From the NCBI RefSeq assembly GCF_002968285.2, contig NZ_CP134400.1, positions 4,836,001 through 4,900,000 on the forward strand: a DNA stretch of 64,000 nucleotides. The letters are read 5' to 3'. Shown piece after piece: positions 1 to 64,000 of the stretch. Under the pieces are notes generated by a model. It was not told where the DNA came from and made no database searches. It saw only the letters and a list, made by a program, of their open reading frames with translations. This stretch comes from Mycobacterium sp. ITM-2016-00318 (lineage in GTDB: Bacteria > Actinomycetota > Actinomycetes > Mycobacteriales > Mycobacteriaceae). The position numbers and the translations under genes were made by a program. How positions within the stretch are numbered: position 1 is the first letter of the stretch; the number at the start of each line of letters is the position of its first letter.

Positions 1-1
1 C

Positions 2-2629
<2,628 letters not shown>

Positions 2630-2633
<4 letters not shown>

Positions 2634-3637
2634 CTCTTCGCGCCGAGCTCGTCCAACGCCTTCTTGGCCCCCGGATGCAATTTCACCGGGTCGGTCTGTC
2701 GGGCCGTATCCAGGTTGATGTCCTGGGCCGCCTTGTTCACCTTGACCAGATCGGCCTTGTGGTCGAACAGAGCCTTGGTCAGCACACATGCCGTATTGCC
2801 GTCCATATCTTCGTTCACCAGAAGGAGATTCGGCACAACTACGGTCGGCACGTCAGCCGGAGACTGGTAGGTCGCCGCCGGGATCACGCCGCGTTCGTAG
2901 ATCGTGTTGATCTCCTTCAACTTGTCCAAGGTGTTGGTCACATCGAGAAGCTTGACGTTGCCGCGCTGACTGGTGAACAGGTCGGTGATGCCGCTCGTGG
3001 GCAGGCCGCCCGACCAGAACATCGCGTCGATCGAACCGTCCTTCATGCCTTCGACCGTCTTGCCCAATTCGGTGCGCTGTGCCTGGATGTCCTTGGCCGG
3101 GTCGAGGCCCGCTGCCGTCAGCATCCGGTTCGCGATCACCTCGGTACCGGAGTTGGGCGCCCCCGTGGACACCCGCTTGCCGCGCATGTCCGCGATCGAG
3201 TTGATGCCCGAGTTCGATCGTGCGACCACCTGGGTGTAGTTCAGGTACAGCCGCGCCAGCGCCGCGATCGGCTGCGGTGAATCGAAGGATTCCTTGCCCT
3301 CGGCCGCGTCGGCAGCGGTGTCGGCAAGTGAGAACGCGACCTGATGCGTGCCCGCGACCAGCTGCTGGATGTTCTGCAGCGACGCTGAGGTCTCGGCCGC
3401 AGTGGCCTTCAGCTTGCCGTCAGTCTGCGCACTGATCGCTTCGGCCAGCGCGCCGCCGAGGCTGTAGTAGACGCCGGTGGTGTTTCCGGTGGCGATGCTC
3501 AGCCGGGCGTCGGATTCGACCGTGCAGGTCGTCGGCTCGGAAGCTGCCTCCCCGCCGTCACCACCCCTCTGACCTCCGCATCCGGCCAAAACCAACAGCA
3601 CTGCGCCGACAACGACCGGCAATGTGATCCGCCTCAC
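2630..3637 (-). CDS. TAXI family TRAP transporter solute-binding lipoprotein
   Basis: A 335-residue periplasmic-type binding lipoprotein. It begins with a short charged N-terminus, a hydrophobic stretch and the lipobox LAGC near residue 20, followed by a Gly/Asp/Glu-rich linker. The motif TGNTTGVYYSLGGALAEAI is typical of the TAXI (TRAP-associated extracytoplasmic immunogenic) family. The GTG at 3637 is preferred because it places the signal peptide at the N-terminus and follows a GGGGG stretch; an in-frame start at 3670 would add 11 residues. The fused permease follows with a few bases of overlap, giving a two-gene transport operon. Family ligands include glutamate and other carboxylates; the ligand here is unknown. 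Confidence 0.85.
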
Positions 3638-3702
3638 GTGATCATGATTGCCCCCTGAACCGGTTTTCACACGCGGTTCCCATCAGGAGGGTATTTGACG
3701 CG

Positions 3703-3733
3703 CTGTACAAGACAGATTTCCAGTTGTGTACAG
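3703..3733. promoter_or_regulatory. Inverted repeat CTGTACA-N17-TGTACAG in divergent promoter
   Basis: Perfect 7-base arms, CTGTACA at 3703-3709 and TGTACAG at 3727-3733, lie between the divergent TAXI lipoprotein gene and the histidine-phosphatase gene. A TTGACG sequence at 3695-3700 could be a -35 element for the rightward gene. The spacing could suit a dimeric regulator bound across two turns. No regulator gene is adjacent, so the cognate protein is unknown. Confidence 0.35.
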
Positions 3734-3770
3734 TGATCCGGTTCACACATCCACAACGATGGAGTATCGG

Positions 3771-4958
3771 ATGCACAAATCGTCGAGCAGGCGTGTCCTG
3801 GGCGTCATCGGAGCAGCTTTCACCGCTGTCATCTCGTTCATCCTCGCGGTCATCCCGGCCGGCGCGATGACCGTGACGTTCGTCCGCCACGCCGAGTCGC
3901 AGGCCAACGCGGACGGCATCATCGACACGAAGGTCCCGGGGCCGGGGCTAACTGAACTCGGCTGGAGCCAGGCGAGAACAGTGGCGGGGCAGCTGCCCGC
4001 GCACCCCAGCGGAATCTACGCATCGACGATGATCCGAACCCAACAGACCGCGACACCGTATGCGGCGCGGATCGAATACGGTGCGGATTCAGCTGAGAAT
4101 GAGGCGAAGGTTGCCGTGGGAACCGTTCCGGGCAGCGACGTCCGCGTACTCGACGGCCTTCAGGAGATCAGCGCAGGCATTCTCGAGGGCTCGTCAGAAG
4201 ACGAGGGGATCGGGCGGCTCGGCTATGCGCTCGCTCCGATCGCATGGAGTCTGGGCCTTCGATTCGTGCGGATCCCCGGTTCCGAGGACGGCAATGAGTT
4301 CGATGCGCGGGTCGACGCCGCCTTGAAACAGATGGAGACCGACGGTAGCGAGACACCGGTTGTCTTCTCGCACGGCGCAACGATCATGTTCTGGACGATG
4401 ATGAACGTCGACAATCCCGACCCACTGCTGCTCCTCACCCATCAGCTGGACAACACCGAGACCGTGGTGGTCGAGAAGAACGATGACGGCAGCTGGACTC
4501 TGAAGAGTTGGGGCGGTGAAGAAGTCGGGTCCGCCAACCTGCCCACGCAACTCTTCGTCAACACGCGCGACCTGATCGTCGCTCCGCAGACCGCGCTCTA
4601 CAACTTCAGCCGCGACGTCGGCGTCGAAACCGGAGTGGAGGGCGTCGAGGACGTCGCGAAGGCGACCGCGAAGTTCGGTACCGACACGGTCATCGACATC
4701 GGCAACGCGGTGCAGGGGCTGGGGGCCGCAGAGACCAACTCATCGGCGGCTGCGCTCACTGCAAACGCCGGCAGCACAACCAATCGCACCGCGGGCAACA
4801 AGGTGACCCCCGGCGGCCGGATCACCGGCGGGCTCTCACGCAACAACGAGCGCGTCCGTGAGGCCGTACAGGACGTGAGAAACGACATCGCCACATCGAT
4901 CAAGAAAGTCGGCGACACCGCGAAGAAGGTCGCAGACGGCGCAAATGACGCCGCCTGA
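3771..4958 (+). CDS. Secreted histidine phosphatase superfamily protein with long C-terminal tail
   Basis: About 395 residues. Residues 5-32 form a signal-peptide-like hydrophobic segment ending PAGAM. The phosphoglycerate-mutase-fold motif VRHAESQAN follows immediately and carries the catalytic His; a second His lies in VFSHGAT. Exported or membrane-tethered phosphatase activity is inferred. After about residue 240 comes a 150-residue tail rich in Ala, Asn, Thr and Lys with no recognised domain. GGAG at 3761-3764 stands 6 bases before the chosen ATG; ATG at 3759 and the frame start at 3726 are less likely. It stands alone, divergent from the TRAP operon and followed by a bidirectional hairpin. 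Confidence 0.75.
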   Translation: MHKSSSRRVLGVIGAAFTAVISFILAVIPAGAMTVTFVRHAESQANADGIIDTKVPGPGLTELGWSQARTVAGQLPAHPSGIYASTMIRTQQTATPYAARIEYGADSAENEAKVAVGTVPGSDVRVLDGLQEISAGILEGSSEDEGIGRLGYALAPIAWSLGLRFVRIPGSEDGNEFDARVDAALKQMETDGSETPVVFSHGATIMFWTMMNVDNPDPLLLLTHQLDNTETVVVEKNDDGSWTLKSWGGEEVGSANLPTQLFVNTRDLIVAPQTALYNFSRDVGVETGVEGVEDVAKATAKFGTDTVIDIGNAVQGLGAAETNSSAAALTANAGSTTNRTAGNKVTPGGRITGGLSRNNERVREAVQDVRNDIATSIKKVGDTAKKVADGANDAA

Positions 4959-4981
4959 GCCAGTCACCGCCGCTGGAAGGT

Positions 4982-5015
4982 TCGGCCCCTTCTCTCATTT
5001 GCGAGAGGGGGCCGA
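4982..5015. terminator. Bidirectional hairpin terminator between convergent genes
   Basis: TCGGCCCC and a CTCTC stretch pair with GAGAG and GGGGCCGA around an ATTTGC loop. The hairpin lies in the 64-base gap between the ends of the phosphatase gene and the convergent SDR gene. It has no strong T-tract, as is common in mycobacteria. Confidence 0.6.
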
Positions 5016-5022
5016 CTTGCGT

Positions 5023-5928
5023 TCAGGCGCCGTAGACCGGCACCGCCGGACGCGCTTTCGCCAATAGATCGGCGACGACCGGTCCGAGCTCAGCGGGATC
5101 CCACCGGGCACTCTTGTCGACCTCGGGTCCGCGCGCCCACCCTTCCGCGACGCGGATGATGCCGCCTTCGACTTCGAACATCTTGCCGGTGACGTCGCGC
5201 GACTCGGCACTGCCCAGCCACACCACGAGCGGCGAGATGTTCTCCGGCGCCATCGAATCGAAGTCGTTGCCCTCGGTCGACATCATGTCGGCGAAGACCG
5301 TCTCCGTCATGCGCGTGCGGGCGGACGGCGCGATCGCGTTAACGGTCACGCCGTAGCGGCCCATCTCGGCGGCGGCGACCAACGTCATGGCGGCGATGCC
5401 CGCCTTGGCCGCGCTGTAATTCGCCTGTCCGACACTGCCCTGCAAGCCCGCACCCGAGCTGGTGTTGATGATCCGCGCGTCCGGCGTGTTGCCCGCCTTG
5501 GACTCTGCGCGCCAGTAGGCCGCCGCGTGCCGCATCGTGGCGAAGTGCCCTTTGAGGTGCACGGCGATCACCGCGTCGAATTCCTCTTCGCTGGTGTTGG
5601 CGAACATCCGATCGCGCACGATCCCCGCGTTGTTCACCAGCACGTCCAATCGGCCGAAGCTGTCGACGGCGGTCTGGATCAGCCCTTCGGCCTGCGTCCA
5701 GTCCGCGACGTTGGCACCGCTGGTCACGGCTTCGCCCCCCGCGGCGGCGATTTCGTCGACGACGCTCTGCGCCGCGCTGCCGCCGCCGGCCGGCGAACCG
5801 TCGAGGCCGACGCCGATATCGTTCACGACGACGCGCGCCCCGTGCGCCGCGAACGCCAGCGCATGCGCGCGGCCGATGCCGCCGCCGGCACCCGTCACGA
5901 TGACCACGCGACCGTCGAGCAATCCCAT
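5023..5928 (-). CDS. Short-chain dehydrogenase, Rv3548c-like, sterol ring catabolism
   Basis: A 301-residue classical SDR. It shows the NAD(P)-binding motif TGAGGGIGRAHA at residues 12-23, an NNAG motif near residue 105, and a catalytic Ser-Tyr-Lys set in the segment NTSSGAGLQG...ANYSAAKAG. The insertion after the first beta strand (VNDIGVGLDGSPAGGGSA) resembles the hydroxyacyl-CoA dehydrogenase domain of peroxisomal multifunctional enzyme 2. Position and similarity match Rv3548c in the KstR2 regulon. A (3-)hydroxyacyl-CoA dehydrogenase role in degrading the C/D-ring propionyl side chain is inferred. It is the second gene of a two-SDR operon, 17 bases after the first, and has a GGAGACAAGAG ribosome-binding stretch. 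Confidence 0.8.
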   Translation of the reverse strand: MGLLDGRVVIVTGAGGGIGRAHALAFAAHGARVVVNDIGVGLDGSPAGGGSAAQSVVDEIAAAGGEAVTSGANVADWTQAEGLIQTAVDSFGRLDVLVNNAGIVRDRMFANTSEEEFDAVIAVHLKGHFATMRHAAAYWRAESKAGNTPDARIINTSSGAGLQGSVGQANYSAAKAGIAAMTLVAAAEMGRYGVTVNAIAPSARTRMTETVFADMMSTEGNDFDSMAPENISPLVVWLGSAESRDVTGKMFEVEGGIIRVAEGWARGPEVDKSARWDPAELGPVVADLLAKARPAVPVYGA

Positions 5929-5945
5929 ATCTCTTGTCTCCTTGA

Positions 5946-6737
5946 CTATTTGATATCAGCGGTGGTGGTTGCCAGGTAGTGCGGCGGCTCGCCACCGCCG
6001 TGCACCTCGAGCGATGCGCCGCTGATGTAACCCGCCGCATCGCTTGCCAGGAACGCTGCGGCCCAGCCGACGTCGGCAGGCTTCGCGAGCCTGCCGAGCG
6101 GCACGTTGCGCGAGATGGCGGCGATCGACTCGGCGTCGCCGTAGAACAGTTCCGATTGCTCGGTCTCGACCATGCCGACGACCACCGAGTTCACCCGCAC
6201 CTTGGGCGCCCACTCGACCGCGAGCGTGCTGGTGATGTTCTCCAGGCCCGCCTTCGCCGCACCGTAGGCGACGGTGCCCGGCGTCGGCCTCCTGCCACTG
6301 ACGCTCGCGATGTTGACGATCGAGCCGCCGCGTTCCTGCGACTGCATTACCACGTTGGCGTGCGTCGAAACCGACAGCGGCCCAAGTAAATTGAGCTCGA
6401 TAATCTTGGTGCTGAACTTGGCTGACGCCTCGGAGGCGATCACGTACGGCGAGCCGCCCGCATTGTTGACCACCACGTCGAGGCGGCCATGAGCGGCGAC
6501 CACGGCGCCGATGAGCGCCTTCACCGACTCGTCGTCGCGGACGTCGCAGGAGTGAAACTCATACGGCGACCCCTCGACCGGGCGCCTCGCACACGTCACG
6601 ACGGTCGCGCCCTGGTCGGCGAAGACGGCGCTGATTCCGGCACCGACCCCTCGCACACCGCCGGTCACCAGGACGACCCGACCGCTCAGTTGCAGGTTGA
6701 TGCCCGCCAAACCGGAACTGTCGGCCGTGTCGGTCAC
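5946..6737 (-). CDS. Short-chain dehydrogenase, Rv3549c-like, KstR2 regulon
   Basis: A 263-residue SDR with cofactor motif TGGVRGVGAG, NNAGG, and active-site Ser, Tyr and Lys in VNIASVSGRR...AYGAAKAG. It is the first gene of the leftward arm of the KstR2-controlled divergent promoter facing echA20, and the second SDR follows. The GTG at 6737 is chosen because it leaves the KstR2 palindrome (6753-6766) in the untranslated leader; the longer frame to 6842 would run through the operator. The family suggests an oxidoreductase acting on a hydroxy or oxo acyl-CoA intermediate; the exact substrate is not deducible. Confidence 0.8.
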   Translation of the reverse strand: MTDTADSSGLAGINLQLSGRVVLVTGGVRGVGAGISAVFADQGATVVTCARRPVEGSPYEFHSCDVRDDESVKALIGAVVAAHGRLDVVVNNAGGSPYVIASEASAKFSTKIIELNLLGPLSVSTHANVVMQSQERGGSIVNIASVSGRRPTPGTVAYGAAKAGLENITSTLAVEWAPKVRVNSVVVGMVETEQSELFYGDAESIAAISRNVPLGRLAKPADVGWAAAFLASDAAGYISGASLEVHGGGEPPHYLATTTADIK

Positions 6738-6752
6738 TGTGCTAGCGTACCA

Positions 6753-6766
6753 AGCAAGTGCTTGCT
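6753..6766. promoter_or_regulatory. KstR2 operator (AnCAAGnnCTTGnT), SDR/echA20 divergent promoter
   Basis: The sequence AGCAAGTGCTTGCT fits the published KstR2 consensus AnCAAGnnCTTGnT exactly and extends to a 16-base palindrome (6752-6767). It lies between the divergent SDR and echA20 starts. KstR2 releases DNA on binding HIP-CoA, so both arms should be induced during sterol-ring degradation. Confidence 0.85.
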
Positions 6767-6795
6767 TAGGTAGCCGGCCCCCAGCAGGAGCATCG

Positions 6796-7547
6796 ATGAC
6801 GATCAATACCAAGTCGGTCGAACCGGGCATCGTCTCGGTCACCGTCGACTATCCGCCCGTCAACGCCATCCCCTCTCGCGGATGGTTCGAACTCGCCGAC
6901 GCCATCACGGCGAGGGGCCGCGACCAGTCCACGCATGTGGTGATCCTGCGAGCCGAGGGCCGGGGGTTCAACGCGGGCGTCGACATCAAGGAGATGCAGA
7001 AGACCGAGGGCTTCTCCGCGCTGATAGACGCCAACCGCGGATGCTTCGAGGCGTTTCGCGCGGTGTACGAGTGCGCGGTTCCGGTCGTGGCGGCGGTCAA
7101 CGGATTCTGCGTCGGCGGCGGCATCGGACTTGTCGGCAACGCCGACGTGATCGTCGCCTCCGACGACGCGACGTTCGGCCTGCCAGAGGTGGAGCGTGGC
7201 GCGCTCGGCGCAGCCACGCACCTGTCGAGGCTCGTGCCACAGCACATGATGCGTCGACTGTTCTTCACCGCAGCCACCGTCGACGCCGCAACCCTGCATC
7301 ACTTCGGATCCGTCCACGAGGTGGTTCCGCGCGCAGACCTCGACGAAGCGGCGCTGCGTGTGGCCAGAGACATCGCCTCGAAGGACACCAGGGTCATCCG
7401 CGCAGCCAAGGAAGCGCTGAACCTCATCGACGTGCAGAAGGTGAACTCCTCCTACCGCATGGAGCAGGGTTTCACGTTCGAGCTCAACCTCTCCGGCGTG
7501 TCCGACGAGCATCGCGACGCGTTCGCCGGAACGGAAAAGAGAACCAA

Positions 7548-7551
<4 letters not shown>
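6796..7551 (+). CDS. echA20: EchA20, D-ring-opening crotonase-family hydrolase
   Basis: A 251-residue crotonase-fold protein with oxyanion-hole segments around RGFNAGVDIKEMQ (residues 57-69) and GFCVGGGIGLVG. In M. tuberculosis EchA20 (Rv3550) opens the last steroid ring (D) by hydrolysing the bicyclic CoA thioester HIEC-CoA to COCHEA-CoA, rather than hydrating an enoyl-CoA. Assignment rests on the crotonase family plus its position directly before ipdA and ipdB. AGGAG at 6786-6790 supports the ATG at 6796; the frame upstream to 6697 crosses the promoter. Its TGA overlaps the ipdA start as GTGA, so translation is probably coupled. Confidence 0.9.
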
Positions 7552-8431
<880 letters not shown>

Positions 8432-8435
<4 letters not shown>

Positions 8436-9181
8436 TCTCCGTATCCCGCGCAGAGGTGTGCGCCGTCGCCTGCGCCGAGCTGTTCCGCGACACGGGCGAG
8501 ATCATGGTCAGCCCGATGGCGAACATGGTTTCGATCGGCGCGCGGCTGGCCCGCCTGACGTTCTCCCCCGACATCCTGCTCACCGACGGCGAGGCCCGGT
8601 TGCTCGCCGACACCCCGGCGCTCGGCGCGACGGGCGCGATCGAAGGGTGGATGCCGTTCGGGCGCGTCTTCGAGACGCTCACGTGGGGACGCCGCCACGT
8701 CGTGATGGGCGCGAACCAGGTCGACCGGTTCGGTAACCAGAACCTGTCGGCATTCGGACCGTTGCAGCACCCGACCCGGCAGATGTTCGGCGTGCGAGGA
8801 GCGCCGGGCAACACGATCAACCATGCGACGAGCTACTGGGTGGGCAACCACTCCAAGCGGGTGTTCTGCTCCGATGTCGATGTGGTGTCCGGGATCGGCT
8901 GGGACAAAGTCGATCCCGACAATCTCGCCTACCGGTTCGTCAACGTCTACCGGGTGGTGTCCAATCTCGGCGTGTTCGACTTCAACGGCCCGGACCACAC
9001 CATGCGCGCGGTGTCGCTGCATCCCGGAATCGACGCCGAGCAGGTCCGCGAGAACACCTCGTTCGAGGTGCACGGCCTCGACGAAGCGGAGGAAACGCGG
9101 CTCGCTACCGCCGAGGAGCTGAAGCTGATCCGCGAGATTATCGACCCCAAGTCGCTGCGGGACAAGGAAATCCGCTCATGA
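8432..9181 (+). CDS. ipdB: IpdB, beta subunit of the C-ring-opening CoA hydrolase
   Basis: A 249-residue family I CoA-transferase beta-subunit fold protein. It shows segments PMANMVSIGARLAR (residues 28-41), a GANQVDRFGNQN strand, and RGAPGNTINH, all typical of IpdB. It partners IpdA in hydrolysing the cyclohexenone ring of COCHEA-CoA. The start is GTG in a GTGA overlap with ipdA, and the TGA overlaps the ipdC start as ATGA. Length and order match Rv3552. Confidence 0.92.
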
Positions 9182-10242
9182 CCCGCCTTCGCACGCCGCT
9201 GACCGAGCTGATCGGTATCGAGCATCCGGTTGTCCAGACCGGTATGGGCTGGGTGGCGGGCGCCCGGTTGGTGGCGGCGACGTCCAACGCGGGCGGCCTG
9301 GGCATTCTCGCTTCGGCGACGATGACGCTCGAGGAGCTGCAGACGGCGGTCACCAAGGTCAAGTCGGCGACGGACAAACCGTTCGGCATCAACATCCGGG
9401 CCGATGCGGGCGATGCCGTCGATCGTGTCGACCTGTTGATCCGCGAGGGCGTGAGGGTGGCATCGTTTGCCTTGGCGCCGAAGCCGGATCTGATCACGAA
9501 GCTCAAAGAAGCAGGCGTCGTTGTGATCCCGTCGGTCGGATTGGCGAAACACGCGAAGAAGGTAGCGGGCTGGGGGGCTGACGCGGTGATCGTGCAGGGC
9601 GGTGAAGGCGGTGGCCACACCGGCCCGATCGCCACTACGCTGCTTCTGCCTTCGGTGCTCGACGCCGTCGACATCCCGGTGGTGGCCGCGGGCGGCTTCT
9701 TCGACGGTCGGGGCCTTGCGGCGGCGTTGTCCTACGGCGCCGCGGGTGTCGCGATGGGAACACGCTTTCTGTTGACGTCAGACTCCACGGTGCCCGATAC
9801 CGTCAAACGCCGGTACCTGGAGGCGGGCCTCGACGGAACGGTGGTGTCGACACGCGTCGACGGCATGCCGCACCGGGTACTGCGCACCGGGCTCGTGGAG
9901 AAGCTCGAAAGCGGCTCCCGGCTGCGCGGATTCGGCGCAGCGGTGCGCAACGCGCAGAAGTTCAAGAAGATGTCGCAGATGACGTGGCGGTCGATGATCA
10001 GCGACGGCATGGAGATGCGACACGGCAAGGAATTCACCTGGTCGCAAGTCGTGATGGCGGCAAACACACCGATGCTGTTGAAGGCGGGCCTCGTCGAAGG
10101 CAATACCGACGCCGGTGTACTGGCGTCGGGCCAGGTTGCCGGCATCCTCGACGACCTACCGTCGTGCGCGGAACTGGTCGACTCCATCGTCGCCGATGCG
10201 ATCAAACACCTCAGGGCCGCCGGGAGTCTGGTCGCCGAATAG
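9178..10242 (+). CDS. ipdC: IpdC, flavin-dependent oxidoreductase of HIP catabolism
   Basis: A 354-residue TIM-barrel protein of the nitronate monooxygenase/2-nitropropane dioxygenase family. The FMN-binding signatures are QGGEGGGHTGP (residues 141-151), VVAAGGFFDGRG, and GAAGVAMGTRFL. In the cholesterol pathway IpdC (Rv3553) is placed before EchA20, converting the saturated bicyclic CoA ester to the unsaturated keto form. This rests on family literature and operon position. The ATG overlaps the ipdB stop (ATGA). Unlike in M. tuberculosis, no fdxB ferredoxin gene follows; a hairpin and then the satD cassette come next. Confidence 0.88.
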   Translation: MTRLRTPLTELIGIEHPVVQTGMGWVAGARLVAATSNAGGLGILASATMTLEELQTAVTKVKSATDKPFGINIRADAGDAVDRVDLLIREGVRVASFALAPKPDLITKLKEAGVVVIPSVGLAKHAKKVAGWGADAVIVQGGEGGGHTGPIATTLLLPSVLDAVDIPVVAAGGFFDGRGLAAALSYGAAGVAMGTRFLLTSDSTVPDTVKRRYLEAGLDGTVVSTRVDGMPHRVLRTGLVEKLESGSRLRGFGAAVRNAQKFKKMSQMTWRSMISDGMEMRHGKEFTWSQVVMAANTPMLLKAGLVEGNTDAGVLASGQVAGILDDLPSCAELVDSIVADAIKHLRAAGSLVAE

Positions 10243-10255
10243 GTGGGCACCTGTG

Positions 10256-10276
10256 TGCGCGTCGAGCAGACGCGCA
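10256..10276 (+). terminator. Hairpin after ipdC
   Basis: TGCGCGTC (10256-10263) pairs perfectly with GACGCGCA (10269-10276) around a five-base GAGCA loop, 13 bases after the ipdC stop. There is no T-tract. It could end the echA20-ipdABC transcript or be a plain intergenic hairpin. Confidence 0.45.
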
Positions 10277-10329
10277 GAGCCCGCAATTCGCGTAACGGCG
10301 CGTTTCGGTTAGCTGAGACGACATCCGTG

Positions 10330-10404
10330 ATGAAGTTGTGAGCTTCATAGTTAAATTATGAAGCTAATATCTTCATATGGATCAGGTGAAGTCTGACGCT
10401 TCAT
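10330..10404. promoter_or_regulatory. Three phased palindromes WTGAAG-N7-CTTCAT at the satD promoter
   Basis: Three 19-base inverted repeats occur: ATGAAG-N7-CTTCAT at 10330-10348, ATGAAG-N7-CTTCAT at 10358-10376 and GTGAAG-N7-CTTCAT at 10386-10404. Their centres (10339, 10367, 10395) are exactly 28 bases apart. The middle copy covers the candidate -10 element and ends on the base before the satD ATG; the third lies inside the coding sequence. The layout is that of an autorepression operator array. The obvious candidate binder is SatD itself, which has a C-terminal helix-turn-helix-like segment. Confidence 0.7.
10365..10370 (+). promoter_or_regulatory. Candidate -10 element for a leaderless satD transcript
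   Basis: TAATAT ends six bases before the satD ATG (10377), the distance expected if transcription starts on the A of the ATG. No Shine-Dalgarno sequence precedes this ATG. Leaderless mRNAs are common in mycobacteria. The element lies within the middle palindrome, so a bound repressor would mask it. Confidence 0.5.
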
Positions 10405-11024
10405 CGCGGGCTACCCTCATCGGCGACGTCGTCGGCTCGCGGTCCGTTGCGGATCGCGCCGGTGTCCACCGACTGCTGAACCAGGCGTTGCATGACGTCG
10501 CCGACACCGCGGTCGACCCGCCCGCCTTCACAGTCGGAGATGAATTCCAGGGCGCATATCCGAGCGTCGGCCTCGCTATCGATGCGGCGCTGTCTCTGCG
10601 GTTGGCCGTCGCTCCGGAGATCGATGTGCGGTTCGGGCTCGGCTGGGGAGAGGTGACCATGCTCGATGAGACCGCGGGCATCCAGGACGGCCCCGGTTGG
10701 TGGGCCGCCCGCGAAGCCATCGAGTGGACGGCGTCGACTCAGCGCCAACCCGGCTTTGCGCTGGTGCGAACGTCTTTTCGCGCGACCGGGGACGCCAGGA
10801 CCGACGTCGACGCGATCAACGCCGCCCTGCTTTGTCGGGACCACCTGCTTGGATCGATGGACGACCGATCGACACGGATTGTGAAGGCACTGTTGAACAA
10901 CCGGACCAAGAAGGACATCGCCGCGACGGAAGGCATCAGTCCGTCAGCGGTGTCCCAACGCGCCGGTCGCGACGGTCTCGACCTGATCGTGTCGGCCTCG
11001 GAGTACCTGAGGAGCGTGCCGTGA
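10377..11024 (+). CDS. SatD family protein with C-terminal HTH-like segment
   Basis: A 215-residue protein starting with a domain seen in SatD-family proteins: LIGDVVGSRSVADR at residues 14-27 and FTVGDEFQGA near residue 52. This resembles a nucleotide-cyclase-like alpha/beta core, where GDxVGSR and GDEFQG carry acidic residues. Residues about 170-195 (NRTKKDIAATEGISPSAVSQR) look like a helix-turn-helix. SatD proteins have no settled biochemical function; the name comes from an acid-tolerance locus of streptococci. The start is an apparently leaderless ATG at 10377. Three palindromes across the start suggest autoregulation. The downstream membrane protein overlaps by GTGA. M. tuberculosis has no satD at this position. 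Confidence 0.7.
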   Translation: MDQVKSDASSRATLIGDVVGSRSVADRAGVHRLLNQALHDVADTAVDPPAFTVGDEFQGAYPSVGLAIDAALSLRLAVAPEIDVRFGLGWGEVTMLDETAGIQDGPGWWAAREAIEWTASTQRQPGFALVRTSFRATGDARTDVDAINAALLCRDHLLGSMDDRSTRIVKALLNNRTKKDIAATEGISPSAVSQRAGRDGLDLIVSASEYLRSVP

Positions 11025-11758
11025 GCGCCGTCGCCGTACTGCTCATCGCGATCGGCATCGCCGACGCGGTACGGCGCGTCACCCGCGCTGCCTGGATCGC
11101 GCCGACGACGGTGCCCGTCGTGGTGGTGGCCTGCGCGGCGCTGGCCGGGCTCTGGCATCTCGGAGACCTCCCGCTTCTGGTGATCGTGGCCGGCGCGGGT
11201 GTCGGCTGGGTTGTGCTCGGCGCCCGCTCGGATCGATCCGGTGACCACCAGAGCGCACCGCTGATGATCTTCGGTCTCGCGCTCGCGGCGCTGATCATGT
11301 TGTCCGGCTGGGGTTCTGAGGTCGACGGCCTTGTCGCGCGGTGGGCGCAGTGGGTCGACCTCCCCGGCATCGGCGATATGGGCCCGGACAGGGTTCTGAT
11401 GGTCGTCGGTGTGGTGCTACTGCAGATCATCACCGGAAACCAGCTGGTGCGGTTGGTGCTCGGCTCGGTCGGCGCAGTGAAACCGGAAGGCCAACCGCAG
11501 CCCTCGGATCGGCTGAAGGGCGGGCGCCTGCTCGGTCCGATGGAGCGAATCCTGATCCTCGGGCTCGGCCTGGCCGGTCAGCTCGCCGCGGCCACCGCCG
11601 TCGTCGCCGCGAAGAGCGTCATCCGGTTCCCCGAGATCAACGCCGCAAAGGCACGCGAGAACGGGAACATAGGTATCGACGCCGTCACCGAGTACTTTCT
11701 CGTCGGCAGCTTCGCGAGTTGGATCATCGCGCTCGGCGGGCTGGCGCTAGCGCTTTAG
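11021..11758 (+). CDS. Polytopic membrane protein paired with SatD
   Basis: A 245-residue protein with about six or seven hydrophobic segments (near residues 1-13, 25-42, 45-63, 78-96, 120-140, 172-195 and 222-245). Between the fifth and sixth is the hydrophilic loop after TGNQLVRLVLGSVGAVKPEG. The GTG start overlaps the satD stop (GTGA), so the two are translationally coupled. SatD genes elsewhere often precede a membrane protein gene, and this protein may be the effector or sensor of the pair. I recognise no catalytic motif. Its TAG shares bases with the TAA of convergent fadA6 (TTAG at 11755-11758). Confidence 0.65.
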   Translation: MSAVAVLLIAIGIADAVRRVTRAAWIAPTTVPVVVVACAALAGLWHLGDLPLLVIVAGAGVGWVVLGARSDRSGDHQSAPLMIFGLALAALIMLSGWGSEVDGLVARWAQWVDLPGIGDMGPDRVLMVVGVVLLQIITGNQLVRLVLGSVGAVKPEGQPQPSDRLKGGRLLGPMERILILGLGLAGQLAAATAVVAAKSVIRFPEINAAKARENGNIGIDAVTEYFLVGSFASWIIALGGLALAL

Positions 11759-12903
11759 AGCCGCTCGATGATCGTGACGTTGGCAGTCCCTCCGCCTTCG
11801 CACATGGTCTGCAGACCGTAGCGGCCGCCCGTCCGCTCGAGTGTGTTGAGCATGGTGGCGAACAGCTTCGCGCCGGTTGCGCCGAGCGGATGACCAAGGG
11901 CGATCGCACCGCCGTTCGGGTTGACCTTCTCCGGATCCGCCTTGGTTTCCTTGAGCCAGGACAGCACCACCGGCGCGAACGCCTCGTTGATCTCGACGGT
12001 GTCGATGTCCTCGATGGACAGGCCCGTTTTGTCCAGGGCATACCGGGTAGCGGGTATCGGTCCGGTGAGCATGAAGACCGGGTCAGCACCTCGCGCGCTG
12101 ATGTGGTGGATGCGCGCCCGCGGCTTCAGATTGTGGTCCTTGACGGCCTGCTCGGACGCGAGCAGCACGGCACTTGCGCCGTCGGAGATCTGGCTGGCCA
12201 TCGCGGCAGTCAATCGGCCACCTTCGGTGAGCGGCTTCAGGCCGGCCATCTTCTCCAGCGAGGTGTCGCGCGGGCCCTCATCGATGACGAAGCCGTCCAC
12301 CGGAAGGATCTCGTTCTCGAAGTGTCCGGCGCGGATCGCCTCCTGCGCACGCTGGTGGCTGCCCAACGCGAACACCTCCATCTCCTCGCGCGAGATGTTC
12401 CACTTCTCCGCGATCAGCTCCGCACCGCGAAACTGGGATATCTCCTGATCGCCATAGCGGTGCAGCCAGCTCTTGGACTCGTTCGTCGGCGAGGTGAACC
12501 CGAACTGCTCGGCGACGGCCATCGCGGACGAGATCGGAATCTGGCTCATGTTCTGCATGCCGCCGGCCACGATGAGATCGGCGGTACCGGACATGATCGC
12601 CTGTGCGCCAAAGGAAATGGCCTGTTGGCTGGAGCCGCACTGCCGGTCGACGGTGACGCCCGGCACTTCCTCCGGAAACCCAGCGGCGAGCCAAGACAGT
12701 CTGGCGATATTGCCCGCCTGCGGGCCGATCGCGTCGACGCAGCCGGCGATCACATCGTCGACCGCGCCGGGATCGACGTCGACCCGGTCGAACAGGCCGC
12801 GCCACGCTGCGGCGCCGAGATCCACGGGGTGCACGCCTGCCAGTGATCCGTTTCGCTTGCCGACCGCGGTGCGTACTGCTTCGACTACGTATGCCTCAGG
12901 CAT
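11755..12903 (-). CDS. fadA6: FadA6, acetyl-CoA acetyltransferase (thiolase)
   Basis: A 382-residue thiolase. The nucleophilic Cys is in VDRQCGSSQQA near residue 88, the second His in GGAIALGHPLGATGA, and the final Cys in the MCEGGG loop near residue 370. FadA6 (Rv3556c) performs the thiolytic step after IpdAB opens ring C. The ATG at 12903 stands one base after the kstR2 TGA and is preferred over an upstream in-frame ATG inside kstR2. It is the last gene of the fadE30-ipdF-kstR2-fadA6 operon. Confidence 0.92.
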   Translation of the reverse strand: MPEAYVVEAVRTAVGKRNGSLAGVHPVDLGAAAWRGLFDRVDVDPGAVDDVIAGCVDAIGPQAGNIARLSWLAAGFPEEVPGVTVDRQCGSSQQAISFGAQAIMSGTADLIVAGGMQNMSQIPISSAMAVAEQFGFTSPTNESKSWLHRYGDQEISQFRGAELIAEKWNISREEMEVFALGSHQRAQEAIRAGHFENEILPVDGFVIDEGPRDTSLEKMAGLKPLTEGGRLTAAMASQISDGASAVLLASEQAVKDHNLKPRARIHHISARGADPVFMLTGPIPATRYALDKTGLSIEDIDTVEINEAFAPVVLSWLKETKADPEKVNPNGGAIALGHPLGATGAKLFATMLNTLERTGGRYGLQTMCEGGGTANVTIIERL

Positions 12904-12904
12904 G

Positions 12905-13498
12905 TCAGGCTCCTTCTTTGGTGATGCCGCCAAGGACTACGGCTAGGTATTGCCGGCCGACTTGTTCGGCCGTCAACGGTCCACCGGGGTGATACCACCG
13001 GACCGAAACCCAAGTGGTGTCGCGAATGAACCGGTAGACCAGATCGACGTCGAGATCCGGGCGCAAGCAGCCGTCCTCGACGCCTTGGTTGAGCACGTCC
13101 ACCCACATCTTGCGTTGCTCTTTGTTGCGTGCTTCGACGAAGTCGAACTGCGGAAGCGCCGAGAGCCGTTTGGCCTCGTCCTGGTAGATGACGACCTGGG
13201 CGTGCCGATGCTCGATGGCTTCGAACGACGCCATGAACAGCCCCTTCAACCGCTCGAGCGGGTCCGCTTCGGTGTCGATTATCTCCTGGTAGCGGCCGAA
13301 CAGCCAGTCGAGGAAATCGCGCAGGACTTCCTCGACCATCTGCTCTTTGCTCTTGAAATGGTGGTACAGGCTGCCCGAGAGTATTCCCGCGGAATCCGCG
13401 ATGTCTCGCACCGTCGTCGCCCGCAGGCCGCGCTCGGCGAACATCGACGCGGCGAGCTCCAGAAGCTCGTCGCGTCGGCTCGCCGACTGCTGACTCAT
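12905..13498 (-). CDS. kstR2: KstR2, TetR-family repressor of HIP (ring C/D) catabolism
   Basis: A 197-residue TetR repressor. The N-terminal HTH spans about residues 25-47 (TTVRDIADSAGILSGSLYHHF) and the C-terminal ligand domain contains VVIYQDEAKRLS. KstR2 binds AnCAAGnnCTTGnT and is released by HIP-CoA, the product of FadD3. Two exact operators occur in this window (6753-6766 and 15477-15490), and kstR2 lies in an operon driven from the second, so it is autoregulated. The ATG at 13498 overlaps the ipdF stop (ATGA). Gene order matches Rv3557c. Confidence 0.93.
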   Translation of the reverse strand: MSQQSASRRDELLELAASMFAERGLRATTVRDIADSAGILSGSLYHHFKSKEQMVEEVLRDFLDWLFGRYQEIIDTEADPLERLKGLFMASFEAIEHRHAQVVIYQDEAKRLSALPQFDFVEARNKEQRKMWVDVLNQGVEDGCLRPDLDVDLVYRFIRDTTWVSVRWYHPGGPLTAEQVGRQYLAVVLGGITKEGA

Positions 13499-14283
13499 GC
13501 GCGCTGGCTCGACACCGAGATCACTTCTCCGGTCAGATAACTGGAGTAGTCGCTGGCAAGGAACGCGATCGTGGCCGCGACCTCCCACGGCTCGGCGGCA
13601 CGGCCGAAGGCCTCACCTTCTGAGAGCCGGTCGAGGAGATCCGACGAACTCGTCTTCTCCAGGAACTTGTGGCGCGCGATGCTGGGCGACACCGCATTGA
13701 TCCGCACGCCGTGCTCGACGGCTTCGATGGCGCTGCAGCGGGTCAGCGCCATGACACCCGCTTTCGCGGCGGCGTAGTGCGACTGCGAATGCTGTGCGCG
13801 CCAACCCAACACGCTGGCGTTGTTGACGATCACGCCGCCGTGGTCTGCCTCCCGGAAATATCGCAGGGCAGCACGGGTCGCCCGCATCACCGACGTCAGC
13901 GTGACGTTGAAGACGCGGTCCCACTCCTCGTCGGTCATGTCGATCACCGGGGTCTGGCCGCCGAGCCCCGCGTTGTTGACGAGCACGTCGAGCCTGCCCA
14001 TCCTGGCTGTCGTCGACGAGATGAGCGCGTCGACCTGCGCGGTGGACGTCACGTCGCAGACAACGCTCTCCACACGCCCGAACCCGAGCTCCGCGAGCTG
14101 GTCCCTTGTCTCCCCCAGGCGCCGCTCGTGGTGGTCGGAGACGACGACGTCGGCGCCTTCGGCCAGCGCGCGGCGGGCAACCGCCGATCCGATGCCGGTG
14201 CCCGCAGCCGCGGTGACGACGACGACCTTGCCGGTCAGCAGTCCGTGACCGTCAATCTCTTTCGGCACTTGAGTGAGACTCAT
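13495..14283 (-). CDS. ipdF: IpdF, SDR acting on HIP-derived CoA ester
   Basis: A 262-residue SDR with the cofactor motif TAAAGTGIGSAVA, NNAGLGG, and a Ser-Tyr-Lys active site in VNNASVLGWR...HYAAAKAG. IpdF (Rv3559c) is assigned to the keto/hydroxy interconversion of the 5-position of the HIP-CoA ring system before beta-oxidation by FadE30; this is literature knowledge tied to position. AGGAGAAAG precedes the ATG at 14283, and the 15 extra residues of the longer frame are mostly charged leader. The stop overlaps the kstR2 start. Confidence 0.88.
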   Translation of the reverse strand: MSLTQVPKEIDGHGLLTGKVVVVTAAAGTGIGSAVARRALAEGADVVVSDHHERRLGETRDQLAELGFGRVESVVCDVTSTAQVDALISSTTARMGRLDVLVNNAGLGGQTPVIDMTDEEWDRVFNVTLTSVMRATRAALRYFREADHGGVIVNNASVLGWRAQHSQSHYAAAKAGVMALTRCSAIEAVEHGVRINAVSPSIARHKFLEKTSSSDLLDRLSEGEAFGRAAEPWEVAATIAFLASDYSSYLTGEVISVSSQRA

Positions 14284-14311
14284 GTCTTTCTCCTCTTCGC
14301 GCGAGCGCTCA

Positions 14312-15460
14312 TCAGCCCTTCGCCTCACGTGGAAGGCCGAGCACGCGTTCGGCGATGATGTTGCGCTGGATCTCGTTCGACCCGCCGTAAATGGTGTCGG
14401 CGCGGGAGAACAGGTACAGCCGCTGGAATTCGTCGAATTCGCCGTCAGTCAGCGTCAGCCCGTCGTGCCCGGCGACATCCATCGCAATGTCGCCGAGTTC
14501 ACGATGCCAGTTGGCCCACAACAACTTCGAGACGTTGTCCTGACCCGGCTGCTCCACATCCATGGTCGCCAGCGCGTAGGACCGCATCGTGCGCAGCCCC
14601 ACCCACGAGCGGGTCAGCCGCTCGCGGATCAACGGGTCGTCTGCCGCGCCGTTTCGCTTTGCGAGGTCGGCGACGGCAGAAAGCTCGCGGGCGTATTCGA
14701 TCTGCTGCCCAAGCGTGGAGACCCCGCGCTCGAACATCAGCGTGCCCATGGCGACCCGCCATCCGTCACCCGGCTCTCCGACGACCAGGTCGGCTTCGGT
14801 GCGGGCGTCGTCGAAGAAGACCTCGTTGAACTCCGAGTCGCCGGTCAATTGGACGATCGGGCGGACCTCGACCCCCGGCTGATCAAGCGGCACAAGGAGA
14901 TACGACAGGCCCGCATGACGCTTGGAGCCCTTCTCGCTGCGGGCGACGACGAAGCACCACTGTGCCCAGTGCGCAAGCGAAGTCCACACCTTCTGCCCGT
15001 TGATCACCCAGTGGTCGCCGTCGAGTTCGGCGGTGGTGGAGACGTTGGCCAGGTCGCTGCCCGCACCTGGCTCTGAATAGCCCTGACACCACAGCTCGGT
15101 GACATCGAGGATCTTGGGCAGGAACCGCTTCTTCTGCTCCTCGGTGCCGAACGCGATCAGCGTCGGCCCCAGCAGTTCCTCACCGAAGTGGTTGACCTTC
15201 GCCGGGGCGTTGGCGATTGCGTATTCCTCGTAGAACGCGACGCGGTGGGCGACCGACAATCCCCGCCCGCCGTGCTCCTCCGGCCAGCCGAGGCACGTGT
15301 AGCCGGCGGCCGACAGGTGCTTGTTCCACGCCAGCCGCTCTTCGAACGCCACGTTGTCGTTGCCCGGTCCACCAAGGCCCTTGATCGCGGCGAATTCCCC
15401 GACGAGGTTGTCGGCGAGCCAGTCGCGGACCTCGGCCCGGAACTCCTCGACCTCTATCAC
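14312..15460 (-). CDS. fadE30: FadE30, acyl-CoA dehydrogenase for 5OH-HIP-CoA
   Basis: A 382-residue acyl-CoA dehydrogenase. FAD/substrate motifs include WCQGYSEPGAGSDLA (about residues 128-142), a KVWTS segment near residue 163, and the C-terminal YGGSNEIQRNIIAERVLGLP. FadE30 (Rv3560c) begins beta-oxidation of the propionyl side chain left on rings C/D. It is the first gene of the leftward operon under the KstR2 site at 15477-15490, divergent from fadD3. The start is GTG at 15460, 16 bases from the operator. IpdF follows after 28 bases. Confidence 0.92.
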   Translation of the reverse strand: MIEVEEFRAEVRDWLADNLVGEFAAIKGLGGPGNDNVAFEERLAWNKHLSAAGYTCLGWPEEHGGRGLSVAHRVAFYEEYAIANAPAKVNHFGEELLGPTLIAFGTEEQKKRFLPKILDVTELWCQGYSEPGAGSDLANVSTTAELDGDHWVINGQKVWTSLAHWAQWCFVVARSEKGSKRHAGLSYLLVPLDQPGVEVRPIVQLTGDSEFNEVFFDDARTEADLVVGEPGDGWRVAMGTLMFERGVSTLGQQIEYARELSAVADLAKRNGAADDPLIRERLTRSWVGLRTMRSYALATMDVEQPGQDNVSKLLWANWHRELGDIAMDVAGHDGLTLTDGEFDEFQRLYLFSRADTIYGGSNEIQRNIIAERVLGLPREAKG

Positions 15461-15476
15461 CCCTGTAGGCTAACCT

Positions 15477-15490
15477 ACCAAGCACTTGCT
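15477..15490. promoter_or_regulatory. KstR2 operator, fadE30/fadD3 divergent promoter
   Basis: ACCAAGCACTTGCT matches AnCAAGnnCTTGnT exactly. It occupies the 47-base gap between the divergent GTG of fadE30 and ATG of fadD3, so one bound repressor would cover both promoters. Confidence 0.88.
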
Positions 15491-15507
15491 TTGTCAGAGG
15501 AGCGTCA

Positions 15508-17076
15508 ATGGGCTGGGCCCACACCCGGACGGTAGGGGACGATTCGAGGACCATTCCGCAGGTCCTGGACCAGATTGCCGACCGATTCGCCGACCACGAC
15601 GCCCTGATCACCGAGGATCGGCGGCTCACCTTCGCCGATCTTCGCGCCGAGGTCCGCGACGCCGCCGCGGCCATGATCGATCTGGGAATCAACGCAGGGG
15701 ACCGCGTCGCTATCTGGTCGCCGAACACCTGGCACTGGGTCGTGGCGTGCCTGGCCACCCACTGCGCAGGCGGCGTGATGGTCCCGCTGAACACCCGATA
15801 CACCGCGAGCGAGGCATCCGACATCCTGGCCCGCACGGGGGCGCCGCTGCTGATCGCCGCCGGTGAGTTCCTCGGCGCCGACAGGACCGCCGAACTCGAC
15901 CGCGGCGCCCTGCCGGACCTGCGCCACATCGTGCGGGTTCCCATCGACACCGATGACGGCACCTGGGAGGAGTTCGTCGGGCGAGGGCGTAGGCAAGGGA
16001 CGCTCGACGAAGTGGATGGGCGGTCGGCGGCCGTGAAACCCGACGACGTGTCGGACATCCTGTTCACCTCCGGAACCACCGGCCGCAGCAAGGGCGCGTT
16101 GTGCAGGCACCGTCAGTCGCTCGATGCCCCCGCCGCATGGGCCGCCTGCGGTCAGCTCACCAGCGCCGACCGCTACCTGTGCATCAATCCCTTCTTCCAC
16201 AACTTCGGCTACAAGGCCGGCATCCTGGCCTGTCTGCAGACCGGCGCGACACTGATCCCGCAGCTGACGTTCGACCCGGAAAAGGCCATGCAGGCCGTGC
16301 AGGACCATCGCATCACGGTGCTGCCCGGCCCGCCGACGATCTACCAGGTGCTCCTGGACCATCCCAGGCGCGGGGACTACGACCTCACCTCGCTTCGCTT
16401 CGCGGTCACCGGCGCGGCGACGATCCCGGTGGTGCTGATCGAACGCATGCAGTCGGAGCTGGACATCGACATTGTGCTGACCGCATACGGACTGACGGAG
16501 GCGAGCGGCTTCGGCACCATGTGCCGCGCCGACGACGACGCGGTCACCGTCGCCACCACGTGCGGCCGGCCGATCGCCGACTTCGAGCTGCGCATCGACA
16601 ATCCCGCCGAGGACGGGTCCGGTGAGGTGCTGCTCCGGGGGCCCAACGTGATGGTCGGCTATCTCGACGACCCCGAAGCCACTGCGGCGGCAATCGATTC
16701 CGACGGTTGGCTGCACACCGGCGACATCGGCCGCGTCGACGCGGCGGGCAACCTGACGATCACCGACCGGCTGAAGGACATGTACATCAGCGGCGGCTTC
16801 AACGTCTACCCGGCGGAAGTCGAGCAGGTGATCGCCCGCCTCGACGGTGTGGCGGAGTCGGCGGTGATCGGCGTGCCCGACGAGCGGCTCGGCGAGGTGG
16901 GCAAGGCCTTCGTCGTGGTCAGACCGGGCGCATCGCTGGACGAGGACACCGTGATCGCCTACACGCGCGAACATCTGGCGAAATTCAAGACACCGCAATC
17001 CGTGGAGTTTCTGGACGTGCTGCCGCGCAACCCAGGAGGCAAAGTCGTCAAACCACAATTGCGAGAGAGGATCTGA
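15508..17076 (+). CDS. fadD3: FadD3, HIP:CoA ligase
   Basis: A 522-residue adenylate-forming acyl-CoA synthetase. The P-loop is FTSGTTGRSKGA (about residues 190-201), followed by TAYGLTEASGF, the hinge region HTGDIGRVDAAGNLTITDR and the C-terminal catalytic lysine in PRNPGGKVVK. FadD3 (Rv3561) thioesterifies HIP, the propanoate left after rings A and B are removed. This commits rings C/D to degradation and makes the inducer of KstR2. AGAGGAG stands before the ATG at 15508. Its TGA overlaps the fadE31 ATG by one base. Confidence 0.93.
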   Translation: MGWAHTRTVGDDSRTIPQVLDQIADRFADHDALITEDRRLTFADLRAEVRDAAAAMIDLGINAGDRVAIWSPNTWHWVVACLATHCAGGVMVPLNTRYTASEASDILARTGAPLLIAAGEFLGADRTAELDRGALPDLRHIVRVPIDTDDGTWEEFVGRGRRQGTLDEVDGRSAAVKPDDVSDILFTSGTTGRSKGALCRHRQSLDAPAAWAACGQLTSADRYLCINPFFHNFGYKAGILACLQTGATLIPQLTFDPEKAMQAVQDHRITVLPGPPTIYQVLLDHPRRGDYDLTSLRFAVTGAATIPVVLIERMQSELDIDIVLTAYGLTEASGFGTMCRADDDAVTVATTCGRPIADFELRIDNPAEDGSGEVLLRGPNVMVGYLDDPEATAAAIDSDGWLHTGDIGRVDAAGNLTITDRLKDMYISGGFNVYPAEVEQVIARLDGVAESAVIGVPDERLGEVGKAFVVVRPGASLDEDTVIAYTREHLAKFKTPQSVEFLDVLPRNPGGKVVKPQLRERI

Positions 17077-18215
17077 TGGACCTCGCCTTCGAAAGCGAGA
17101 CGGAGGAGTTCAGGGCCGAGGTCCGGGACTTCCTTGCCGCCAACTCCGAGCACTTCCCCACCAAGTCCTACGACACCGCTGAGGGCTTCGAACAGCATCG
17201 GGCATGGGACAAAGTGCTTTTCGACGCCGGCCTGTCGGTTATCGCGTGGCCGAAGCGCTACGGCGGCCGCGACGCCACGCTGCTGCAGTGGGTGGTGTAC
17301 GAGGAGGAGTACTTCCGCGCCGGTGCACCGGGGCGCGCCAGCGCCAACGGGACGTCGATGCTCGCGCCGACGCTGTTCGCCCACGGCACCGAGGAACAAC
17401 TCGACCGCGTGCTCCCGAAGATGGCCAGCGGCGAGGAGATCTGGGCGCAGGCGTGGTCGGAGCCGGAGTCGGGCAGCGATTTGGCATCGCTGCGCTCCAC
17501 CGCGACCAGGACCGAGGGCGGCTGGAAACTCAACGGCCAGAAAATCTGGAGTTCGCGGGCGCCGTTCGGCGACAGGGCCTTCGGGCTGTTCCGGTCCGAT
17601 CCCGAGGCCGAGCGGCACAAGGGGCTCACCTACTTCATGTTCGACCTCGACGCCGACGGCGTAACGGTGCGCCCGATCGCGCAGCTCGGCGGCGACACCG
17701 GCTTCGGCGAGATCTTCCTCGACGACGTCTTCGTTCCCGATCACGACGTGATCGGGCAGGTACACGACGGCTGGCGCGCCGCGATGAGCACGTCGAGCAA
17801 CGAGCGCGGAATGTCGCTCCGCAGCCCGGCGCGTTTCCTCGCACCCGCCGAGCGACTCGTCGAACTCTGGAAGGCAAACCCGGATCCGGTGTTCACCGAT
17901 CGGGTCGCCGACGCGTGGATCAAGGCGCAGGCGTACCGGTTGCACACGTTCGGGACCGTCACGCGGCTGGCCGCGGGAGGTGAGCTCGGCGCCGAGTCGT
18001 CGATCACCAAGGTGTTCTGGTCCGATCTCGACGTCGCGCTGCATCAGACCGCGCTGGACTTGCGTGGGGCGGACGGCGAGCTCGCGGATGCGTGGACCGA
18101 AGGGCTGCTGTTCGCGCTCGGCGGCCCGATCTACGCAGGCACCAACGAGATTCAGCGCAACATCATCGCCGAGCGGCTTCTCGGCCTGCCCCGCGAGCCC
18201 AAGGGGACCAAGTGA
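17076..18215 (+). CDS. fadE31: FadE31, acyl-CoA dehydrogenase subunit
   Basis: A 379-residue acyl-CoA dehydrogenase with WAQAWSEPESGSDLA (about residues 126-140), KIWSSRAPFG, and C-terminal YAGTNEIQRNIIAERLLGLP. In mycobacteria FadE31 is the full-featured subunit that forms heterotetramers with FadE32 or FadE33; these act late in C/D-ring catabolism. The start sits in a TGATG overlap with fadD3 and the stop in a GTGA overlap with fadE32, giving a coupled four-gene unit. Confidence 0.9.
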   Translation: MDLAFESETEEFRAEVRDFLAANSEHFPTKSYDTAEGFEQHRAWDKVLFDAGLSVIAWPKRYGGRDATLLQWVVYEEEYFRAGAPGRASANGTSMLAPTLFAHGTEEQLDRVLPKMASGEEIWAQAWSEPESGSDLASLRSTATRTEGGWKLNGQKIWSSRAPFGDRAFGLFRSDPEAERHKGLTYFMFDLDADGVTVRPIAQLGGDTGFGEIFLDDVFVPDHDVIGQVHDGWRAAMSTSSNERGMSLRSPARFLAPAERLVELWKANPDPVFTDRVADAWIKAQAYRLHTFGTVTRLAAGGELGAESSITKVFWSDLDVALHQTALDLRGADGELADAWTEGLLFALGGPIYAGTNEIQRNIIAERLLGLPREPKGTK

Positions 18216-19165
18216 AGTTCGATCTCGACGAACAGCAGCGCGACTTCGCGGCCAGCATCGACGCCGCGCTCGGCGCTGCGGCGGTGCCCGCTGCGGTGCG
18301 CGCCTGGGCGGAGGGCGACACCGCACCCGGCCGCAAGGTCTGGTCGACGCTGACCGATCTGGGCGTGACGGCGCTATTGGTGCCCGAGCGCTACGACGGC
18401 GTCGACGCTCACCCCGTCGACCTCGTCGTCGCAGCCGAACGGCTCGGATACTGGGGGGTCCCCGGGCCGCTCACCGAGTCCATCGCGGTGGCACCGATTC
18501 TGCTTGCAGACGACGAACGCTGCGGTGCGCTCGCCTCCGGTGAGCTGACCGCGACCGTCGCCGTGCCCCCGCACGTGCCTCGCGCGGTCGACGCCGATTC
18601 CGCAGGCGTGATCCTGGTCGCGGTTGAGGGCGAGGTTCGCGACGGCAGTGTGGGCGAGCCGCACGAATCCGTCGACCCGGCCAGAAAGCTCTTCGACGTG
18701 GCCGCCACCGGCGAAGCTCGAAGCGTCGACACCGCAAAGGCTTTCGAGTACGGCGTGCTCGCCAATGCCGCGCAGCTGGTCGGCGCGGGTCAGGCCATGC
18801 TCGATGGCTCGGTCGCCTACGCCAAGCAGCGCAGCCAGTTCGGCCGCACCATCGGGTCCTACCAGGCGATCAAACACAAGTTGGCCGATGTGTACATCGC
18901 GGTCGAGTTGGCCAGGCCGCTGATCTACGGCGCGGCGTTGTCGCTGGCGGAAGGATCGGACGACACCGCACGCGACGTGAGCGCCGCGCTGGTGGCCGCC
19001 GCGGACGCCGCGCTGCTCTCGGCCCGCTCGTCGCTGCAGACCCACGGCGCGATCGGTTTCACGCAGGAGCACGATCTGTCGCTGCTTCTGCTGCGGGTAC
19101 AGGCGTTGCGGTCGGCCTGGGGCGACCCGACATGGCACCGACGCCGGGTATTGGAGGCCTTGTAG
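18212..19165 (+). CDS. fadE32: FadE32, acyl-CoA dehydrogenase partner subunit
   Basis: A 317-residue, shorter acyl-CoA dehydrogenase-fold protein. It keeps the C-terminal helical domain motifs YAKQRSQFGRTIGSYQAIKH (about residues 206-225) and LQTHGAIGFTQEHD, but its middle domain is reduced. That is typical of the second subunit of the alpha2beta2 mycobacterial steroid dehydrogenases. FadE32 is needed for breakdown of the ring C-derived acyl-CoA. The start is GTG overlapping fadE31; fadE33 begins on the next base after the stop. Confidence 0.88.
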   Translation: MKFDLDEQQRDFAASIDAALGAAAVPAAVRAWAEGDTAPGRKVWSTLTDLGVTALLVPERYDGVDAHPVDLVVAAERLGYWGVPGPLTESIAVAPILLADDERCGALASGELTATVAVPPHVPRAVDADSAGVILVAVEGEVRDGSVGEPHESVDPARKLFDVAATGEARSVDTAKAFEYGVLANAAQLVGAGQAMLDGSVAYAKQRSQFGRTIGSYQAIKHKLADVYIAVELARPLIYGAALSLAEGSDDTARDVSAALVAAADAALLSARSSLQTHGAIGFTQEHDLSLLLLRVQALRSAWGDPTWHRRRVLEAL

Positions 19166-20107
19166 ATGAGCGAGGAACGAGAGCTGCTGCGTGAAACCGT
19201 CGCCGCGCTGGCCGAGAAACACGCCTCGCCCGCGTCGGTGCGCAAGACCATCGAATCGCAGAGCGGCTACGACGAGTCGCTGTGGAAGCTGCTGTGCGAG
19301 CAGGTCGGAGCCGCCGCACTGGTCGTGCCCGAGGAGCTGGGCGGCGCGGGCGGTGAGCTCGCCGACGCGGCCGTCGTCCTCGAGGAGCTGGGCAGGACGC
19401 TCGCGCCGACACCGCTGCTCGGCACGACGCTGGCTGAGCTCGCGTTGCTCGCCGCCGACGAGCCCGACAACGATGCGATCGAGAAGTTGGCCGAGGGCGC
19501 GGCGATCGGAACCGTGGTCTTCGACCCGGGCTTCGTGATCAACGGCGCGATCGCCGATGTCGTCGTCGCGACCGACGGTGCGACGCTGACCCGCTGGACC
19601 ACGTTCACCGCCACACCCGTCGGCACCATGGACCCCACGCGGCCGTTGGCGCGATTGGAGCCCGCAGGCACGGCGGACATCGGCTCGGACCCCGGCCTTG
19701 CCGACATCGCCGCGATCCTGGTGGCGGCCGAGCAGGTCGGCGCCGCTTCGAGGTGCCTCGACCTGACCGTCGAATACGCCAAGGACCGCGTTCAGTTCGG
19801 CCGCCCGATCGGCAGCTTCCAGGCCCTCAAACACCGGATGGCCGACCTCTACGTCGCCGTGCAGTCGGCGCGCGCGGTGGTCAATGAGGCCGTCGCCGAG
19901 CCGTCGGCGACCTCGGCCGCGCTGGCGCGGTTCTCGGCCAGCGACGCGTTCTCGAAGGTCGCCGCGGAGGCTGTGCAGATCCACGGCGGTATCGCGATCA
20001 CCTGGGAGCACGACATCCAGCTGTACTTCAAGCGCGCGCACGGCAGCGCCCAGTTGCTCGGCCCACCGAGAGAGCATCTGCGCAGGCTCGAATCCGAAGT
20101 GCTTTAG
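19166..20107 (+). CDS. fadE33: FadE33, acyl-CoA dehydrogenase partner subunit
   Basis: A 313-residue acyl-CoA dehydrogenase-fold protein with VVPEELGGAGGEL near residue 52, YAKDRVQFGRPIGSFQALKH near residue 200 and IHGGIAITWEHDIQLYFKRA. The shortened N-terminal and middle domains mirror FadE32, so it probably also partners FadE31. It starts directly after the fadE32 TAG and ends the fadD3-fadE31-32-33 run; aspB follows nine bases later. Confidence 0.88.
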   Translation: MSEERELLRETVAALAEKHASPASVRKTIESQSGYDESLWKLLCEQVGAAALVVPEELGGAGGELADAAVVLEELGRTLAPTPLLGTTLAELALLAADEPDNDAIEKLAEGAAIGTVVFDPGFVINGAIADVVVATDGATLTRWTTFTATPVGTMDPTRPLARLEPAGTADIGSDPGLADIAAILVAAEQVGAASRCLDLTVEYAKDRVQFGRPIGSFQALKHRMADLYVAVQSARAVVNEAVAEPSATSAALARFSASDAFSKVAAEAVQIHGGIAITWEHDIQLYFKRAHGSAQLLGPPREHLRRLESEVL

Positions 20108-20116
20108 CCTGGCTGA

Positions 20117-21271
20117 GTGAGCGTTTCGCTGCGCGCAGGCATCCCGCCGTTCTACGTGATGGACGTGTGGTTGGCCGCCGCGCAACGGCAGCGCACGCAC
20201 GGCGACCTGGTGAACCTGTCGGCAGGTCAGCCGAGCGCGGGCGCCCCTTCGGCGGTGCGGGCGAAGGCGATCGAAGCACTCGAGAGCACCGTCCTGGGCT
20301 ACACGGTCGCCCTCGGCATCCCCGAACTGCGGACCGCGATCGCGGAGGCCTATCGACTGCGGCATGGACTTGTCGTCGACCCCACCGACGTGGTCGTCAC
20401 CACCGGCTCGTCGGGCGGGTTCCTACTGGCGTTCCTCGCGTGCTTCGACGCACGCGACCGCGTCGCGATCGCGAGCCCCGGCTACCCGTGCTACCGAAAT
20501 ATTCTGTCCGCGCTCGGTTGTGAGGTCGTCGAGATCCCATGCGGGCCTGAGACGAGATTTCAGCCGACCGCGCAGATGCTGGCCGAGTTGGATCCACCCG
20601 TGAAGGGGGTGATCGTCGCGAGCCCGGCCAACCCGACCGGCACGGTGATCCCGCCCCGCGAGCTGGCGGCGATCGCGTCGTGGTGCGTGGACACCGGTGT
20701 TCGCCTGATCAGCGACGAGGTGTACCACGGCCTGGTCTACGAGGGTGCTCCCGAAACCAGCTGCGCGTGGGAGACGTCGCGTGAAGCCGTTGTGGCCAAC
20801 AGCTTTTCGAAGTATTTCGCGATGACGGGCTGGCGGCTGGGCTGGCTGCTCGTACCCCAAGAGCTCCAGCGCGCCGTCGACTGCCTCACCGGAAACTTCA
20901 CCATCTGCCCTCCGGTGCTGTCGCAGACCGCAGCGGTCGCCGCGTTCACACCCGAGTCGATCGCCGAGTCCGACGCGCTGCTGCACCACTACGCCGCAAA
21001 CCGCGAACTCCTGCTCGACGGACTGCCGAAGATCGGAATCGACCGGCTCGCGCCCACCGACGGCGCGTTCTACGTCTATGCCGACGTGTCACATCTGACC
21101 GGCGATTCACTGTCCTTCTGCTCGAAGCTGTTGGCCGAAACCGGCGTCGCGATCGCGCCAGGGATCGACTTCGATCCCCAGCGCGGCGGCTCATACGTGC
21201 GGCTGTCGTTCGCGGGCCCGCCAGGCGATATCGAGGAAGCGTTGGCACGCATCGGAGAGTTCGTCGGCTGA
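20117..21271 (+). CDS. aspB: AspB-like PLP-dependent aminotransferase
   Basis: A 384-residue fold-type I aminotransferase. The PLP lysine is in NSFSKYFAMTGWRLGW (about residues 226-241); SPANPTGTV and the Asp of SDEVYHGLVY are present, as is an Arg in SYVRLSFAG. The orthologue Rv3565 is annotated aspB in the same place after fadE33 and is under KstR2-associated expression. Substrate (aspartate or another amino acid) and role in sterol growth are not established. The start is GTG at 20117, nine bases after fadE33. Confidence 0.82.
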   Translation: MSVSLRAGIPPFYVMDVWLAAAQRQRTHGDLVNLSAGQPSAGAPSAVRAKAIEALESTVLGYTVALGIPELRTAIAEAYRLRHGLVVDPTDVVVTTGSSGGFLLAFLACFDARDRVAIASPGYPCYRNILSALGCEVVEIPCGPETRFQPTAQMLAELDPPVKGVIVASPANPTGTVIPPRELAAIASWCVDTGVRLISDEVYHGLVYEGAPETSCAWETSREAVVANSFSKYFAMTGWRLGWLLVPQELQRAVDCLTGNFTICPPVLSQTAAVAAFTPESIAESDALLHHYAANRELLLDGLPKIGIDRLAPTDGAFYVYADVSHLTGDSLSFCSKLLAETGVAIAPGIDFDPQRGGSYVRLSFAGPPGDIEEALARIGEFVG

Positions 21272-21427
21272 CTCGGCGCCACCGTCCAATCGTTGCGCAT
21301 GCAACAATCACCCAGCCTATTGTCTATTAACACATTTGCTGGCTCGGTTTTCGATTTAAAATCCGCTGAAGGCACTTGTTTGGGGCAGCGTGCCCCGACA
21401 GATAGCTCGGTTCGACAGGAAGAAAAT

Positions 21428-21751
21428 ATGAAACTCCTCATCCCCATTGCAGCGGCCAGTGCTGCTGCCTTCGCGTTGGCCCCCAATGCCAGTGCCGCTA
21501 CACCTCCGGTACCAGAGGGCATGCACAAGCTCTGTGTGGCTTCCGGTCAGTGTCTGACTGAGCTGGTTGCCTACAACTGCGGGCCGGACTGCTTCTCCAT
21601 GGATGTCGTCGATGACCCGAAGGGTGGCACTTTCTACCGCTTCGACCCGGCCACCGGCCAATGGCGAGCCCCCAGCAACGGGAATTGGACGGCAGACGGC
21701 GTCAGCTTCACTACCGCAAGCGGAGCAACGGCTACCCTTTCGCCACTCTGA
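21428..21751 (+). CDS. Small secreted protein of unknown function
   Basis: A 107-residue protein with a signal peptide (KLLIPIAAASAAAFALAPNASA, cleavage near residue 24). A short mature domain follows with four Cys (LCVASGQCL and YNCGPDCFS), probably two disulfides, and FYRFDPATGQWRAP. AGGA at 21417-21420 precedes the ATG at 21428. The preceding 156 bases are noticeably AT-richer than the surroundings (for example TTGTCTATTAACAC and GATTTAAAATC), consistent with its own promoter or recent arrival. No function is recognised. Confidence 0.65.
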   Translation: MKLLIPIAAASAAAFALAPNASAATPPVPEGMHKLCVASGQCLTELVAYNCGPDCFSMDVVDDPKGGTFYRFDPATGQWRAPSNGNWTADGVSFTTASGATATLSPL

Positions 21752-21804
21752 CCGACCGACAGAACGGCAGAAATAGTCGCGCACGCAGCGGTGATACTGC
21801 AGGG

Positions 21805-22551
21805 TCAGCGTGCGCTCCAGCCGCCGTCCATGCTGTAGGACGCACCCGTGACCATGCCTGCGGCAGGCGACGTCAGCCAGCCGACGAGATCGGCGACCTC
21901 CTCCGGTTCGAGCAGGCGTTTGATCGCACCCTCCTTCAACAGAACGTCGGAGACCACCTGCTCGTCCGAAATACCGTGCGTGCGGGCCTGATCGGCGATC
22001 TGCTTGGTCACCAGCGGTGTTCGCACATACCCGGGGTTCACGCAGTTGCTCGTCACACCGTGAGGCCCACCTTCGAGGGCGGTCACTTTGGACAATCCCT
22101 CCAGAGCATGCTTGGCGGTGACGTAGGCGATCTTGTACTCCGATGCGCGAAGGCCGTGCACCGACGAGATGTTGACGATGCGCCCGAATCCGTTGTCGTA
22201 CATGTGCGGCAATGCGGCCCGGATCAGCAGGAAGGGCGCTTCCACCATCAGCGTCTGGATGAAGCGGAAGCGTTCGGGCGGGAAGTCGACGATCGGGCTG
22301 ACATGTTGGACACCCGCGTTGTTGACGAGGATGTCGGTCTCCAGCCGCAACTCCTCCAGTGCTCCGACATCGGAAAGGTCCACCACCCAAGACTTTCCGC
22401 CGATCTCCTTGGCGACCGTCTTCGCTGCGACGCCGTCGAGATCAGCGACGGTGACAACGGCGCCCCGTGAGGCCAGTTCGCGCGCACATGCCGCGCCGAT
22501 GCCGCTCGCGCCACCGGTGACGAGGGCCGTTCGCCTCTCGAGTGCCGTCAT
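21805..22551 (-). CDS. 3-hydroxybutyrate dehydrogenase (SDR)
   Basis: A 248-residue SDR with TGGASGIGAACA (residues 12-23), NNAGVQHVSPI, and an active site in NISSVHGLRASEYKIAYVTAKHA (Ser, Tyr, Lys). The segment after NNAG and the HGL motif after the catalytic Ser are characteristic of D-3-hydroxybutyrate dehydrogenases, which interconvert 3-hydroxybutyrate and acetoacetate with NAD. Its ATG overlaps the stop of the upstream MHS transporter (ATGA), implying uptake plus first oxidation of a ketone-body-like substrate. It is absent from the corresponding M. tuberculosis locus. Confidence 0.82.
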   Translation of the reverse strand: MTALERRTALVTGGASGIGAACARELASRGAVVTVADLDGVAAKTVAKEIGGKSWVVDLSDVGALEELRLETDILVNNAGVQHVSPIVDFPPERFRFIQTLMVEAPFLLIRAALPHMYDNGFGRIVNISSVHGLRASEYKIAYVTAKHALEGLSKVTALEGGPHGVTSNCVNPGYVRTPLVTKQIADQARTHGISDEQVVSDVLLKEGAIKRLLEPEEVADLVGWLTSPAAGMVTGASYSMDGGWSAR

Positions 22552-23897
22552 ACGACCCCGGCCCTGGCGAGATCATCACGGTCGGCCTCGTCGACGGTTT
22601 CCAGGTCGAGCCCCCTCGTCTCTCGCAGGTAGTACACCGCGACGAGGGTGATCGCCGCGGAGATCGCCAGGTAGATCGCGATCGGCACCCAGGAGTCGAA
22701 GGTCTCCAGCAGCTTCACCGAGATGGCGGGTGCCGCGGAACCCGCCACGATCGAGGTGACCTGATAGCCAAGGGACACACCGGAATACCGCATCCGGGTG
22801 GGGAACATCTCGGCCATGATCGCCGGCTGCGGCGCGTACATCAGCGCGTGGATCATCAGCCCGATGACGATGGCGGCGATGATGAGCAGATAGTTCGCGC
22901 TGTCCATCATCGGGAACGCGAAGAAGCCCCACGTCGCCGCGAGCACCGTGCCGACGGCGTAGACGGGCCTGCGACCTACCCGGTCGGCCAGCCTGCCGAC
23001 CAGTGGAATGACGGCGAAGTGCACGGCGTGCGCGACGAGCATGTAGCGCAGGATCGCGTTGGTGTCCACACCGACGTGCACCTTGAGATACGTGATGGAC
23101 ACGATCACGACGAGGTAGTACATGACGTTCTCGGCGAACCGCAGACCCATCGCGGTGAACACCCCGCGCGGATACCGCTTGAGTACCTCGACCACCCCGT
23201 AGGAGACGGCCTTGACCCGCTCGACTTCCTTTTGCGCCTCAACGAAAATCGGCGCATCGGTGACCTTCGTCCGCACGTAATAGCCGACCAGCACCACAAC
23301 GGCAGACAGCCAGAAGGCGATCCGCCAACCCCAGGACAGGAAGTCTTCGTCCGACAGCGTCGCGGTGAGTACCCACAGCACGACGGTGGCGAGCATGTTG
23401 CCGACAGGAACCGCCGCCTGTGGCCAACTGGCCCAGAAGGCACGGCTCTTGTTCGGGCTGTGTTCCGCCACCAGCAGCACCGCGCCGCCCCACTCACCAC
23501 CGACCGCGAAGCCCTGTAGGAAACGCAGAACCACAAGCAGCACCGGCGCCCAGACGCCGATCTGGGCGTAGGTCGGCAGGCAGCCCATCAGGAACGTGAC
23601 GACACCGACGAGCAGGATCGCGAACTGCAGAAGCTTCTTGCGGCCGAACTTGTCGCCGAAGTGCCCGAACACCACGCCGCCGAGCGGACGGGCGACGAAG
23701 CCGACCGCATAGGTGAGGAAGGCAGCGAAGATGGCGCCGTAGGCGCTGTCACTCGCCGGAAAGAACACCTTGTTGAAGACCAGCGTGGCCGCCGTCCCGT
23801 ACAGGAAGAACTCGTACCACTCGACGACGGTGCCCGCCATCGAGGCGACGACAACGCGTTTGAGTCCGGTCGGGACCGCCGCGCCAGGCTCGCTCAT
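22548..23897 (-). CDS. MFS transporter, metabolite:H+ symporter (MHS) family
   Basis: A 449-residue, 12-helix major facilitator. It has family signatures WYEFFLYGTAA (about residues 25-35), RPLGGVVFGHFGDKFGRK in the loop between helices 2 and 3, RFLQGFAVGGEWGGA, and GRLADRVGRRP in the second half. MHS members carry shikimate, alpha-ketoglutarate, proline/betaine and similar acids. Coupling to 3-hydroxybutyrate dehydrogenase suggests 3-hydroxybutyrate or a related short-chain acid as substrate (inference). AAAGGAG precedes the ATG at 23897; 33 residues of the longer frame are rejected as leader. The operon is divergent from the LysR gene. Confidence 0.85.
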   Translation of the reverse strand: MSEPGAAVPTGLKRVVVASMAGTVVEWYEFFLYGTAATLVFNKVFFPASDSAYGAIFAAFLTYAVGFVARPLGGVVFGHFGDKFGRKKLLQFAILLVGVVTFLMGCLPTYAQIGVWAPVLLVVLRFLQGFAVGGEWGGAVLLVAEHSPNKSRAFWASWPQAAVPVGNMLATVVLWVLTATLSDEDFLSWGWRIAFWLSAVVVLVGYYVRTKVTDAPIFVEAQKEVERVKAVSYGVVEVLKRYPRGVFTAMGLRFAENVMYYLVVIVSITYLKVHVGVDTNAILRYMLVAHAVHFAVIPLVGRLADRVGRRPVYAVGTVLAATWGFFAFPMMDSANYLLIIAAIVIGLMIHALMYAPQPAIMAEMFPTRMRYSGVSLGYQVTSIVAGSAAPAISVKLLETFDSWVPIAIYLAISAAITLVAVYYLRETRGLDLETVDEADRDDLARAGVV

Positions 23898-23945
23898 TCG
23901 AGACTCCTTTGTGTGTGACGCCGAACACAGATGTCTGTGAGTATT

Positions 23946-24004
23946 CCTGCAGGTACCTCCGCCCGCAATGGCCAAAATTGCAGGAGTTATCTGCAAAAAT
24001 GCAG
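23946..24004. promoter_or_regulatory. Cluster of CTGCA repeats in the MHS/LysR divergent promoter
   Basis: Repeated TGCAGG words occur: the palindrome CCTGCAGG at 23946-23953, TTGCAGG at 23978-23984, and the inverted repeat CTGCA-AAAA-TGCAG at 23991-24004 just before the LysR ATG. They lie in the 109-base gap between the divergent genes, where a LysR-type regulator normally binds to repress itself and activate its target. Confidence 0.5.
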
Positions 24005-24006
24005 GT

Positions 24007-24930
24007 ATGACCGCTTCGTCGGGTCGCAGGCCGAGCGCCGACGACCTCCTCGTGTTGCTGGCCGTCGGTCGGTCCGGCCGCTACAACACGGCCGCCGAGG
24101 AACTCGGCCTCAACCACACCACGATTTCACGACGCATCGCCGCACTCGAGGAGTCGATCGGCGGCCGGGTGCTGGCCCGCGTCCCGGGCGGTTGGGAGCT
24201 GACCGATCTGGGTCGCGAGGCGCTCGCGGCCGCGGAGGCGGTGGAGTCCGCGGTGCGCTCGCTCACCACGGACTCGGAGGGCTCGCGGGGATTGGAAGGC
24301 GTGGTGCGCATCTCGGCGACGGACGGTTTCAGCGCCTACATCGCCGCACCGGCCGCCGCACAGGTGCAGCGCAGGCATCCGAAGGTCGCCGTGGAGATCG
24401 TCGCGGCCACCCGGCGTGCCACGCAGCAGCGTTCCGGCCTGGACATCGAAGTGGTTGTCGGCGAACCGCAGGTGCATCGCGCGGAGGCGATCCGCCTCGG
24501 CGACTACTGCCTGGGCTTGTACGGCGCGCGGGAGTACCTCAGCGAACACGGTTCACCGACGAGCATCGACGATCTGATTCACTACCCGCTCGTCTATTTC
24601 ATCGATTCGATGCTTCAGGTCGACGACCTCGACCTGGCGGCGAGCTTTGCTCCGACAATGCGCGAATCGGTCACGTCCACCAATGTCTTCGTCCACGTCG
24701 AGGCCACTCGAGCGGCCGCGGGCATCGGCCTGCTGCCGTGCTTCATGGCCGATCGACACGACGATCTGGTCCGGCTGTTGCCGGAATCGGTGGCCGTCCG
24801 GCTGAGCTATTGGCTTGTCACGCGGCCGGAAACTCTGCGGCGGCCCGAGGTCGGCGCCGTAGTCGAGGCCATCCGAACGCGGGTGGGAGAACAGCGTGAC
24901 ATCCTGCTCGGCATCGACGCGAACGCATAG
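24007..24930 (+). CDS. LysR-family transcriptional regulator
   Basis: A 307-residue LysR regulator. The N-terminal winged HTH covers about residues 20-60 (YNTAAEELGLNHTTISRRIA) and is followed by the linker helix and a periplasmic-binding-like effector domain. It is divergent from the MHS transporter/3-hydroxybutyrate dehydrogenase operon, the usual sign that it controls that operon. The effector would be the transported acid (inference). The ATG at 24007 is preferred over 23968 because the HTH then begins within 20 residues and CTGCA repeats stay upstream; no strong ribosome site distinguishes them. A perfect hairpin follows immediately. Confidence 0.8.
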   Translation: MTASSGRRPSADDLLVLLAVGRSGRYNTAAEELGLNHTTISRRIAALEESIGGRVLARVPGGWELTDLGREALAAAEAVESAVRSLTTDSEGSRGLEGVVRISATDGFSAYIAAPAAAQVQRRHPKVAVEIVAATRRATQQRSGLDIEVVVGEPQVHRAEAIRLGDYCLGLYGAREYLSEHGSPTSIDDLIHYPLVYFIDSMLQVDDLDLAASFAPTMRESVTSTNVFVHVEATRAAAGIGLLPCFMADRHDDLVRLLPESVAVRLSYWLVTRPETLRRPEVGAVVEAIRTRVGEQRDILLGIDANA

Positions 24931-24931
24931 G

Positions 24932-24961
24932 AAAGGGGCACCCCTTAGGGGGTGCCCCTTT
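24932..24961. terminator. Perfect 13-bp hairpin, bidirectional terminator
   Basis: AAAGGGGCACCCC (24932-24944) pairs fully with GGGGTGCCCCTTT (24949-24961) around a 4-base loop, one base after the LysR stop. The small secreted ORF on the opposite strand ends 12 bases beyond, so the hairpin serves both. The A/T ends give short U-runs on both strands. Confidence 0.75.
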
Positions 24962-24972
24962 GGTCTGTGTCG

Positions 24973-25140
24973 CTAGCGGCTCTGCTGCACGCTGGTGTCC
25001 ACGTGCGGCACAGTCGCCGTGGGATGGATGTCGTAAACCCAGTCGCGGTGGCCGATGTCGGCCTGAGCCGGGCCCGCCAAGCCGAGTACGGCGGCGGTCA
25101 AACCGCTTGCGATGACTGTGGCAAATCCGAGCTTCTTCAT
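24973..25140 (-). CDS. Short secreted peptide (55 residues), unknown function
   Basis: A 55-codon frame starts at ATG 25138-25140 and ends with TAG at 24973-24975. It encodes MKKLGFATVIASGLTAAVLG then a signal-peptidase-like AGPAQA, cleavage near residue 27, leaving a mature peptide of about 28 residues (DIGHRDWVYDIH..., ending VQQSR). AAGAAGG stands 7 bases before the ATG. A lone Lys-rich start, ideal signal peptide, ribosome site and downstream terminator argue that it is real. Similar short exported peptides are common but poorly studied in mycobacteria. The 245 bases upstream, up to the hydrolase gene, hold no other gene that I can support. Confidence 0.7.
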   Translation of the reverse strand: MKKLGFATVIASGLTAAVLGLAGPAQADIGHRDWVYDIHPTATVPHVDTSVQQSR

Positions 25141-25385
25141 TTTGGTGCCTTCTTCTTTCTCTGTTCTGTGGCGCTCGAACCGTGTCGGTTGGAACTCCGT
25201 TGCCCCGGCCCTGTCGTTCTCTCTGGCCGGTATGACTCTTCAAACAGGGAGGTCAGGGGTTTAATTCCGGTGGCAGTAAATGATTGGCGGTTGGCACGAA
25301 TCGCTCAATTGCGTTGCGCGCACAGGCCAGTGCAGGTCTCAAGTCACCCAACCGTGTGCGGTGGATCACAGCTAAACTCAACGCC

Positions 25386-26153
25386 ATGCCGTTCATCGAT
25401 CATCCGAAAGGCCGCGCCTACTACCGCCATTGGGCGGCGCAGGATCCGCGCGCCGTCGTCATATTCCTGCACGGCTTCGGCGAGCACACCGGCGTCTACC
25501 ACCGGTACGGGTTCGCGCTAAACGCCGCAGGCATCGACCTGTGGGCGACCGACCAGTTCGGCCACGGCCTCACTCCCGGCCCGCGGGGCGACTTCGGCTC
25601 CATCGCCGACAGTTCCGATCTGGCTGACACCCTCACCGAGGTCGCCGAGGGCGAGCGGCCGGGGCTGCCGTTGTTCGCCCAGGGCCATTCGTTCGGCGCG
25701 GTGGTCACGCTGACGCGGCTGCTCGATCAACCCGACCGCTACCGCGCCGGCGTGATCTCAGGCGCTCCGCTGGTGCCGATCCCCGAACTTCTCGACACGG
25801 AGAGCACGTTCGACCTGGATCCGCTCTGGCTGTCCGAGGACCCGTTCTATCTCGACGCGTTGGTCAACGACCCGCTGGCGTTCATCGACGCCGACGGCGG
25901 GCCGCTGGCCCGTGCACTGGACACCGCGTGGGACCGATTCGGCAAGGACCTGCCTACATTGACGGTTCCGACGCTGGCCGTGCACGGTGTCGCCGACCCG
26001 ATCGCGCCCGTCGGCGCGGTGAAGGCGTATGCGGAACAGATAGACCCGTTGACCCTCAGGGAGTTTCCCGGCGGCCGCCACGACATCCTCAACGACACCA
26101 TGCACCGAGAGGTGGCGACTGCGATCACCGAGTTCCTCGACGAAGCGATCTAG
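25386..26153 (+). CDS. Monoacylglycerol lipase-like alpha/beta hydrolase
   Basis: A 255-residue hydrolase. The nucleophile is in GHSFG near residue 101, the Asp in HGVADPIAP near residue 203 and the His in GGRHDILND near residue 231. HGFGEHTG near residue 25 is a monoglyceride-lipase/lysophospholipase signature. It probably hydrolyses an acylglycerol or related ester. No Shine-Dalgarno is evident; TAAACT at 25373-25378 sits at -10 distance from the ATG, so the transcript may be leaderless. Its TAG shares CTAG (26150-26153) with the stop of convergent hsaB. Confidence 0.8.
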   Translation: MPFIDHPKGRAYYRHWAAQDPRAVVIFLHGFGEHTGVYHRYGFALNAAGIDLWATDQFGHGLTPGPRGDFGSIADSSDLADTLTEVAEGERPGLPLFAQGHSFGAVVTLTRLLDQPDRYRAGVISGAPLVPIPELLDTESTFDLDPLWLSEDPFYLDALVNDPLAFIDADGGPLARALDTAWDRFGKDLPTLTVPTLAVHGVADPIAPVGAVKAYAEQIDPLTLREFPGGRHDILNDTMHREVATAITEFLDEAI

Positions 26154-26716
26154 AGCCAGGTGTCCTCGGTGGTCGTGGTGAGGAATGCCTCGAGGTCGTC
26201 GCGCCAGTGCGCAGGCGTGTTCTTGTCGGGCTCGATCCCGGTGTACTGGCCCTTGTAGAACAACAGCGGTCGCGGCTTCTTGTGGGGCACGTCAGATAGC
26301 GAGTGCACCGCGCCGAACACCACGAGGTGGTCTCCACCGTCGTGCACGGAGTCCACCGTGCAGTCGATGTGAGCGAGCGTGTCCTTGATCACCGGCGAGC
26401 CTAACTTTGACGGGCTCCAATCCATTCCGGCGAACTTGTGGGGCTCCTTCGATCCGAACCGCGCCGAGACGTCCTTCTGCATCTCGTGCAGCACGTTGAC
26501 GCAGAACTTGCCCGTCGCTTCGATCGCCTTCCAGGACCGTGACACCTTGGTCGGGCAGAACAGCACCAGCGGCGGCTCCAGCGACAGTGCCGCGAACGAC
26601 TGGCACGCGAATCCGACCGGCGCGCCTTCGTGCATCGTGGTGATCACCGTGATGCCGGTGCAGAACTGCCCGAGCACATTGCGGAATGTGCGAGGGTCAA
26701 TGGGTTCCGCGGACAC
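26150..26716 (-). CDS. hsaB: HsaB, flavin reductase of the 3-HSA monooxygenase
   Basis: A 188-residue flavin reductase of the HpaC-like family, with GQFCTGITVITT near residue 16 and FACQSFAALSLEPPLVLFCP (FMN/FAD-binding region) near residue 36. HsaB (Rv3567c) supplies reduced flavin to HsaA for hydroxylation of 3-HSA in A/B-ring degradation. The start is GTG at 26716, two bases after the hsaC stop. It ends the hsaA-hsaD-hsaC-hsaB operon here; in M. tuberculosis a nat gene follows, but here there is none. Confidence 0.92.
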   Translation of the reverse strand: MSAEPIDPRTFRNVLGQFCTGITVITTMHEGAPVGFACQSFAALSLEPPLVLFCPTKVSRSWKAIEATGKFCVNVLHEMQKDVSARFGSKEPHKFAGMDWSPSKLGSPVIKDTLAHIDCTVDSVHDGGDHLVVFGAVHSLSDVPHKKPRPLLFYKGQYTGIEPDKNTPAHWRDDLEAFLTTTTEDTWL

Positions 26717-26718
26717 TA

Positions 26719-29689
<2,971 letters not shown>

Positions 29690-29782
29690 TGGTTTGCCTC
29701 CAACAGAGATCGGACCGTGCGATGGCGCTCGCGAAGTGGGGACCCCGCCCGAAGGGCAGGGGACAGATCGCTAGAGCAAGAT

Positions 29783-29796
29783 TAGAACACGTTACG
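29783..29796. promoter_or_regulatory. Degenerate KstR site between hsaA and kshB
   Basis: TAGAACACGTTACG fits TnnAACnnGTTnnA except for the last base. It is 94 bases from the hsaA start and could be a secondary site for the leftward operon. Confidence 0.5.
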
Positions 29797-29850
29797 ATTT
29801 GTGTCGAGCAGCGCATTGCTGCGGCAGCTAGACCTGCGCACATGCATTTC

Positions 29851-29864
29851 TGTAACCTGTTCTA
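29851..29864. promoter_or_regulatory. KstR operator upstream of kshB
   Basis: TGTAACCTGTTCTA matches the KstR consensus TnnAACnnGTTnnA at every fixed position. It ends 37 bases before the kshB GTG. KstR is released by 3-oxo-steroid CoA thioesters, so kshB and probably hsaADCB are induced by sterols. Confidence 0.8.
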
Positions 29865-29901
29865 GTTATGACCCCCGGACCGGAGGAGAAAGGGCGACCG
29901 C

Positions 29902-30960
29902 GTGACGGACGAGCCGCTCGGTAGCCACGTGCTGGAACTGCAGGTGGCCGACGTCGTCGTCGAGACCGACGACGCGCGCTCGCTGGTGTTCACCGTGCCC
30001 GACGGCGTACACATCCCCGCCGACCGGTTGAAATACGCACCCGGCCAGTTCCTCACCTTGCGTGTGCCCAGCGACCGCACCGGCTCGGTGGCACGCTGCT
30101 ACTCGCTGTGCAGCTCACCGCACACCGGAGACCCGCTGACCGTGACCGTCAAGCGCACCGACGGGGGCTACGCCTCGCACTGGCTGTGCGACAACGCCCA
30201 CCCCGGCATGCGCATCCACGTGCTGGCGCCGTCGGGCACCTTCGTGCCCAAGAACCTGGACACCGACTTCCTGTTGCTGGCCGCGGGCAGCGGCATCACG
30301 CCGATGATGTCGATCTGCAAGTCGGCGCTCGCCGAAGGCAGCGGCCGGATCGTGCTGATCTACGCCAATCGCGACGAGAGGAACGTCATCTTCGGCGCGG
30401 CCCTGCGGGACCTGGCGGCCAAGTACCCCGACCGACTGACCGTCGTGCACTGGCTGGAGTCCGTCCAGGGCCTGCCGAGCGCGGCGGCGCTTGCCGCACT
30501 GGCCGCGCCGTACACGGAACACGACGCCTACATCTGCGGGCCGGGACCGTTCATGGCCGCCGCGGAGGAGGCGATGAAGAACGCGGGTGCCGCCGCGGAC
30601 AGGATCCACATCGAGGTGTTCAAATCGCTGGAGTCCGACCCGTTCGCCGCCGTGGTGATCGAAGAGGACGATAGCGATGAGGGGCCGGCCACAGCACTGG
30701 TGACGCTCGACGGCGAGAAGCACGAAATCGCCTGGCCCCGTAGCGCCAAGCTGCTCGACGTACTGCTCGACAAGGGCCTCGATGCGCCGTTCTCCTGCCG
30801 TGAAGGACACTGCGGAGCCTGCGCGGTGCTCAAGAAGAGCGGTGATGTCGAGATGGACGTCAACGACGTCCTCGAGCAGTCGGATCTCGACGAAGGTTTG
30901 ATCCTCGGTTGCCAGGCGCGGCCGCGGTCGGATTCCGTGGAAGTCACCTACGACGAATAA
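29902..30960 (+). CDS. kshB: KshB, reductase of 3-ketosteroid 9-alpha-hydroxylase
   Basis: A 352-residue ferredoxin-NAD reductase with a fused ferredoxin. The FAD-binding segment includes RCYSLCSSP (about residues 66-74), the NAD-binding region follows LLAAGSGITPMMS, and a C-terminal plant-type [2Fe-2S] domain has Cys299, Cys304, Cys307 and Cys337 (C-x4-C-x2-C-x29-C). KshB passes electrons to the Rieske oxygenase KshA, which opens ring B. The start is GTG at 29902 after a GGAGGAGAAAGG ribosome site. kshA itself is not in this window. Confidence 0.95.
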   Translation: MTDEPLGSHVLELQVADVVVETDDARSLVFTVPDGVHIPADRLKYAPGQFLTLRVPSDRTGSVARCYSLCSSPHTGDPLTVTVKRTDGGYASHWLCDNAHPGMRIHVLAPSGTFVPKNLDTDFLLLAAGSGITPMMSICKSALAEGSGRIVLIYANRDERNVIFGAALRDLAAKYPDRLTVVHWLESVQGLPSAAALAALAAPYTEHDAYICGPGPFMAAAEEAMKNAGAAADRIHIEVFKSLESDPFAAVVIEEDDSDEGPATALVTLDGEKHEIAWPRSAKLLDVLLDKGLDAPFSCREGHCGACAVLKKSGDVEMDVNDVLEQSDLDEGLILGCQARPRSDSVEVTYDE

Positions 30961-30999
30961 GCCCCGGGCTACCATTCGCCGCACCGGAGGGGAGCACAG

Positions 31000-31578
31000 A
31001 TGAATCGGCTTGCGAAGGCAGGTTCGGCGGCACTGCTTACCGCGGTACTCGTGAGCCCGCCAGGTGCGGACGCGGCGATCAACACGGCCGTCACGTCCAT
31101 CGCCGTCGACCCGGCGACCCAGATCGAGATGCACGTGACCGCCGACTGCAGGCCCGCCGAGAACAGGTGCTTCTTCGACACCACGGCCAATCTGCTGACG
31201 CCCGAGGGTCCAACGGGTTTCCCCGGCGACACGTGGGCCAGGCAGACCATCACGCTGCGCAGCAACAGCCGCGACGCGTATCAGGAGGCGCAGTTCAGCG
31301 CGCCGTCGGGCAACCCGAGGGAGACCAAGGGCTCCAACCACGAGAACGTGCTGTCGAAGATGTACCGGGCCACCAACAATGTCGAGATCTCGATCACCTA
31401 CTTCGGCGGCGGCCCGATCGAGCGCTTCAAGTCCGACGGCGAATCGGTGCCGACCGACTGGGTCACCGGACGGCCCGACACGAAGTCGGCCTTCTTCACC
31501 TGCTCGCAGATCCAGGTGGTCTACGGCGGGGTGAATCTGACCACGCCGACGGCCTGCGCGCAGACCACGTTCGGCTAG
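31000..31578 (+). CDS. Secreted protein, Rv3572-like
   Basis: A 192-residue exported protein. Residues 1-25 form a signal peptide ending GADA, followed by a mature domain with paired Cys (ADCRPAENRCFF near residue 50; FTCSQ near residue 168; ACAQ at the end) and no catalytic motif that I recognise. CGGAGGGG precedes the ATG. It follows kshB by 39 bases on the same strand, as Rv3572 does in M. tuberculosis, so it may be cotranscribed and sterol-induced. Function is unknown. Confidence 0.75.
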   Translation: MNRLAKAGSAALLTAVLVSPPGADAAINTAVTSIAVDPATQIEMHVTADCRPAENRCFFDTTANLLTPEGPTGFPGDTWARQTITLRSNSRDAYQEAQFSAPSGNPRETKGSNHENVLSKMYRATNNVEISITYFGGGPIERFKSDGESVPTDWVTGRPDTKSAFFTCSQIQVVYGGVNLTTPTACAQTTFG

Positions 31579-31585
31579 CGCCTGC

Positions 31586-32176
31586 CTAACCGGGCAGGAG
31601 CCGACGGACGGCCGCGCGAGCGCGATCGATCACCGACGCGTCGCCCTGAAGGATGAACGTCGTACTCGCGGACACCAGAATCGCGTCGAGCTCGAATGCG
31701 ACCTGCGTCGGGTGAACGCCGGACTCCAGTTCACCTCTCTCCCTCGCCTTGTGCGCAAGCCGCTCCAGCAGTTGCATCCAGTCGCGTTGCCTGGCGGCGA
31801 CGGCATCGCGCAGCGCACCCGGCCTCGTGCCGACATCAGCGGCCGCGACCGCGAAGAAGCACCCGCCGGGAAACACCCGCCGCTCGATGTGGGACAGAAA
31901 CGCTTCGCAGGCCGCGCGCAGGCGCTCGACACCCTGCGGTGCGGCAAGTGCGGGCACGAACACCTCGGCGACGAACGTCTCCCGCGCTGCAGCGATCGTC
32001 GCCAGCTGCAGGTCTTCCTTCGAGCCGAAGTGGGCGTACAGCCCGCTCTTGCTCATCCCGATCGCCGTTGCGAGCCCGCCGATGGACAGCCCGTCCAGCC
32101 CGTCGACCGTCGCGAGGCGCGCGGCCTCCGCCAGGATCGCCGATCTGGTGCGGTCGCCCTTCGGTCGTTGCTCCAT
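31586..32176 (-). CDS. TetR-family regulator
   Basis: A 196-residue TetR repressor. The HTH lies near residues 30-50 (LATAIGMSKSGLYAHFGSK), followed by a C-terminal ligand domain with FPGGCFFAVAAADVG. It lies between the secreted protein and fadE34. A perfect 8-base inverted repeat 12 bases before its ATG (32189-32208) is a likely self-operator. It has no counterpart in this place in M. tuberculosis. The regulated genes other than itself are not evident. Confidence 0.8.
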   Translation of the reverse strand: MEQRPKGDRTRSAILAEAARLATVDGLDGLSIGGLATAIGMSKSGLYAHFGSKEDLQLATIAAARETFVAEVFVPALAAPQGVERLRAACEAFLSHIERRVFPGGCFFAVAAADVGTRPGALRDAVAARQRDWMQLLERLAHKARERGELESGVHPTQVAFELDAILVSASTTFILQGDASVIDRARAAVRRLLPG

Positions 32177-32188
32177 GCCCTGGAGCTT

Positions 32189-32208
32189 AAAAGCACGACC
32201 GTGCTTTT
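32189..32208. promoter_or_regulatory. TetR operator AAAAGCAC-GACC-GTGCTTTT
   Basis: Perfect 8-base arms with a GACC spacer lie between the TetR start (32176) and the end of fadE34 (32240). The spacing and symmetry are typical of a TetR-family operator, and the site covers the expected promoter of the TetR gene. Confidence 0.65.
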
Positions 32209-32239
32209 CCGGGATCAGCCCAGGTAGCCGCGTGTCGCG

Positions 32240-34360
32240 TCAGCGAGGCAGACCGAGTAGGCGTTCGCCTGCCATCGTGAGCAGAATCTGCTCCGTGCCG
32301 CCCGCGATCGTCAGGCAACGCACGTTGAGGAAGTCGAGCACGGGCTTGTTCTGGACAAGACCCGCGCCCTCGGAGAGGTCCATCCGGAATTCCGAGAGGG
32401 CCTGCCGATATCGCACGCCGATCAGCTTGCGGGCGCTGGCCTGCGGCCCGGGGTCGGCCCCGCCGACCGCCAGTTCCGCGATGCGCTGGTCGAGCAGCGA
32501 ACCGACCTGGGCCGCGATGATCAACCTGCCGAGGCCGTCCTGCACAGCGGGATCGAGGTCGCGCTCGGCGACGGTGCGCAGCACCTCTTCCATCGGGTTG
32601 CCGAGCGCGGTGCCGTGAGCCATCGCGACTCGCTCGTTGGCCAGCGTGGTGCGGGCCAGCCGCCACCCGTCGTTGACCTGACCGACCACCATCTCGTCGG
32701 GCACGAAGACGTCGTCGAAGAACACCTCGTTGAACAGGTCGTCGCCGGTGATCTCCCGCAGCGGGCGGATGTCGATGCCGGGCGTCGACATGTCGACGAG
32801 GAAATACGTGATGCCCTTGTGCTTGGGGGCGTCGGGGTCGGTACGCGCCAGGCAGACACCCCACTGCGCCCTGTCGGCGCGCGACGTCCACACCTTCTGC
32901 CCGGTGAGCTTCCAACCCCCCTCGGCGCGTACGGCTTTCATCCGCAACGACGCGAGGTCCGAGCCTGCGCCCGGTTCGCTGAACAGCTGGCACCAGAACA
33001 GTTCACCGCTCAGGGTGGGCGGGACGAACCGCTCGATCTGTTCCTTGCTGCCGTGTTCGATGATCGTCGGCGCCGCCCACCACCCGATCACGAGATCGGG
33101 GCGCTCGACGCCCGCGTCGGCCAACTCGCGGTCGATGAGCAACTGTTCGGCCGGCGAGGCGTCCCGCCCATAGGGCTTCGGCCAGTGCGGTGCCTGCAGA
33201 CCCGCCTCGGCGAGTGCGATCTGGCGCTTCTCGACGGGCTGGGCAGCGACATCGGCGACCGCCGCGGCGATCTCGGGTTGCAGGTGTTCAACGGATGCCA
33301 AGTCGATGTGCAGCTCGCGGCGGACACCCCGCTGCGTCAGCGTCGCGACGCGGCGCAACCAGCGCGACGGGCCGCCGAGGAACTGTGAGATGCCATATGC
33401 GCGACGCAGATACAGGTGTGCATCGTGCTCCCAGGTGATGCCGATACCACCGAGCACCTGAATGCAGTCCTTCGCGTTCGCCTTCGCCATCTCGATGCCG
33501 GCGGCCGCCGCGACGGAAGCCGCGATCGACAGCTGAGCGTCGTCGTCGCCGTTGGCCGCGCGGGCGGCGTCGCCCGCGGCTACCGCGACCTGTTCGGAGC
33601 GCAGGAGCATCTCGGCGCACATGTGCTTGACCGCCTGGAAACTGCCGATCGGCTTGCCGAACTGCTCGCGCACCTTCGCGTACTCGGTAGCGGTTTGCAG
33701 TGTCCACCGCGCCACGCCTGCGGCCTCGGCGGCGTGCACGGTTGCGACGATGTCCTCGACGCGCTGCCTGCCTGCGGGAAGCACCTCGGCCACAGCACCG
33801 TCCAGCACGACGCGAGCCAACGGGCGGGAGAAGTCGGTGGGCGTCAGCGGTTCGACGGTGACGCCGCCGGCTGCGGCGTCGACGAGCACGAATTCGTCGC
33901 CCGCGGGCAACAGCAGCACGCCTTCGGAGTCGCCGCCCAGCACGCAATCGGCAGTGCCGGAGGCCGTGCCGCCGTCGAGTTTCACGTCGGCTGTCAACGC
34001 AAGGCCCGCCGTGCGCTCGCCCGATGCGAGTGCGTCGAGCAGCTCGGCCCGCGAACCCGGGATGACGAGCGTGGCTATTGCGGTAGTGGCGATCGGCCCC
34101 GGCACCATCGCGGCGGCGGCCTCGTCGACCATCGCGCACAGATCGTCGACGGTGCCGCCGGCACCGCCGCACTCCTCGGGCAGGGCCACGCCGAAGATGC
34201 CCAATTGAGCGAGACCGGCGTACGGCGCGCGCCAAGCGTCGGCCTCACCGTTCTCGATTCTGCGGGCCGCCTCGACGGCCTTGGCTCCCGCCGCCCAGCT
34301 ACGGACCAGTTCACGCGCGGCGAACTGCTCGTCGGTGCCGGTCGCTGACGCCTGCGACAT
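32240..34360 (-). CDS. fadE34: FadE34 (ChsE3), two-domain steroid acyl-CoA dehydrogenase
   Basis: A 706-residue protein formed by two acyl-CoA dehydrogenase domains. The first (residues 1-335) has YAKVREQFGKPIGSFQAVKH and GGIGITWEHDAHLYLRRA; the second (about 350-706) has WCQLFSEPGAGSDLA, KVWTSRADRAQW and a C-terminal AGGTEQILLTMAGERLLGLP. The usual alpha2beta2 heterotetramer is thus made as one chain. FadE34/ChsE3 of M. tuberculosis dehydrogenates the five-carbon steroid side chain as a CoA ester. The ATG is 44 bases from the perfect KstR palindrome shared with kstR. It is about twice the family length, as expected. Confidence 0.93.
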   Translation of the reverse strand: MSQASATGTDEQFAARELVRSWAAGAKAVEAARRIENGEADAWRAPYAGLAQLGIFGVALPEECGGAGGTVDDLCAMVDEAAAAMVPGPIATTAIATLVIPGSRAELLDALASGERTAGLALTADVKLDGGTASGTADCVLGGDSEGVLLLPAGDEFVLVDAAAGGVTVEPLTPTDFSRPLARVVLDGAVAEVLPAGRQRVEDIVATVHAAEAAGVARWTLQTATEYAKVREQFGKPIGSFQAVKHMCAEMLLRSEQVAVAAGDAARAANGDDDAQLSIAASVAAAAGIEMAKANAKDCIQVLGGIGITWEHDAHLYLRRAYGISQFLGGPSRWLRRVATLTQRGVRRELHIDLASVEHLQPEIAAAVADVAAQPVEKRQIALAEAGLQAPHWPKPYGRDASPAEQLLIDRELADAGVERPDLVIGWWAAPTIIEHGSKEQIERFVPPTLSGELFWCQLFSEPGAGSDLASLRMKAVRAEGGWKLTGQKVWTSRADRAQWGVCLARTDPDAPKHKGITYFLVDMSTPGIDIRPLREITGDDLFNEVFFDDVFVPDEMVVGQVNDGWRLARTTLANERVAMAHGTALGNPMEEVLRTVAERDLDPAVQDGLGRLIIAAQVGSLLDQRIAELAVGGADPGPQASARKLIGVRYRQALSEFRMDLSEGAGLVQNKPVLDFLNVRCLTIAGGTEQILLTMAGERLLGLPR

Positions 34361-34404
34361 TTCGGGACTCCTATGCCATCGTGCGAGAAGGGCGTGCTTC
34401 TCAC

Positions 34405-34418
34405 TAGAACGTGTTCTA
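34405..34418. promoter_or_regulatory. KstR operator, fadE34/kstR divergent promoter
   Basis: TAGAACGTGTTCTA is a perfect palindrome and an exact TnnAACnnGTTnnA match. It lies between the divergent fadE34 and kstR genes, which gives KstR autoregulation and repression of fadE34. Confidence 0.92.
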
Positions 34419-34561
34419 ATAGTGCCAGCGATCGGACGTCAAGTCGAACGTCATTGCAGCAGGACACATCAGTGCAGAACAGGCGCTGAGGTGAGCAAAC
34501 ATGGATCGGCATGCGTATCGTTTTCCAACGACAACGCATGATGAAGGAGCGTTCCGCACCG

Positions 34562-35242
34562 ATGTCTGGAATGTCCGTGCCAGCACAGACCAACCCGCCG
34601 GCCGGGTCTGAGACCCGGCCCCCACACGTGATGCCGGTGTCCGTCCTCGCCGAATCCGAACTCGGCTCCGAGGCGCAGCGTGAGCGTCGTAAGCGCATCC
34701 TGGACGCCACCCTGGCCATCGCGTCCAAGGGCGGCTACGAAGCCGTCCAGATGCGTGCCGTCGCCGAACGCGCCGACGTCGCCGTCGGCACCCTGTACCG
34801 CTACTTCCCGTCCAAGGTCCACCTCCTGGTGTCGGCACTCGGCCGCGAGTTCGAACGCATCGACGCCAAGACCGACCGTGCGGCGCTGGCCGGCGGCACG
34901 CCCTATCAGCGGCTGAACCTGATGGTCGGCAAGCTCAACCGGGCCATGCAGCGCAACCCGCTGCTGACCGAGGCGATGACCCGGGCGTTCGTCTTCGCCG
35001 ACGCGTCCGCGGCGGGCGAGGTCGACCACGTCGGCAAGCTGATGGACTCGATGTTCGCGCGCGCCATGAGCGAGGGTGAGCCCACCGAGGACCAGTACCA
35101 CATCGCAAGGGTCATCTCCGATGTCTGGCTGTCGAACCTGCTGGCCTGGCTGACGCGGCGGGCATCGGCCACCGACGTCAGCAAGCGGCTCGACCTTGCC
35201 GTCCGGTTGCTCATCGGCGATGGCGAGCACCCTAAGATCTGA
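34562..35242 (+). CDS. kstR: KstR, TetR-family master repressor of cholesterol catabolism
   Basis: The core from VLAESELGSEAQRERRKRI to the C-terminus closely follows the M. tuberculosis KstR (199 residues), including the HTH MRAVAERADVAVGTLYRYF. KstR represses side-chain and A/B-ring genes and responds to steroid CoA thioesters. From the ATG at 34562 the protein has about 226 residues with an extra N-terminal leader rich in Pro, Ser and Thr. The ATG at 34631 would give the short form. AAGGAG at 34544-34549 favours 34562, with a slightly long gap of 12 bases. The stop is four bases before otsB. Confidence 0.93.
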   Translation: MSGMSVPAQTNPPAGSETRPPHVMPVSVLAESELGSEAQRERRKRILDATLAIASKGGYEAVQMRAVAERADVAVGTLYRYFPSKVHLLVSALGREFERIDAKTDRAALAGGTPYQRLNLMVGKLNRAMQRNPLLTEAMTRAFVFADASAAGEVDHVGKLMDSMFARAMSEGEPTEDQYHIARVISDVWLSNLLAWLTRRASATDVSKRLDLAVRLLIGDGEHPKI

Positions 35243-35245
35243 TGC

Positions 35246-35998
35246 GTGCTCCCGGTCGAACTGCAGCGCGCGCTCGACGTCGTCGCCGCGGTCCCGCGAC
35301 TGCTTATTGCGTGTGACTTCGACGGCACACTGGCCCCGATAGTCAGCAATCCCTCCGACGCCCGCCCACTCCCGGCCGCCGCCGACGCGCTCGTCGCGCT
35401 GTCACAAGCGGAGTCGACGTACGCGGCGCTGATCTCCGGTCGCGCGCTGAGCGTTCTGCGTGATCTGTCGTCGATGCCCGAGTCCGTGCATCTCGTCGGC
35501 AGCCACGGCGCGGAGTTCGACACCGGATTCACGCATGAGGTGGACGAATCGCTGCTGATCCGAATCACTAAGGAACTCAACGCAATCGCTGACGATCGTC
35601 CCGGCGTGACGGTCGAGACCAAGCCCGCGAGCGTTGCCCTGCACGTGCGCAATGCACGTCCCGAGGACGGCGAAGCCGCGTTGAGCGATGCGCGGACGGC
35701 TGCCCAGTCGTGGGACGCTCAACTCACCGAGGGCAAAGCTGTGCTGGAGTTCGCCGTCATCTCTACGGACAAGGGCGAGGCCGTCGACATTCTGCGCGAC
35801 CAGCACGACGCCTCTGCGGTGGTGTTCCTCGGCGACGACGTCACCGACGAGAAGGCGTTTCGACGACTGCGCGACGGGGACATCGGGGTGAAGGTGGGCC
35901 AGGGGGACACGCTGGCCGGATACCGGGTCGATGCGCCCGAAGATGTTGCGCTGGCGCTCGAGCATCTGCTCGGAGCGCGCAGCAGGGCGCTTGCCTGA
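35246..35998 (+). CDS. otsB: Trehalose-6-phosphate phosphatase
   Basis: A 250-residue HAD-superfamily phosphatase. Motif I is DFDGTLAP (residues 24-31), with SGR near residue 65, GSHGAEF near residue 88, and late motif FLGDDVTDEKAF (residues 194-205). These match OtsB-type trehalose phosphatases, which dephosphorylate trehalose 6-phosphate. The size is that of the short single-domain form rather than the large OtsB2. The start is GTG four bases after kstR, so the two are probably cotranscribed, tying trehalose output to the sterol regulator's transcript. Confidence 0.85.
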   Translation: MLPVELQRALDVVAAVPRLLIACDFDGTLAPIVSNPSDARPLPAAADALVALSQAESTYAALISGRALSVLRDLSSMPESVHLVGSHGAEFDTGFTHEVDESLLIRITKELNAIADDRPGVTVETKPASVALHVRNARPEDGEAALSDARTAAQSWDAQLTEGKAVLEFAVISTDKGEAVDILRDQHDASAVVFLGDDVTDEKAFRRLRDGDIGVKVGQGDTLAGYRVDAPEDVALALEHLLGARSRALA

Positions 35999-36020
35999 GA
36001 GACGAGTGCCCGTTACAGCC

Positions 36021-37121
36021 CTAGACCGGCGGGCCCGAGGTACGGCCGCGGATCAGCTCGGTGTCGAGCACGTCGATGACCGGCAGGCCCGACCGCGGCG
36101 GGTTGTGGAGCAGTTTGCCTGCCCGCAGCCCCTTCTCGAGACTCGGCTGCTTCACCGTTGTCAGCCCACGGGCCAGTGCGTCGGGCACCCCGTCGAAGCC
36201 CGTCACCGTCATCTGACCGGGCACGTAGATCCCGCGCGCCCGCAGATGGTCGGTCGCCGAGAGCGCCAGCACATCCGCGGTGCAGATCAGCGCGGTAAGA
36301 CGCGGGTTCGTCTCGAGCGCCACGTCGGCCGCGACGCCGCCCGAAGTCGGTTGATGCTCATAGCTTTCCACCACGGTCAGTGATCCGGGATCCAGGCCGG
36401 CGTCCATCATGGCGTCGTACACGCCGTGGATCCGCTCCCGCTGTACGTGAAAGTGCGGGGTCTGCAACCGATCCGGGTTCGCGACCACCGGCCTGCCGTC
36501 ACCCGGTGGGCGCTCCCGGCCCAGCCGCATCGTCAGCAGGCCGATCTCGCGGTGCCCCAGCTCGATCACGTACTTCGCAAGCTCAGCCATGCCGGCCCGA
36601 TCGTCGATGCAGACGCGCGACATTCCCGGCACATCCTTCGGCTGGTCCACCACCACGACGGGAAGGTGCCGCTGCAACACCACCTGTAGGTACGGGTCGT
36701 CGTCGGACGTCGAGTACACCACGAAGCCGTCGACCCCGGCCGCGAGCACCGCGGCCGACCCGTCGCTGACGCTGCGCGTCGGCCCCACGGCGACCAGCAG
36801 CAGCCCCTGCCCCACTTCCTCGCACGACTCGGCGAGGCCCGCGACGAAGTCCAGCGCCGCGGGATCTCGAAACGAGTAATTCAGTGGCTCCGTCATGACC
36901 AGCCCCACCGCACCGGCCTTGCGGGTGCGCAGCGAGCGGGCCACCGGGTCGGGGCCCGCGTAGCCGAGGCGTTTGGCAGTCGCGAGTACCCGCTCACGAA
37001 GATCGGCGGAGAGCTGGTCAGGCCGGTTGTAGGCGTTGGAGATCGTGGTGCGCGAGACCTTGAGCTCGGCTGCCAAGGAGGCCAGGGTCGCCCGCCGCCT
37101 CGGCGTCGGGGTTCTGGACAT
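36021..37121 (-). CDS. LacI-family regulator, Rv3575c-like
   Basis: A 366-residue LacI regulator. The HTH covers residues 12-35 (TLASLAAELKVSRTTISNAYN) and is followed by the hinge helix and a sugar-binding-protein-like core. The tail contains VTGFDGVPDALARGLTTVKQP, typical of the family. It is convergent with otsB and divergent from znuA. Rv3575c occupies the same place after kstR. Sequence does not reveal the ligand. Its ATG lies 94 bases from the znuA GTG, so the Zur-like box between them could affect both. Confidence 0.82.
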   Translation of the reverse strand: MSRTPTPRRRATLASLAAELKVSRTTISNAYNRPDQLSADLRERVLATAKRLGYAGPDPVARSLRTRKAGAVGLVMTEPLNYSFRDPAALDFVAGLAESCEEVGQGLLLVAVGPTRSVSDGSAAVLAAGVDGFVVYSTSDDDPYLQVVLQRHLPVVVVDQPKDVPGMSRVCIDDRAGMAELAKYVIELGHREIGLLTMRLGRERPPGDGRPVVANPDRLQTPHFHVQRERIHGVYDAMMDAGLDPGSLTVVESYEHQPTSGGVAADVALETNPRLTALICTADVLALSATDHLRARGIYVPGQMTVTGFDGVPDALARGLTTVKQPSLEKGLRAGKLLHNPPRSGLPVIDVLDTELIRGRTSGPPV

Positions 37122-37179
37122 GCTGTGACGGTAGCCGACATCGACATTCGCGCAGCGCAGCCGCGTGGGTTAGAGTTAT

Positions 37180-37194
37180 TGGAAACGGTTTTCA
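37180..37194. promoter_or_regulatory. Zur-like box upstream of znuA
   Basis: TGGAAA-CGG-TTTTCA is an imperfect palindrome (one mismatch) within an AT-rich stretch before znuA. It resembles the mycobacterial Zur site built on TGAAAA-N3-TTTTCA. The site ends 20 bases before the znuA start. Zinc-dependent repression of znuACB is inferred. Confidence 0.65.
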
Positions 37195-37214
37195 TTTGTA
37201 TTAGGAGGAGTTCG

Positions 37215-38120
37215 GTGCGCAAGGCGGCGATCAAGCTGGCAGTCGGGCTGACGGCGGCGGCGCTTGCCATCGCCGCCTGCTCCGACTCGCAGTCCGGTCC
37301 CGAACACGGTGCGTTTTCCATCGTCGCGACGACGGACGTGTGGGGCAGCGTGGCCAGTGCGGTCGCCGGCCGGCACGCGTCGGTCAAGTCGATCGAGACC
37401 GGCGCCAACGCCGACCCGCACTCGTTCGAGGCCACCCCCGGCGATGTCGCGACGATCAGCGACGCGTCGCTTGTGGTCTACAACGGCGGCGGCTACGACC
37501 ACTGGGTGGACGACGTGCTGGCAGGCGACCCCGAGAAAGAAGCCGTCGACGCGTACTCCCTACGCGGCGCCGAGGAACCGGCCAACGAACACGTCTTCTA
37601 CGACGTCGGGGTGGCCAAGGCCGTCGCCGAGGAGGTCGCGAAGCGACTCGGCGAGATCGACTCGGCGCACGCCGACGAATACCGTTACAATGCAGCTACA
37701 TTCGGCAACAAGGCGAATGAGATCGCCGCCTCGGCACGGGCAATCGGCACGGCGCACCCGTCGGGGTCCGTTGTCGCGACCGAACCGGTCGCGTACTACC
37801 TGCTGCGCAACGCCGGCATCGCCGACCGCACGCCGCCGGGCTTCGCCAGCGCCGTGGAGGAGGGTGACGACCCGTCGCCCGCCGACGTCGCCGCGATGCT
37901 CGACCTGATCGGCACCCGCCAGGTGTCGGTGCTGCTCTTCAACCCGCAGACCGAGACCGCGGCGACCGGGCAGATCCGGGACGCGGCGCGGCGCGCAGGC
38001 CTGCCGGTGGTGTCTGTCACCGAAACCCTGCCCGAGGGTGCCGACTACCTGACGTGGCAGCGCGACACCGTCGACGAACTCGCGCGGCAATTCGACAAAG
38101 CGCCACAGACGAATCGATAG
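37215..38120 (+). CDS. znuA: ZnuA-type zinc/manganese-binding lipoprotein
   Basis: A 301-residue cluster A-I metal-binding protein. The lipobox AIAAC is near residue 20. Metal-ligand regions include GANADPHSFEATPGD near residue 61 (His), a central EHVFYD (His), and TEPVAYYLL with a Glu, but no long His-rich loop. Structure and context indicate zinc uptake. AGGAGGAG at 37203-37210 supports the GTG at 37215. It is first in znuA-znuC-znuB. In M. tuberculosis the equivalent position holds lppH instead. Confidence 0.85.
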   Translation: MRKAAIKLAVGLTAAALAIAACSDSQSGPEHGAFSIVATTDVWGSVASAVAGRHASVKSIETGANADPHSFEATPGDVATISDASLVVYNGGGYDHWVDDVLAGDPEKEAVDAYSLRGAEEPANEHVFYDVGVAKAVAEEVAKRLGEIDSAHADEYRYNAATFGNKANEIAASARAIGTAHPSGSVVATEPVAYYLLRNAGIADRTPPGFASAVEEGDDPSPADVAAMLDLIGTRQVSVLLFNPQTETAATGQIRDAARRAGLPVVSVTETLPEGADYLTWQRDTVDELARQFDKAPQTNR

Positions 38121-38127
38121 TGGCACG

Positions 38128-38946
38128 GTGGCTGCTGCCGATGTCGTCGACCTGTCGGGTGCTCGCCTCGCCTTCGGCGATCGGGTGCTCTGGGACAAGT
38201 TGGATCTCGCGGTTCGGGCGGGTGAGTTCATCGCGGTGCTCGGCCCGAACGGCACCGGCAAGACCTCACTGCTGAAGGTGCTGCTCGGCCAGTTGCCGCT
38301 GTCCTCGGGCACCGTCACGGTCGCCGGCAGGCCGGTCACCGAAGGCAGCGATCTCATCGGCTACGTGCCACAGCATCGAGCCGTCGATCCCGGTATGACG
38401 CTGCGCGGCAGCGATCTCGTCGGACTCGGGCTCGACGGTCACCGCTGGGGCGTGACGAGCCTGCGGCCCGCCGAGCGGTCGCGGCGGCGCACGGCGGTGC
38501 AAACCGCGCTGCGCCAGGTCAACGCCGACCGCCTGGCGGCCGTACCCGTCGGCGTGATGTCGGGCGGCGAGCTGCAGCGGGTGCGCATCGCCCAGGCGCT
38601 CGCGAGCGACCCCGTGCTGCTGCTGTGCGACGAGCCGCTGCTGAACCTCGACCCGGCCAACGCGCGGCTGGTCTCCGCGCTCATCGACCAACGTAGGCGG
38701 GACGCCGACACCTCGGTGCTGTTCGTCACCCATGAGGTGAATCCTGTTCTGCCCTTTGTGGATCGGGTGCTGTACCTGGTCGACGGACGGTTTCGGATCG
38801 GCACCGTCGACGACGTGATGACGTCCGACACCCTCTCGGAGCTCTACCGCGCCGACATCCAGGTGGTGAAGGTGCACGGCCGCTACGTCGTGGTCGGTGA
38901 GCACATCGACCATTCCGGTCACACGAGCGGGCACACCCATGAATGA
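38128..38946 (+). CDS. znuC: ZnuC-type metal ABC transporter ATPase
   Basis: A 272-residue ABC ATPase with Walker A GPNGTGKTS (about residues 40-48), ABC signature MSGGELQRVRIAQAL, Walker B LLLCDEP and H-loop FVTHE. The C-terminus is His-rich (HIDHSGHTSGHTHE), a possible metal-sensing or buffering tail. The start is GTG at 38128, seven bases after znuA. It overlaps znuB by eight bases. Confidence 0.88.
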   Translation: MAAADVVDLSGARLAFGDRVLWDKLDLAVRAGEFIAVLGPNGTGKTSLLKVLLGQLPLSSGTVTVAGRPVTEGSDLIGYVPQHRAVDPGMTLRGSDLVGLGLDGHRWGVTSLRPAERSRRRTAVQTALRQVNADRLAAVPVGVMSGGELQRVRIAQALASDPVLLLCDEPLLNLDPANARLVSALIDQRRRDADTSVLFVTHEVNPVLPFVDRVLYLVDGRFRIGTVDDVMTSDTLSELYRADIQVVKVHGRYVVVGEHIDHSGHTSGHTHE

Positions 38947-39805
38947 CCGGCTCGCCGATCTCCTCGCGCACCTGTTCGCCTTCGACGTGACCGCCGACCT
39001 GCTCGGCCGCGACTTCGTCCAGCAGGCGTTGATCGCCGCCGCGCTGCTGGCTCTGGTGGCGGGGTTGATCGGGCCGTTCATCGTGATGCGCCAGATGTCG
39101 TTCGCGGTGCACGGTTCGAGCGAACTATCTTTGACCGGAGCGGCTTTCGCGCTGCTGACCGGTCTGAACGTCGGTATCGGCGCGTTGGTCGGAAGTGCGC
39201 TGGCCGCGATTCTCTTCGGCATTCTCGGCCAGCGCGCCCGGGAGCGTGACTCCGCGATCGGGGTGGTGCTCGCGTTCGGGCTCGGCCTCGCGGTGCTGTT
39301 CATTCATCTCTACCCGGGCCGAACCGGCACCAGCTTCGCCTTGCTGACCGGGCAGATCGTCGGCGTCGGCTACACGGGGCTCGCACTGCTCGCGGTGGTT
39401 ACCGTCGTCGTGACCGTGGTGCTGGCCGTGTGTTACCGACCGCTGCTGTTCTCCACCGTCGATCCGGACGTCGCAGCGGCGAGGGGCGTGCCGGTCCGTG
39501 CGATGGGCATCGTGTTCGCCGCCCTGGTGGGTGTGGTCGCCGCGCAGGGCGTGCAGATCGTCGGAGCGCTATTGGTGATGTCGCTTCTGATCACGCCTGC
39601 TGCCGCAGCGGCGCGGGTGTTCGTCTCCCCAGTGGCCACGATTGCCGCCTCCGTGGTCTTCGCCGAGATATCCGCTGTCGGCGGCATCGTGGCATCGCTG
39701 GCGCCTGGGGTGCCGGTGTCGGTGTTCGTCACGACGATCTCGTTCACGATCTTCGTGCTCTGCTGGCTGGTCGGTAGACGCGCCGCGATCGCCAAGTCGT
39801 ACTAA
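38939..39805 (+). CDS. znuB: ZnuB-type metal ABC transporter permease
   Basis: A 288-residue permease of the ABC-3 family with about eight hydrophobic helices. QMSFAVHGSSELSLTG near residue 50 is the usual H-x8-G/A-type conserved segment of ZnuB/MntB permeases. It completes the zinc importer. Its ATG lies within the end of znuC. Its TAA shares CTAA (39802-39805) with the stop of the convergent rhodanese. Confidence 0.87.
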   Translation: MNDRLADLLAHLFAFDVTADLLGRDFVQQALIAAALLALVAGLIGPFIVMRQMSFAVHGSSELSLTGAAFALLTGLNVGIGALVGSALAAILFGILGQRARERDSAIGVVLAFGLGLAVLFIHLYPGRTGTSFALLTGQIVGVGYTGLALLAVVTVVVTVVLAVCYRPLLFSTVDPDVAAARGVPVRAMGIVFAALVGVVAAQGVQIVGALLVMSLLITPAAAAARVFVSPVATIAASVVFAEISAVGGIVASLAPGVPVSVFVTTISFTIFVLCWLVGRRAAIAKSY

Positions 39806-40629
39806 CCCGTCTCGACGGGACGCGCCCCGTCAGAGGACCATTCGGACCACGACCCGGGATACAGCGCTGCGTCGACACCTAGCGACGCCAGTGCGACGAC
39901 GACGACCGATGCGGTCACGCCGGAACCGCAGTAGGCACCGACGTCGCCGGAGAACTCGAGCCGCTTGGCGAGTTCGCCCTCGGTCAGAAACGTTCCGTCA
40001 TCGGCAAGCAGCCCGGTGCTTGGCACGTTGCGAGCCCCCGGAATGTGTCCGGCGACAGGGTCGATCGGTTCGACGTCGCCGCGGAACCGCTCGGGTGCGC
40101 GCGCATCCAGCAGCGTTTCGACTGCTATCGCCTGTTCGGCAGAGAGCGTGGGCAGCGCGCCTGCGTACAGGTCCGGGTACGAGACAGTCACGTCGCCCGG
40201 ATCCGGAGTGACGGAACCTGTTTCGAGCGGCCCCGACCACGCGGCGAGGCCGCCGTCAAGTATGCGGACGTCGGTGATGCCTGCCGCCGACAGCACCCAC
40301 CACGCGCGGGCCGACCCAGCCCGGTTCCAGTCGTCGTAGACGACCACGGGTACGCCTGCGCGGAGACCCCACCGACGACCGGCCCCTTCGAGCGCTCGGC
40401 CCGACGGAAGCGGATGACGCCCGCGGCCAACGACCGACTGGTCGCTGAGCTCGTCCTCGAGGGAGACGTAGGCCGCGCCGGGAATGTGCCCGCGTTCGTA
40501 GGCGTCGCGTCCGTCGGGTTCGGACAACTGCCATCGCACGTCGAGGATCGTGAGCTGCTTGCCTGCGGACAGCACCGCGCTCAGTTCCGGTGCGGTGATC
40601 AACACCTCGTCGCGCCGTCGTCGATTCAC
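39802..40629 (-). CDS. Two-domain rhodanese-like sulfurtransferase
   Basis: A 275-residue tandem rhodanese. The inactive first domain has DVRWQLSEPDGRDAYERGHI (about residues 30-49) and YDDWNRAGS. The active second domain has DARAPERFRG and the persulfide loop YCGSGVTAS with the catalytic Cys near residue 234. It resembles thiosulfate or 3-mercaptopyruvate sulfurtransferases; CGSGVT favours the mercaptopyruvate type (inference). The start is GTG, divergent from pxpA by 28 bases. Confidence 0.85.
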   Translation of the reverse strand: MNRRRRDEVLITAPELSAVLSAGKQLTILDVRWQLSEPDGRDAYERGHIPGAAYVSLEDELSDQSVVGRGRHPLPSGRALEGAGRRWGLRAGVPVVVYDDWNRAGSARAWWVLSAAGITDVRILDGGLAAWSGPLETGSVTPDPGDVTVSYPDLYAGALPTLSAEQAIAVETLLDARAPERFRGDVEPIDPVAGHIPGARNVPSTGLLADDGTFLTEGELAKRLEFSGDVGAYCGSGVTASVVVVALASLGVDAALYPGSWSEWSSDGARPVETG

Positions 40630-40657
40630 GTCTTCAGCGTGCCACTAGGCTGATGCC

Positions 40658-41416
40658 ATGGTCTCCGTCGACCTCAACGCTGACCTTGGGGAAAGCTTCG
40701 GGACATGGCAGCTCGGCGACGATGACGCCATGCTCGGCCTTGTCACCAGCGCCAACGTCGCATGCGGATTCCACGCCGGCGACCCGGCCACCCTGCGCCA
40801 CAGCTGCGAGGAGGCTGCGCGCAACGGTGTGCGGATCGGCGCGCAGGTCGGCTACCGCGATCTGGCCGGGTTCGGCAGGAGGTTCATCGACATCGCGTCC
40901 GGCGACCTGATCGCCGACGTGATCTACCAGATCGGCGCGCTGCAGGCGCTCGCGCACGTCGCCGGTTCGTCGGTCACCTACGTGAAACCCCACGGGGCGC
41001 TGTACAACACGATCGTCAACAACCACGACCAGGCCCGCGCCGTCGCCGAAGCCGTACACGCGGTCGACCCGGAGTTACCGGTGTTGGGACTGGCCGGATC
41101 GGTGTTCTTCGCCGAAGCGGAGCGGCTCGGCCTGCGCACCGTGCCCGAAGCGTTCGCCGACCGGTCGTACCGACCCGACGGGCAGTTGGTGTCCCGGCGC
41201 GAGCGTAACGCCGTCCTGCACGATCCCGCCGAGATCGCCGACCGCGTGTCATCGATGGTGCAGTCGGGGCGGGTCGTCGCGGTCGACGGGTCGACCATTC
41301 CGATCACGGTCGAATCCGTTTGCGTACACGGTGATTCGCCGGGAGCGGTTCAGATCGCCACCGCCGTGCGGAACCGTCTCGTCGGCGACGGGGTCGAGCT
41401 GGCGGCGTTCGTCTGA
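40658..41416 (+). CDS. pxpA: PxpA (LamB/YcsF family), 5-oxoprolinase subunit A
   Basis: A 252-residue LamB/YcsF family protein with LNADLGESFGTWQLGDD at residues 6-22, ANVACGFHAGDP near residue 33 and VKPHGALYN near residue 110. PxpA works with PxpB and PxpC in ATP-dependent opening of 5-oxoproline to glutamate. Neither pxpB nor pxpC lies beside it, which is unusual. The MBL-fold gene overlaps the pxpA stop (TGATG), so these two may be coupled instead. Confidence 0.88.
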   Translation: MVSVDLNADLGESFGTWQLGDDDAMLGLVTSANVACGFHAGDPATLRHSCEEAARNGVRIGAQVGYRDLAGFGRRFIDIASGDLIADVIYQIGALQALAHVAGSSVTYVKPHGALYNTIVNNHDQARAVAEAVHAVDPELPVLGLAGSVFFAEAERLGLRTVPEAFADRSYRPDGQLVSRRERNAVLHDPAEIADRVSSMVQSGRVVAVDGSTIPITVESVCVHGDSPGAVQIATAVRNRLVGDGVELAAFV

Positions 41417-42336
41417 TGCGCCTCAAGCCGGGCCGACCGGATCTGAACGACTACGAACGGTATTTCGATACGCCGGAGGCCTCAGCCGACGCCCCGTTGA
41501 CCGTGACCTGGGCGGGCGTCACCACACTGCTCGTCGACGACGGCTCTTCGGCGCTGATGACAGACGGCTTCTTCTCCCGGCCCGGCCTTGCCGCGGTTGG
41601 CTTGCGAGAGATCGCCCCGTCGGCCCCGCGGATCGACGGCTGCCTCGAACGGTTGGGGGTCGACCGGCTCGAGGCCGTGCTGCCGGTGCACACCCATTTC
41701 GACCACGCGATGGACTCGGCCGTCGTGGCCGAGCGCACGGGGGCGCGGATCGTCGGCGGTGAGTCGGCGGCACAGGTGGGCATCGGCGGCGGCCTTCCAG
41801 ACGACCGCGTCATCGTCGCGACGCCGGGCCATCCCGTCGCAATCGGGGCCTACGAGGTGACGTTGCTGAAGGCGGAACACTGTCCGCCCGACCGCTTCCC
41901 GGGTGCGATCGACACGCCCGTGCGGCCGCCGGTGAGAGCGTCAGCGTACAAGTGCGGTGAAGCCTGGTCGACGCTGGTGCATCACCGGCCGTCGGACCGT
42001 CGGCTGTTGATCGTCGGGAGCGCAGGCTTTGTCCGCGGAGCACTCAACGGATACCGCGCCGAGGTGGTCTATCTCGGCATCGGCCAGCTTGGTGTGCAGC
42101 CCGAGCGGTATCTGATCGATTACTGGAACGAGACGGTGCGAGCCGTTGACGCACGCCGCATCGTGCTGATCCATTGGGACGACTTCTTCCGGCCGCTCAC
42201 CAAGCCGCTGCGCGCGCTGCCCTATGCCGCCGACGACCTCGACGTGTCGATGCGGGTGCTGGCCGCGCTCGCCGAGCACGACGGCATTCCGCTGCACCTG
42301 CCAACGCTGTGGCAGCGCGCTGACCCGTGGAGCTGA
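41416..42336 (+). CDS. MBL-fold metallohydrolase, Rv3577-like
   Basis: A 306-residue metallo-beta-lactamase-fold protein. The metal motif HTHFDHAMD is near residue 93, a later His is in KAEHCPPD and HWDDFF comes near residue 255. N-terminal residues up to about 30 lack a signal peptide. Hydrolase activity on an unknown substrate is inferred. The orthologue Rv3577 also precedes arsB2. The start overlaps pxpA by one base; the end overlaps arsB2 by ten. Confidence 0.8.
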   Translation: MRLKPGRPDLNDYERYFDTPEASADAPLTVTWAGVTTLLVDDGSSALMTDGFFSRPGLAAVGLREIAPSAPRIDGCLERLGVDRLEAVLPVHTHFDHAMDSAVVAERTGARIVGGESAAQVGIGGGLPDDRVIVATPGHPVAIGAYEVTLLKAEHCPPDRFPGAIDTPVRPPVRASAYKCGEAWSTLVHHRPSDRRLLIVGSAGFVRGALNGYRAEVVYLGIGQLGVQPERYLIDYWNETVRAVDARRIVLIHWDDFFRPLTKPLRALPYAADDLDVSMRVLAALAEHDGIPLHLPTLWQRADPWS

Positions 42337-43586
42337 CGCTCGCGCTCGTCGCACTGGCCATCGTGCTGGTGTTCGCGATGGTCAAGCCACGCGGATGGCC
42401 GGAGGCCATCGCAGCGTTGCCTGCAGCCGGGTTGCTGATCGCGTTCGGCGTCGTGCCGTTGCAGGAGGCGGCGAATGAAGTCGGGCAGCTGCTTCCGGTT
42501 GTCCTGTTCCTGGCCGCCGTACTGGTGCTGGCGCAGTTGTGCGACGACGAGGGACTCTTCCGGGCCGCAGGAGCGGCGATGGCCAGGGCGGCCAACGGGC
42601 ACGGCACACGCCTGCTGGTGCGGGTGTTCGTCATCGGTGCGGTGACGACGGCTGTCCTGAGCCTCGACGCGACCGTCGTGCTGCTGACGCCCGTGGTGCT
42701 CGCGACGGCGCGCGCGCTGCGCGTTCCTGCCGCGCCGCACGCCTACGCCACCGCACACCTGGCCAACACCGCGTCGCTGCTTCTGCCGGTGTCCAACCTC
42801 ACCAATCTGCTGGCGTTCAGCGCCGCCGGTCTGTCGTTCGTCGATTTCACTGCGGTGATGGCGCCTTCCTGGCTGGCAGCTATCGCTATCGAATTCGTTT
42901 TGCTGCGTTGGCTTTTCGTGCGAGACCTCGCTGTCGAGCCTGACCCTGAGCCGGCCACCGATCCGGTGCAGGTTCCTGTCTTCGTGCTGGTGGTGCTCGG
43001 GCTGACCCTGATCGGGTTCGCCGCCACCTCACTGCTCGGCCTCTCACCGGCGTGGGCCGCGCTCGCAGGCGTCGTCGTGCTCGGCGTGCGTGCATTGGCC
43101 CGACGGGAAACGTCGGTGGCCCGCATCGCATCGGCGGCCGACGTGCCGTTCCTGGTGTTCGTGCTGTGCCTCGGCGTGGTCGTCCACGGGTTGATGCTGC
43201 ACGGCCTCGAGTCTGCGATGCGCGGTGTGCTGCCCGACGGCGACTCGCTCCTCGCGCTGCTCGCAATCGCCGCCGTCGCTGCGGTCCTGTCCAATGTCGT
43301 CAACAATCTGCCCGCGACGCTCGTGCTGCTGCCGTTGGTCGCGGCATCCGGACCGGCCGCCGTGCTGGCGATGCTGCTGGGCGTCAACATCGGGCCCAAT
43401 CTGACCTACGTCGGCTCGCTGGCCAATCTGCTGTGGCGCAGCGTCGTTCGCCGCGACATCCCCGCAGGCTTCCGCGATTTCAGCCGCATCGGTCTGATCA
43501 CCACACCGGTCACGCTGGTCGCGGCGGTACTTGGGCTATGGGCCGGCATCGAGGTACGCCCAGACGCGATGCACTGGATACGGTAG
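42327..43586 (+). CDS. arsB2: ArsB2-like ion transporter (SLC13/ArsB superfamily)
   Basis: A 419-residue integral membrane protein with about eleven helices. Conserved stretches are SLDATVVLLTPVVLATA (about residues 112-128), LPVSNLTNLLAF, and NVVNNLPATLVLLPL, the twin Asn-rich motifs of the ArsB/NhaD/SLC13 group. The M. tuberculosis orthologue Rv3578 is named arsB2, but there is no arsenate reductase or ArsR here. Anion or arsenite export is only a possibility. The start is GTG at 42327 within the MBL gene. Confidence 0.8.
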   Translation: MELTLALVALAIVLVFAMVKPRGWPEAIAALPAAGLLIAFGVVPLQEAANEVGQLLPVVLFLAAVLVLAQLCDDEGLFRAAGAAMARAANGHGTRLLVRVFVIGAVTTAVLSLDATVVLLTPVVLATARALRVPAAPHAYATAHLANTASLLLPVSNLTNLLAFSAAGLSFVDFTAVMAPSWLAAIAIEFVLLRWLFVRDLAVEPDPEPATDPVQVPVFVLVVLGLTLIGFAATSLLGLSPAWAALAGVVVLGVRALARRETSVARIASAADVPFLVFVLCLGVVVHGLMLHGLESAMRGVLPDGDSLLALLAIAAVAAVLSNVVNNLPATLVLLPLVAASGPAAVLAMLLGVNIGPNLTYVGSLANLLWRSVVRRDIPAGFRDFSRIGLITTPVTLVAAVLGLWAGIEVRPDAMHWIR

Positions 43587-43617
43587 GGCTAGCGCCCGGC
43601 CGCAGTACGCTCATGCT

Positions 43618-45162
43618 GTGCCGGAAACGTCGTACGCACCCTGCGGCGATATCAGCCTGGCGTATCAGGTGTTCGGCGACGGGCCTGTCGAGCTGGTTTG
43701 GGCTGGGTCGTTCACCAGCCACGTCGAGCTGTATTGGACTATGCCCGAATTCGGGTCCCTTATGGAGAAGCTGGGCACGTTCGCTCGCGTCCTCTTGTTC
43801 GACAAGGCCGGGGTGGGGCTGTCGGACCCCGTCCCAAGAATTCGCACGCTCGACGAACGAGCGGCCGAGATCGAGGCTGTCATGGATGCCGTGGGCTTCG
43901 GGAAGGCCGCCCTTCTTGGTGTCAGCGAGGGCGGCCCGGCTGCCATCCTCTTCGCCGCAACGCGACCGGAACGAACGCGGGCGTTGATCCTCACCGGTAC
44001 GACGTCGTACTCCTTCGCAGACGGCTGGGATGACCTCGAGCGCGACCCGGCCGAGCTGCGGGCGCGCCTCGTACGCGAGCTGGGTGAGGACTACACGCCG
44101 TCGACGGAGTGGCTCGCCCGCTGGCAGGGTTGGTGCCGCGCCGTCTTCTCGTCATGGGGCAGCGGCGAGGCACTCAAGTCAGTCATTTCTGGTGCCCGCT
44201 CGACCCGCCTGCTCGGAATGTTGGAGCGCATGTGCGCCAGCCCGGGTATGGCGCGGGCGACGCTCGAAGCGGGATACCGGATCGATGTCAGGCCGATCCT
44301 GCCGACGATCACTGTGCCGACACTCGTCCTCCATGCCCGCGACGATCCCGCCATTCCGGTGCAGTCGGGCCGGTACCTCGGCGACCACATTCCCGGCGCG
44401 CGCATGGTTGAGCTCGATGGCGCGGACCATGCGCCGTGGTTCACCGAGCCGGACAGGATCGCGACCGAGATTGAGGAGTTACTGACCGGCAGCCATGCCG
44501 CGCCATCTCTGTCACGTCGCGCTCTGCGTACCGTGTTGTTCACCGACATGGTCGCCTCGACGCAACACGCGACGGCGACCGGCGACGAGCGGTGGCGCGC
44601 GGTGTTGGACCGGTTCGATGAGATCACCGCGGAGCTCACGCAACGATTCGGCGGCACGGTGGTGGAGAGCACGGGTGACGGCCACCTGATCACGTTCGAC
44701 GGCCCAACGCAGGCGATCCGCTGCGCCGAGGCCTTGCGCGCTGACGTCGAGGCCCTGGGCATCAAGATCCGCATAGGTATCCACACCGGCGAGTGCGAAC
44801 TGCGCGACAACCACATCGGCGGGATCGCCGTACACATCGCGGCGCGGATCTGCGGCCAGGCCGGCCCCGGGGAAATCCTCGTCTCGCGCACCGTGCGTGA
44901 CCTGGTCGTCGGGTCGGGCACCGGGTTCGAGGACCGCGGCAGCGTCGAGCTGCGCGGGGTACCCGGCACCTGGCAACTCCTGGCGGTCGATCGCGAAGGC
45001 CCGCGGGCGGGATCGGCCGAGGCGGACCTGGTATCAACGCCGACCCCCGGCCCTCGGGCCGTGATGCGCCGCTCGGACCGCGCCATGGCGGCGATGGCCA
45101 GGCGCACACCGTGGATTCTTCGCGGGATGACCCGCCTCACCGAGGCCACCGGCCGCAGATGA
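43618..45162 (+). CDS. Alpha/beta hydrolase-adenylate cyclase fusion (Rv1900c/LipJ-like)
   Basis: A 514-residue fusion. Residues 1-280 form an alpha/beta hydrolase with a complete triad: nucleophile in GVSEGG near residue 103, Asp in HARDDPAIP, His in DGADHAPW. Residues about 300-465 form a class III nucleotide cyclase with metal Asp residues in VLFTDMVAST and STGDGHLITF and the later HTGECELRDNHIGG...AARI. A C-terminal tail of about 50 residues follows. The same two-domain order occurs in Rv1900c. The enzyme probably makes cAMP and the hydrolase domain may sense or process a lipid (inference). The start is GTG at 43618. Confidence 0.85.
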   Translation: MPETSYAPCGDISLAYQVFGDGPVELVWAGSFTSHVELYWTMPEFGSLMEKLGTFARVLLFDKAGVGLSDPVPRIRTLDERAAEIEAVMDAVGFGKAALLGVSEGGPAAILFAATRPERTRALILTGTTSYSFADGWDDLERDPAELRARLVRELGEDYTPSTEWLARWQGWCRAVFSSWGSGEALKSVISGARSTRLLGMLERMCASPGMARATLEAGYRIDVRPILPTITVPTLVLHARDDPAIPVQSGRYLGDHIPGARMVELDGADHAPWFTEPDRIATEIEELLTGSHAAPSLSRRALRTVLFTDMVASTQHATATGDERWRAVLDRFDEITAELTQRFGGTVVESTGDGHLITFDGPTQAIRCAEALRADVEALGIKIRIGIHTGECELRDNHIGGIAVHIAARICGQAGPGEILVSRTVRDLVVGSGTGFEDRGSVELRGVPGTWQLLAVDREGPRAGSAEADLVSTPTPGPRAVMRRSDRAMAAMARRTPWILRGMTRLTEATGRR

Positions 45163-45198
45163 ACAGAGATACGTTGAGCCGCAACGCGGTTTAGAGCC

Positions 45199-45571
45199 TC
45201 ACATCGGTGGCGGGACCGACAGCTCGCCGACGGCACCATCACCTGGAATAGCCCGACCGGGCACGCCTTTGAGTTCGCGGGCGCCGCGCTGGTCGAACTC
45301 CAGCCCCGACCCGATCATCAGATCACGCAGCGTGCTCGACACCAGGACCTCGTTCGGTCCGGCCAGCGCGCTCACCCGCGCACCGATGTACACGCCGATC
45401 CCGCCGATGTCGTCACCGCGCACCTCGCACTCGCCGGTGTGCACCCGCGCGCACCTGGATGCCCAACGCCTGCACCGCATCACGGATCGCCGTCGCAGCG
45501 CGGATCACCCGCTGTGGCGGCAAGATGCGGCGGATGCTCCGGGCCGAAGCTCACCAGCTTGACTCAGGTGG
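45199..45571 (-). pseudogene. Decayed adenylate cyclase domain remnant
   Basis: The minus strand encodes a class III cyclase fragment resembling the intact neighbour: [37 protein letters not shown] and [12 protein letters not shown] frame break sits near 45450. Upstream residues [20 protein letters not shown] are in another frame, and restoring two bases before the HTGE codons would join them. A further break appears near 45520, and the frame is cut off at the end of rlmB. The N-terminal hydrolase domain and the metal-binding part of the cyclase are gone, so it cannot be active. It occupies the whole gap between the intact cyclase and rlmB. Confidence 0.8.
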
Positions 45572-45572
45572 T

Positions 45573-46514
45573 CTAGCCCCGTCGCTGGCGTGCGATCTCG
45601 GCGAGCACCACGCCTGCGGCCACCGATGCGTTGAGCGACTCCGTCGGCCCTGCCATCGGGATCGACACCACCGCATCGCAGTTCTCGCGCACCAATCGTG
45701 ACAGGCCCTTGCCCTCCGAGCCGACGACCAGAACGGTCGGGTCGGTGCCGTCCAGGTCGTCGAGCGTGGTGTCGCTGTCGGCGTCTAGGCCGACCACCTG
45801 GAGCCCGGCGTCGTGCCAACTGTTCAGTGTGCGATTGAGATTCGTCGCCCTTGCGACGGGCAGCCTGGCGGCGGCGCCCGCGCTGGTGCGCCATGCGACG
45901 GCGGTGACCGACGCCGAACGTCGCTGCGGAATTAGCACCCCGTGGCCGCCGAACCCCGCGACCGAGCGCACGATCGCGCCGAGATTGCGCGGGTCGGAGA
46001 TGTTGTCCAGCGCGACCAGCAACGCAGGCGCACTGTCAGACAGCGCGGCGGCGAGCAGGTCGTCGGGGTGCATGTACTGATACGGCGGGACCTGTAGCCC
46101 GATCCCTTGGTGCAGCCCGTTGCTGCTGATGCGGTCGAGATCGCTGCGCGGCACTTCGAGGATCGAGATGCCTGCATCGGCTGCGCGCCTTACCGATTCG
46201 GTCAGGCGTTCGTCGGCGTCCGCACCCAACGCCACGTAGAGCGCCGTGGCGGGCACACCGGCGCGGAGGCATTCCAGTACCGGATTGCGGCCGAGCACCA
46301 CCTCGGTGTCGTCGGTGCGCCTGGGCTGGCTGCGCTGCTGTTGTGCGGCTTTCTTCGCGCGCTTCGCGGCGGGATGGTTGGGTCGCAAATGGGCCGGCGG
46401 GGTCGCCCCCCTGCCCTCGAGGCCGCGCCGACGGACGCCGCCAGACCCGACCTTCGGGCCCTTCTTGGTGCCGGCCTTGCGTATCGCGCCCCGGCGTTGT
46501 GAGTTCCCGGCCAT
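45573..46514 (-). CDS. rlmB: RlmB, 23S rRNA (guanosine 2'-O) methyltransferase
   Basis: A 313-residue SpoU-class methyltransferase. The basic N-terminus is rich in Arg, Lys and Gly, followed by [15 protein letters not shown]. Knot motifs are [14 protein letters not shown] (about residues 168-181), [10 protein letters not shown], and [15 protein letters not shown]. It methylates the 2'-hydroxyl of a conserved 23S rRNA guanosine. It is last in the carD-ispD-ispF-cysS-rlmB run, seven bases after cysS. The same order is found around Rv3579c. Confidence 0.92.
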
Positions 46515-46521
46515 CGACTTC

Positions 46522-47916
46522 TCAGTTCCCGTTCAGCAGCGTCCACTGCGGTCCGTCGGCGGTGTCGGTGACTTCGACGCCTGCCTTCTTGAGCCGATCC
46601 CTGATCGCGTCGGCCTCCGCCCAGTCTCGGCGTTCACGGGCATCCTGACGTCGTTGAATCTCGGCGTGTACCAGCACGTCGACGGCCGCCAGCGCGGCGG
46701 ACGTCTCGTCGCGTGACTCCCAGCGCTCGTTGAGCGGATCGCAGCCGAGGATGTCCATCATGGCGCGGATCGAGCCCGCGCGAGCCATCGCCGTCTCGTG
46801 GTCCCCTGCCTCGAGCGCCCGGTTGCCTTCGGCGCGTGCAGCGTGCACCTCCGCAAGCGCGATCGGCACCGAGAGGTCGTCGTCGAGCGCGGCCGCGAAC
46901 GCCGGTGTCCACTCGCCGGATTCGACGGCGCCGACGCGGTTGCGGACGCGATGCAGGAAGTCTTCGATGCCGGTGTAGGCCTTCGCCGCGTCCTGCAGCG
47001 CGGTCTCGGAGAACTCCAGCATCGACCGGTAATGCGCGCTGCCCAGGTAGTAGCGCAACTCGGCGGGCCGGACCCGTTGCAGCACAGCGGGAATGGCGAG
47101 TACGTTGCCCAGCGACTTGCTCATCTTCTCGCCGCCCATGGTGACCCAGCCGTTGTGCAACCACAAGCGTGCGAACCGGTCACCGGCCGCCTCGGCCTGC
47201 GCGATCTCGTTTTCGTGATGCGGGAAGATCAGATCCATTCCGCCCGCGTGGATGTCGAACTCTGGGCCAAGGTATGCCTCGCACATCGCGACGCATTCGG
47301 TGTGCCAGCCGGGTCTGCCGCGGCCCCACGGAGTCGGCCAGGACGGCTCGCCCGGCTTCTCGCCCTTCCACAGGGTGAAGTCGCGTTGGTCGCGCTTGCC
47401 GGTGGCGGTGCCCTCACCCTGGTGCACATCGTCGATCTTGTGGCCGGACAACTTGCCGTACCCGGCCAGGCTCAGCACGTCGAAATACACGTCGCCGCCT
47501 GCGGCGTAGGCGTGCTCGCCGTCGATCAACCGCTCGATCAGCTCGATGATCTGCGTGATGTGGCCCGTCGCGCGCGGCTCAGCCGACGGCGGCAGTACCC
47601 CCAGCGCGTCGTAGGCGGCCGCAAACGCCCGCTCGAAGGTGGCGGCCCACTCCCACCACGGCCTGCCCGCGTCGGCGGCCTTGTTGAGGATCTTGTCGTC
47701 GATGTCGGTGACGTTGCGGATGAACGCGACGTCGTAGCCCTTGGCCGTCAGCCAGCGGCGCAGCACGTCGAACGCCACCCCGCTGCGGACGTGGCCGATG
47801 TGCGGCAGCCCCTGGACAGTGGCGCCACAGAGGTAGATGGACGCGTGGCCGTCGCGCACCGGCACGAATTCACGGACAGCGCCCGCCATCGTGTCGTACA
47901 GCCGCAGATCGGTCAC
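46522..47916 (-). CDS. cysS: CysS, cysteinyl-tRNA synthetase
   Basis: A 464-residue class I synthetase with the zinc Cys in [19 protein letters not shown] (HIGH motif near residue 36) and [11 protein letters not shown] (KMSKS near residue 265). It charges tRNA-Cys in the cytoplasm. The GTG at 47916 is 19 bases after the ispF stop and gives the usual N-terminus TDLRLYDT; the frame up to 47985 would overlap ispF. Confidence 0.94.
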
Positions 47917-47935
47917 GACGGGCCAGCTTACCGGC

Positions 47936-48412
47936 CTATTCGGCGTCGACCACCAAAGCGGTGGCGATGGCGGCCAATCCCTCACCGCGTCCCGTCAGCC
48001 CAAGGCCGTCCGTCGTCGTCGCCGAGACCGACACCGGAGCGTCCACGAGATCCGAGAGCACCTGCTGCGCCTCGACCCGTCGCGGCCCCACCTTCGGCCT
48101 GTTTCCGATCACCTGGACGGCGGCGTTACCCACGCGGTAGCCCTCGGCGCGCACCAGTGCGTGCACATGGCGCAGCATGTCTGCGCCGCTGACGCCGGCC
48201 CAGCGCGGATCGTCGGTGCCGAACACGCCGCCGATGTCGCCGAGTCCTGCCGCGCTGAGCAGGGCGTCGCACAGCGCGTGGGCCGCCACGTCGCCGTCGG
48301 AGTGCCCCGCGCAGCCGTCGGCGCCCTCGAAGAGCAAGCCGAGCAGCCAGCACGGCCTTCCCGCTTCGATCGGGTGCACATCGGTGCCGACACCGACCCT
48401 CGGCGTGCTCAC
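47936..48412 (-). CDS. ispF: IspF, MECDP synthase (MEP pathway)
   Basis: A 158-residue trimeric-type 2-C-methyl-D-erythritol 2,4-cyclodiphosphate synthase. Zinc ligands are in GTDVHPI (residues 9-15) and [29 protein letters not shown] is near the C-terminus. It makes the cyclodiphosphate of the isoprenoid pathway from the IspE product. The start is GTG, and the ispD stop overlaps it by 4 bases (GTGA). Confidence 0.94.
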
Positions 48413-49074
48413 GTGGTCGTCCGAAGGAGCGCCTCGGCGAGCAGAAGGTCGTTCGGCGTGGTGATCTTGAACGCCAGGGGGTCGCCGGCGACCACCTGAA
48501 CCGGCGCGCCGGTGGCCTCGACGGCCGCGGCATCGTCGGTGAAGCCGCCTGCGGCCGCCCGCTCGTAGGCCCGCCGCAGCAGCTCGGTTTGAAAGCCCTG
48601 TGGGGTCTGCACGGCGCGCAGGCCGGATCGCTCAGGCGTGCCGAGCACGACGCCATTGGCGTCGACCGCCTTGATGGTGTCGCTGACCGGCAGCGCAGGC
48701 ACAACAGCCGGATGACCCGACTTCAGGGCAGCCACGACTCGCGCGATCAGCGCGGGCGGGGTGAGGGCCCTGGCGGCGTCGTGGACGAGGACGAACTCCG
48801 CATCTCCGACGGCGGCCAGAGCCAGCCTGACGGACTCCGTGCGATCCGCTCCGCCCGCGACGATGACGGCATCACCGCCGAAGACCAGTTTGGCCTGATC
48901 GGTACGTTTGGGCGGCACGGCGACGACGACGCTGTCGACGACGCCGGAGTTACGCAGGCCCTCGAGGGCATGCTCCAACATCGGGCGACCGCCCAGATTG
49001 ACGAATGCCTTCGGCGCGCCGGCAGCTAACCGCTCCCCCAACCCGGCGGCGGGGACGACGGCAACCGTGCTCAT
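48409..49074 (-). CDS. ispD: IspD, CDP-ME synthase (MEP pathway)
   Basis: A 221-residue cytidylyltransferase. The nucleotide-binding Gly-rich segment is [17 protein letters not shown] (residues 8-24), followed by HDAARALT and residues around [10 protein letters not shown]. It couples MEP to CTP. It stands three bases after carD and overlaps ispF, so two adjacent MEP steps are cotranscribed with the RNA polymerase-binding CarD. Confidence 0.94.
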
Positions 49075-49077
49075 GCG

Positions 49078-49635
<558 letters not shown>

Positions 49636-49850
49636 TCAGGGGCACCGCAGGTGAAGACTAGGGGTTGACAGGGCGACGAAACCGTGCAAGGCGGCGACGC
49701 CTCAGCGACCACCGCGCGGCCCCTCTCACGTGCCTGTGGATGGTTTCTCGCAAACCCGAGCCGATGACCTGCAACACCTCAGCTACCGCCGTCAACCGCC
49801 ACCTACTACTGTGCATAGTCGAACAGGTCGGCCGAGCAGGAGGCATCTGG

Positions 49851-50444
49851 GTGAACCGCTTCAAATCGCGCAGTTCTGCCGTCACCGTGGCGCTGGCCGC
49901 GTGCGGGCTTGCCGCCGCTGCCACCCTGTCTGGCTGCAGCGCGGGGCAGGTCTCCCAGACCGCGGCCCAGGACGCCGCGGTCAACGGCACCGCAGCAACG
50001 GTCGGCGACGTGACGCTCCGCAACGTCCACCTCCGAGCGCCGCAGAAAGGCGACTACGTCCAACCGGGCGGCGAGGTCGAGTTGCTGTTCGTCGCGTCCA
50101 ACGATTCACCGGACACCGCCGACAAGTTGACCTCGATCACCTCTGACTTCGGCACCGTGGCGCTGACCGGCGACACGACGCTTCCCGCGATGGACGTCCT
50201 GGTGGTCGGCGAGCCCGACGGCCAGATCGCCGCTCTCGAGCAGGCCGAGAGATCCGACGCGGCCAAGGCCATGGTGAACATCAGCAAGCCGATCACCAAC
50301 GGCTTGACTTATGACTTCACGTTCAATTTCGAGAAGGCAGGCCAGACGACGGTGCCGGTGCCGATCTCCGCGGGTGAGTCGCCGCGCCGCGACGAGAAGG
50401 GCGAAGGCTCTCACGGAGGCGGCGACACGGGCGGTCACCAGTAG
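49851..50444 (+). CDS. lpqE: LpqE, lipoprotein
   Basis: A 197-residue lipoprotein. The signal peptide runs [20 protein letters not shown] and the lipobox LSGC is near residue 28. The mature domain has beta-rich segments [12 protein letters not shown] and [12 protein letters not shown] and a His/Gly-rich C-terminus ([11 protein letters not shown]). It is similar to copper-chaperone PCuAC-like or LpqE proteins, with no defined activity. AGGAGG at 49838-49843 supports the GTG at 49851. It is divergent from carD; the 284-base gap holds promoters and no further gene. Confidence 0.87.
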
Positions 50445-50477
50445 GGATCTGTCGGTGACGGGAGATACCGTCACACC

Positions 50478-51878
50478 GTGGCAAAGGCGCGTTCGCAGTA
50501 CCGCTGTTCGGAGTGCCACCACGTCACCGCGAAATGGGTCGGGCGCTGCTCGGACTGCGGCACATGGGGCACCGTCGACGAGGTAGCCGTGTTGGCCGCC
50601 GTCAACGGCTCCCCGGTCCGTCGCGCGGTCGCGCCTTCGACGCCCGCGGTGCCGATCAGCTCCATCGATCCCGGCGTCACCAGACATCACCACACCGGCG
50701 TCAGTGAGCTCGACCGGGTGCTCGGCGGTGGCATCGTGCCCGGCTCGGTGACGCTGCTCGCCGGCGATCCCGGCGTCGGCAAGTCGACGCTGCTGCTCGA
50801 GGTCGCTCATCGCTGGGCGGAGGCCGGGCGCCGTGCGCTCTATCTGTCGGGCGAGGAGTCAGCAGGCCAGATCCGGATGCGGGCCGAACGCATGGACTGC
50901 GCGCATGACGAGGTCTTTCTCGCCGCGGAATCCGATCTGCAGACGGCGCTCGGCCACATCGACGAGGTGAAGCCGACGCTGGTGATCGTCGACTCGGTGC
51001 AGACCATGTCGACGACGGAGGCCGAAGGGGTGACAGGCGGTGTCACTCAGGTGCGTGCGGTGACGACGGCGTTGACAATGACCGCGAAGGCCACCGGGGT
51101 GGCAATCATCCTGGTGGGCCATGTGACCAAGGACGGCGCGATCGCAGGTCCGCGGTCGCTGGAACACCTCGTCGACGTCGTGCTGCATTTCGAGGGCGAC
51201 AAGACATCGACGCTTCGCATGGTCCGCGGCGTCAAGAACCGGTTCGGCGCCGCAGACGAAGTCGGCTGTTTCATGTTGCACGACAACGGAATCGAATGTG
51301 TCTCCGATGCCTCGGGACTCTTCCTCGATCAGCGGCCGGCACCGGTGTCCGGAACGGCTGTCACCGTTTCACTCGACGGCAAACGCCCCCTGATCGGAGA
51401 GGTGCAGGCGCTTCTGGCGCAGCCGACGACGGCATCGCCGCGGCGCGCCGTCAGCGGAATCGACTCGGCACGGGCGGCGATGATCACCGCCGTGCTGGAG
51501 AAGCGGGCCCACCTGCGGGTCGCGCAGTGCGACATCTACCTGTCCACGGTCGGCGGGATGCGGCTCACCGATCCGTCGTCGGACCTTGCCGTTGCGCTGG
51601 CGATCGCCTCGGCCTACGCCGATCTGCCGCTGCCGACGACGGCCATCGCGATCGGCGAGGTCGGCCTTGCCGGCGACCTGCGCAGGGTCAGCGGCATGGA
51701 GCGGCGCCTCACGGAGGCCGCCAGGCTCGGGTTCACCTGTGCGGTGATTCCGCCCGGCGTGAAATCGGTGCCGATAGGCTTACGGGCGATTGCGGCCGAC
51801 AACATCACCGCTGCCATGAGGGTGCTGAAGGACATCGCGGTGAAAGGCGGTCGCTCCGAGGAGGGGCTATGGCCGTGA
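50478..51878 (+). CDS. radA: RadA, DNA repair ATPase
   Basis: A 466-residue RadA. The N-terminal zinc finger is C-x2-C...C-x2-C (CSECHH and CSDCGTW, within residues 9-32), Walker [10 protein letters not shown] lies near residue 97, the RadA-specific KNRFG motif is in [10 protein letters not shown] and a C-terminal Lon-like domain follows. RadA promotes branch migration during recombination. The start is GTG at 50478. Its last ten bases overlap disA, a conserved pairing. Confidence 0.94.
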
Positions 51879-52978
51879 AGACCAGGCGCCGAAACGTGGT
51901 GCAACTGGCCCGCCCGACCCTGCGGGAGACAATTGGACGGCTCGCTCCCGGCACCGCTTTGCGCGACGGACTCGAACGCATCCTGCGCGGGCGCACCGGT
52001 GCGCTGATCGTCTTAGGATACGACGACAGCGTCGAGTCGATCTGCGACGGTGGCTTCTCGCTTGACGTCGCATATGCGCCCACCCGGCTGCGTGAGCTCT
52101 CGAAGATGGACGGCGCCGTCGTGCTTTCCAGCGACGGCACCCGCATATTGCGCGCCAACGTCCAGCTGGTCCCCGACCCGTCGATTCCCACCGACGAGTC
52201 GGGAACCCGACACCGGTCCGCCGAGCGCGCAGCGGTTCAGACCGGCTATCCCGTTGTCTCCGTTAGTCATTCGATGAGTATCGTGACCGTTTACGTGGCC
52301 GGCGAGCGGCACGTGGTGCCCGATTCGGCGACCATCTTGTCGCGCGCCAATCAGACGATCGACACATTGGAGCGGTACAAGTCACGCCTCGACGAGGTGA
52401 GCCGTCAGCTGTCGACCGCCGAGATCGAAGACTTCGTCACGCTGCGCGACGTGATGACCGTCGTGCAGCGGCTGGAGATGGTCCGCCGAATCAGCCTTGA
52501 AATCGACGCTGACGTGGTCGAACTCGGCACCGACGGGCGCCAGCTGAAGCTCCAACTCGAGGAATTGGTCGGCGACAACGACACCGCGCGTGAGCTGATC
52601 GTGCGCGACTACCACGCCAACCCCGACCCACCGGCTCCGTCGCAGGTGACCGCGACGCTCGAGGAGCTCGACGGACTTTCCGACACCGAGCTGCTCGACT
52701 TCACCACGCTGGCAAGGGTTTTCGGCTATCCGTCGACGGCAGAGGCGCAGGATTCGGCAATGAGCTCACGTGGCTATCGCGCGATGGCGGGCATTCCGCG
52801 TCTGCAATTTGCGCACGTCGACCTGCTGGTGCGATCCTTCGGATCCCTGCAGGGGCTGCTCGCCGCGAGCGCCAACGATCTGCAGAACGTCGAGGGCATC
52901 GGGTCCATGTGGGCGCGCCACATCCGCGAGGGCTTGTCGCAGCTCGCCGAGTCGACGATCGCCGACCGGCTGGCTTAG
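51869..52978 (+). CDS. disA: DisA, diadenylate cyclase and DNA-scanning protein
   Basis: A 369-residue protein. The DAC domain has the catalytic DGA in [12 protein letters not shown] (about residues 77-88) and RHR in [11 protein letters not shown] (about 114-124), both required for c-di-AMP synthesis. A central helical linker is followed by C-terminal helix-hairpin-helix repeats ([15 protein letters not shown]). It makes c-di-AMP and its activity is known to be modulated by branched DNA and RadA. The ATG at 51869 overlaps radA. Its TAG shares TTAG (52975-52978) with the convergent gene. Confidence 0.95.
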
Positions 52979-53775
52979 CCCGCCGGAGCGGGCGCCTGCC
53001 CGGCTGCCGGAGCGCCGTCTGCCGGTGCAGGGGCCTCCGCTTCGGGTGCGGGTTGGGCAAGGACGAACGGCACGGTCGCCGATCGCAGGTTGCCCAGCTG
53101 GACGATCAGGTTGTAGGTGCCCGGGCCGATCGGCTGACGCGGAAGCGGACATCCCGGACCCGAACCCATACCGGTCCAGGTCACCTCGGTGGTCACCTGC
53201 TCGCCGGGGTTGAAGGTCTTGACCAGCGTCTCGTTCGACGGCGCGCAGTCCAGATTGGACCAGAGCCGGGTGTTGTCCAGGCCGTAGACGTATGCCGCGA
53301 GCACGGCAGCGCCGACGTCTCGCTTGCAGGCCACCAGGCCGATGTTCGTGACCACCATCGTGAATTTCGGCTGATCGCCGACGACGTACTCCGGCTGACT
53401 GGTGATGCCCTTGACCGCCAGGGCGGAGTCCGGGCAGTCGTCGCCCTCCTGCAGGACGGGCGGCGGAGTTACGGCGGCCGTCGGGGTCGGCGTGGGGGCG
53501 GGCGCAGCCGCGGGAGGCGGCACGACAGGCGACTTGACCTGGGGGTTCTCCCCGGGAAGCGGGGTCGGCGCCGCGGCGGGCGATGGTCCCGACTTGTCCG
53601 CGTTCTTCGCCTCACCGCCCGTGTTCATCACGACTATGACCACCACTGCGGCGATCACCCCGACGACGAGCACGGCGATGCCTATCGCAAGGGCTCTGCG
53701 GCGCCAGTAGATCTGGGTGGGAAGCGGGCCATGCGGCTCTAGATCCAACACAGATTCACGGTAAGGCCGGGTCAT
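52975..53775 (-). CDS. Membrane-anchored Pro/Ala-rich protein, Rv3587c-like
   Basis: A 266-residue protein. A short cytoplasmic N-terminus is followed by one transmembrane helix (about residues 27-51), a Pro/Ala-rich spacer (about 55-105), and an extracellular domain with three or four Cys ([31 protein letters not shown]). The C-terminal tail is again Pro/Ala-rich. The conserved place after disA matches Rv3587c. No enzymatic motif is visible; a cell-envelope role is likely. The ATG at 53775 starts just before the anchor region; the longer frame overlaps the carbonic anhydrase gap. Confidence 0.75.
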
Positions 53776-53809
53776 CCACAATCGTCCGAGGTGGACCGGC
53801 GTGTCGGGC

Positions 53810-54439
53810 CTAGCCTTCGCCGATGTCGCCCAGGTGTTCGCGCAACACAGCCCGCCCGTCTGCCAGGTGATAGGTGACACCCGCGATCGCCACCGTGCCC
53901 GCGTCGAGGCGTTCGGCGATGGCCGTCGACCGTGCCCGCAGCTGTGTCACCGTCTCGGCGACATGTCTCGCCTCGAATTCATCGACCCTGCTCAGACCGT
54001 CACGGCGGCCCAACAGGATTGACGGCGTAACCCGTTCCACCACGTCGCGGACATAGCCACCAGGGACGGCGCCGTCATCGATGGCCGTCAGCGTGGCCTT
54101 CACCGCACCGCAGCTGTCGTGACCCAGCACGACGATCAGCGGAACGTTCAAGACAGTGACGGCGTACTCGATCGAACCGAGCACAGCCGAGTCGATGACG
54201 TGACCCGCGGTTCGGACCACGAACATGTCGCCGAGCCCCTGGTCGAAGATGATCTCGGCAGCCACGCGGCTGTCCGCGCACCCGAAGAGCACCGCGGTGG
54301 GCTTCTGTCCTCCTGCCAGTGACGCCCGGTGCTCGATGCTCTGGCTGGGGTGCTCGGGCTTTCCGGCGACGAATCGCTCGTTACCCTCCTTGAGTGCCTT
54401 CCATGCAGTCACAGGGTTCGTGTTGGGCATGGCCGCCAT
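53810..54439 (-). CDS. canB: CanB, beta-class carbonic anhydrase
   Basis: A 209-residue beta-carbonic anhydrase. The zinc ligands are Cys and Asp in FGCADSRVAAE (about residues 52-62), His and Cys in VLGHDSCGAV (about residues 103-112). It interconverts carbon dioxide and bicarbonate. The orthologue Rv3588c lies beside mutY as here. ATG at 54430 is a possible shorter start. It is divergent from mutY by 20 bases. Confidence 0.92.
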   Translation of the reverse strand: MAAMPNTNPVTAWKALKEGNERFVAGKPEHPSQSIEHRASLAGGQKPTAVLFGCADSRVAAEIIFDQGLGDMFVVRTAGHVIDSAVLGSIEYAVTVLNVPLIVVLGHDSCGAVKATLTAIDDGAVPGGYVRDVVERVTPSILLGRRDGLSRVDEFEARHVAETVTQLRARSTAIAERLDAGTVAIAGVTYHLADGRAVLREHLGDIGEG

Positions 54440-54459
54440 TGTGCAGGAGGGCGGTTTAG

Positions 54460-55350
54460 ATGATCGCCGCGACCGAGCTACTGCGGTGGTACGAGCGCGA
54501 GCAACGCGATCTGCCGTGGCGCAGGCCCGGCGTCACACCGTGGCAGATCCTGGTCAGCGAGTTCATGCTGCAGCAGACGCCGGTGGCCCGGGTCGAGCCG
54601 ATCTGGCGGGATTGGGTGGTGCGGTGGCCGACCCCGTCGGCGACCGCGGCCGCGAGCGCAGCCGACGTGCTTCGCGCGTGGGGCAAGCTCGGCTACCCGA
54701 GACGTGCGAAGCGGTTGCACGAGTGCGCGATCGCCATCGCGGAAGAACACGGCGACGAGGTGCCTTCGGACGTGGAGACCCTGTTGTCGCTCCCGGGAAT
54801 CGGCACGTACACCGCGCGTGCGATCGCGTGTTTCGCCTATCGCCAGCGGGTGCCCGTCGTCGATACCAACGTGCGCCGCGTGGTGGCCCGGGCGGTCCAC
54901 GGGCGGGCCGATGCGGCGGCGGCGTCGGCGCCACGCGACCTCGTCGATGTCGATGGGCTGTTGCCGAAAGGCGACGAGGCACCTCTGTTTTCGGTGGCCC
55001 TCATGGAGCTCGGCGCGACTGTGTGTACCGCACGCTCGCCGCGCTGCGGGATCTGCCCGCTGAGTGTGTGCGCGTGGCGGGCGGCCGGCTTCCCGGCGCC
55101 CACCGGACCGGCCAGGCGGGTCCAGAAGTACGCGGGCACCGACCGGCAGGTGCGTGGACGCTTGTTGGATGTGTTGCGTGACAACAACTCTCCCGTTGGC
55201 CGCGCCGAGCTCGACGTCGCCTGGTTGGCCGACACGGCGCAGCGCGACCGCGCCCTGGATTCACTGCTTGTCGACGGGCTGGTCGAGCAGACGGCGGATG
55301 GCCGTTTCGCCCTTGCAGGCGAGGGTGAGTCGCCGGCGGCGAGTTCTTGA
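54460..55350 (+). CDS. mutY: MutY, adenine DNA glycosylase
   Basis: A 296-residue glycosylase with catalytic Glu in FMLQQTPVARVEPIW (about residues 28-42), helix-hairpin-helix LPGIGTYTARAIA, catalytic Asp in VVDTNVRR, and a [4Fe-4S] cluster loop CTARSPRCGICPLSVC. It removes adenine opposite 8-oxoguanine. The C-terminal 8-oxoG-recognition domain is short, as usual in mycobacteria. GGAGG lies about ten bases before the ATG. Confidence 0.93.
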   Translation: MIAATELLRWYEREQRDLPWRRPGVTPWQILVSEFMLQQTPVARVEPIWRDWVVRWPTPSATAAASAADVLRAWGKLGYPRRAKRLHECAIAIAEEHGDEVPSDVETLLSLPGIGTYTARAIACFAYRQRVPVVDTNVRRVVARAVHGRADAAAASAPRDLVDVDGLLPKGDEAPLFSVALMELGATVCTARSPRCGICPLSVCAWRAAGFPAPTGPARRVQKYAGTDRQVRGRLLDVLRDNNSPVGRAELDVAWLADTAQRDRALDSLLVDGLVEQTADGRFALAGEGESPAASS

Positions 55351-55353
55351 TCG

Positions 55354-56331
55354 TCAGGCGGTCTGCGCGCACTCCGCGTCCGAGGCGCAGGCGAAGCTAC
55401 GTCGGTAGTCCGACGGCGTCACGCCGATGATTCGCCGGAAGTGGTGGCGCAGCAGAGTCGCGGTGCCGAAGCCGGACCGGTCGGCGATCTGGTCGATGTC
55501 CATATCGCTCTCCTCGAGCAGTCGCCTGGCGTAGAGCACGCGCTGGTCGGTGACCCACTGCATCGGCGTGGTGCCGGTCTCTTCGACGAATCGCCGCGCG
55601 AACGTTCGGGCCGACATGTTCGCGCGCCGCGCCAGCGTCGCGACGGTGTGCGGCTTGTCGAGGTTGCCGAGAATCCATTCCAGATGTGGCGCAAAGCGTT
55701 CCGAACATCGGACCGGTATCGGCTGGTCGATGTACTGGCGTTGGCCGCCGTCGCGCTGGGGCGGCACCACCATCCGGCGCGCGATCTTGTTGGTGATCTC
55801 GCTGCCGAGTTCGCGGCGCACGAGGTGCAGGCAGGCGTCGATACCGGCGGCGGTGCCCGCACTGGTGATCAGGTTTCCGTCGTCGACGAAGAGCACGTTG
55901 CGGTCCACTCGCGCCGTGGGGAAACGGCGGGCAAGGTCGTCGGCGTGCATCCAGTGGGTGGTGCACGGCCGACCGTCGAGCAGTCCAGCCTCGCCCGCGA
56001 CGAAGGCACCGGAGCACACCGTGAGGATGATCGCGCCCGCATCGGATGCGGCCTTGACCGCCTCAAGCGCCTCAGGCAGATACTCCGACCCGCCGATCGC
56101 AGGGATGGCGACGAGGTCGGCACCGACGAGCGCGTCGAACCCGTGGTCGGGGGTCAGCGACGCGCCGACAGAGGTCCTGATCGGCTTGCCGGGCTCCGGC
56201 CCGCACACTTTGAAGTCGAAATTCGGCACACCTTCGGCGGAGCGGTCGATCCCGAAGACCTCGCAGATCACGCCGAACTCGAAAACCGCAACGCGATCCA
56301 GCACCAACGCTGCTACCTTCTCAATTGCCAT
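55354..56331 (-). CDS. GlxA-type transcriptional regulator (DJ-1/PfpI plus AraC HTH)
   Basis: A 325-residue regulator. The N-terminal DJ-1/PfpI-like domain (about residues 5-175) has the Cys-containing elbow TVCSGAFVAGEAGLL. A C-terminal AraC domain with two HTHs follows (TVATLARRANMSARTFARRF and MDIDQIADRSGFGTATLLRHHF). Members of this group control amine, arginine or other nitrogen-compound catabolism, but no such genes lie next to it. It is convergent with mutY and divergent from a small membrane protein; the gap carries repeated TGGCA motifs. Confidence 0.83.
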   Translation of the reverse strand: MAIEKVAALVLDRVAVFEFGVICEVFGIDRSAEGVPNFDFKVCGPEPGKPIRTSVGASLTPDHGFDALVGADLVAIPAIGGSEYLPEALEAVKAASDAGAIILTVCSGAFVAGEAGLLDGRPCTTHWMHADDLARRFPTARVDRNVLFVDDGNLITSAGTAAGIDACLHLVRRELGSEITNKIARRMVVPPQRDGGQRQYIDQPIPVRCSERFAPHLEWILGNLDKPHTVATLARRANMSARTFARRFVEETGTTPMQWVTDQRVLYARRLLEESDMDIDQIADRSGFGTATLLRHHFRRIIGVTPSDYRRSFACASDAECAQTA

Positions 56332-56403
56332 GGCAGTATCTTAACGCACACTGGCACTGCTGCCACTGTTGGCCGGATATTGCCCGGAGAAGCATTACTG
56401 CCA
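56331..56403. promoter_or_regulatory. TGGCA/TGCCA repeats between the GlxA-type gene and the small membrane ORF
   Basis: TGGCAGT at 56331-56337, the perfect inverted repeat TGGCA-CTGC-TGCCA at 56352-56365, and ACTGCCA at 56397-56403 occur within 73 bases that separate the two divergent starts. The outermost copies touch the start codons on each side. They may bind the AraC-type regulator encoded leftward. Confidence 0.45.
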
Positions 56404-56657
56404 TGACTATTGCACTGATCTTCGTGATCCTGATCGCCCCGTTTGCGGTGGCTATCGCGCTGAGCTGGGCCGCACACCGCTCCGACTCGCTTCGCATCCG
56501 GTTCCACCAGTTCCGGTGGTCCGCCCCGATGGTGGGCAGACTGTTCGAGGACGACCGCGACGGGTTCCGCGTCGCACACGACGTCGACGCCATCCGCACG
56601 CGTTTCGAGAAGCAGCCGTTCTGGCCCGCCTCAGGTGCGACCGGCGAGCGTCGCTAG
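56403..56657 (+). CDS. Small single-helix membrane protein
   Basis: An 84-residue protein with one N-terminal transmembrane helix (residues 2-24, IALIFVILIAPFAVAIALSW). A basic/aromatic soluble part follows (RIRFHQFRW, GRLFEDDRDGFRVAHDVDAI). The ATG at 56403 starts at the helix; the frame start at 56325 would include Cys/His-rich residues from the operator region and is unlikely. It is convergent with, and overlaps by 27 bases, the hydrolase gene. Function is unknown. Confidence 0.65.
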   Translation: MTIALIFVILIAPFAVAIALSWAAHRSDSLRIRFHQFRWSAPMVGRLFEDDRDGFRVAHDVDAIRTRFEKQPFWPASGATGERR

Positions 56658-57401
56658 AAACGACTCCACCGCGTCGCGATAGGCCTGCGGCGCGTCGTCG
56701 TGGACGAGATGACCGGCACCGGACACATGCAAATACGTTGTCCGGTGGCCGGTCTTGTTCATCGCCCGCATCTGTCCCGGCGGCGTCACGGAGTTGCCCG
56801 CCTCGATGAGAAGAGTCGGCACGCGGACGTTGCGCCACTGCTCCCAGTAGTCGCGGATGCCCCACTGCGCGGCGATGTCGATCCAGATCCCGGTGTGCCC
56901 GTGCAACCGCCACCCGGTTTCGGTGCGGTCGAAAGCCTCGAGGAAGTACTGCCCCGCCACCGGCCCGAATTCGTCGTAGATTTCCTCGGCGGAGGCGAAT
57001 TCGACGGGCAACGCGTGCAACCACGGCTCCCACGGCCCGGTGGTGCGGCCCCTGAAATCCGGTGCCATGTCCTCGATGACGAGTGCGTCGACGAGGTCGG
57101 ACCTTTCCGCCGCGAGACACCAGGAGTGCAGGCCGCCCATCGAGTGGCCGATCAGGATCGCGGGCCTGCCGAGCGCCGCCACCGCGCTGCCGAGGTCGTC
57201 GACGAATCGCTCGGTGCTGATCGGATAGGGATCTGCCACCCCCCTGCCGCGGTGCCACGGTGCGTCGTAGGTGTACACGTGCCCGTACCGGGTCAGCCAT
57301 GGCAGTTGGCGCGACCACGTGGAGCCGCGGCCCATGAGGCCGTGCACGAGCACGATCGGCCTGCCGTCACCGCCCCGGTGCGTGAGTACTTCGCCGCTCA
57401 T
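56631..57401 (-). CDS. Alpha/beta hydrolase, Rv3591c-like
   Basis: A 256-residue hydrolase with VLVHGLMGRGSTW (residues 17-29), nucleophile elbow GHSMGG near residue 88 and His in SGAGHLVHDD near residue 232. The acidic residue probably lies before it, near LLIEAGNS (Glu). The position matches Rv3591c. Substrate is unknown. It is close behind the NCS2 permease on the same strand (three bases apart), so the two are probably cotranscribed. Confidence 0.82.
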   Translation of the reverse strand: MSGEVLTHRGGDGRPIVLVHGLMGRGSTWSRQLPWLTRYGHVYTYDAPWHRGRGVADPYPISTERFVDDLGSAVAALGRPAILIGHSMGGLHSWCLAAERSDLVDALVIEDMAPDFRGRTTGPWEPWLHALPVEFASAEEIYDEFGPVAGQYFLEAFDRTETGWRLHGHTGIWIDIAAQWGIRDYWEQWRNVRVPTLLIEAGNSVTPPGQMRAMNKTGHRTTYLHVSGAGHLVHDDAPQAYRDAVESFLATLAGRT

Positions 57402-57404
57402 CCG

Positions 57405-58832
57405 TCAGATACCGATCAGCGATTCGATCCAGTCGCGGCCGAAGTAGATCAGGAACCCCGCCGCGGTGATCCAGAGCAGCGGGCTGATCTCGCGGAACTT
57501 TCCTGCAGCTGAGCGCACGACGACCCATGCGATGAAACCGATTCCGATGCCGTTGGCGATCGAGAAGGACAGCGGCATGACTGCGACGGTCAGCACGACC
57601 GGCACGGCCATGGAGAACTCCGACAGGTCGACGTCGCGCAGATGCGAGAACATCATCACACCGACGACGACCAGGGCCGCAGCGGCGACCTCCGTCGGCA
57701 CGATGGACGCAAGCGGCGTCACGAACATCGCGGCGAAGAACAACAACCCCGTGACGATGTTCGCCAAGCCGGTGCGGGCACCTTCCTGGATGCCCGCCGC
57801 CGATTCCAGAAAGACGGTGTTCGACGACGACGACGTCGCGCCGCCGACGACCGCGCCCGCGCCCTCGACGACCAGCGCCGAGCGCAACCGCGGAAACGTC
57901 CCACGTTCGTCGGCGACGTCGACTTCCCGGGACAACCCGGTCAAGGTCCCCATCGCGTCGAAGAAGTTCGCGAACACCAGCGTGAAGACGAGCATGACCG
58001 CCGCGAGCACTCCGATGCGGCCGAAGCTGTCCAGGCTGAACGCGCCGACCAGGGACAGATCCGGCACGGCGAAGGGCGAGCCGGACAGGGACGGCACCGA
58101 CAGACTCCATCCGCCGGGCCGCTCGATAGCAGGCCCGAGGTGCCAGATGGCCTCGATCGCGACCGCGACGACTGTGCCTGCCACCAGCCCGATGAAGATC
58201 GCGCCGCGCACCTGCCTGACGACGAGAACGCAGGTGACCAGCAGCGTGAACACGAAGACCAGCGTCGGCACCGTGCTGATCGAGCCGGTGCCGCCTGCTC
58301 CGAGGCCGACGGGCGGGGAGGGGACTCCGGTCGAGCCGATGAAGCCGGCGTCGACGAGACCGATGAACAGGATGAAAGCGCCGATGCCCGCAGTGATCGC
58401 GAGCTTGAGCTGCATGGGCACGGCGTCGAAGATCAACGTGCGCAGGCCGGTCGCCGCGAGTATCAGGATGATGACGCCGTTGATGACCACCAGACCCATC
58501 GCCTCGGGCCAGGTCAGCGACCCGACAACGGTGGTGGCGAGGAACGAGTTGATTCCCAGCCCGGCGGCGAACGCGAACGGGAGGCGGGCGATGAGGCCGA
58601 ACAGGATCGTCATGACGCCTGCCGCCAATGATGTCGCAGCGGACACCTGAGCGAATTCGAGGCTGTTGCCGTCCACGTCCTGTGCGTCCGACAGGATGAT
58701 CGGATTCAGCACGACGATGTAGGCCATCGCGATGAACGTGACGATGCCGCCGCGAATCTCCGAAGTCAGCGTGGACGCCCGCGTCGACAGCTCGAAGAAG
58801 TCGTCGAGACGCTGTTTCATTTGCAGAACCAT
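57405..58832 (-). CDS. NCS2 family purine permease (AzgA-like)
   Basis: About 475 residues, with 12-14 hydrophobic helices. Family motifs are GGIVTFIAMAYIVVLNP (near residue 30), FAFAAGLGINSFLATTVVG (near residue 90), GLTWPEAMG-like SLTWPEAMG, and GATSSSSNTVFLESAAGI. These fit AzgA-type adenine/hypoxanthine/guanine transporters rather than uracil permeases. ATG at 58832 or 58820 are both reasonable; the longer frame overlaps mhuD. It is absent from this position in M. tuberculosis. It is divergent from mhuD by 43 bases. Confidence 0.85.
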   Translation of the reverse strand: MVLQMKQRLDDFFELSTRASTLTSEIRGGIVTFIAMAYIVVLNPIILSDAQDVDGNSLEFAQVSAATSLAAGVMTILFGLIARLPFAFAAGLGINSFLATTVVGSLTWPEAMGLVVINGVIILILAATGLRTLIFDAVPMQLKLAITAGIGAFILFIGLVDAGFIGSTGVPSPPVGLGAGGTGSISTVPTLVFVFTLLVTCVLVVRQVRGAIFIGLVAGTVVAVAIEAIWHLGPAIERPGGWSLSVPSLSGSPFAVPDLSLVGAFSLDSFGRIGVLAAVMLVFTLVFANFFDAMGTLTGLSREVDVADERGTFPRLRSALVVEGAGAVVGGATSSSSNTVFLESAAGIQEGARTGLANIVTGLLFFAAMFVTPLASIVPTEVAAAALVVVGVMMFSHLRDVDLSEFSMAVPVVLTVAVMPLSFSIANGIGIGFIAWVVVRSAAGKFREISPLLWITAAGFLIYFGRDWIESLIGI

Positions 58833-58875
58833 AGGTGGCACGGACGGTCTTCGCGCAGGCGGTAGCCTTGGCCGC

Positions 58876-59193
58876 ATGCCCGTGGTGAAGATCAACGCAA
58901 TCGAGGTCCCGCCGGACGCCGGCCCAGAGCTGGAGAAGCGGTTCGCGCACCGTGCGCACGCCGTCGACAATCAACCCGGCTTCCTGGGCTTCCAGCTGCT
59001 GAGGCCGGTCAAGGGAGAAGACCGCTACTTCGTCGTCACGCAATGGGAGTCTGAAGAAGCGTTCCAGGCGTGGGCCAGCGGTCCTGCCGTGGAGGCGCAT
59101 GCCGGACAGCGAGCCAATCCCGTGGCCACGGGAGCTTCGCTGCTGGAGTTCGAGGTTGTGCTGGACGTTGCGGGGACTGACGCCAAGGCCTGA
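58876..59193 (+). CDS. mhuD: MhuD, heme-degrading monooxygenase
   Basis: A 105-residue ferredoxin-like dimeric barrel protein that follows M. tuberculosis MhuD (Rv3592, 105 residues) closely: PVVKINAIEV at the start (including Asn7), FLGFQLLRP, WESEEAFQAW (Trp66), and HAGQRANPV with the heme-ligand His75. It opens heme to mycobilin and releases iron. The length and ligand positions confirm the ATG at 58876. The lpqF start lies inside its last codons. Confidence 0.94.
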   Translation: MPVVKINAIEVPPDAGPELEKRFAHRAHAVDNQPGFLGFQLLRPVKGEDRYFVVTQWESEEAFQAWASGPAVEAHAGQRANPVATGASLLEFEVVLDVAGTDAKA

Positions 59194-60541
59194 GGCGAGC
59201 AGGGCGCGCCGCTGGGCGACCTCGATAGCGGTCGTCGCCACGCTGGTCGCGGCCCTCGCTTGCGGATGCGCTGACGCCGGACCGACCGGACCTGCCGGGG
59301 CCGCGCAGAGCATTCACATCGACACCAACACGCCGCAGGGTCTGCGGGCCAAGCAGATCATGGACATGCTCAACTCCGATTGGCCCATCGGGCCCAACGG
59401 AATCCGCACGTTGGCCGACCCCGAGATCATGGACGACGTCGGCGTCACGATGGACAAGATCTGGTGGGACCGACCGTTCACGCTGACGGATCTGGATATC
59501 GGGGCCGGCCACGCGACACTGCACACCCTGACGTCGTATGCGGTACCGCAGACCATCGAGTTGCGGACCAACGAGGCCGGACTGGTCGACCGCTTCAAGG
59601 TGTCGCTGGTGCCGCCCGTGATCGAGTCGTGGAACGACATCGACGCCGAGATCGCCAAGACCGGGGCACGTTACTCATACCAGGTGTCGAAGGTCGACGG
59701 CGGTAAGTGCTCGCGAGTCGCCGGCACCAATACCGACCTGTCCCTTCCATTGGCGTCGATCTTCAAACTCTATGTGCTGCTTGCGGTCTCGGAGGCAGTG
59801 AAGGCTGGCACCGTCAGCTGGGACGACAAGCTGCTCGTGACAAAGGAGGGCAAGCTCGTCGGGGCGGCAGGTCTCGACGAGATACCGGACGGCAGCACGG
59901 TGTCGGTGCGCACCGCCGCGCAGCAGATGATCTCGGCCAGCGACAACATGGCGACAGACCTGTTGATTCAACGCCTCGGCCCAGGCGCCGTCGAGCGTGC
60001 ACTCGTCACCGCCGGGCACCACGATCCTGGTGGCATGACGCCGTTCCCGACCACACACGAGCTGTTCTCCATCGGGTGGGGCAGGCCGAACCTTCGTGAC
60101 CAGTGGGAGAAGGACTCCTCTTCGTCGGTGGGACGCGCGAGATTGTTCAAGCAGACGAATTCCCGTCCCTACGACCCTGATCCGGAACGCACGCACACGC
60201 CTGCCTCAGACATCGGCGCCGAATGGTACGGCTCGGCGGACGACATCTGCCGCGTGCACGCGGCACTTCAGAAGTCGGCGGTCGGTGCGGGCGCACCGGT
60301 CAAGCAGATCCTGTCGGCGATCCCCGGCATCGATCTGGACCGCGCGAAGTGGCCGTACATCGGCGCCAAGGGCGGAAATCTGCCGGGCGACCTGACGTTC
60401 AGCTGGTACGCCGTCAACCGCGCCGGGCAACCGTATGTCGTCAGCTTCCAGTTGAATTGGCCGAAGTTCCGCAGCCAGACCGCGGCGGGGTGGCTGCTGT
60501 CGATCGTGCACCAGACGTTCGACCTGATCCCCGCGACCTAG
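59168..60541 (+). CDS. lpqF: LpqF, lipoprotein with serine beta-lactamase fold
   Basis: About 457 residues. A basic N-terminus leads into a hydrophobic signal (ATSIAVVATLVAALAC, possible lipid-modified Cys near residue 31). The class A beta-lactamase-like domain has SxxK (SIFK in PLASIFKLYVLL), SDN (SASDNMATDLL), and a KGG in IGAKGGNLPG in place of KTG. Homologous to Rv3593. The start is uncertain; TTG at 59168 is the first usable codon and overlaps mhuD by 26 bases. The TAG stop uses TA (60539-60540) of an IS630 target site and the first base of the element, so the reading frame is intact. Confidence 0.83.
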   Translation: MRGLTPRPEASRARRWATSIAVVATLVAALACGCADAGPTGPAGAAQSIHIDTNTPQGLRAKQIMDMLNSDWPIGPNGIRTLADPEIMDDVGVTMDKIWWDRPFTLTDLDIGAGHATLHTLTSYAVPQTIELRTNEAGLVDRFKVSLVPPVIESWNDIDAEIAKTGARYSYQVSKVDGGKCSRVAGTNTDLSLPLASIFKLYVLLAVSEAVKAGTVSWDDKLLVTKEGKLVGAAGLDEIPDGSTVSVRTAAQQMISASDNMATDLLIQRLGPGAVERALVTAGHHDPGGMTPFPTTHELFSIGWGRPNLRDQWEKDSSSSVGRARLFKQTNSRPYDPDPERTHTPASDIGAEWYGSADDICRVHAALQKSAVGAGAPVKQILSAIPGIDLDRAKWPYIGAKGGNLPGDLTFSWYAVNRAGQPYVVSFQLNWPKFRSQTAAGWLLSIVHQTFDLIPAT

Positions 60542-61623
60542 TGTCCTGAGTCGTTAATTCGTTGGCAGTAGTTGCCGATGCTGGCGAGGATTTGGTCGGC
60601 GGTTTTGGTCCAGACGTAGGGCCGGGGGTTGTCGTTCCAGGTGTCGATCCAAGCCCTGATGTCGGTGTTGAGTTGGCGCACCGAGGTGTGGGTGCCGCGA
60701 CGCAGTTTCTTGGTGGTCAGTTCGGCGAACCACCGTTCGACCAGGTTGAGCCATGACGAGCTGGTCGGGGTGAAGTGCAGGACGAACCGCGGGTGCGCCA
60801 ACAGCCAGCGCTGGACTGCCGGCGTCTTGTGGGTGGAGGCGTTGTCGAGCACCAGGTGCACGTCCAGGTCGGTGGATACGGAGGCGTCGATGGTCTTCAA
60901 GAAGGCCAGGAACTCGGTGGCCCGGTGGCGTGTGTGCAGCGCACCGATCACCTTTCCGGTGCTGAGATCCAGTGCGGCATAGAGGCTTGAGGTGCCGTGG
61001 CGGACGTAGTCGTGGCTGGCTCGCGCGGGGATTCCGGGCAACATCGGAAACACCGGCGCAGTGCGATTGAGCGCCTGAATCTGGGTCTTCTCATCAACAC
61101 ACAACACCATGGCCCGTTCCGGTGGGTTCAGATACAGTCCGACGACGTCGCGGACCTTGGCCACGAACAACGGATCCTTGGACAGCTTCCAGGAATCCTG
61201 TTTATGCGGTGCCAGGCCGAATGCCCGCCACACCCGCGACACCATCGACTGCGACAGTCCCAGGTGCTCGGCCATCGACCGGGTCGACCACTGAGTGGCG
61301 TTTCGGGGGGCCGTCTCCAGCGTGGCAGTGATCAGCTCCTCGATGCGGGCATCCTCCACGACGCGGGGCCGGCCCGGCCGCGGTTCATCGAGCAAGCCGT
61401 CGAGGCGATCAACGGCGAACCGGTTGCGCCATTTGGTCACCATCCCGCGGGTCACGCCCAGCTCCCGCGAGATCTGCGTATTACTCGAATCACCTTCACA
61501 GGCAAGAACTATGCGAGAACGCAGGGCCAGCGCCTGAGCGCTCTTAGGTCGACGCGCCCAGGCCTGCAACTGCTCACGCTCATCGTCGCTCAACACAACG
61601 CTCATCGCTACTGGACTCGGCAT
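60538..61623 (-). CDS. IS630-family DDE transposase
   Basis: A 361-residue transposase. The N-terminal HTH domain (residues about 20-70, LRSRIVLACEGDSSNTQISR...LGVTRGMVTKWRNRF) is followed by a second HTH near residue 115. The DDE catalytic domain has Asp in LCVDEKTQIQ (about residue 180), Asp in LVLDNASTHKT (about residue 265) and Glu in WLNLVERWFAEL (about residue 300). The reading frame runs through the inverted repeat, and its stop TAG is made of the duplicated host TA plus one host base (60538-60540). ATG at 61605 is an alternative start. Confidence 0.92.
   Translation of the reverse strand: MPSPVAMSVVLSDDEREQLQAWARRPKSAQALALRSRIVLACEGDSSNTQISRELGVTRGMVTKWRNRFAVDRLDGLLDEPRPGRPRVVEDARIEELITATLETAPRNATQWSTRSMAEHLGLSQSMVSRVWRAFGLAPHKQDSWKLSKDPLFVAKVRDVVGLYLNPPERAMVLCVDEKTQIQALNRTAPVFPMLPGIPARASHDYVRHGTSSLYAALDLSTGKVIGALHTRHRATEFLAFLKTIDASVSTDLDVHLVLDNASTHKTPAVQRWLLAHPRFVLHFTPTSSSWLNLVERWFAELTTKKLRRGTHTSVRQLNTDIRAWIDTWNDNPRPYVWTKTADQILASIGNYCQRINDSGH
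60541..60561. repeat. IS630 inverted repeat, left
   Basis: GTGTCCTGAGTCGTTAAT plus three further bases; pairs with 61647-61667 with one mismatch at position 19. The outermost base is G. Confidence 0.92.
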
Positions 61624-61646
61624 GATCCCAGTCTAGCGGCTGAGCG

Positions 61647-61667
61647 CGGATTAACGACTCAGGACAC
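61647..61667. repeat. IS630 inverted repeat, right
   Basis: Reverse complement of the left repeat with one mismatch; the outermost base is C. Followed by the duplicated TA at 61668-61669. Confidence 0.92.
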
Positions 61668-62218
61668 TAGTCCGTGCAGCGCAGATTCCATGCGTGACCG
61701 CGAAAGTGCATGACGGTGCGGCTCACCGGCGCGATATCGATGCGCCAGAACGACTTCGCGGGCGCGTCGAGTGCCACGAGAATCGCGGCGCGGATGACCG
61801 CCGGGTGAGTGACCGCAACCAGTCGGCTGCGACGCGTCGTCACGGTGTCCATCCAGTCGCGGACGCGGTCGATCAGTTCGACGACTGATTCCCCGCCGTG
61901 CGGCGCCCTGCTCGGGTCAGTCAGCCAGATGGCTAGGTCGGCGGGCCGTACGCCGCCGAGCACGTCGCCACGCCATCGGCCGCAGTCGAGGTCGGCCAGC
62001 CGGTGGTCGATGCCCGCCTGCAGGCCAAGAAGATCGGCGGTCTGTCTGGTGCGCTTTTCCGGACCGCAGAATGCGCCGTCGGTGATGCCCAGTTCGATCG
62101 AGGCGTCGACCTGGCGGTGGCCGACCGAGTTGAGCGGTTCATCGGTGGGGAATCGTCCGGCCGACATCGCATCGGTCATGGCGTGCGATACAAGTGTCAG
62201 CCGGACGACTTCACTCAT
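61667..62218 (-). CDS. Histidine phosphatase superfamily protein (SHA variant)
   Basis: A 183-residue phosphoglycerate-mutase-fold protein. The N-terminal catalytic motif is VSHAMTDAM, so the His is kept but the usual preceding Arg of RHG is Ser. Other elements are GPEKRTRQTADLL (Arg-rich phosphate site), a central ADLDCGRWRG, and late VTHPAVIRAAI (second His). The Ser-for-Arg change may alter activity. It lies ten bases after cbtA on the same strand; proteins of this kind often accompany cobalt/cobalamin genes. Its stop TAG includes the last base of the IS630 element, without changing the protein. Confidence 0.8.
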   Translation of the reverse strand: MSEVVRLTLVSHAMTDAMSAGRFPTDEPLNSVGHRQVDASIELGITDGAFCGPEKRTRQTADLLGLQAGIDHRLADLDCGRWRGDVLGGVRPADLAIWLTDPSRAPHGGESVVELIDRVRDWMDTVTTRRSRLVAVTHPAVIRAAILVALDAPAKSFWRIDIAPVSRTVMHFRGHAWNLRCTD

Positions 62219-62228
62219 TGCTCGGGGC

Positions 62229-62960
62229 TCATGCCGCTAGGTAGCTCTCCCGCGGTGGGCTCTCATCGAGCAACCGGTGCACCGCCGAGCCGAACACCAC
62301 CGCGATGACCGCCCACAGGACGACCTGCGTGCCCAGCGAATACAGCCGGAACTCGTAGAGAACCTGCGCGGGGAAACCCTCAGGCATCTCATCGATCGTC
62401 GGCAGCACCATCATCACGAGCGCGATGGCGACGACGTAGGCCGCTGCCGCGATCAGCGACGCACTCCACGCACCGAACCGCTCCAGCAGGTTGCGGCTCA
62501 ACCACACCGCCGCTGCGAGCAGCACCACGGAGAGCACCACCATCATCAGATACAGCAGGGTGCGCTGCCGGATCGTCTCGTCGAGGCTGACGGCGGGCGG
62601 ACTTGCCGGATATTTGAGAAACGGAATCACGTACAGCGACCAGAACATTCCGCCCGCCAGGACGACGGACAACACCCGTGGTGAGAGGCTTCCGACCCTC
62701 CCGTACACCACGCAGTAGGCGACCGCGAACAGCGCGCCCATGGCGACCCCGAATGCGAGCACACCGAATCCCATGCCGATGTTGGCCTGTACGCCGCGGG
62801 TGAACAGTTCGATCCCGTGGTCGTGGCCGCCTGCGTGCGCCTCCTCGAACGCGATCGCACGGTCGATAGTCGGTTCCACGAAGGTCCGGGCGAAGACGAA
62901 TGCCGCCACACTTGCAGTCGCGCCGGCCAACAGACCGCGCGCAATTATGCGTTTTTCCAT
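62229..62960 (-). CDS. cbtA: CbtA family membrane protein (predicted cobalt transporter)
   Basis: A 243-residue protein with about six transmembrane helices. A His-rich loop EEAHAGGHDHG follows the first helix (near residue 45), a probable metal site. CbtA and CbtB together form a predicted cobalt uptake system, usually under cobalamin riboswitch control. The ATG at 62960 is 20 bases after cbtB; the frame up to 63347 overlaps cbtB and the riboswitch and is rejected. Confidence 0.85.
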   Translation of the reverse strand: MEKRIIARGLLAGATASVAAFVFARTFVEPTIDRAIAFEEAHAGGHDHGIELFTRGVQANIGMGFGVLAFGVAMGALFAVAYCVVYGRVGSLSPRVLSVVLAGGMFWSLYVIPFLKYPASPPAVSLDETIRQRTLLYLMMVVLSVVLLAAAVWLSRNLLERFGAWSASLIAAAAYVVAIALVMMVLPTIDEMPEGFPAQVLYEFRLYSLGTQVVLWAVIAVVFGSAVHRLLDESPPRESYLAA

Positions 62961-62980
62961 TGTGGGAGTGCTTCGGCGAA

Positions 62981-63196
62981 TCAGTGACAGGGGAAGCCGA
63001 GCAGGTGCCGGGCGTCGTGGGTGAACTCGTGCACCAAAGTGTTGCTGCCGAAAATCGACGTCGCTCCCTGATCCAGGCCGACGAAGTAGAGCACCAGCAG
63101 GGCGAGGAAAGCGGTCGCCGACAGCCACACCACGGCCTTGGCGGCCGAGATGTCCAGGGCAGGCGCTGCGCTCTTGCGTGCCTGGGGAGACGTCAT
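62981..63196 (-). CDS. cbtB: CbtB family protein (predicted cobalt transporter subunit)
   Basis: A 71-residue protein with a single transmembrane helix (about residues 21-43) and a C-terminal His-rich tail (VHEFTHDARHLLGFPCH) typical of CbtB, with His and Cys as possible metal ligands. It is the first gene after the cobalamin riboswitch; AAAGGA stands before the ATG at 63196. Confidence 0.87.
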   Translation of the reverse strand: MTSPQARKSAAPALDISAAKAVVWLSATAFLALLVLYFVGLDQGATSIFGSNTLVHEFTHDARHLLGFPCH

Positions 63197-63204
63197 GGGT
63201 GATT

Positions 63205-63325
63205 CCTTTCCGGGATTTCGCGTCCCAGTACGAAGGAGGTGGCGGCCGTCGGGTCTGACTGTCACAGTGGCGCGACCGTTCTGGATTCTCACCAGATTCC
63301 TTCGCCCGCCTGATTACATCGCACA
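63205..63325 (-). ncRNA. Cobalamin riboswitch upstream of cbtB
   Basis: On the minus strand the leader contains GAAGGAATCTGGTGAGAATC, a CAG/CTG-closed arm, a CGGTCGCGCCACTGTGACA core (B12-box type, complement of 63260-63271 at its centre) and GTCAGACCC, in the order found in cobalamin riboswitches. It lies in the leader of cbtB-cbtA. Adenosyl- or other cobalamin is expected to switch off the operon, saving cobalt uptake when B12 is plentiful. Ends are approximate. Confidence 0.82.
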
Positions 63326-63364
63326 TCCTAAACAACGCATCCAGCAAATGGGTCCCCGCACAAC

Positions 63365-63399
63365 AAAAGCCCCCGGAATCTTTCGTTCCGGGGGCTTTT
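63365..63399 (-). terminator. Rho-independent terminator of clpC1
   Basis: AAAAGCCCCCGGAA (63365-63378) pairs perfectly with TTCCGGGGGCTTTT (63386-63399) around a 7-base loop. On the minus strand it follows the clpC1 stop by 17 bases and ends in a TTTTGTTGT tract, a strong intrinsic terminator. Confidence 0.9.
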
Positions 63400-63416
63400 G
63401 CGCTAGCGCCGTAGAT

Positions 63417-64000
63417 TTACTCGGTGGTCGTCGCCGCGCTCGGTGTGACTGCGGCAGCAGCGTTCGCGAGATCGGCTTCCTCGACCGGCTTGGCCGGCTT
63501 CTTGGACCCGACGAACGTGAACTTCGCGTCCTCGCCGGAGCCTTCGCCGTCCCAGTTGTCGACGTCGACGGTGACGAGCTGTCCGGGGCCGACCTCCTCG
63601 AAGAGGATCTTCTCCGACAGCTGGTCCTCGATTTCGCGCTGAATTGTGCGCCGCAGCGGACGTGCACCCAGCACCGGATCGAAGCCGCGCTTGGCCAGAA
63701 GCGCCTTCGCCTTGTCTGTCAGCTCCATGGCCATGTCCTTGCCCTTGAGCTGCTTCTCCACCCGGCCGATCATCAGGTCGACCATCCGGATGATCTCGTC
63801 GCGAGTCAGCTGGTGGAAGACGATGATGTCGTCGATGCGGTTCAGGAACTCCGGCCGGAAGTGCTTCTTGAGCTCGTCGTTGACCTTCTGCTTCATCCGC
63901 TCGTAGTTGTTCTCTCCGCCGCCCTGGGTGAAGCCGAGGCCGACCGCCTTGGAGATGTCGGCGGTACCCAGGTTGGAGGTGAAGATCAGCACGGTGTTCT
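63417..64000 (-). CDS. clpC1: ClpC1, AAA+ unfoldase of the Clp protease (3' part)
   Basis: About 194 C-terminal residues; the gene continues past the window edge. Visible are the end of the second AAA+ domain (LIFTSNLGT, then FRPEFLNRIDDIIVFHQL with the sensor/arginine region), GARPLRRTIQREIEDQLSE, and the Ala/Thr-rich tail ending SAATTTE. ClpC1 unfolds proteins for ClpP1P2 and is essential in mycobacteria. A strong terminator follows. Confidence 0.94.
   Translation of the reverse strand, partial: NTVLIFTSNLGTADISKAVGLGFTQGGGENNYERMKQKVNDELKKHFRPEFLNRIDDIIVFHQLTRDEIIRMVDLMIGRVEKQLKGKDMAMELTDKAKALLAKRGFDPVLGARPLRRTIQREIEDQLSEKILFEEVGPGQLVTVDVDNWDGEGSGEDAKFTFVGSKKPAKPVEEADLANAAAAVTPSAATTTE

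Follow-up and report, generated by a model that had tools for sequence, protein, structure and literature searches.

The stretch of DNA analysed here (the window) comprises 64,000 nucleotides of the genome of Mycobacterium sp. ITM-2016-00318. It contains an IS630-family insertion sequence that lies between an lpqF-like gene and a histidine phosphatase gene, the two host genes converging on it (Table 1). The name lpqF is that of the initial annotation, which was made from the sequence alone; the Pfam domains of the protein are ORF_12_N and Beta-lactamase2. The transposase of the element matches the IS630-family profile NF033545 with 268.3 bits (cut-off 100) and the DDE domain PF13358 (DDE_3) with 73 bits (cut-off 28.6). 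Terminal inverted repeats are present; the two arms, with CTAG counted in, are 24 nucleotides long and 96% complementary. The element also has an internal CTAG at 61633-61636, in the stretch that separates its end from the start of the transposase; this is a possible target for self-insertion.

Table 1. Coordinates of the insertion sequence, its junctions and the neighboring genes in the window
Feature	Position	Strand	Remarks
Longest ORF of the lpqF-like gene (domains ORF_12_N, Beta-lactamase2)	59099..60541	+	start at 59168 by our gene caller
CTAG at the left junction (C from the host, TA from the target, G from the element)	60538..60541		stops of lpqF-like gene and transposase
Transposase gene, 361 aa, IS630 family, DDE_3, HTH	60538..61623	-	lacks a stop codon within the element
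IS630-family insertion sequence, 1127 bp, outer bases G...C	60541..61667	- (transposase strand)	from sequence, profile matches and copy comparison
Terminal inverted repeat, transposase 3' end	60541..60561		
Terminal inverted repeat, transposase 5' end	61647..61667		
CTAG at the right junction (C from the element, TA from the target, G from the host)	61667..61670		stop of phosphatase gene
Histidine phosphatase gene, 183 aa, His_Phos_1	61667..62218	-	scores under the NCBIfam cut-off for alpha-ribazole phosphatase

The letters at the two junctions are C60538, TA at 60539-60540, the element from G60541 to C61667, TA at 61668-61669, and G61670. The initial annotation had claimed that the outer G and C of the element regenerate CTAG at both junctions, and the bases are exactly as it described. 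It had also placed the element inside the TAG stops of both host genes, with both stops rebuilt, and the junction coordinates of the two ORFs bear this out. The TAG of the lpqF-like ORF (60539-60541, plus strand) takes its G from the element, and the G in the TAG of the phosphatase ORF (61669-61667, minus strand) is complementary to the C with which the element ends. To these two host stops we add a third, that of the transposase itself. Its frame is open through the terminal element base 60541, and its TAG (60540-60538, minus strand) is target sequence: its first two letters are the target TA, and its G is complementary to host C60538. Since both host stops and the transposase stop use junction bases, three stop codons, not two, depend on the junctions. 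The host proteins, which had been held to be unchanged by the insertion, are equal in length to those of the three nearest relatives (408 and 183 amino acids, counted from the query).

The genome is a single contig of 5,458,722 bp in which we found five copies of the element (own1, the window copy, to own5), whose differences from the window copy number 0, 0, 1, 1 and 2. All five have the junctions CTA-G...C-TAG with TA on both sides, each within different flanks, so the boundaries of the element do not depend on a single copy. The end motif (at most three mismatches, whole genome) occurs only at the 10 ends of these five copies, and there are thus no solo ends or miniature copies at that threshold. 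All copies fall within 4.18-5.31 Mb, i.e., 1.13 Mb of the 5.46-Mb chromosome (p = 0.009 for random placement), as if the element hopped locally or favored this region. Each of the five occupies the TAG stop of a host gene, gene ends here being those of our simple codon-usage gene caller and not of a curated annotation. In own1, own4 and own5 (3/5), the CTAG ends two convergent genes. Own3 is at one stop of a convergent pair, which brings the copies between convergent genes to four of five, and own2 is at the stop of one gene in a tandem pair.

Is this arrangement shared by related elements? Out of 570 confirmed stretches from a search for encoded relatives we took the best 80, which are mostly actinobacterial and 60-84% identical. 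Within the genus, related DNA was found in 28 of 248 genomes, this genome included, when two candidates were scored per genome. The best match elsewhere was 80% identical, so that near-identical copies were seen only in this genome among the 248 genomes with two candidates each. The 80 encoded relatives, 28 genus loci and five own copies make 113 loci, whose ends we sought by TA flanks and inverted repeats, without using CTAG. We kept 87 of them; 13 had no candidate ends, nine had weak ends and four repeated the flanks of another.

The initial annotation had suggested looking among other copies for an enrichment in CTAG, and the result is clear: 84 of the 87 elements have the junction CTA...TAG. 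Two others (L051, L083) have CTA...TAA, and one (L032), perhaps nested, has TTA...TAA. A purine follows the right-hand TA in all 87. The outer bases are G...C in 85, the exceptions being L032 and L081; the latter has A...G within a CTA...TAG site, which counts against the explanation that we favor below. In 83 of 87 elements the transposase stop is the first triplet beyond the element (81 TAG, two TAA), the exceptions being L032, L047, L084 and L207. A target motif wider than CTAG was considered and rejected: 72 sites compared with 248 other CTAGs have no further base preference (lowest of six p-values 0.11; the comparison omits 12 of the 84 sites with CTAG, for which a contig end is no more than 12 bases away).

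Other members of the IS630 family give a less uniform picture. We collected 24 loci from 41 related genomes, eight of which belong to the same group as our element (own copies included), and nine of the 24 gave no clear ends. Seven further loci (in G012, G021 and G030) have CTAG junctions, and in five of these the ORF ends just outside the element. For the three G012 copies the reading of the ORF end is insecure, the ORFs chosen by the script being on opposite element strands. In the other two CTAG-junction loci the ORF ends inside the element, 305 bases from the end in L369 and 25 bases from it in L367 (G021). L367 is in a CTAG site and yet has its stop within the element, so the borrowing of a stop seems not to be universal in the IS630 family.

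The initial annotation had the element enter at the central TA of CTAG. This is the simplest reading of the junctions, but CTAG sites alone cannot separate it from an alternative in which the duplicated target is the whole 4-bp CTAG. The element would then be TGTCC...GGACA (1125 bp), and the stops would be plain copies of the target rather than rebuilt. The 84 CTAG sites among the 87 look identical whether 2 bp (TA, with G...C at the element ends) or 4 bp were duplicated, and the transposon TnRErm46 has been described with an NCTAGN repeat (PMC6794481). Only L051 and L083 discriminate. In both, the left side reads CTAG and the right side CTAA, which is what a TA duplication with fixed G...C in a CTAA target predicts, whereas under the 4-bp reading both would need a mutation. 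Moreover, ISY100, of the same family as IS630, is reported to have duplicated TA in 34 of 39 products in vitro (PMC2170065). We regard a 4-bp duplication as improbable, and we infer a duplication of TA at the window copy.

If the element entered a CTAG, relatives lacking it might retain the uninterrupted site, as the initial annotation had expected of close relatives. For the window junction we found 42 relatives with a phosphatase homologue (one of the match lists being the best 30 of 97), and in 37 of them an lpqF homologue adjoins it. The two genes end in a 4-base overlap in 11 of the 37: six share CTAG (L090, L161, L164, L167, L173, L174), three TTAG, one CTAA and one TTAA. The uninterrupted shared CTAG is thus present in only 6/37, all more distant than the nearest three relatives. 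In place of CTAG, the latter (G156, G045 and G183; lpqF 86-88% identical) show either TGA and CTA directly adjoining or TGA and TCA separated by one base, which counts against the explanation that we favor. For own5, an uninterrupted shared CTAG is directly observed in G156, G045 and G011, three of the ten relatives with both genes. At own4, a further point against, the shared CTAG was absent in 29 relatives reached via the right gene and in 29 via the left gene, and three loci (L112, L311, L315) have a TTAG common to both genes. At own3, the right-gene stop is a CTAG without the element in two of three relatives, with a left flank unlike ours across the 25 bases shown. At own2, CTAG is at the host stop without the element in six of 29.

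The junction between lpqF and the phosphatase gene has other peculiarities. In G137 (L171) it carries an insert of approximately 146 nucleotides with inverted ends of GTGTCG type offset by one base; the predicted fold has -65.9 kcal/mol, a value without a shuffle control. The empty shared CTAG of L173 is that of G158. We considered the L171 insert as support for TA duplication and rejected it, as the one-base offset favors neither reading. In seven relatives (L162, L170, L178, L092, L163, L160, L088) the gap between the two stops is 26 to 1,338 bases wide, which suggests that inserts of various kinds may have landed here repeatedly.

We are also interested in whether the placement at gene ends exceeds what the supply of CTAG would give. 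As background we used the CTAGs outside the element in 60 evenly spaced 20-kb stretches of this genome (1.2 Mb, 66% GC). They contain 449 CTAGs, compared to 1,033 expected from trinucleotides. By the same gene caller, 11 are at shared stops, 93 at single stops (seven of which fall within another gene), 155 within genes and 190 between genes. That is, 104/449 end at least one gene and 11/449 are common to two convergent stops. Against all CTAGs, the p-value of finding 5/5 own copies at stops is 7e-4, and that of at least 3/5 at shared stops is 1.4e-4; against CTAGs outside genes the values are 0.004 and 5e-4. For the four copies that were new to the initial annotation, 4/4 at stops has p = 0.003 (0.013 outside genes) and at least 2/4 at shared stops has p = 0.003 (0.008 outside genes). 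These tests were picked only after the copies had been seen, and they concern five copies.

Outside this genome, the gene context could be compared in a similar way. With the same gene caller we scored the 62 of 87 elements that have at least 900 bp of flank on each side and intact CTAG junctions. Shared stops account for five of them, single stops for 16, intergenic positions for 36, and positions within a gene or at its edge for five. When the own copies are set aside, two shared and 14 single stops remain among 57. The 158 background CTAGs in the same flanks divide into two shared, 17 single, 91 between and 48 inside genes. Stop sites are enriched (16/57 versus 19/158, p = 0.011), and insertions within genes or at their edges are depleted (5/57 versus 48/158, p = 0.001). 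When the inside-gene insertions are left out, the excess at stops is 16/52 versus 19/110 (p = 0.07). Shared stops alone, with all sites counted, give 2/57 versus 2/158 (p = 0.29). There is no orientation bias at the single-stop sites (9 versus 7). These counts fit a targeting of CTAG followed by the loss of harmful insertions, and the modest gene-end bias elsewhere is, for the most part, consistent with the loss of insertions inside genes. The enrichment at gene ends that the initial annotation had suggested looking for is thus a strong excess in this genome and a modest one in others.

It is likely that the gene-end bias comes only from the supply of CTAG and survival, an account that concerns the bias alone and is compatible with the insertion at a shared CTAG. 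It agrees with the p-value of 0.07 obtained in other genomes without inside-gene insertions, and with the lack of any sequence preference past CTAG. It accommodates less well the enrichment in those genomes against all CTAGs (p = 0.011) and the five copies of this genome. Outside genes, their placement at stops and at shared stops (p = 0.004 and 5e-4) exceeds, for shared stops, the prediction from supply and survival.

Could the element prefer convergent intergenic regions beyond their sequence, e.g., for their supercoiling or terminators, and so favor shared stops? Such a preference would suit the three own copies at shared stops and the four between convergent genes, as well as the other small insert at the lpqF/phosphatase junction in G137, with its empty counterpart in G158. 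The shared stops outside this genome (p = 0.29) argue against it, and we consider it rather unlikely. A further reading, that this clade of IS630 elements is specialized for gene ends, would combine the lost transposase stop, the constant G...C ends and the CTAG target into a safe landing, with an active preference for shared stops beyond supply and selection. We regard this as unlikely. At a shared stop the transposase is in every case downstream of one host gene and codirectional with it, and this arrangement could also feed it transcription. In the window, the transposase is downstream of the phosphatase gene, in the same direction and 43 nucleotides past its stop.

Our preferred explanation, which we hold to be very probable, is that an IS630-family element inserted at the TA of the CTAG in which the TAG stops of two convergent genes overlapped, rebuilt both stops and borrowed its own, and that surviving copies gather at gene ends. 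An element of this family (Tc1/mariner superfamily), with a near-absolute CTAG target, would enter the central TA of a CTAG belonging to two genes. Duplication of TA together with the fixed outer G and C would recreate CTAG at both junctions and, with it, the stop of each host gene. The rebuilding of stops would thus follow from the known CTAG preference of such elements and the end letters of this one. The transposase frame, being open to the last base of the element, is closed by target letters (TA and the purine after it). CTAGs are few in this GC-rich genome, and most of them end genes or fall between them; insertions inside genes would be lost, and the survivors would therefore collect at gene ends without harm to the host.

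How much of this has been seen in known systems? A preference of IS630 for TA within 5'-CTAG-3' is the subject of a 1991 paper by Tenzen and Ohtsubo, whose title is in the reference list of PMC2170065. Our element shares with IS630 of Shigella sonnei and the IS630/Tc1-mariner family the transposase family, the insertion at TA and the CTAG preference (84/87 here). It differs from them, within the open-licence literature searched, in the borrowed transposase stop and the rebuilt host stops; among the matches listed for IS630 or insertion sequence with CTAG, no title or abstract describes stop-borrowing across IS630 elements. ISPsy32, an IS630-family element of Pseudomonas syringae pv. actinidiae, is also reported to target CTAG (PMC8027508). 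According to that report, it lies upstream of a gene and disturbs its expression, rather than lying in stop codons. A close parallel is TnRErm46/ISRe46 of Rhodococcus equi. Its reported target is CTAG, and the junction TAG serves as the stop of its transposase and of some of the genes hit, e.g., parB, which are left intact (PMC6794481); the window element works in a like manner. TnRErm46 belongs to the IS481 transposase family and is a cargo-carrying transposon with the NCTAGN repeat noted above; in contrast, the window transposase scores 57.8 bits against the IS481 profile NF033577, below the cut-off of 224, and falls outside that family. The shared stops of convergent genes are a feature here and go unmentioned in the passages on TnRErm46.

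The ingredients are therefore known singly: the CTAG preference from IS630 and stop rebuilding from TnRErm46. What is new is the systematic borrowing of a stop across a clade, together with the gene-end placement in this genome (5/5, which rests on five copies). The element offers an example of how mobile DNA can enter a gene-dense genome harmlessly, the target word being a gene-end word that is rebuilt by the element's end bases. It is also a warning for annotation, as transposase genes of this kind lack an inherent stop codon. Finally, it provides a countable case for the question of whether landing at gene ends reflects targeting or survival.
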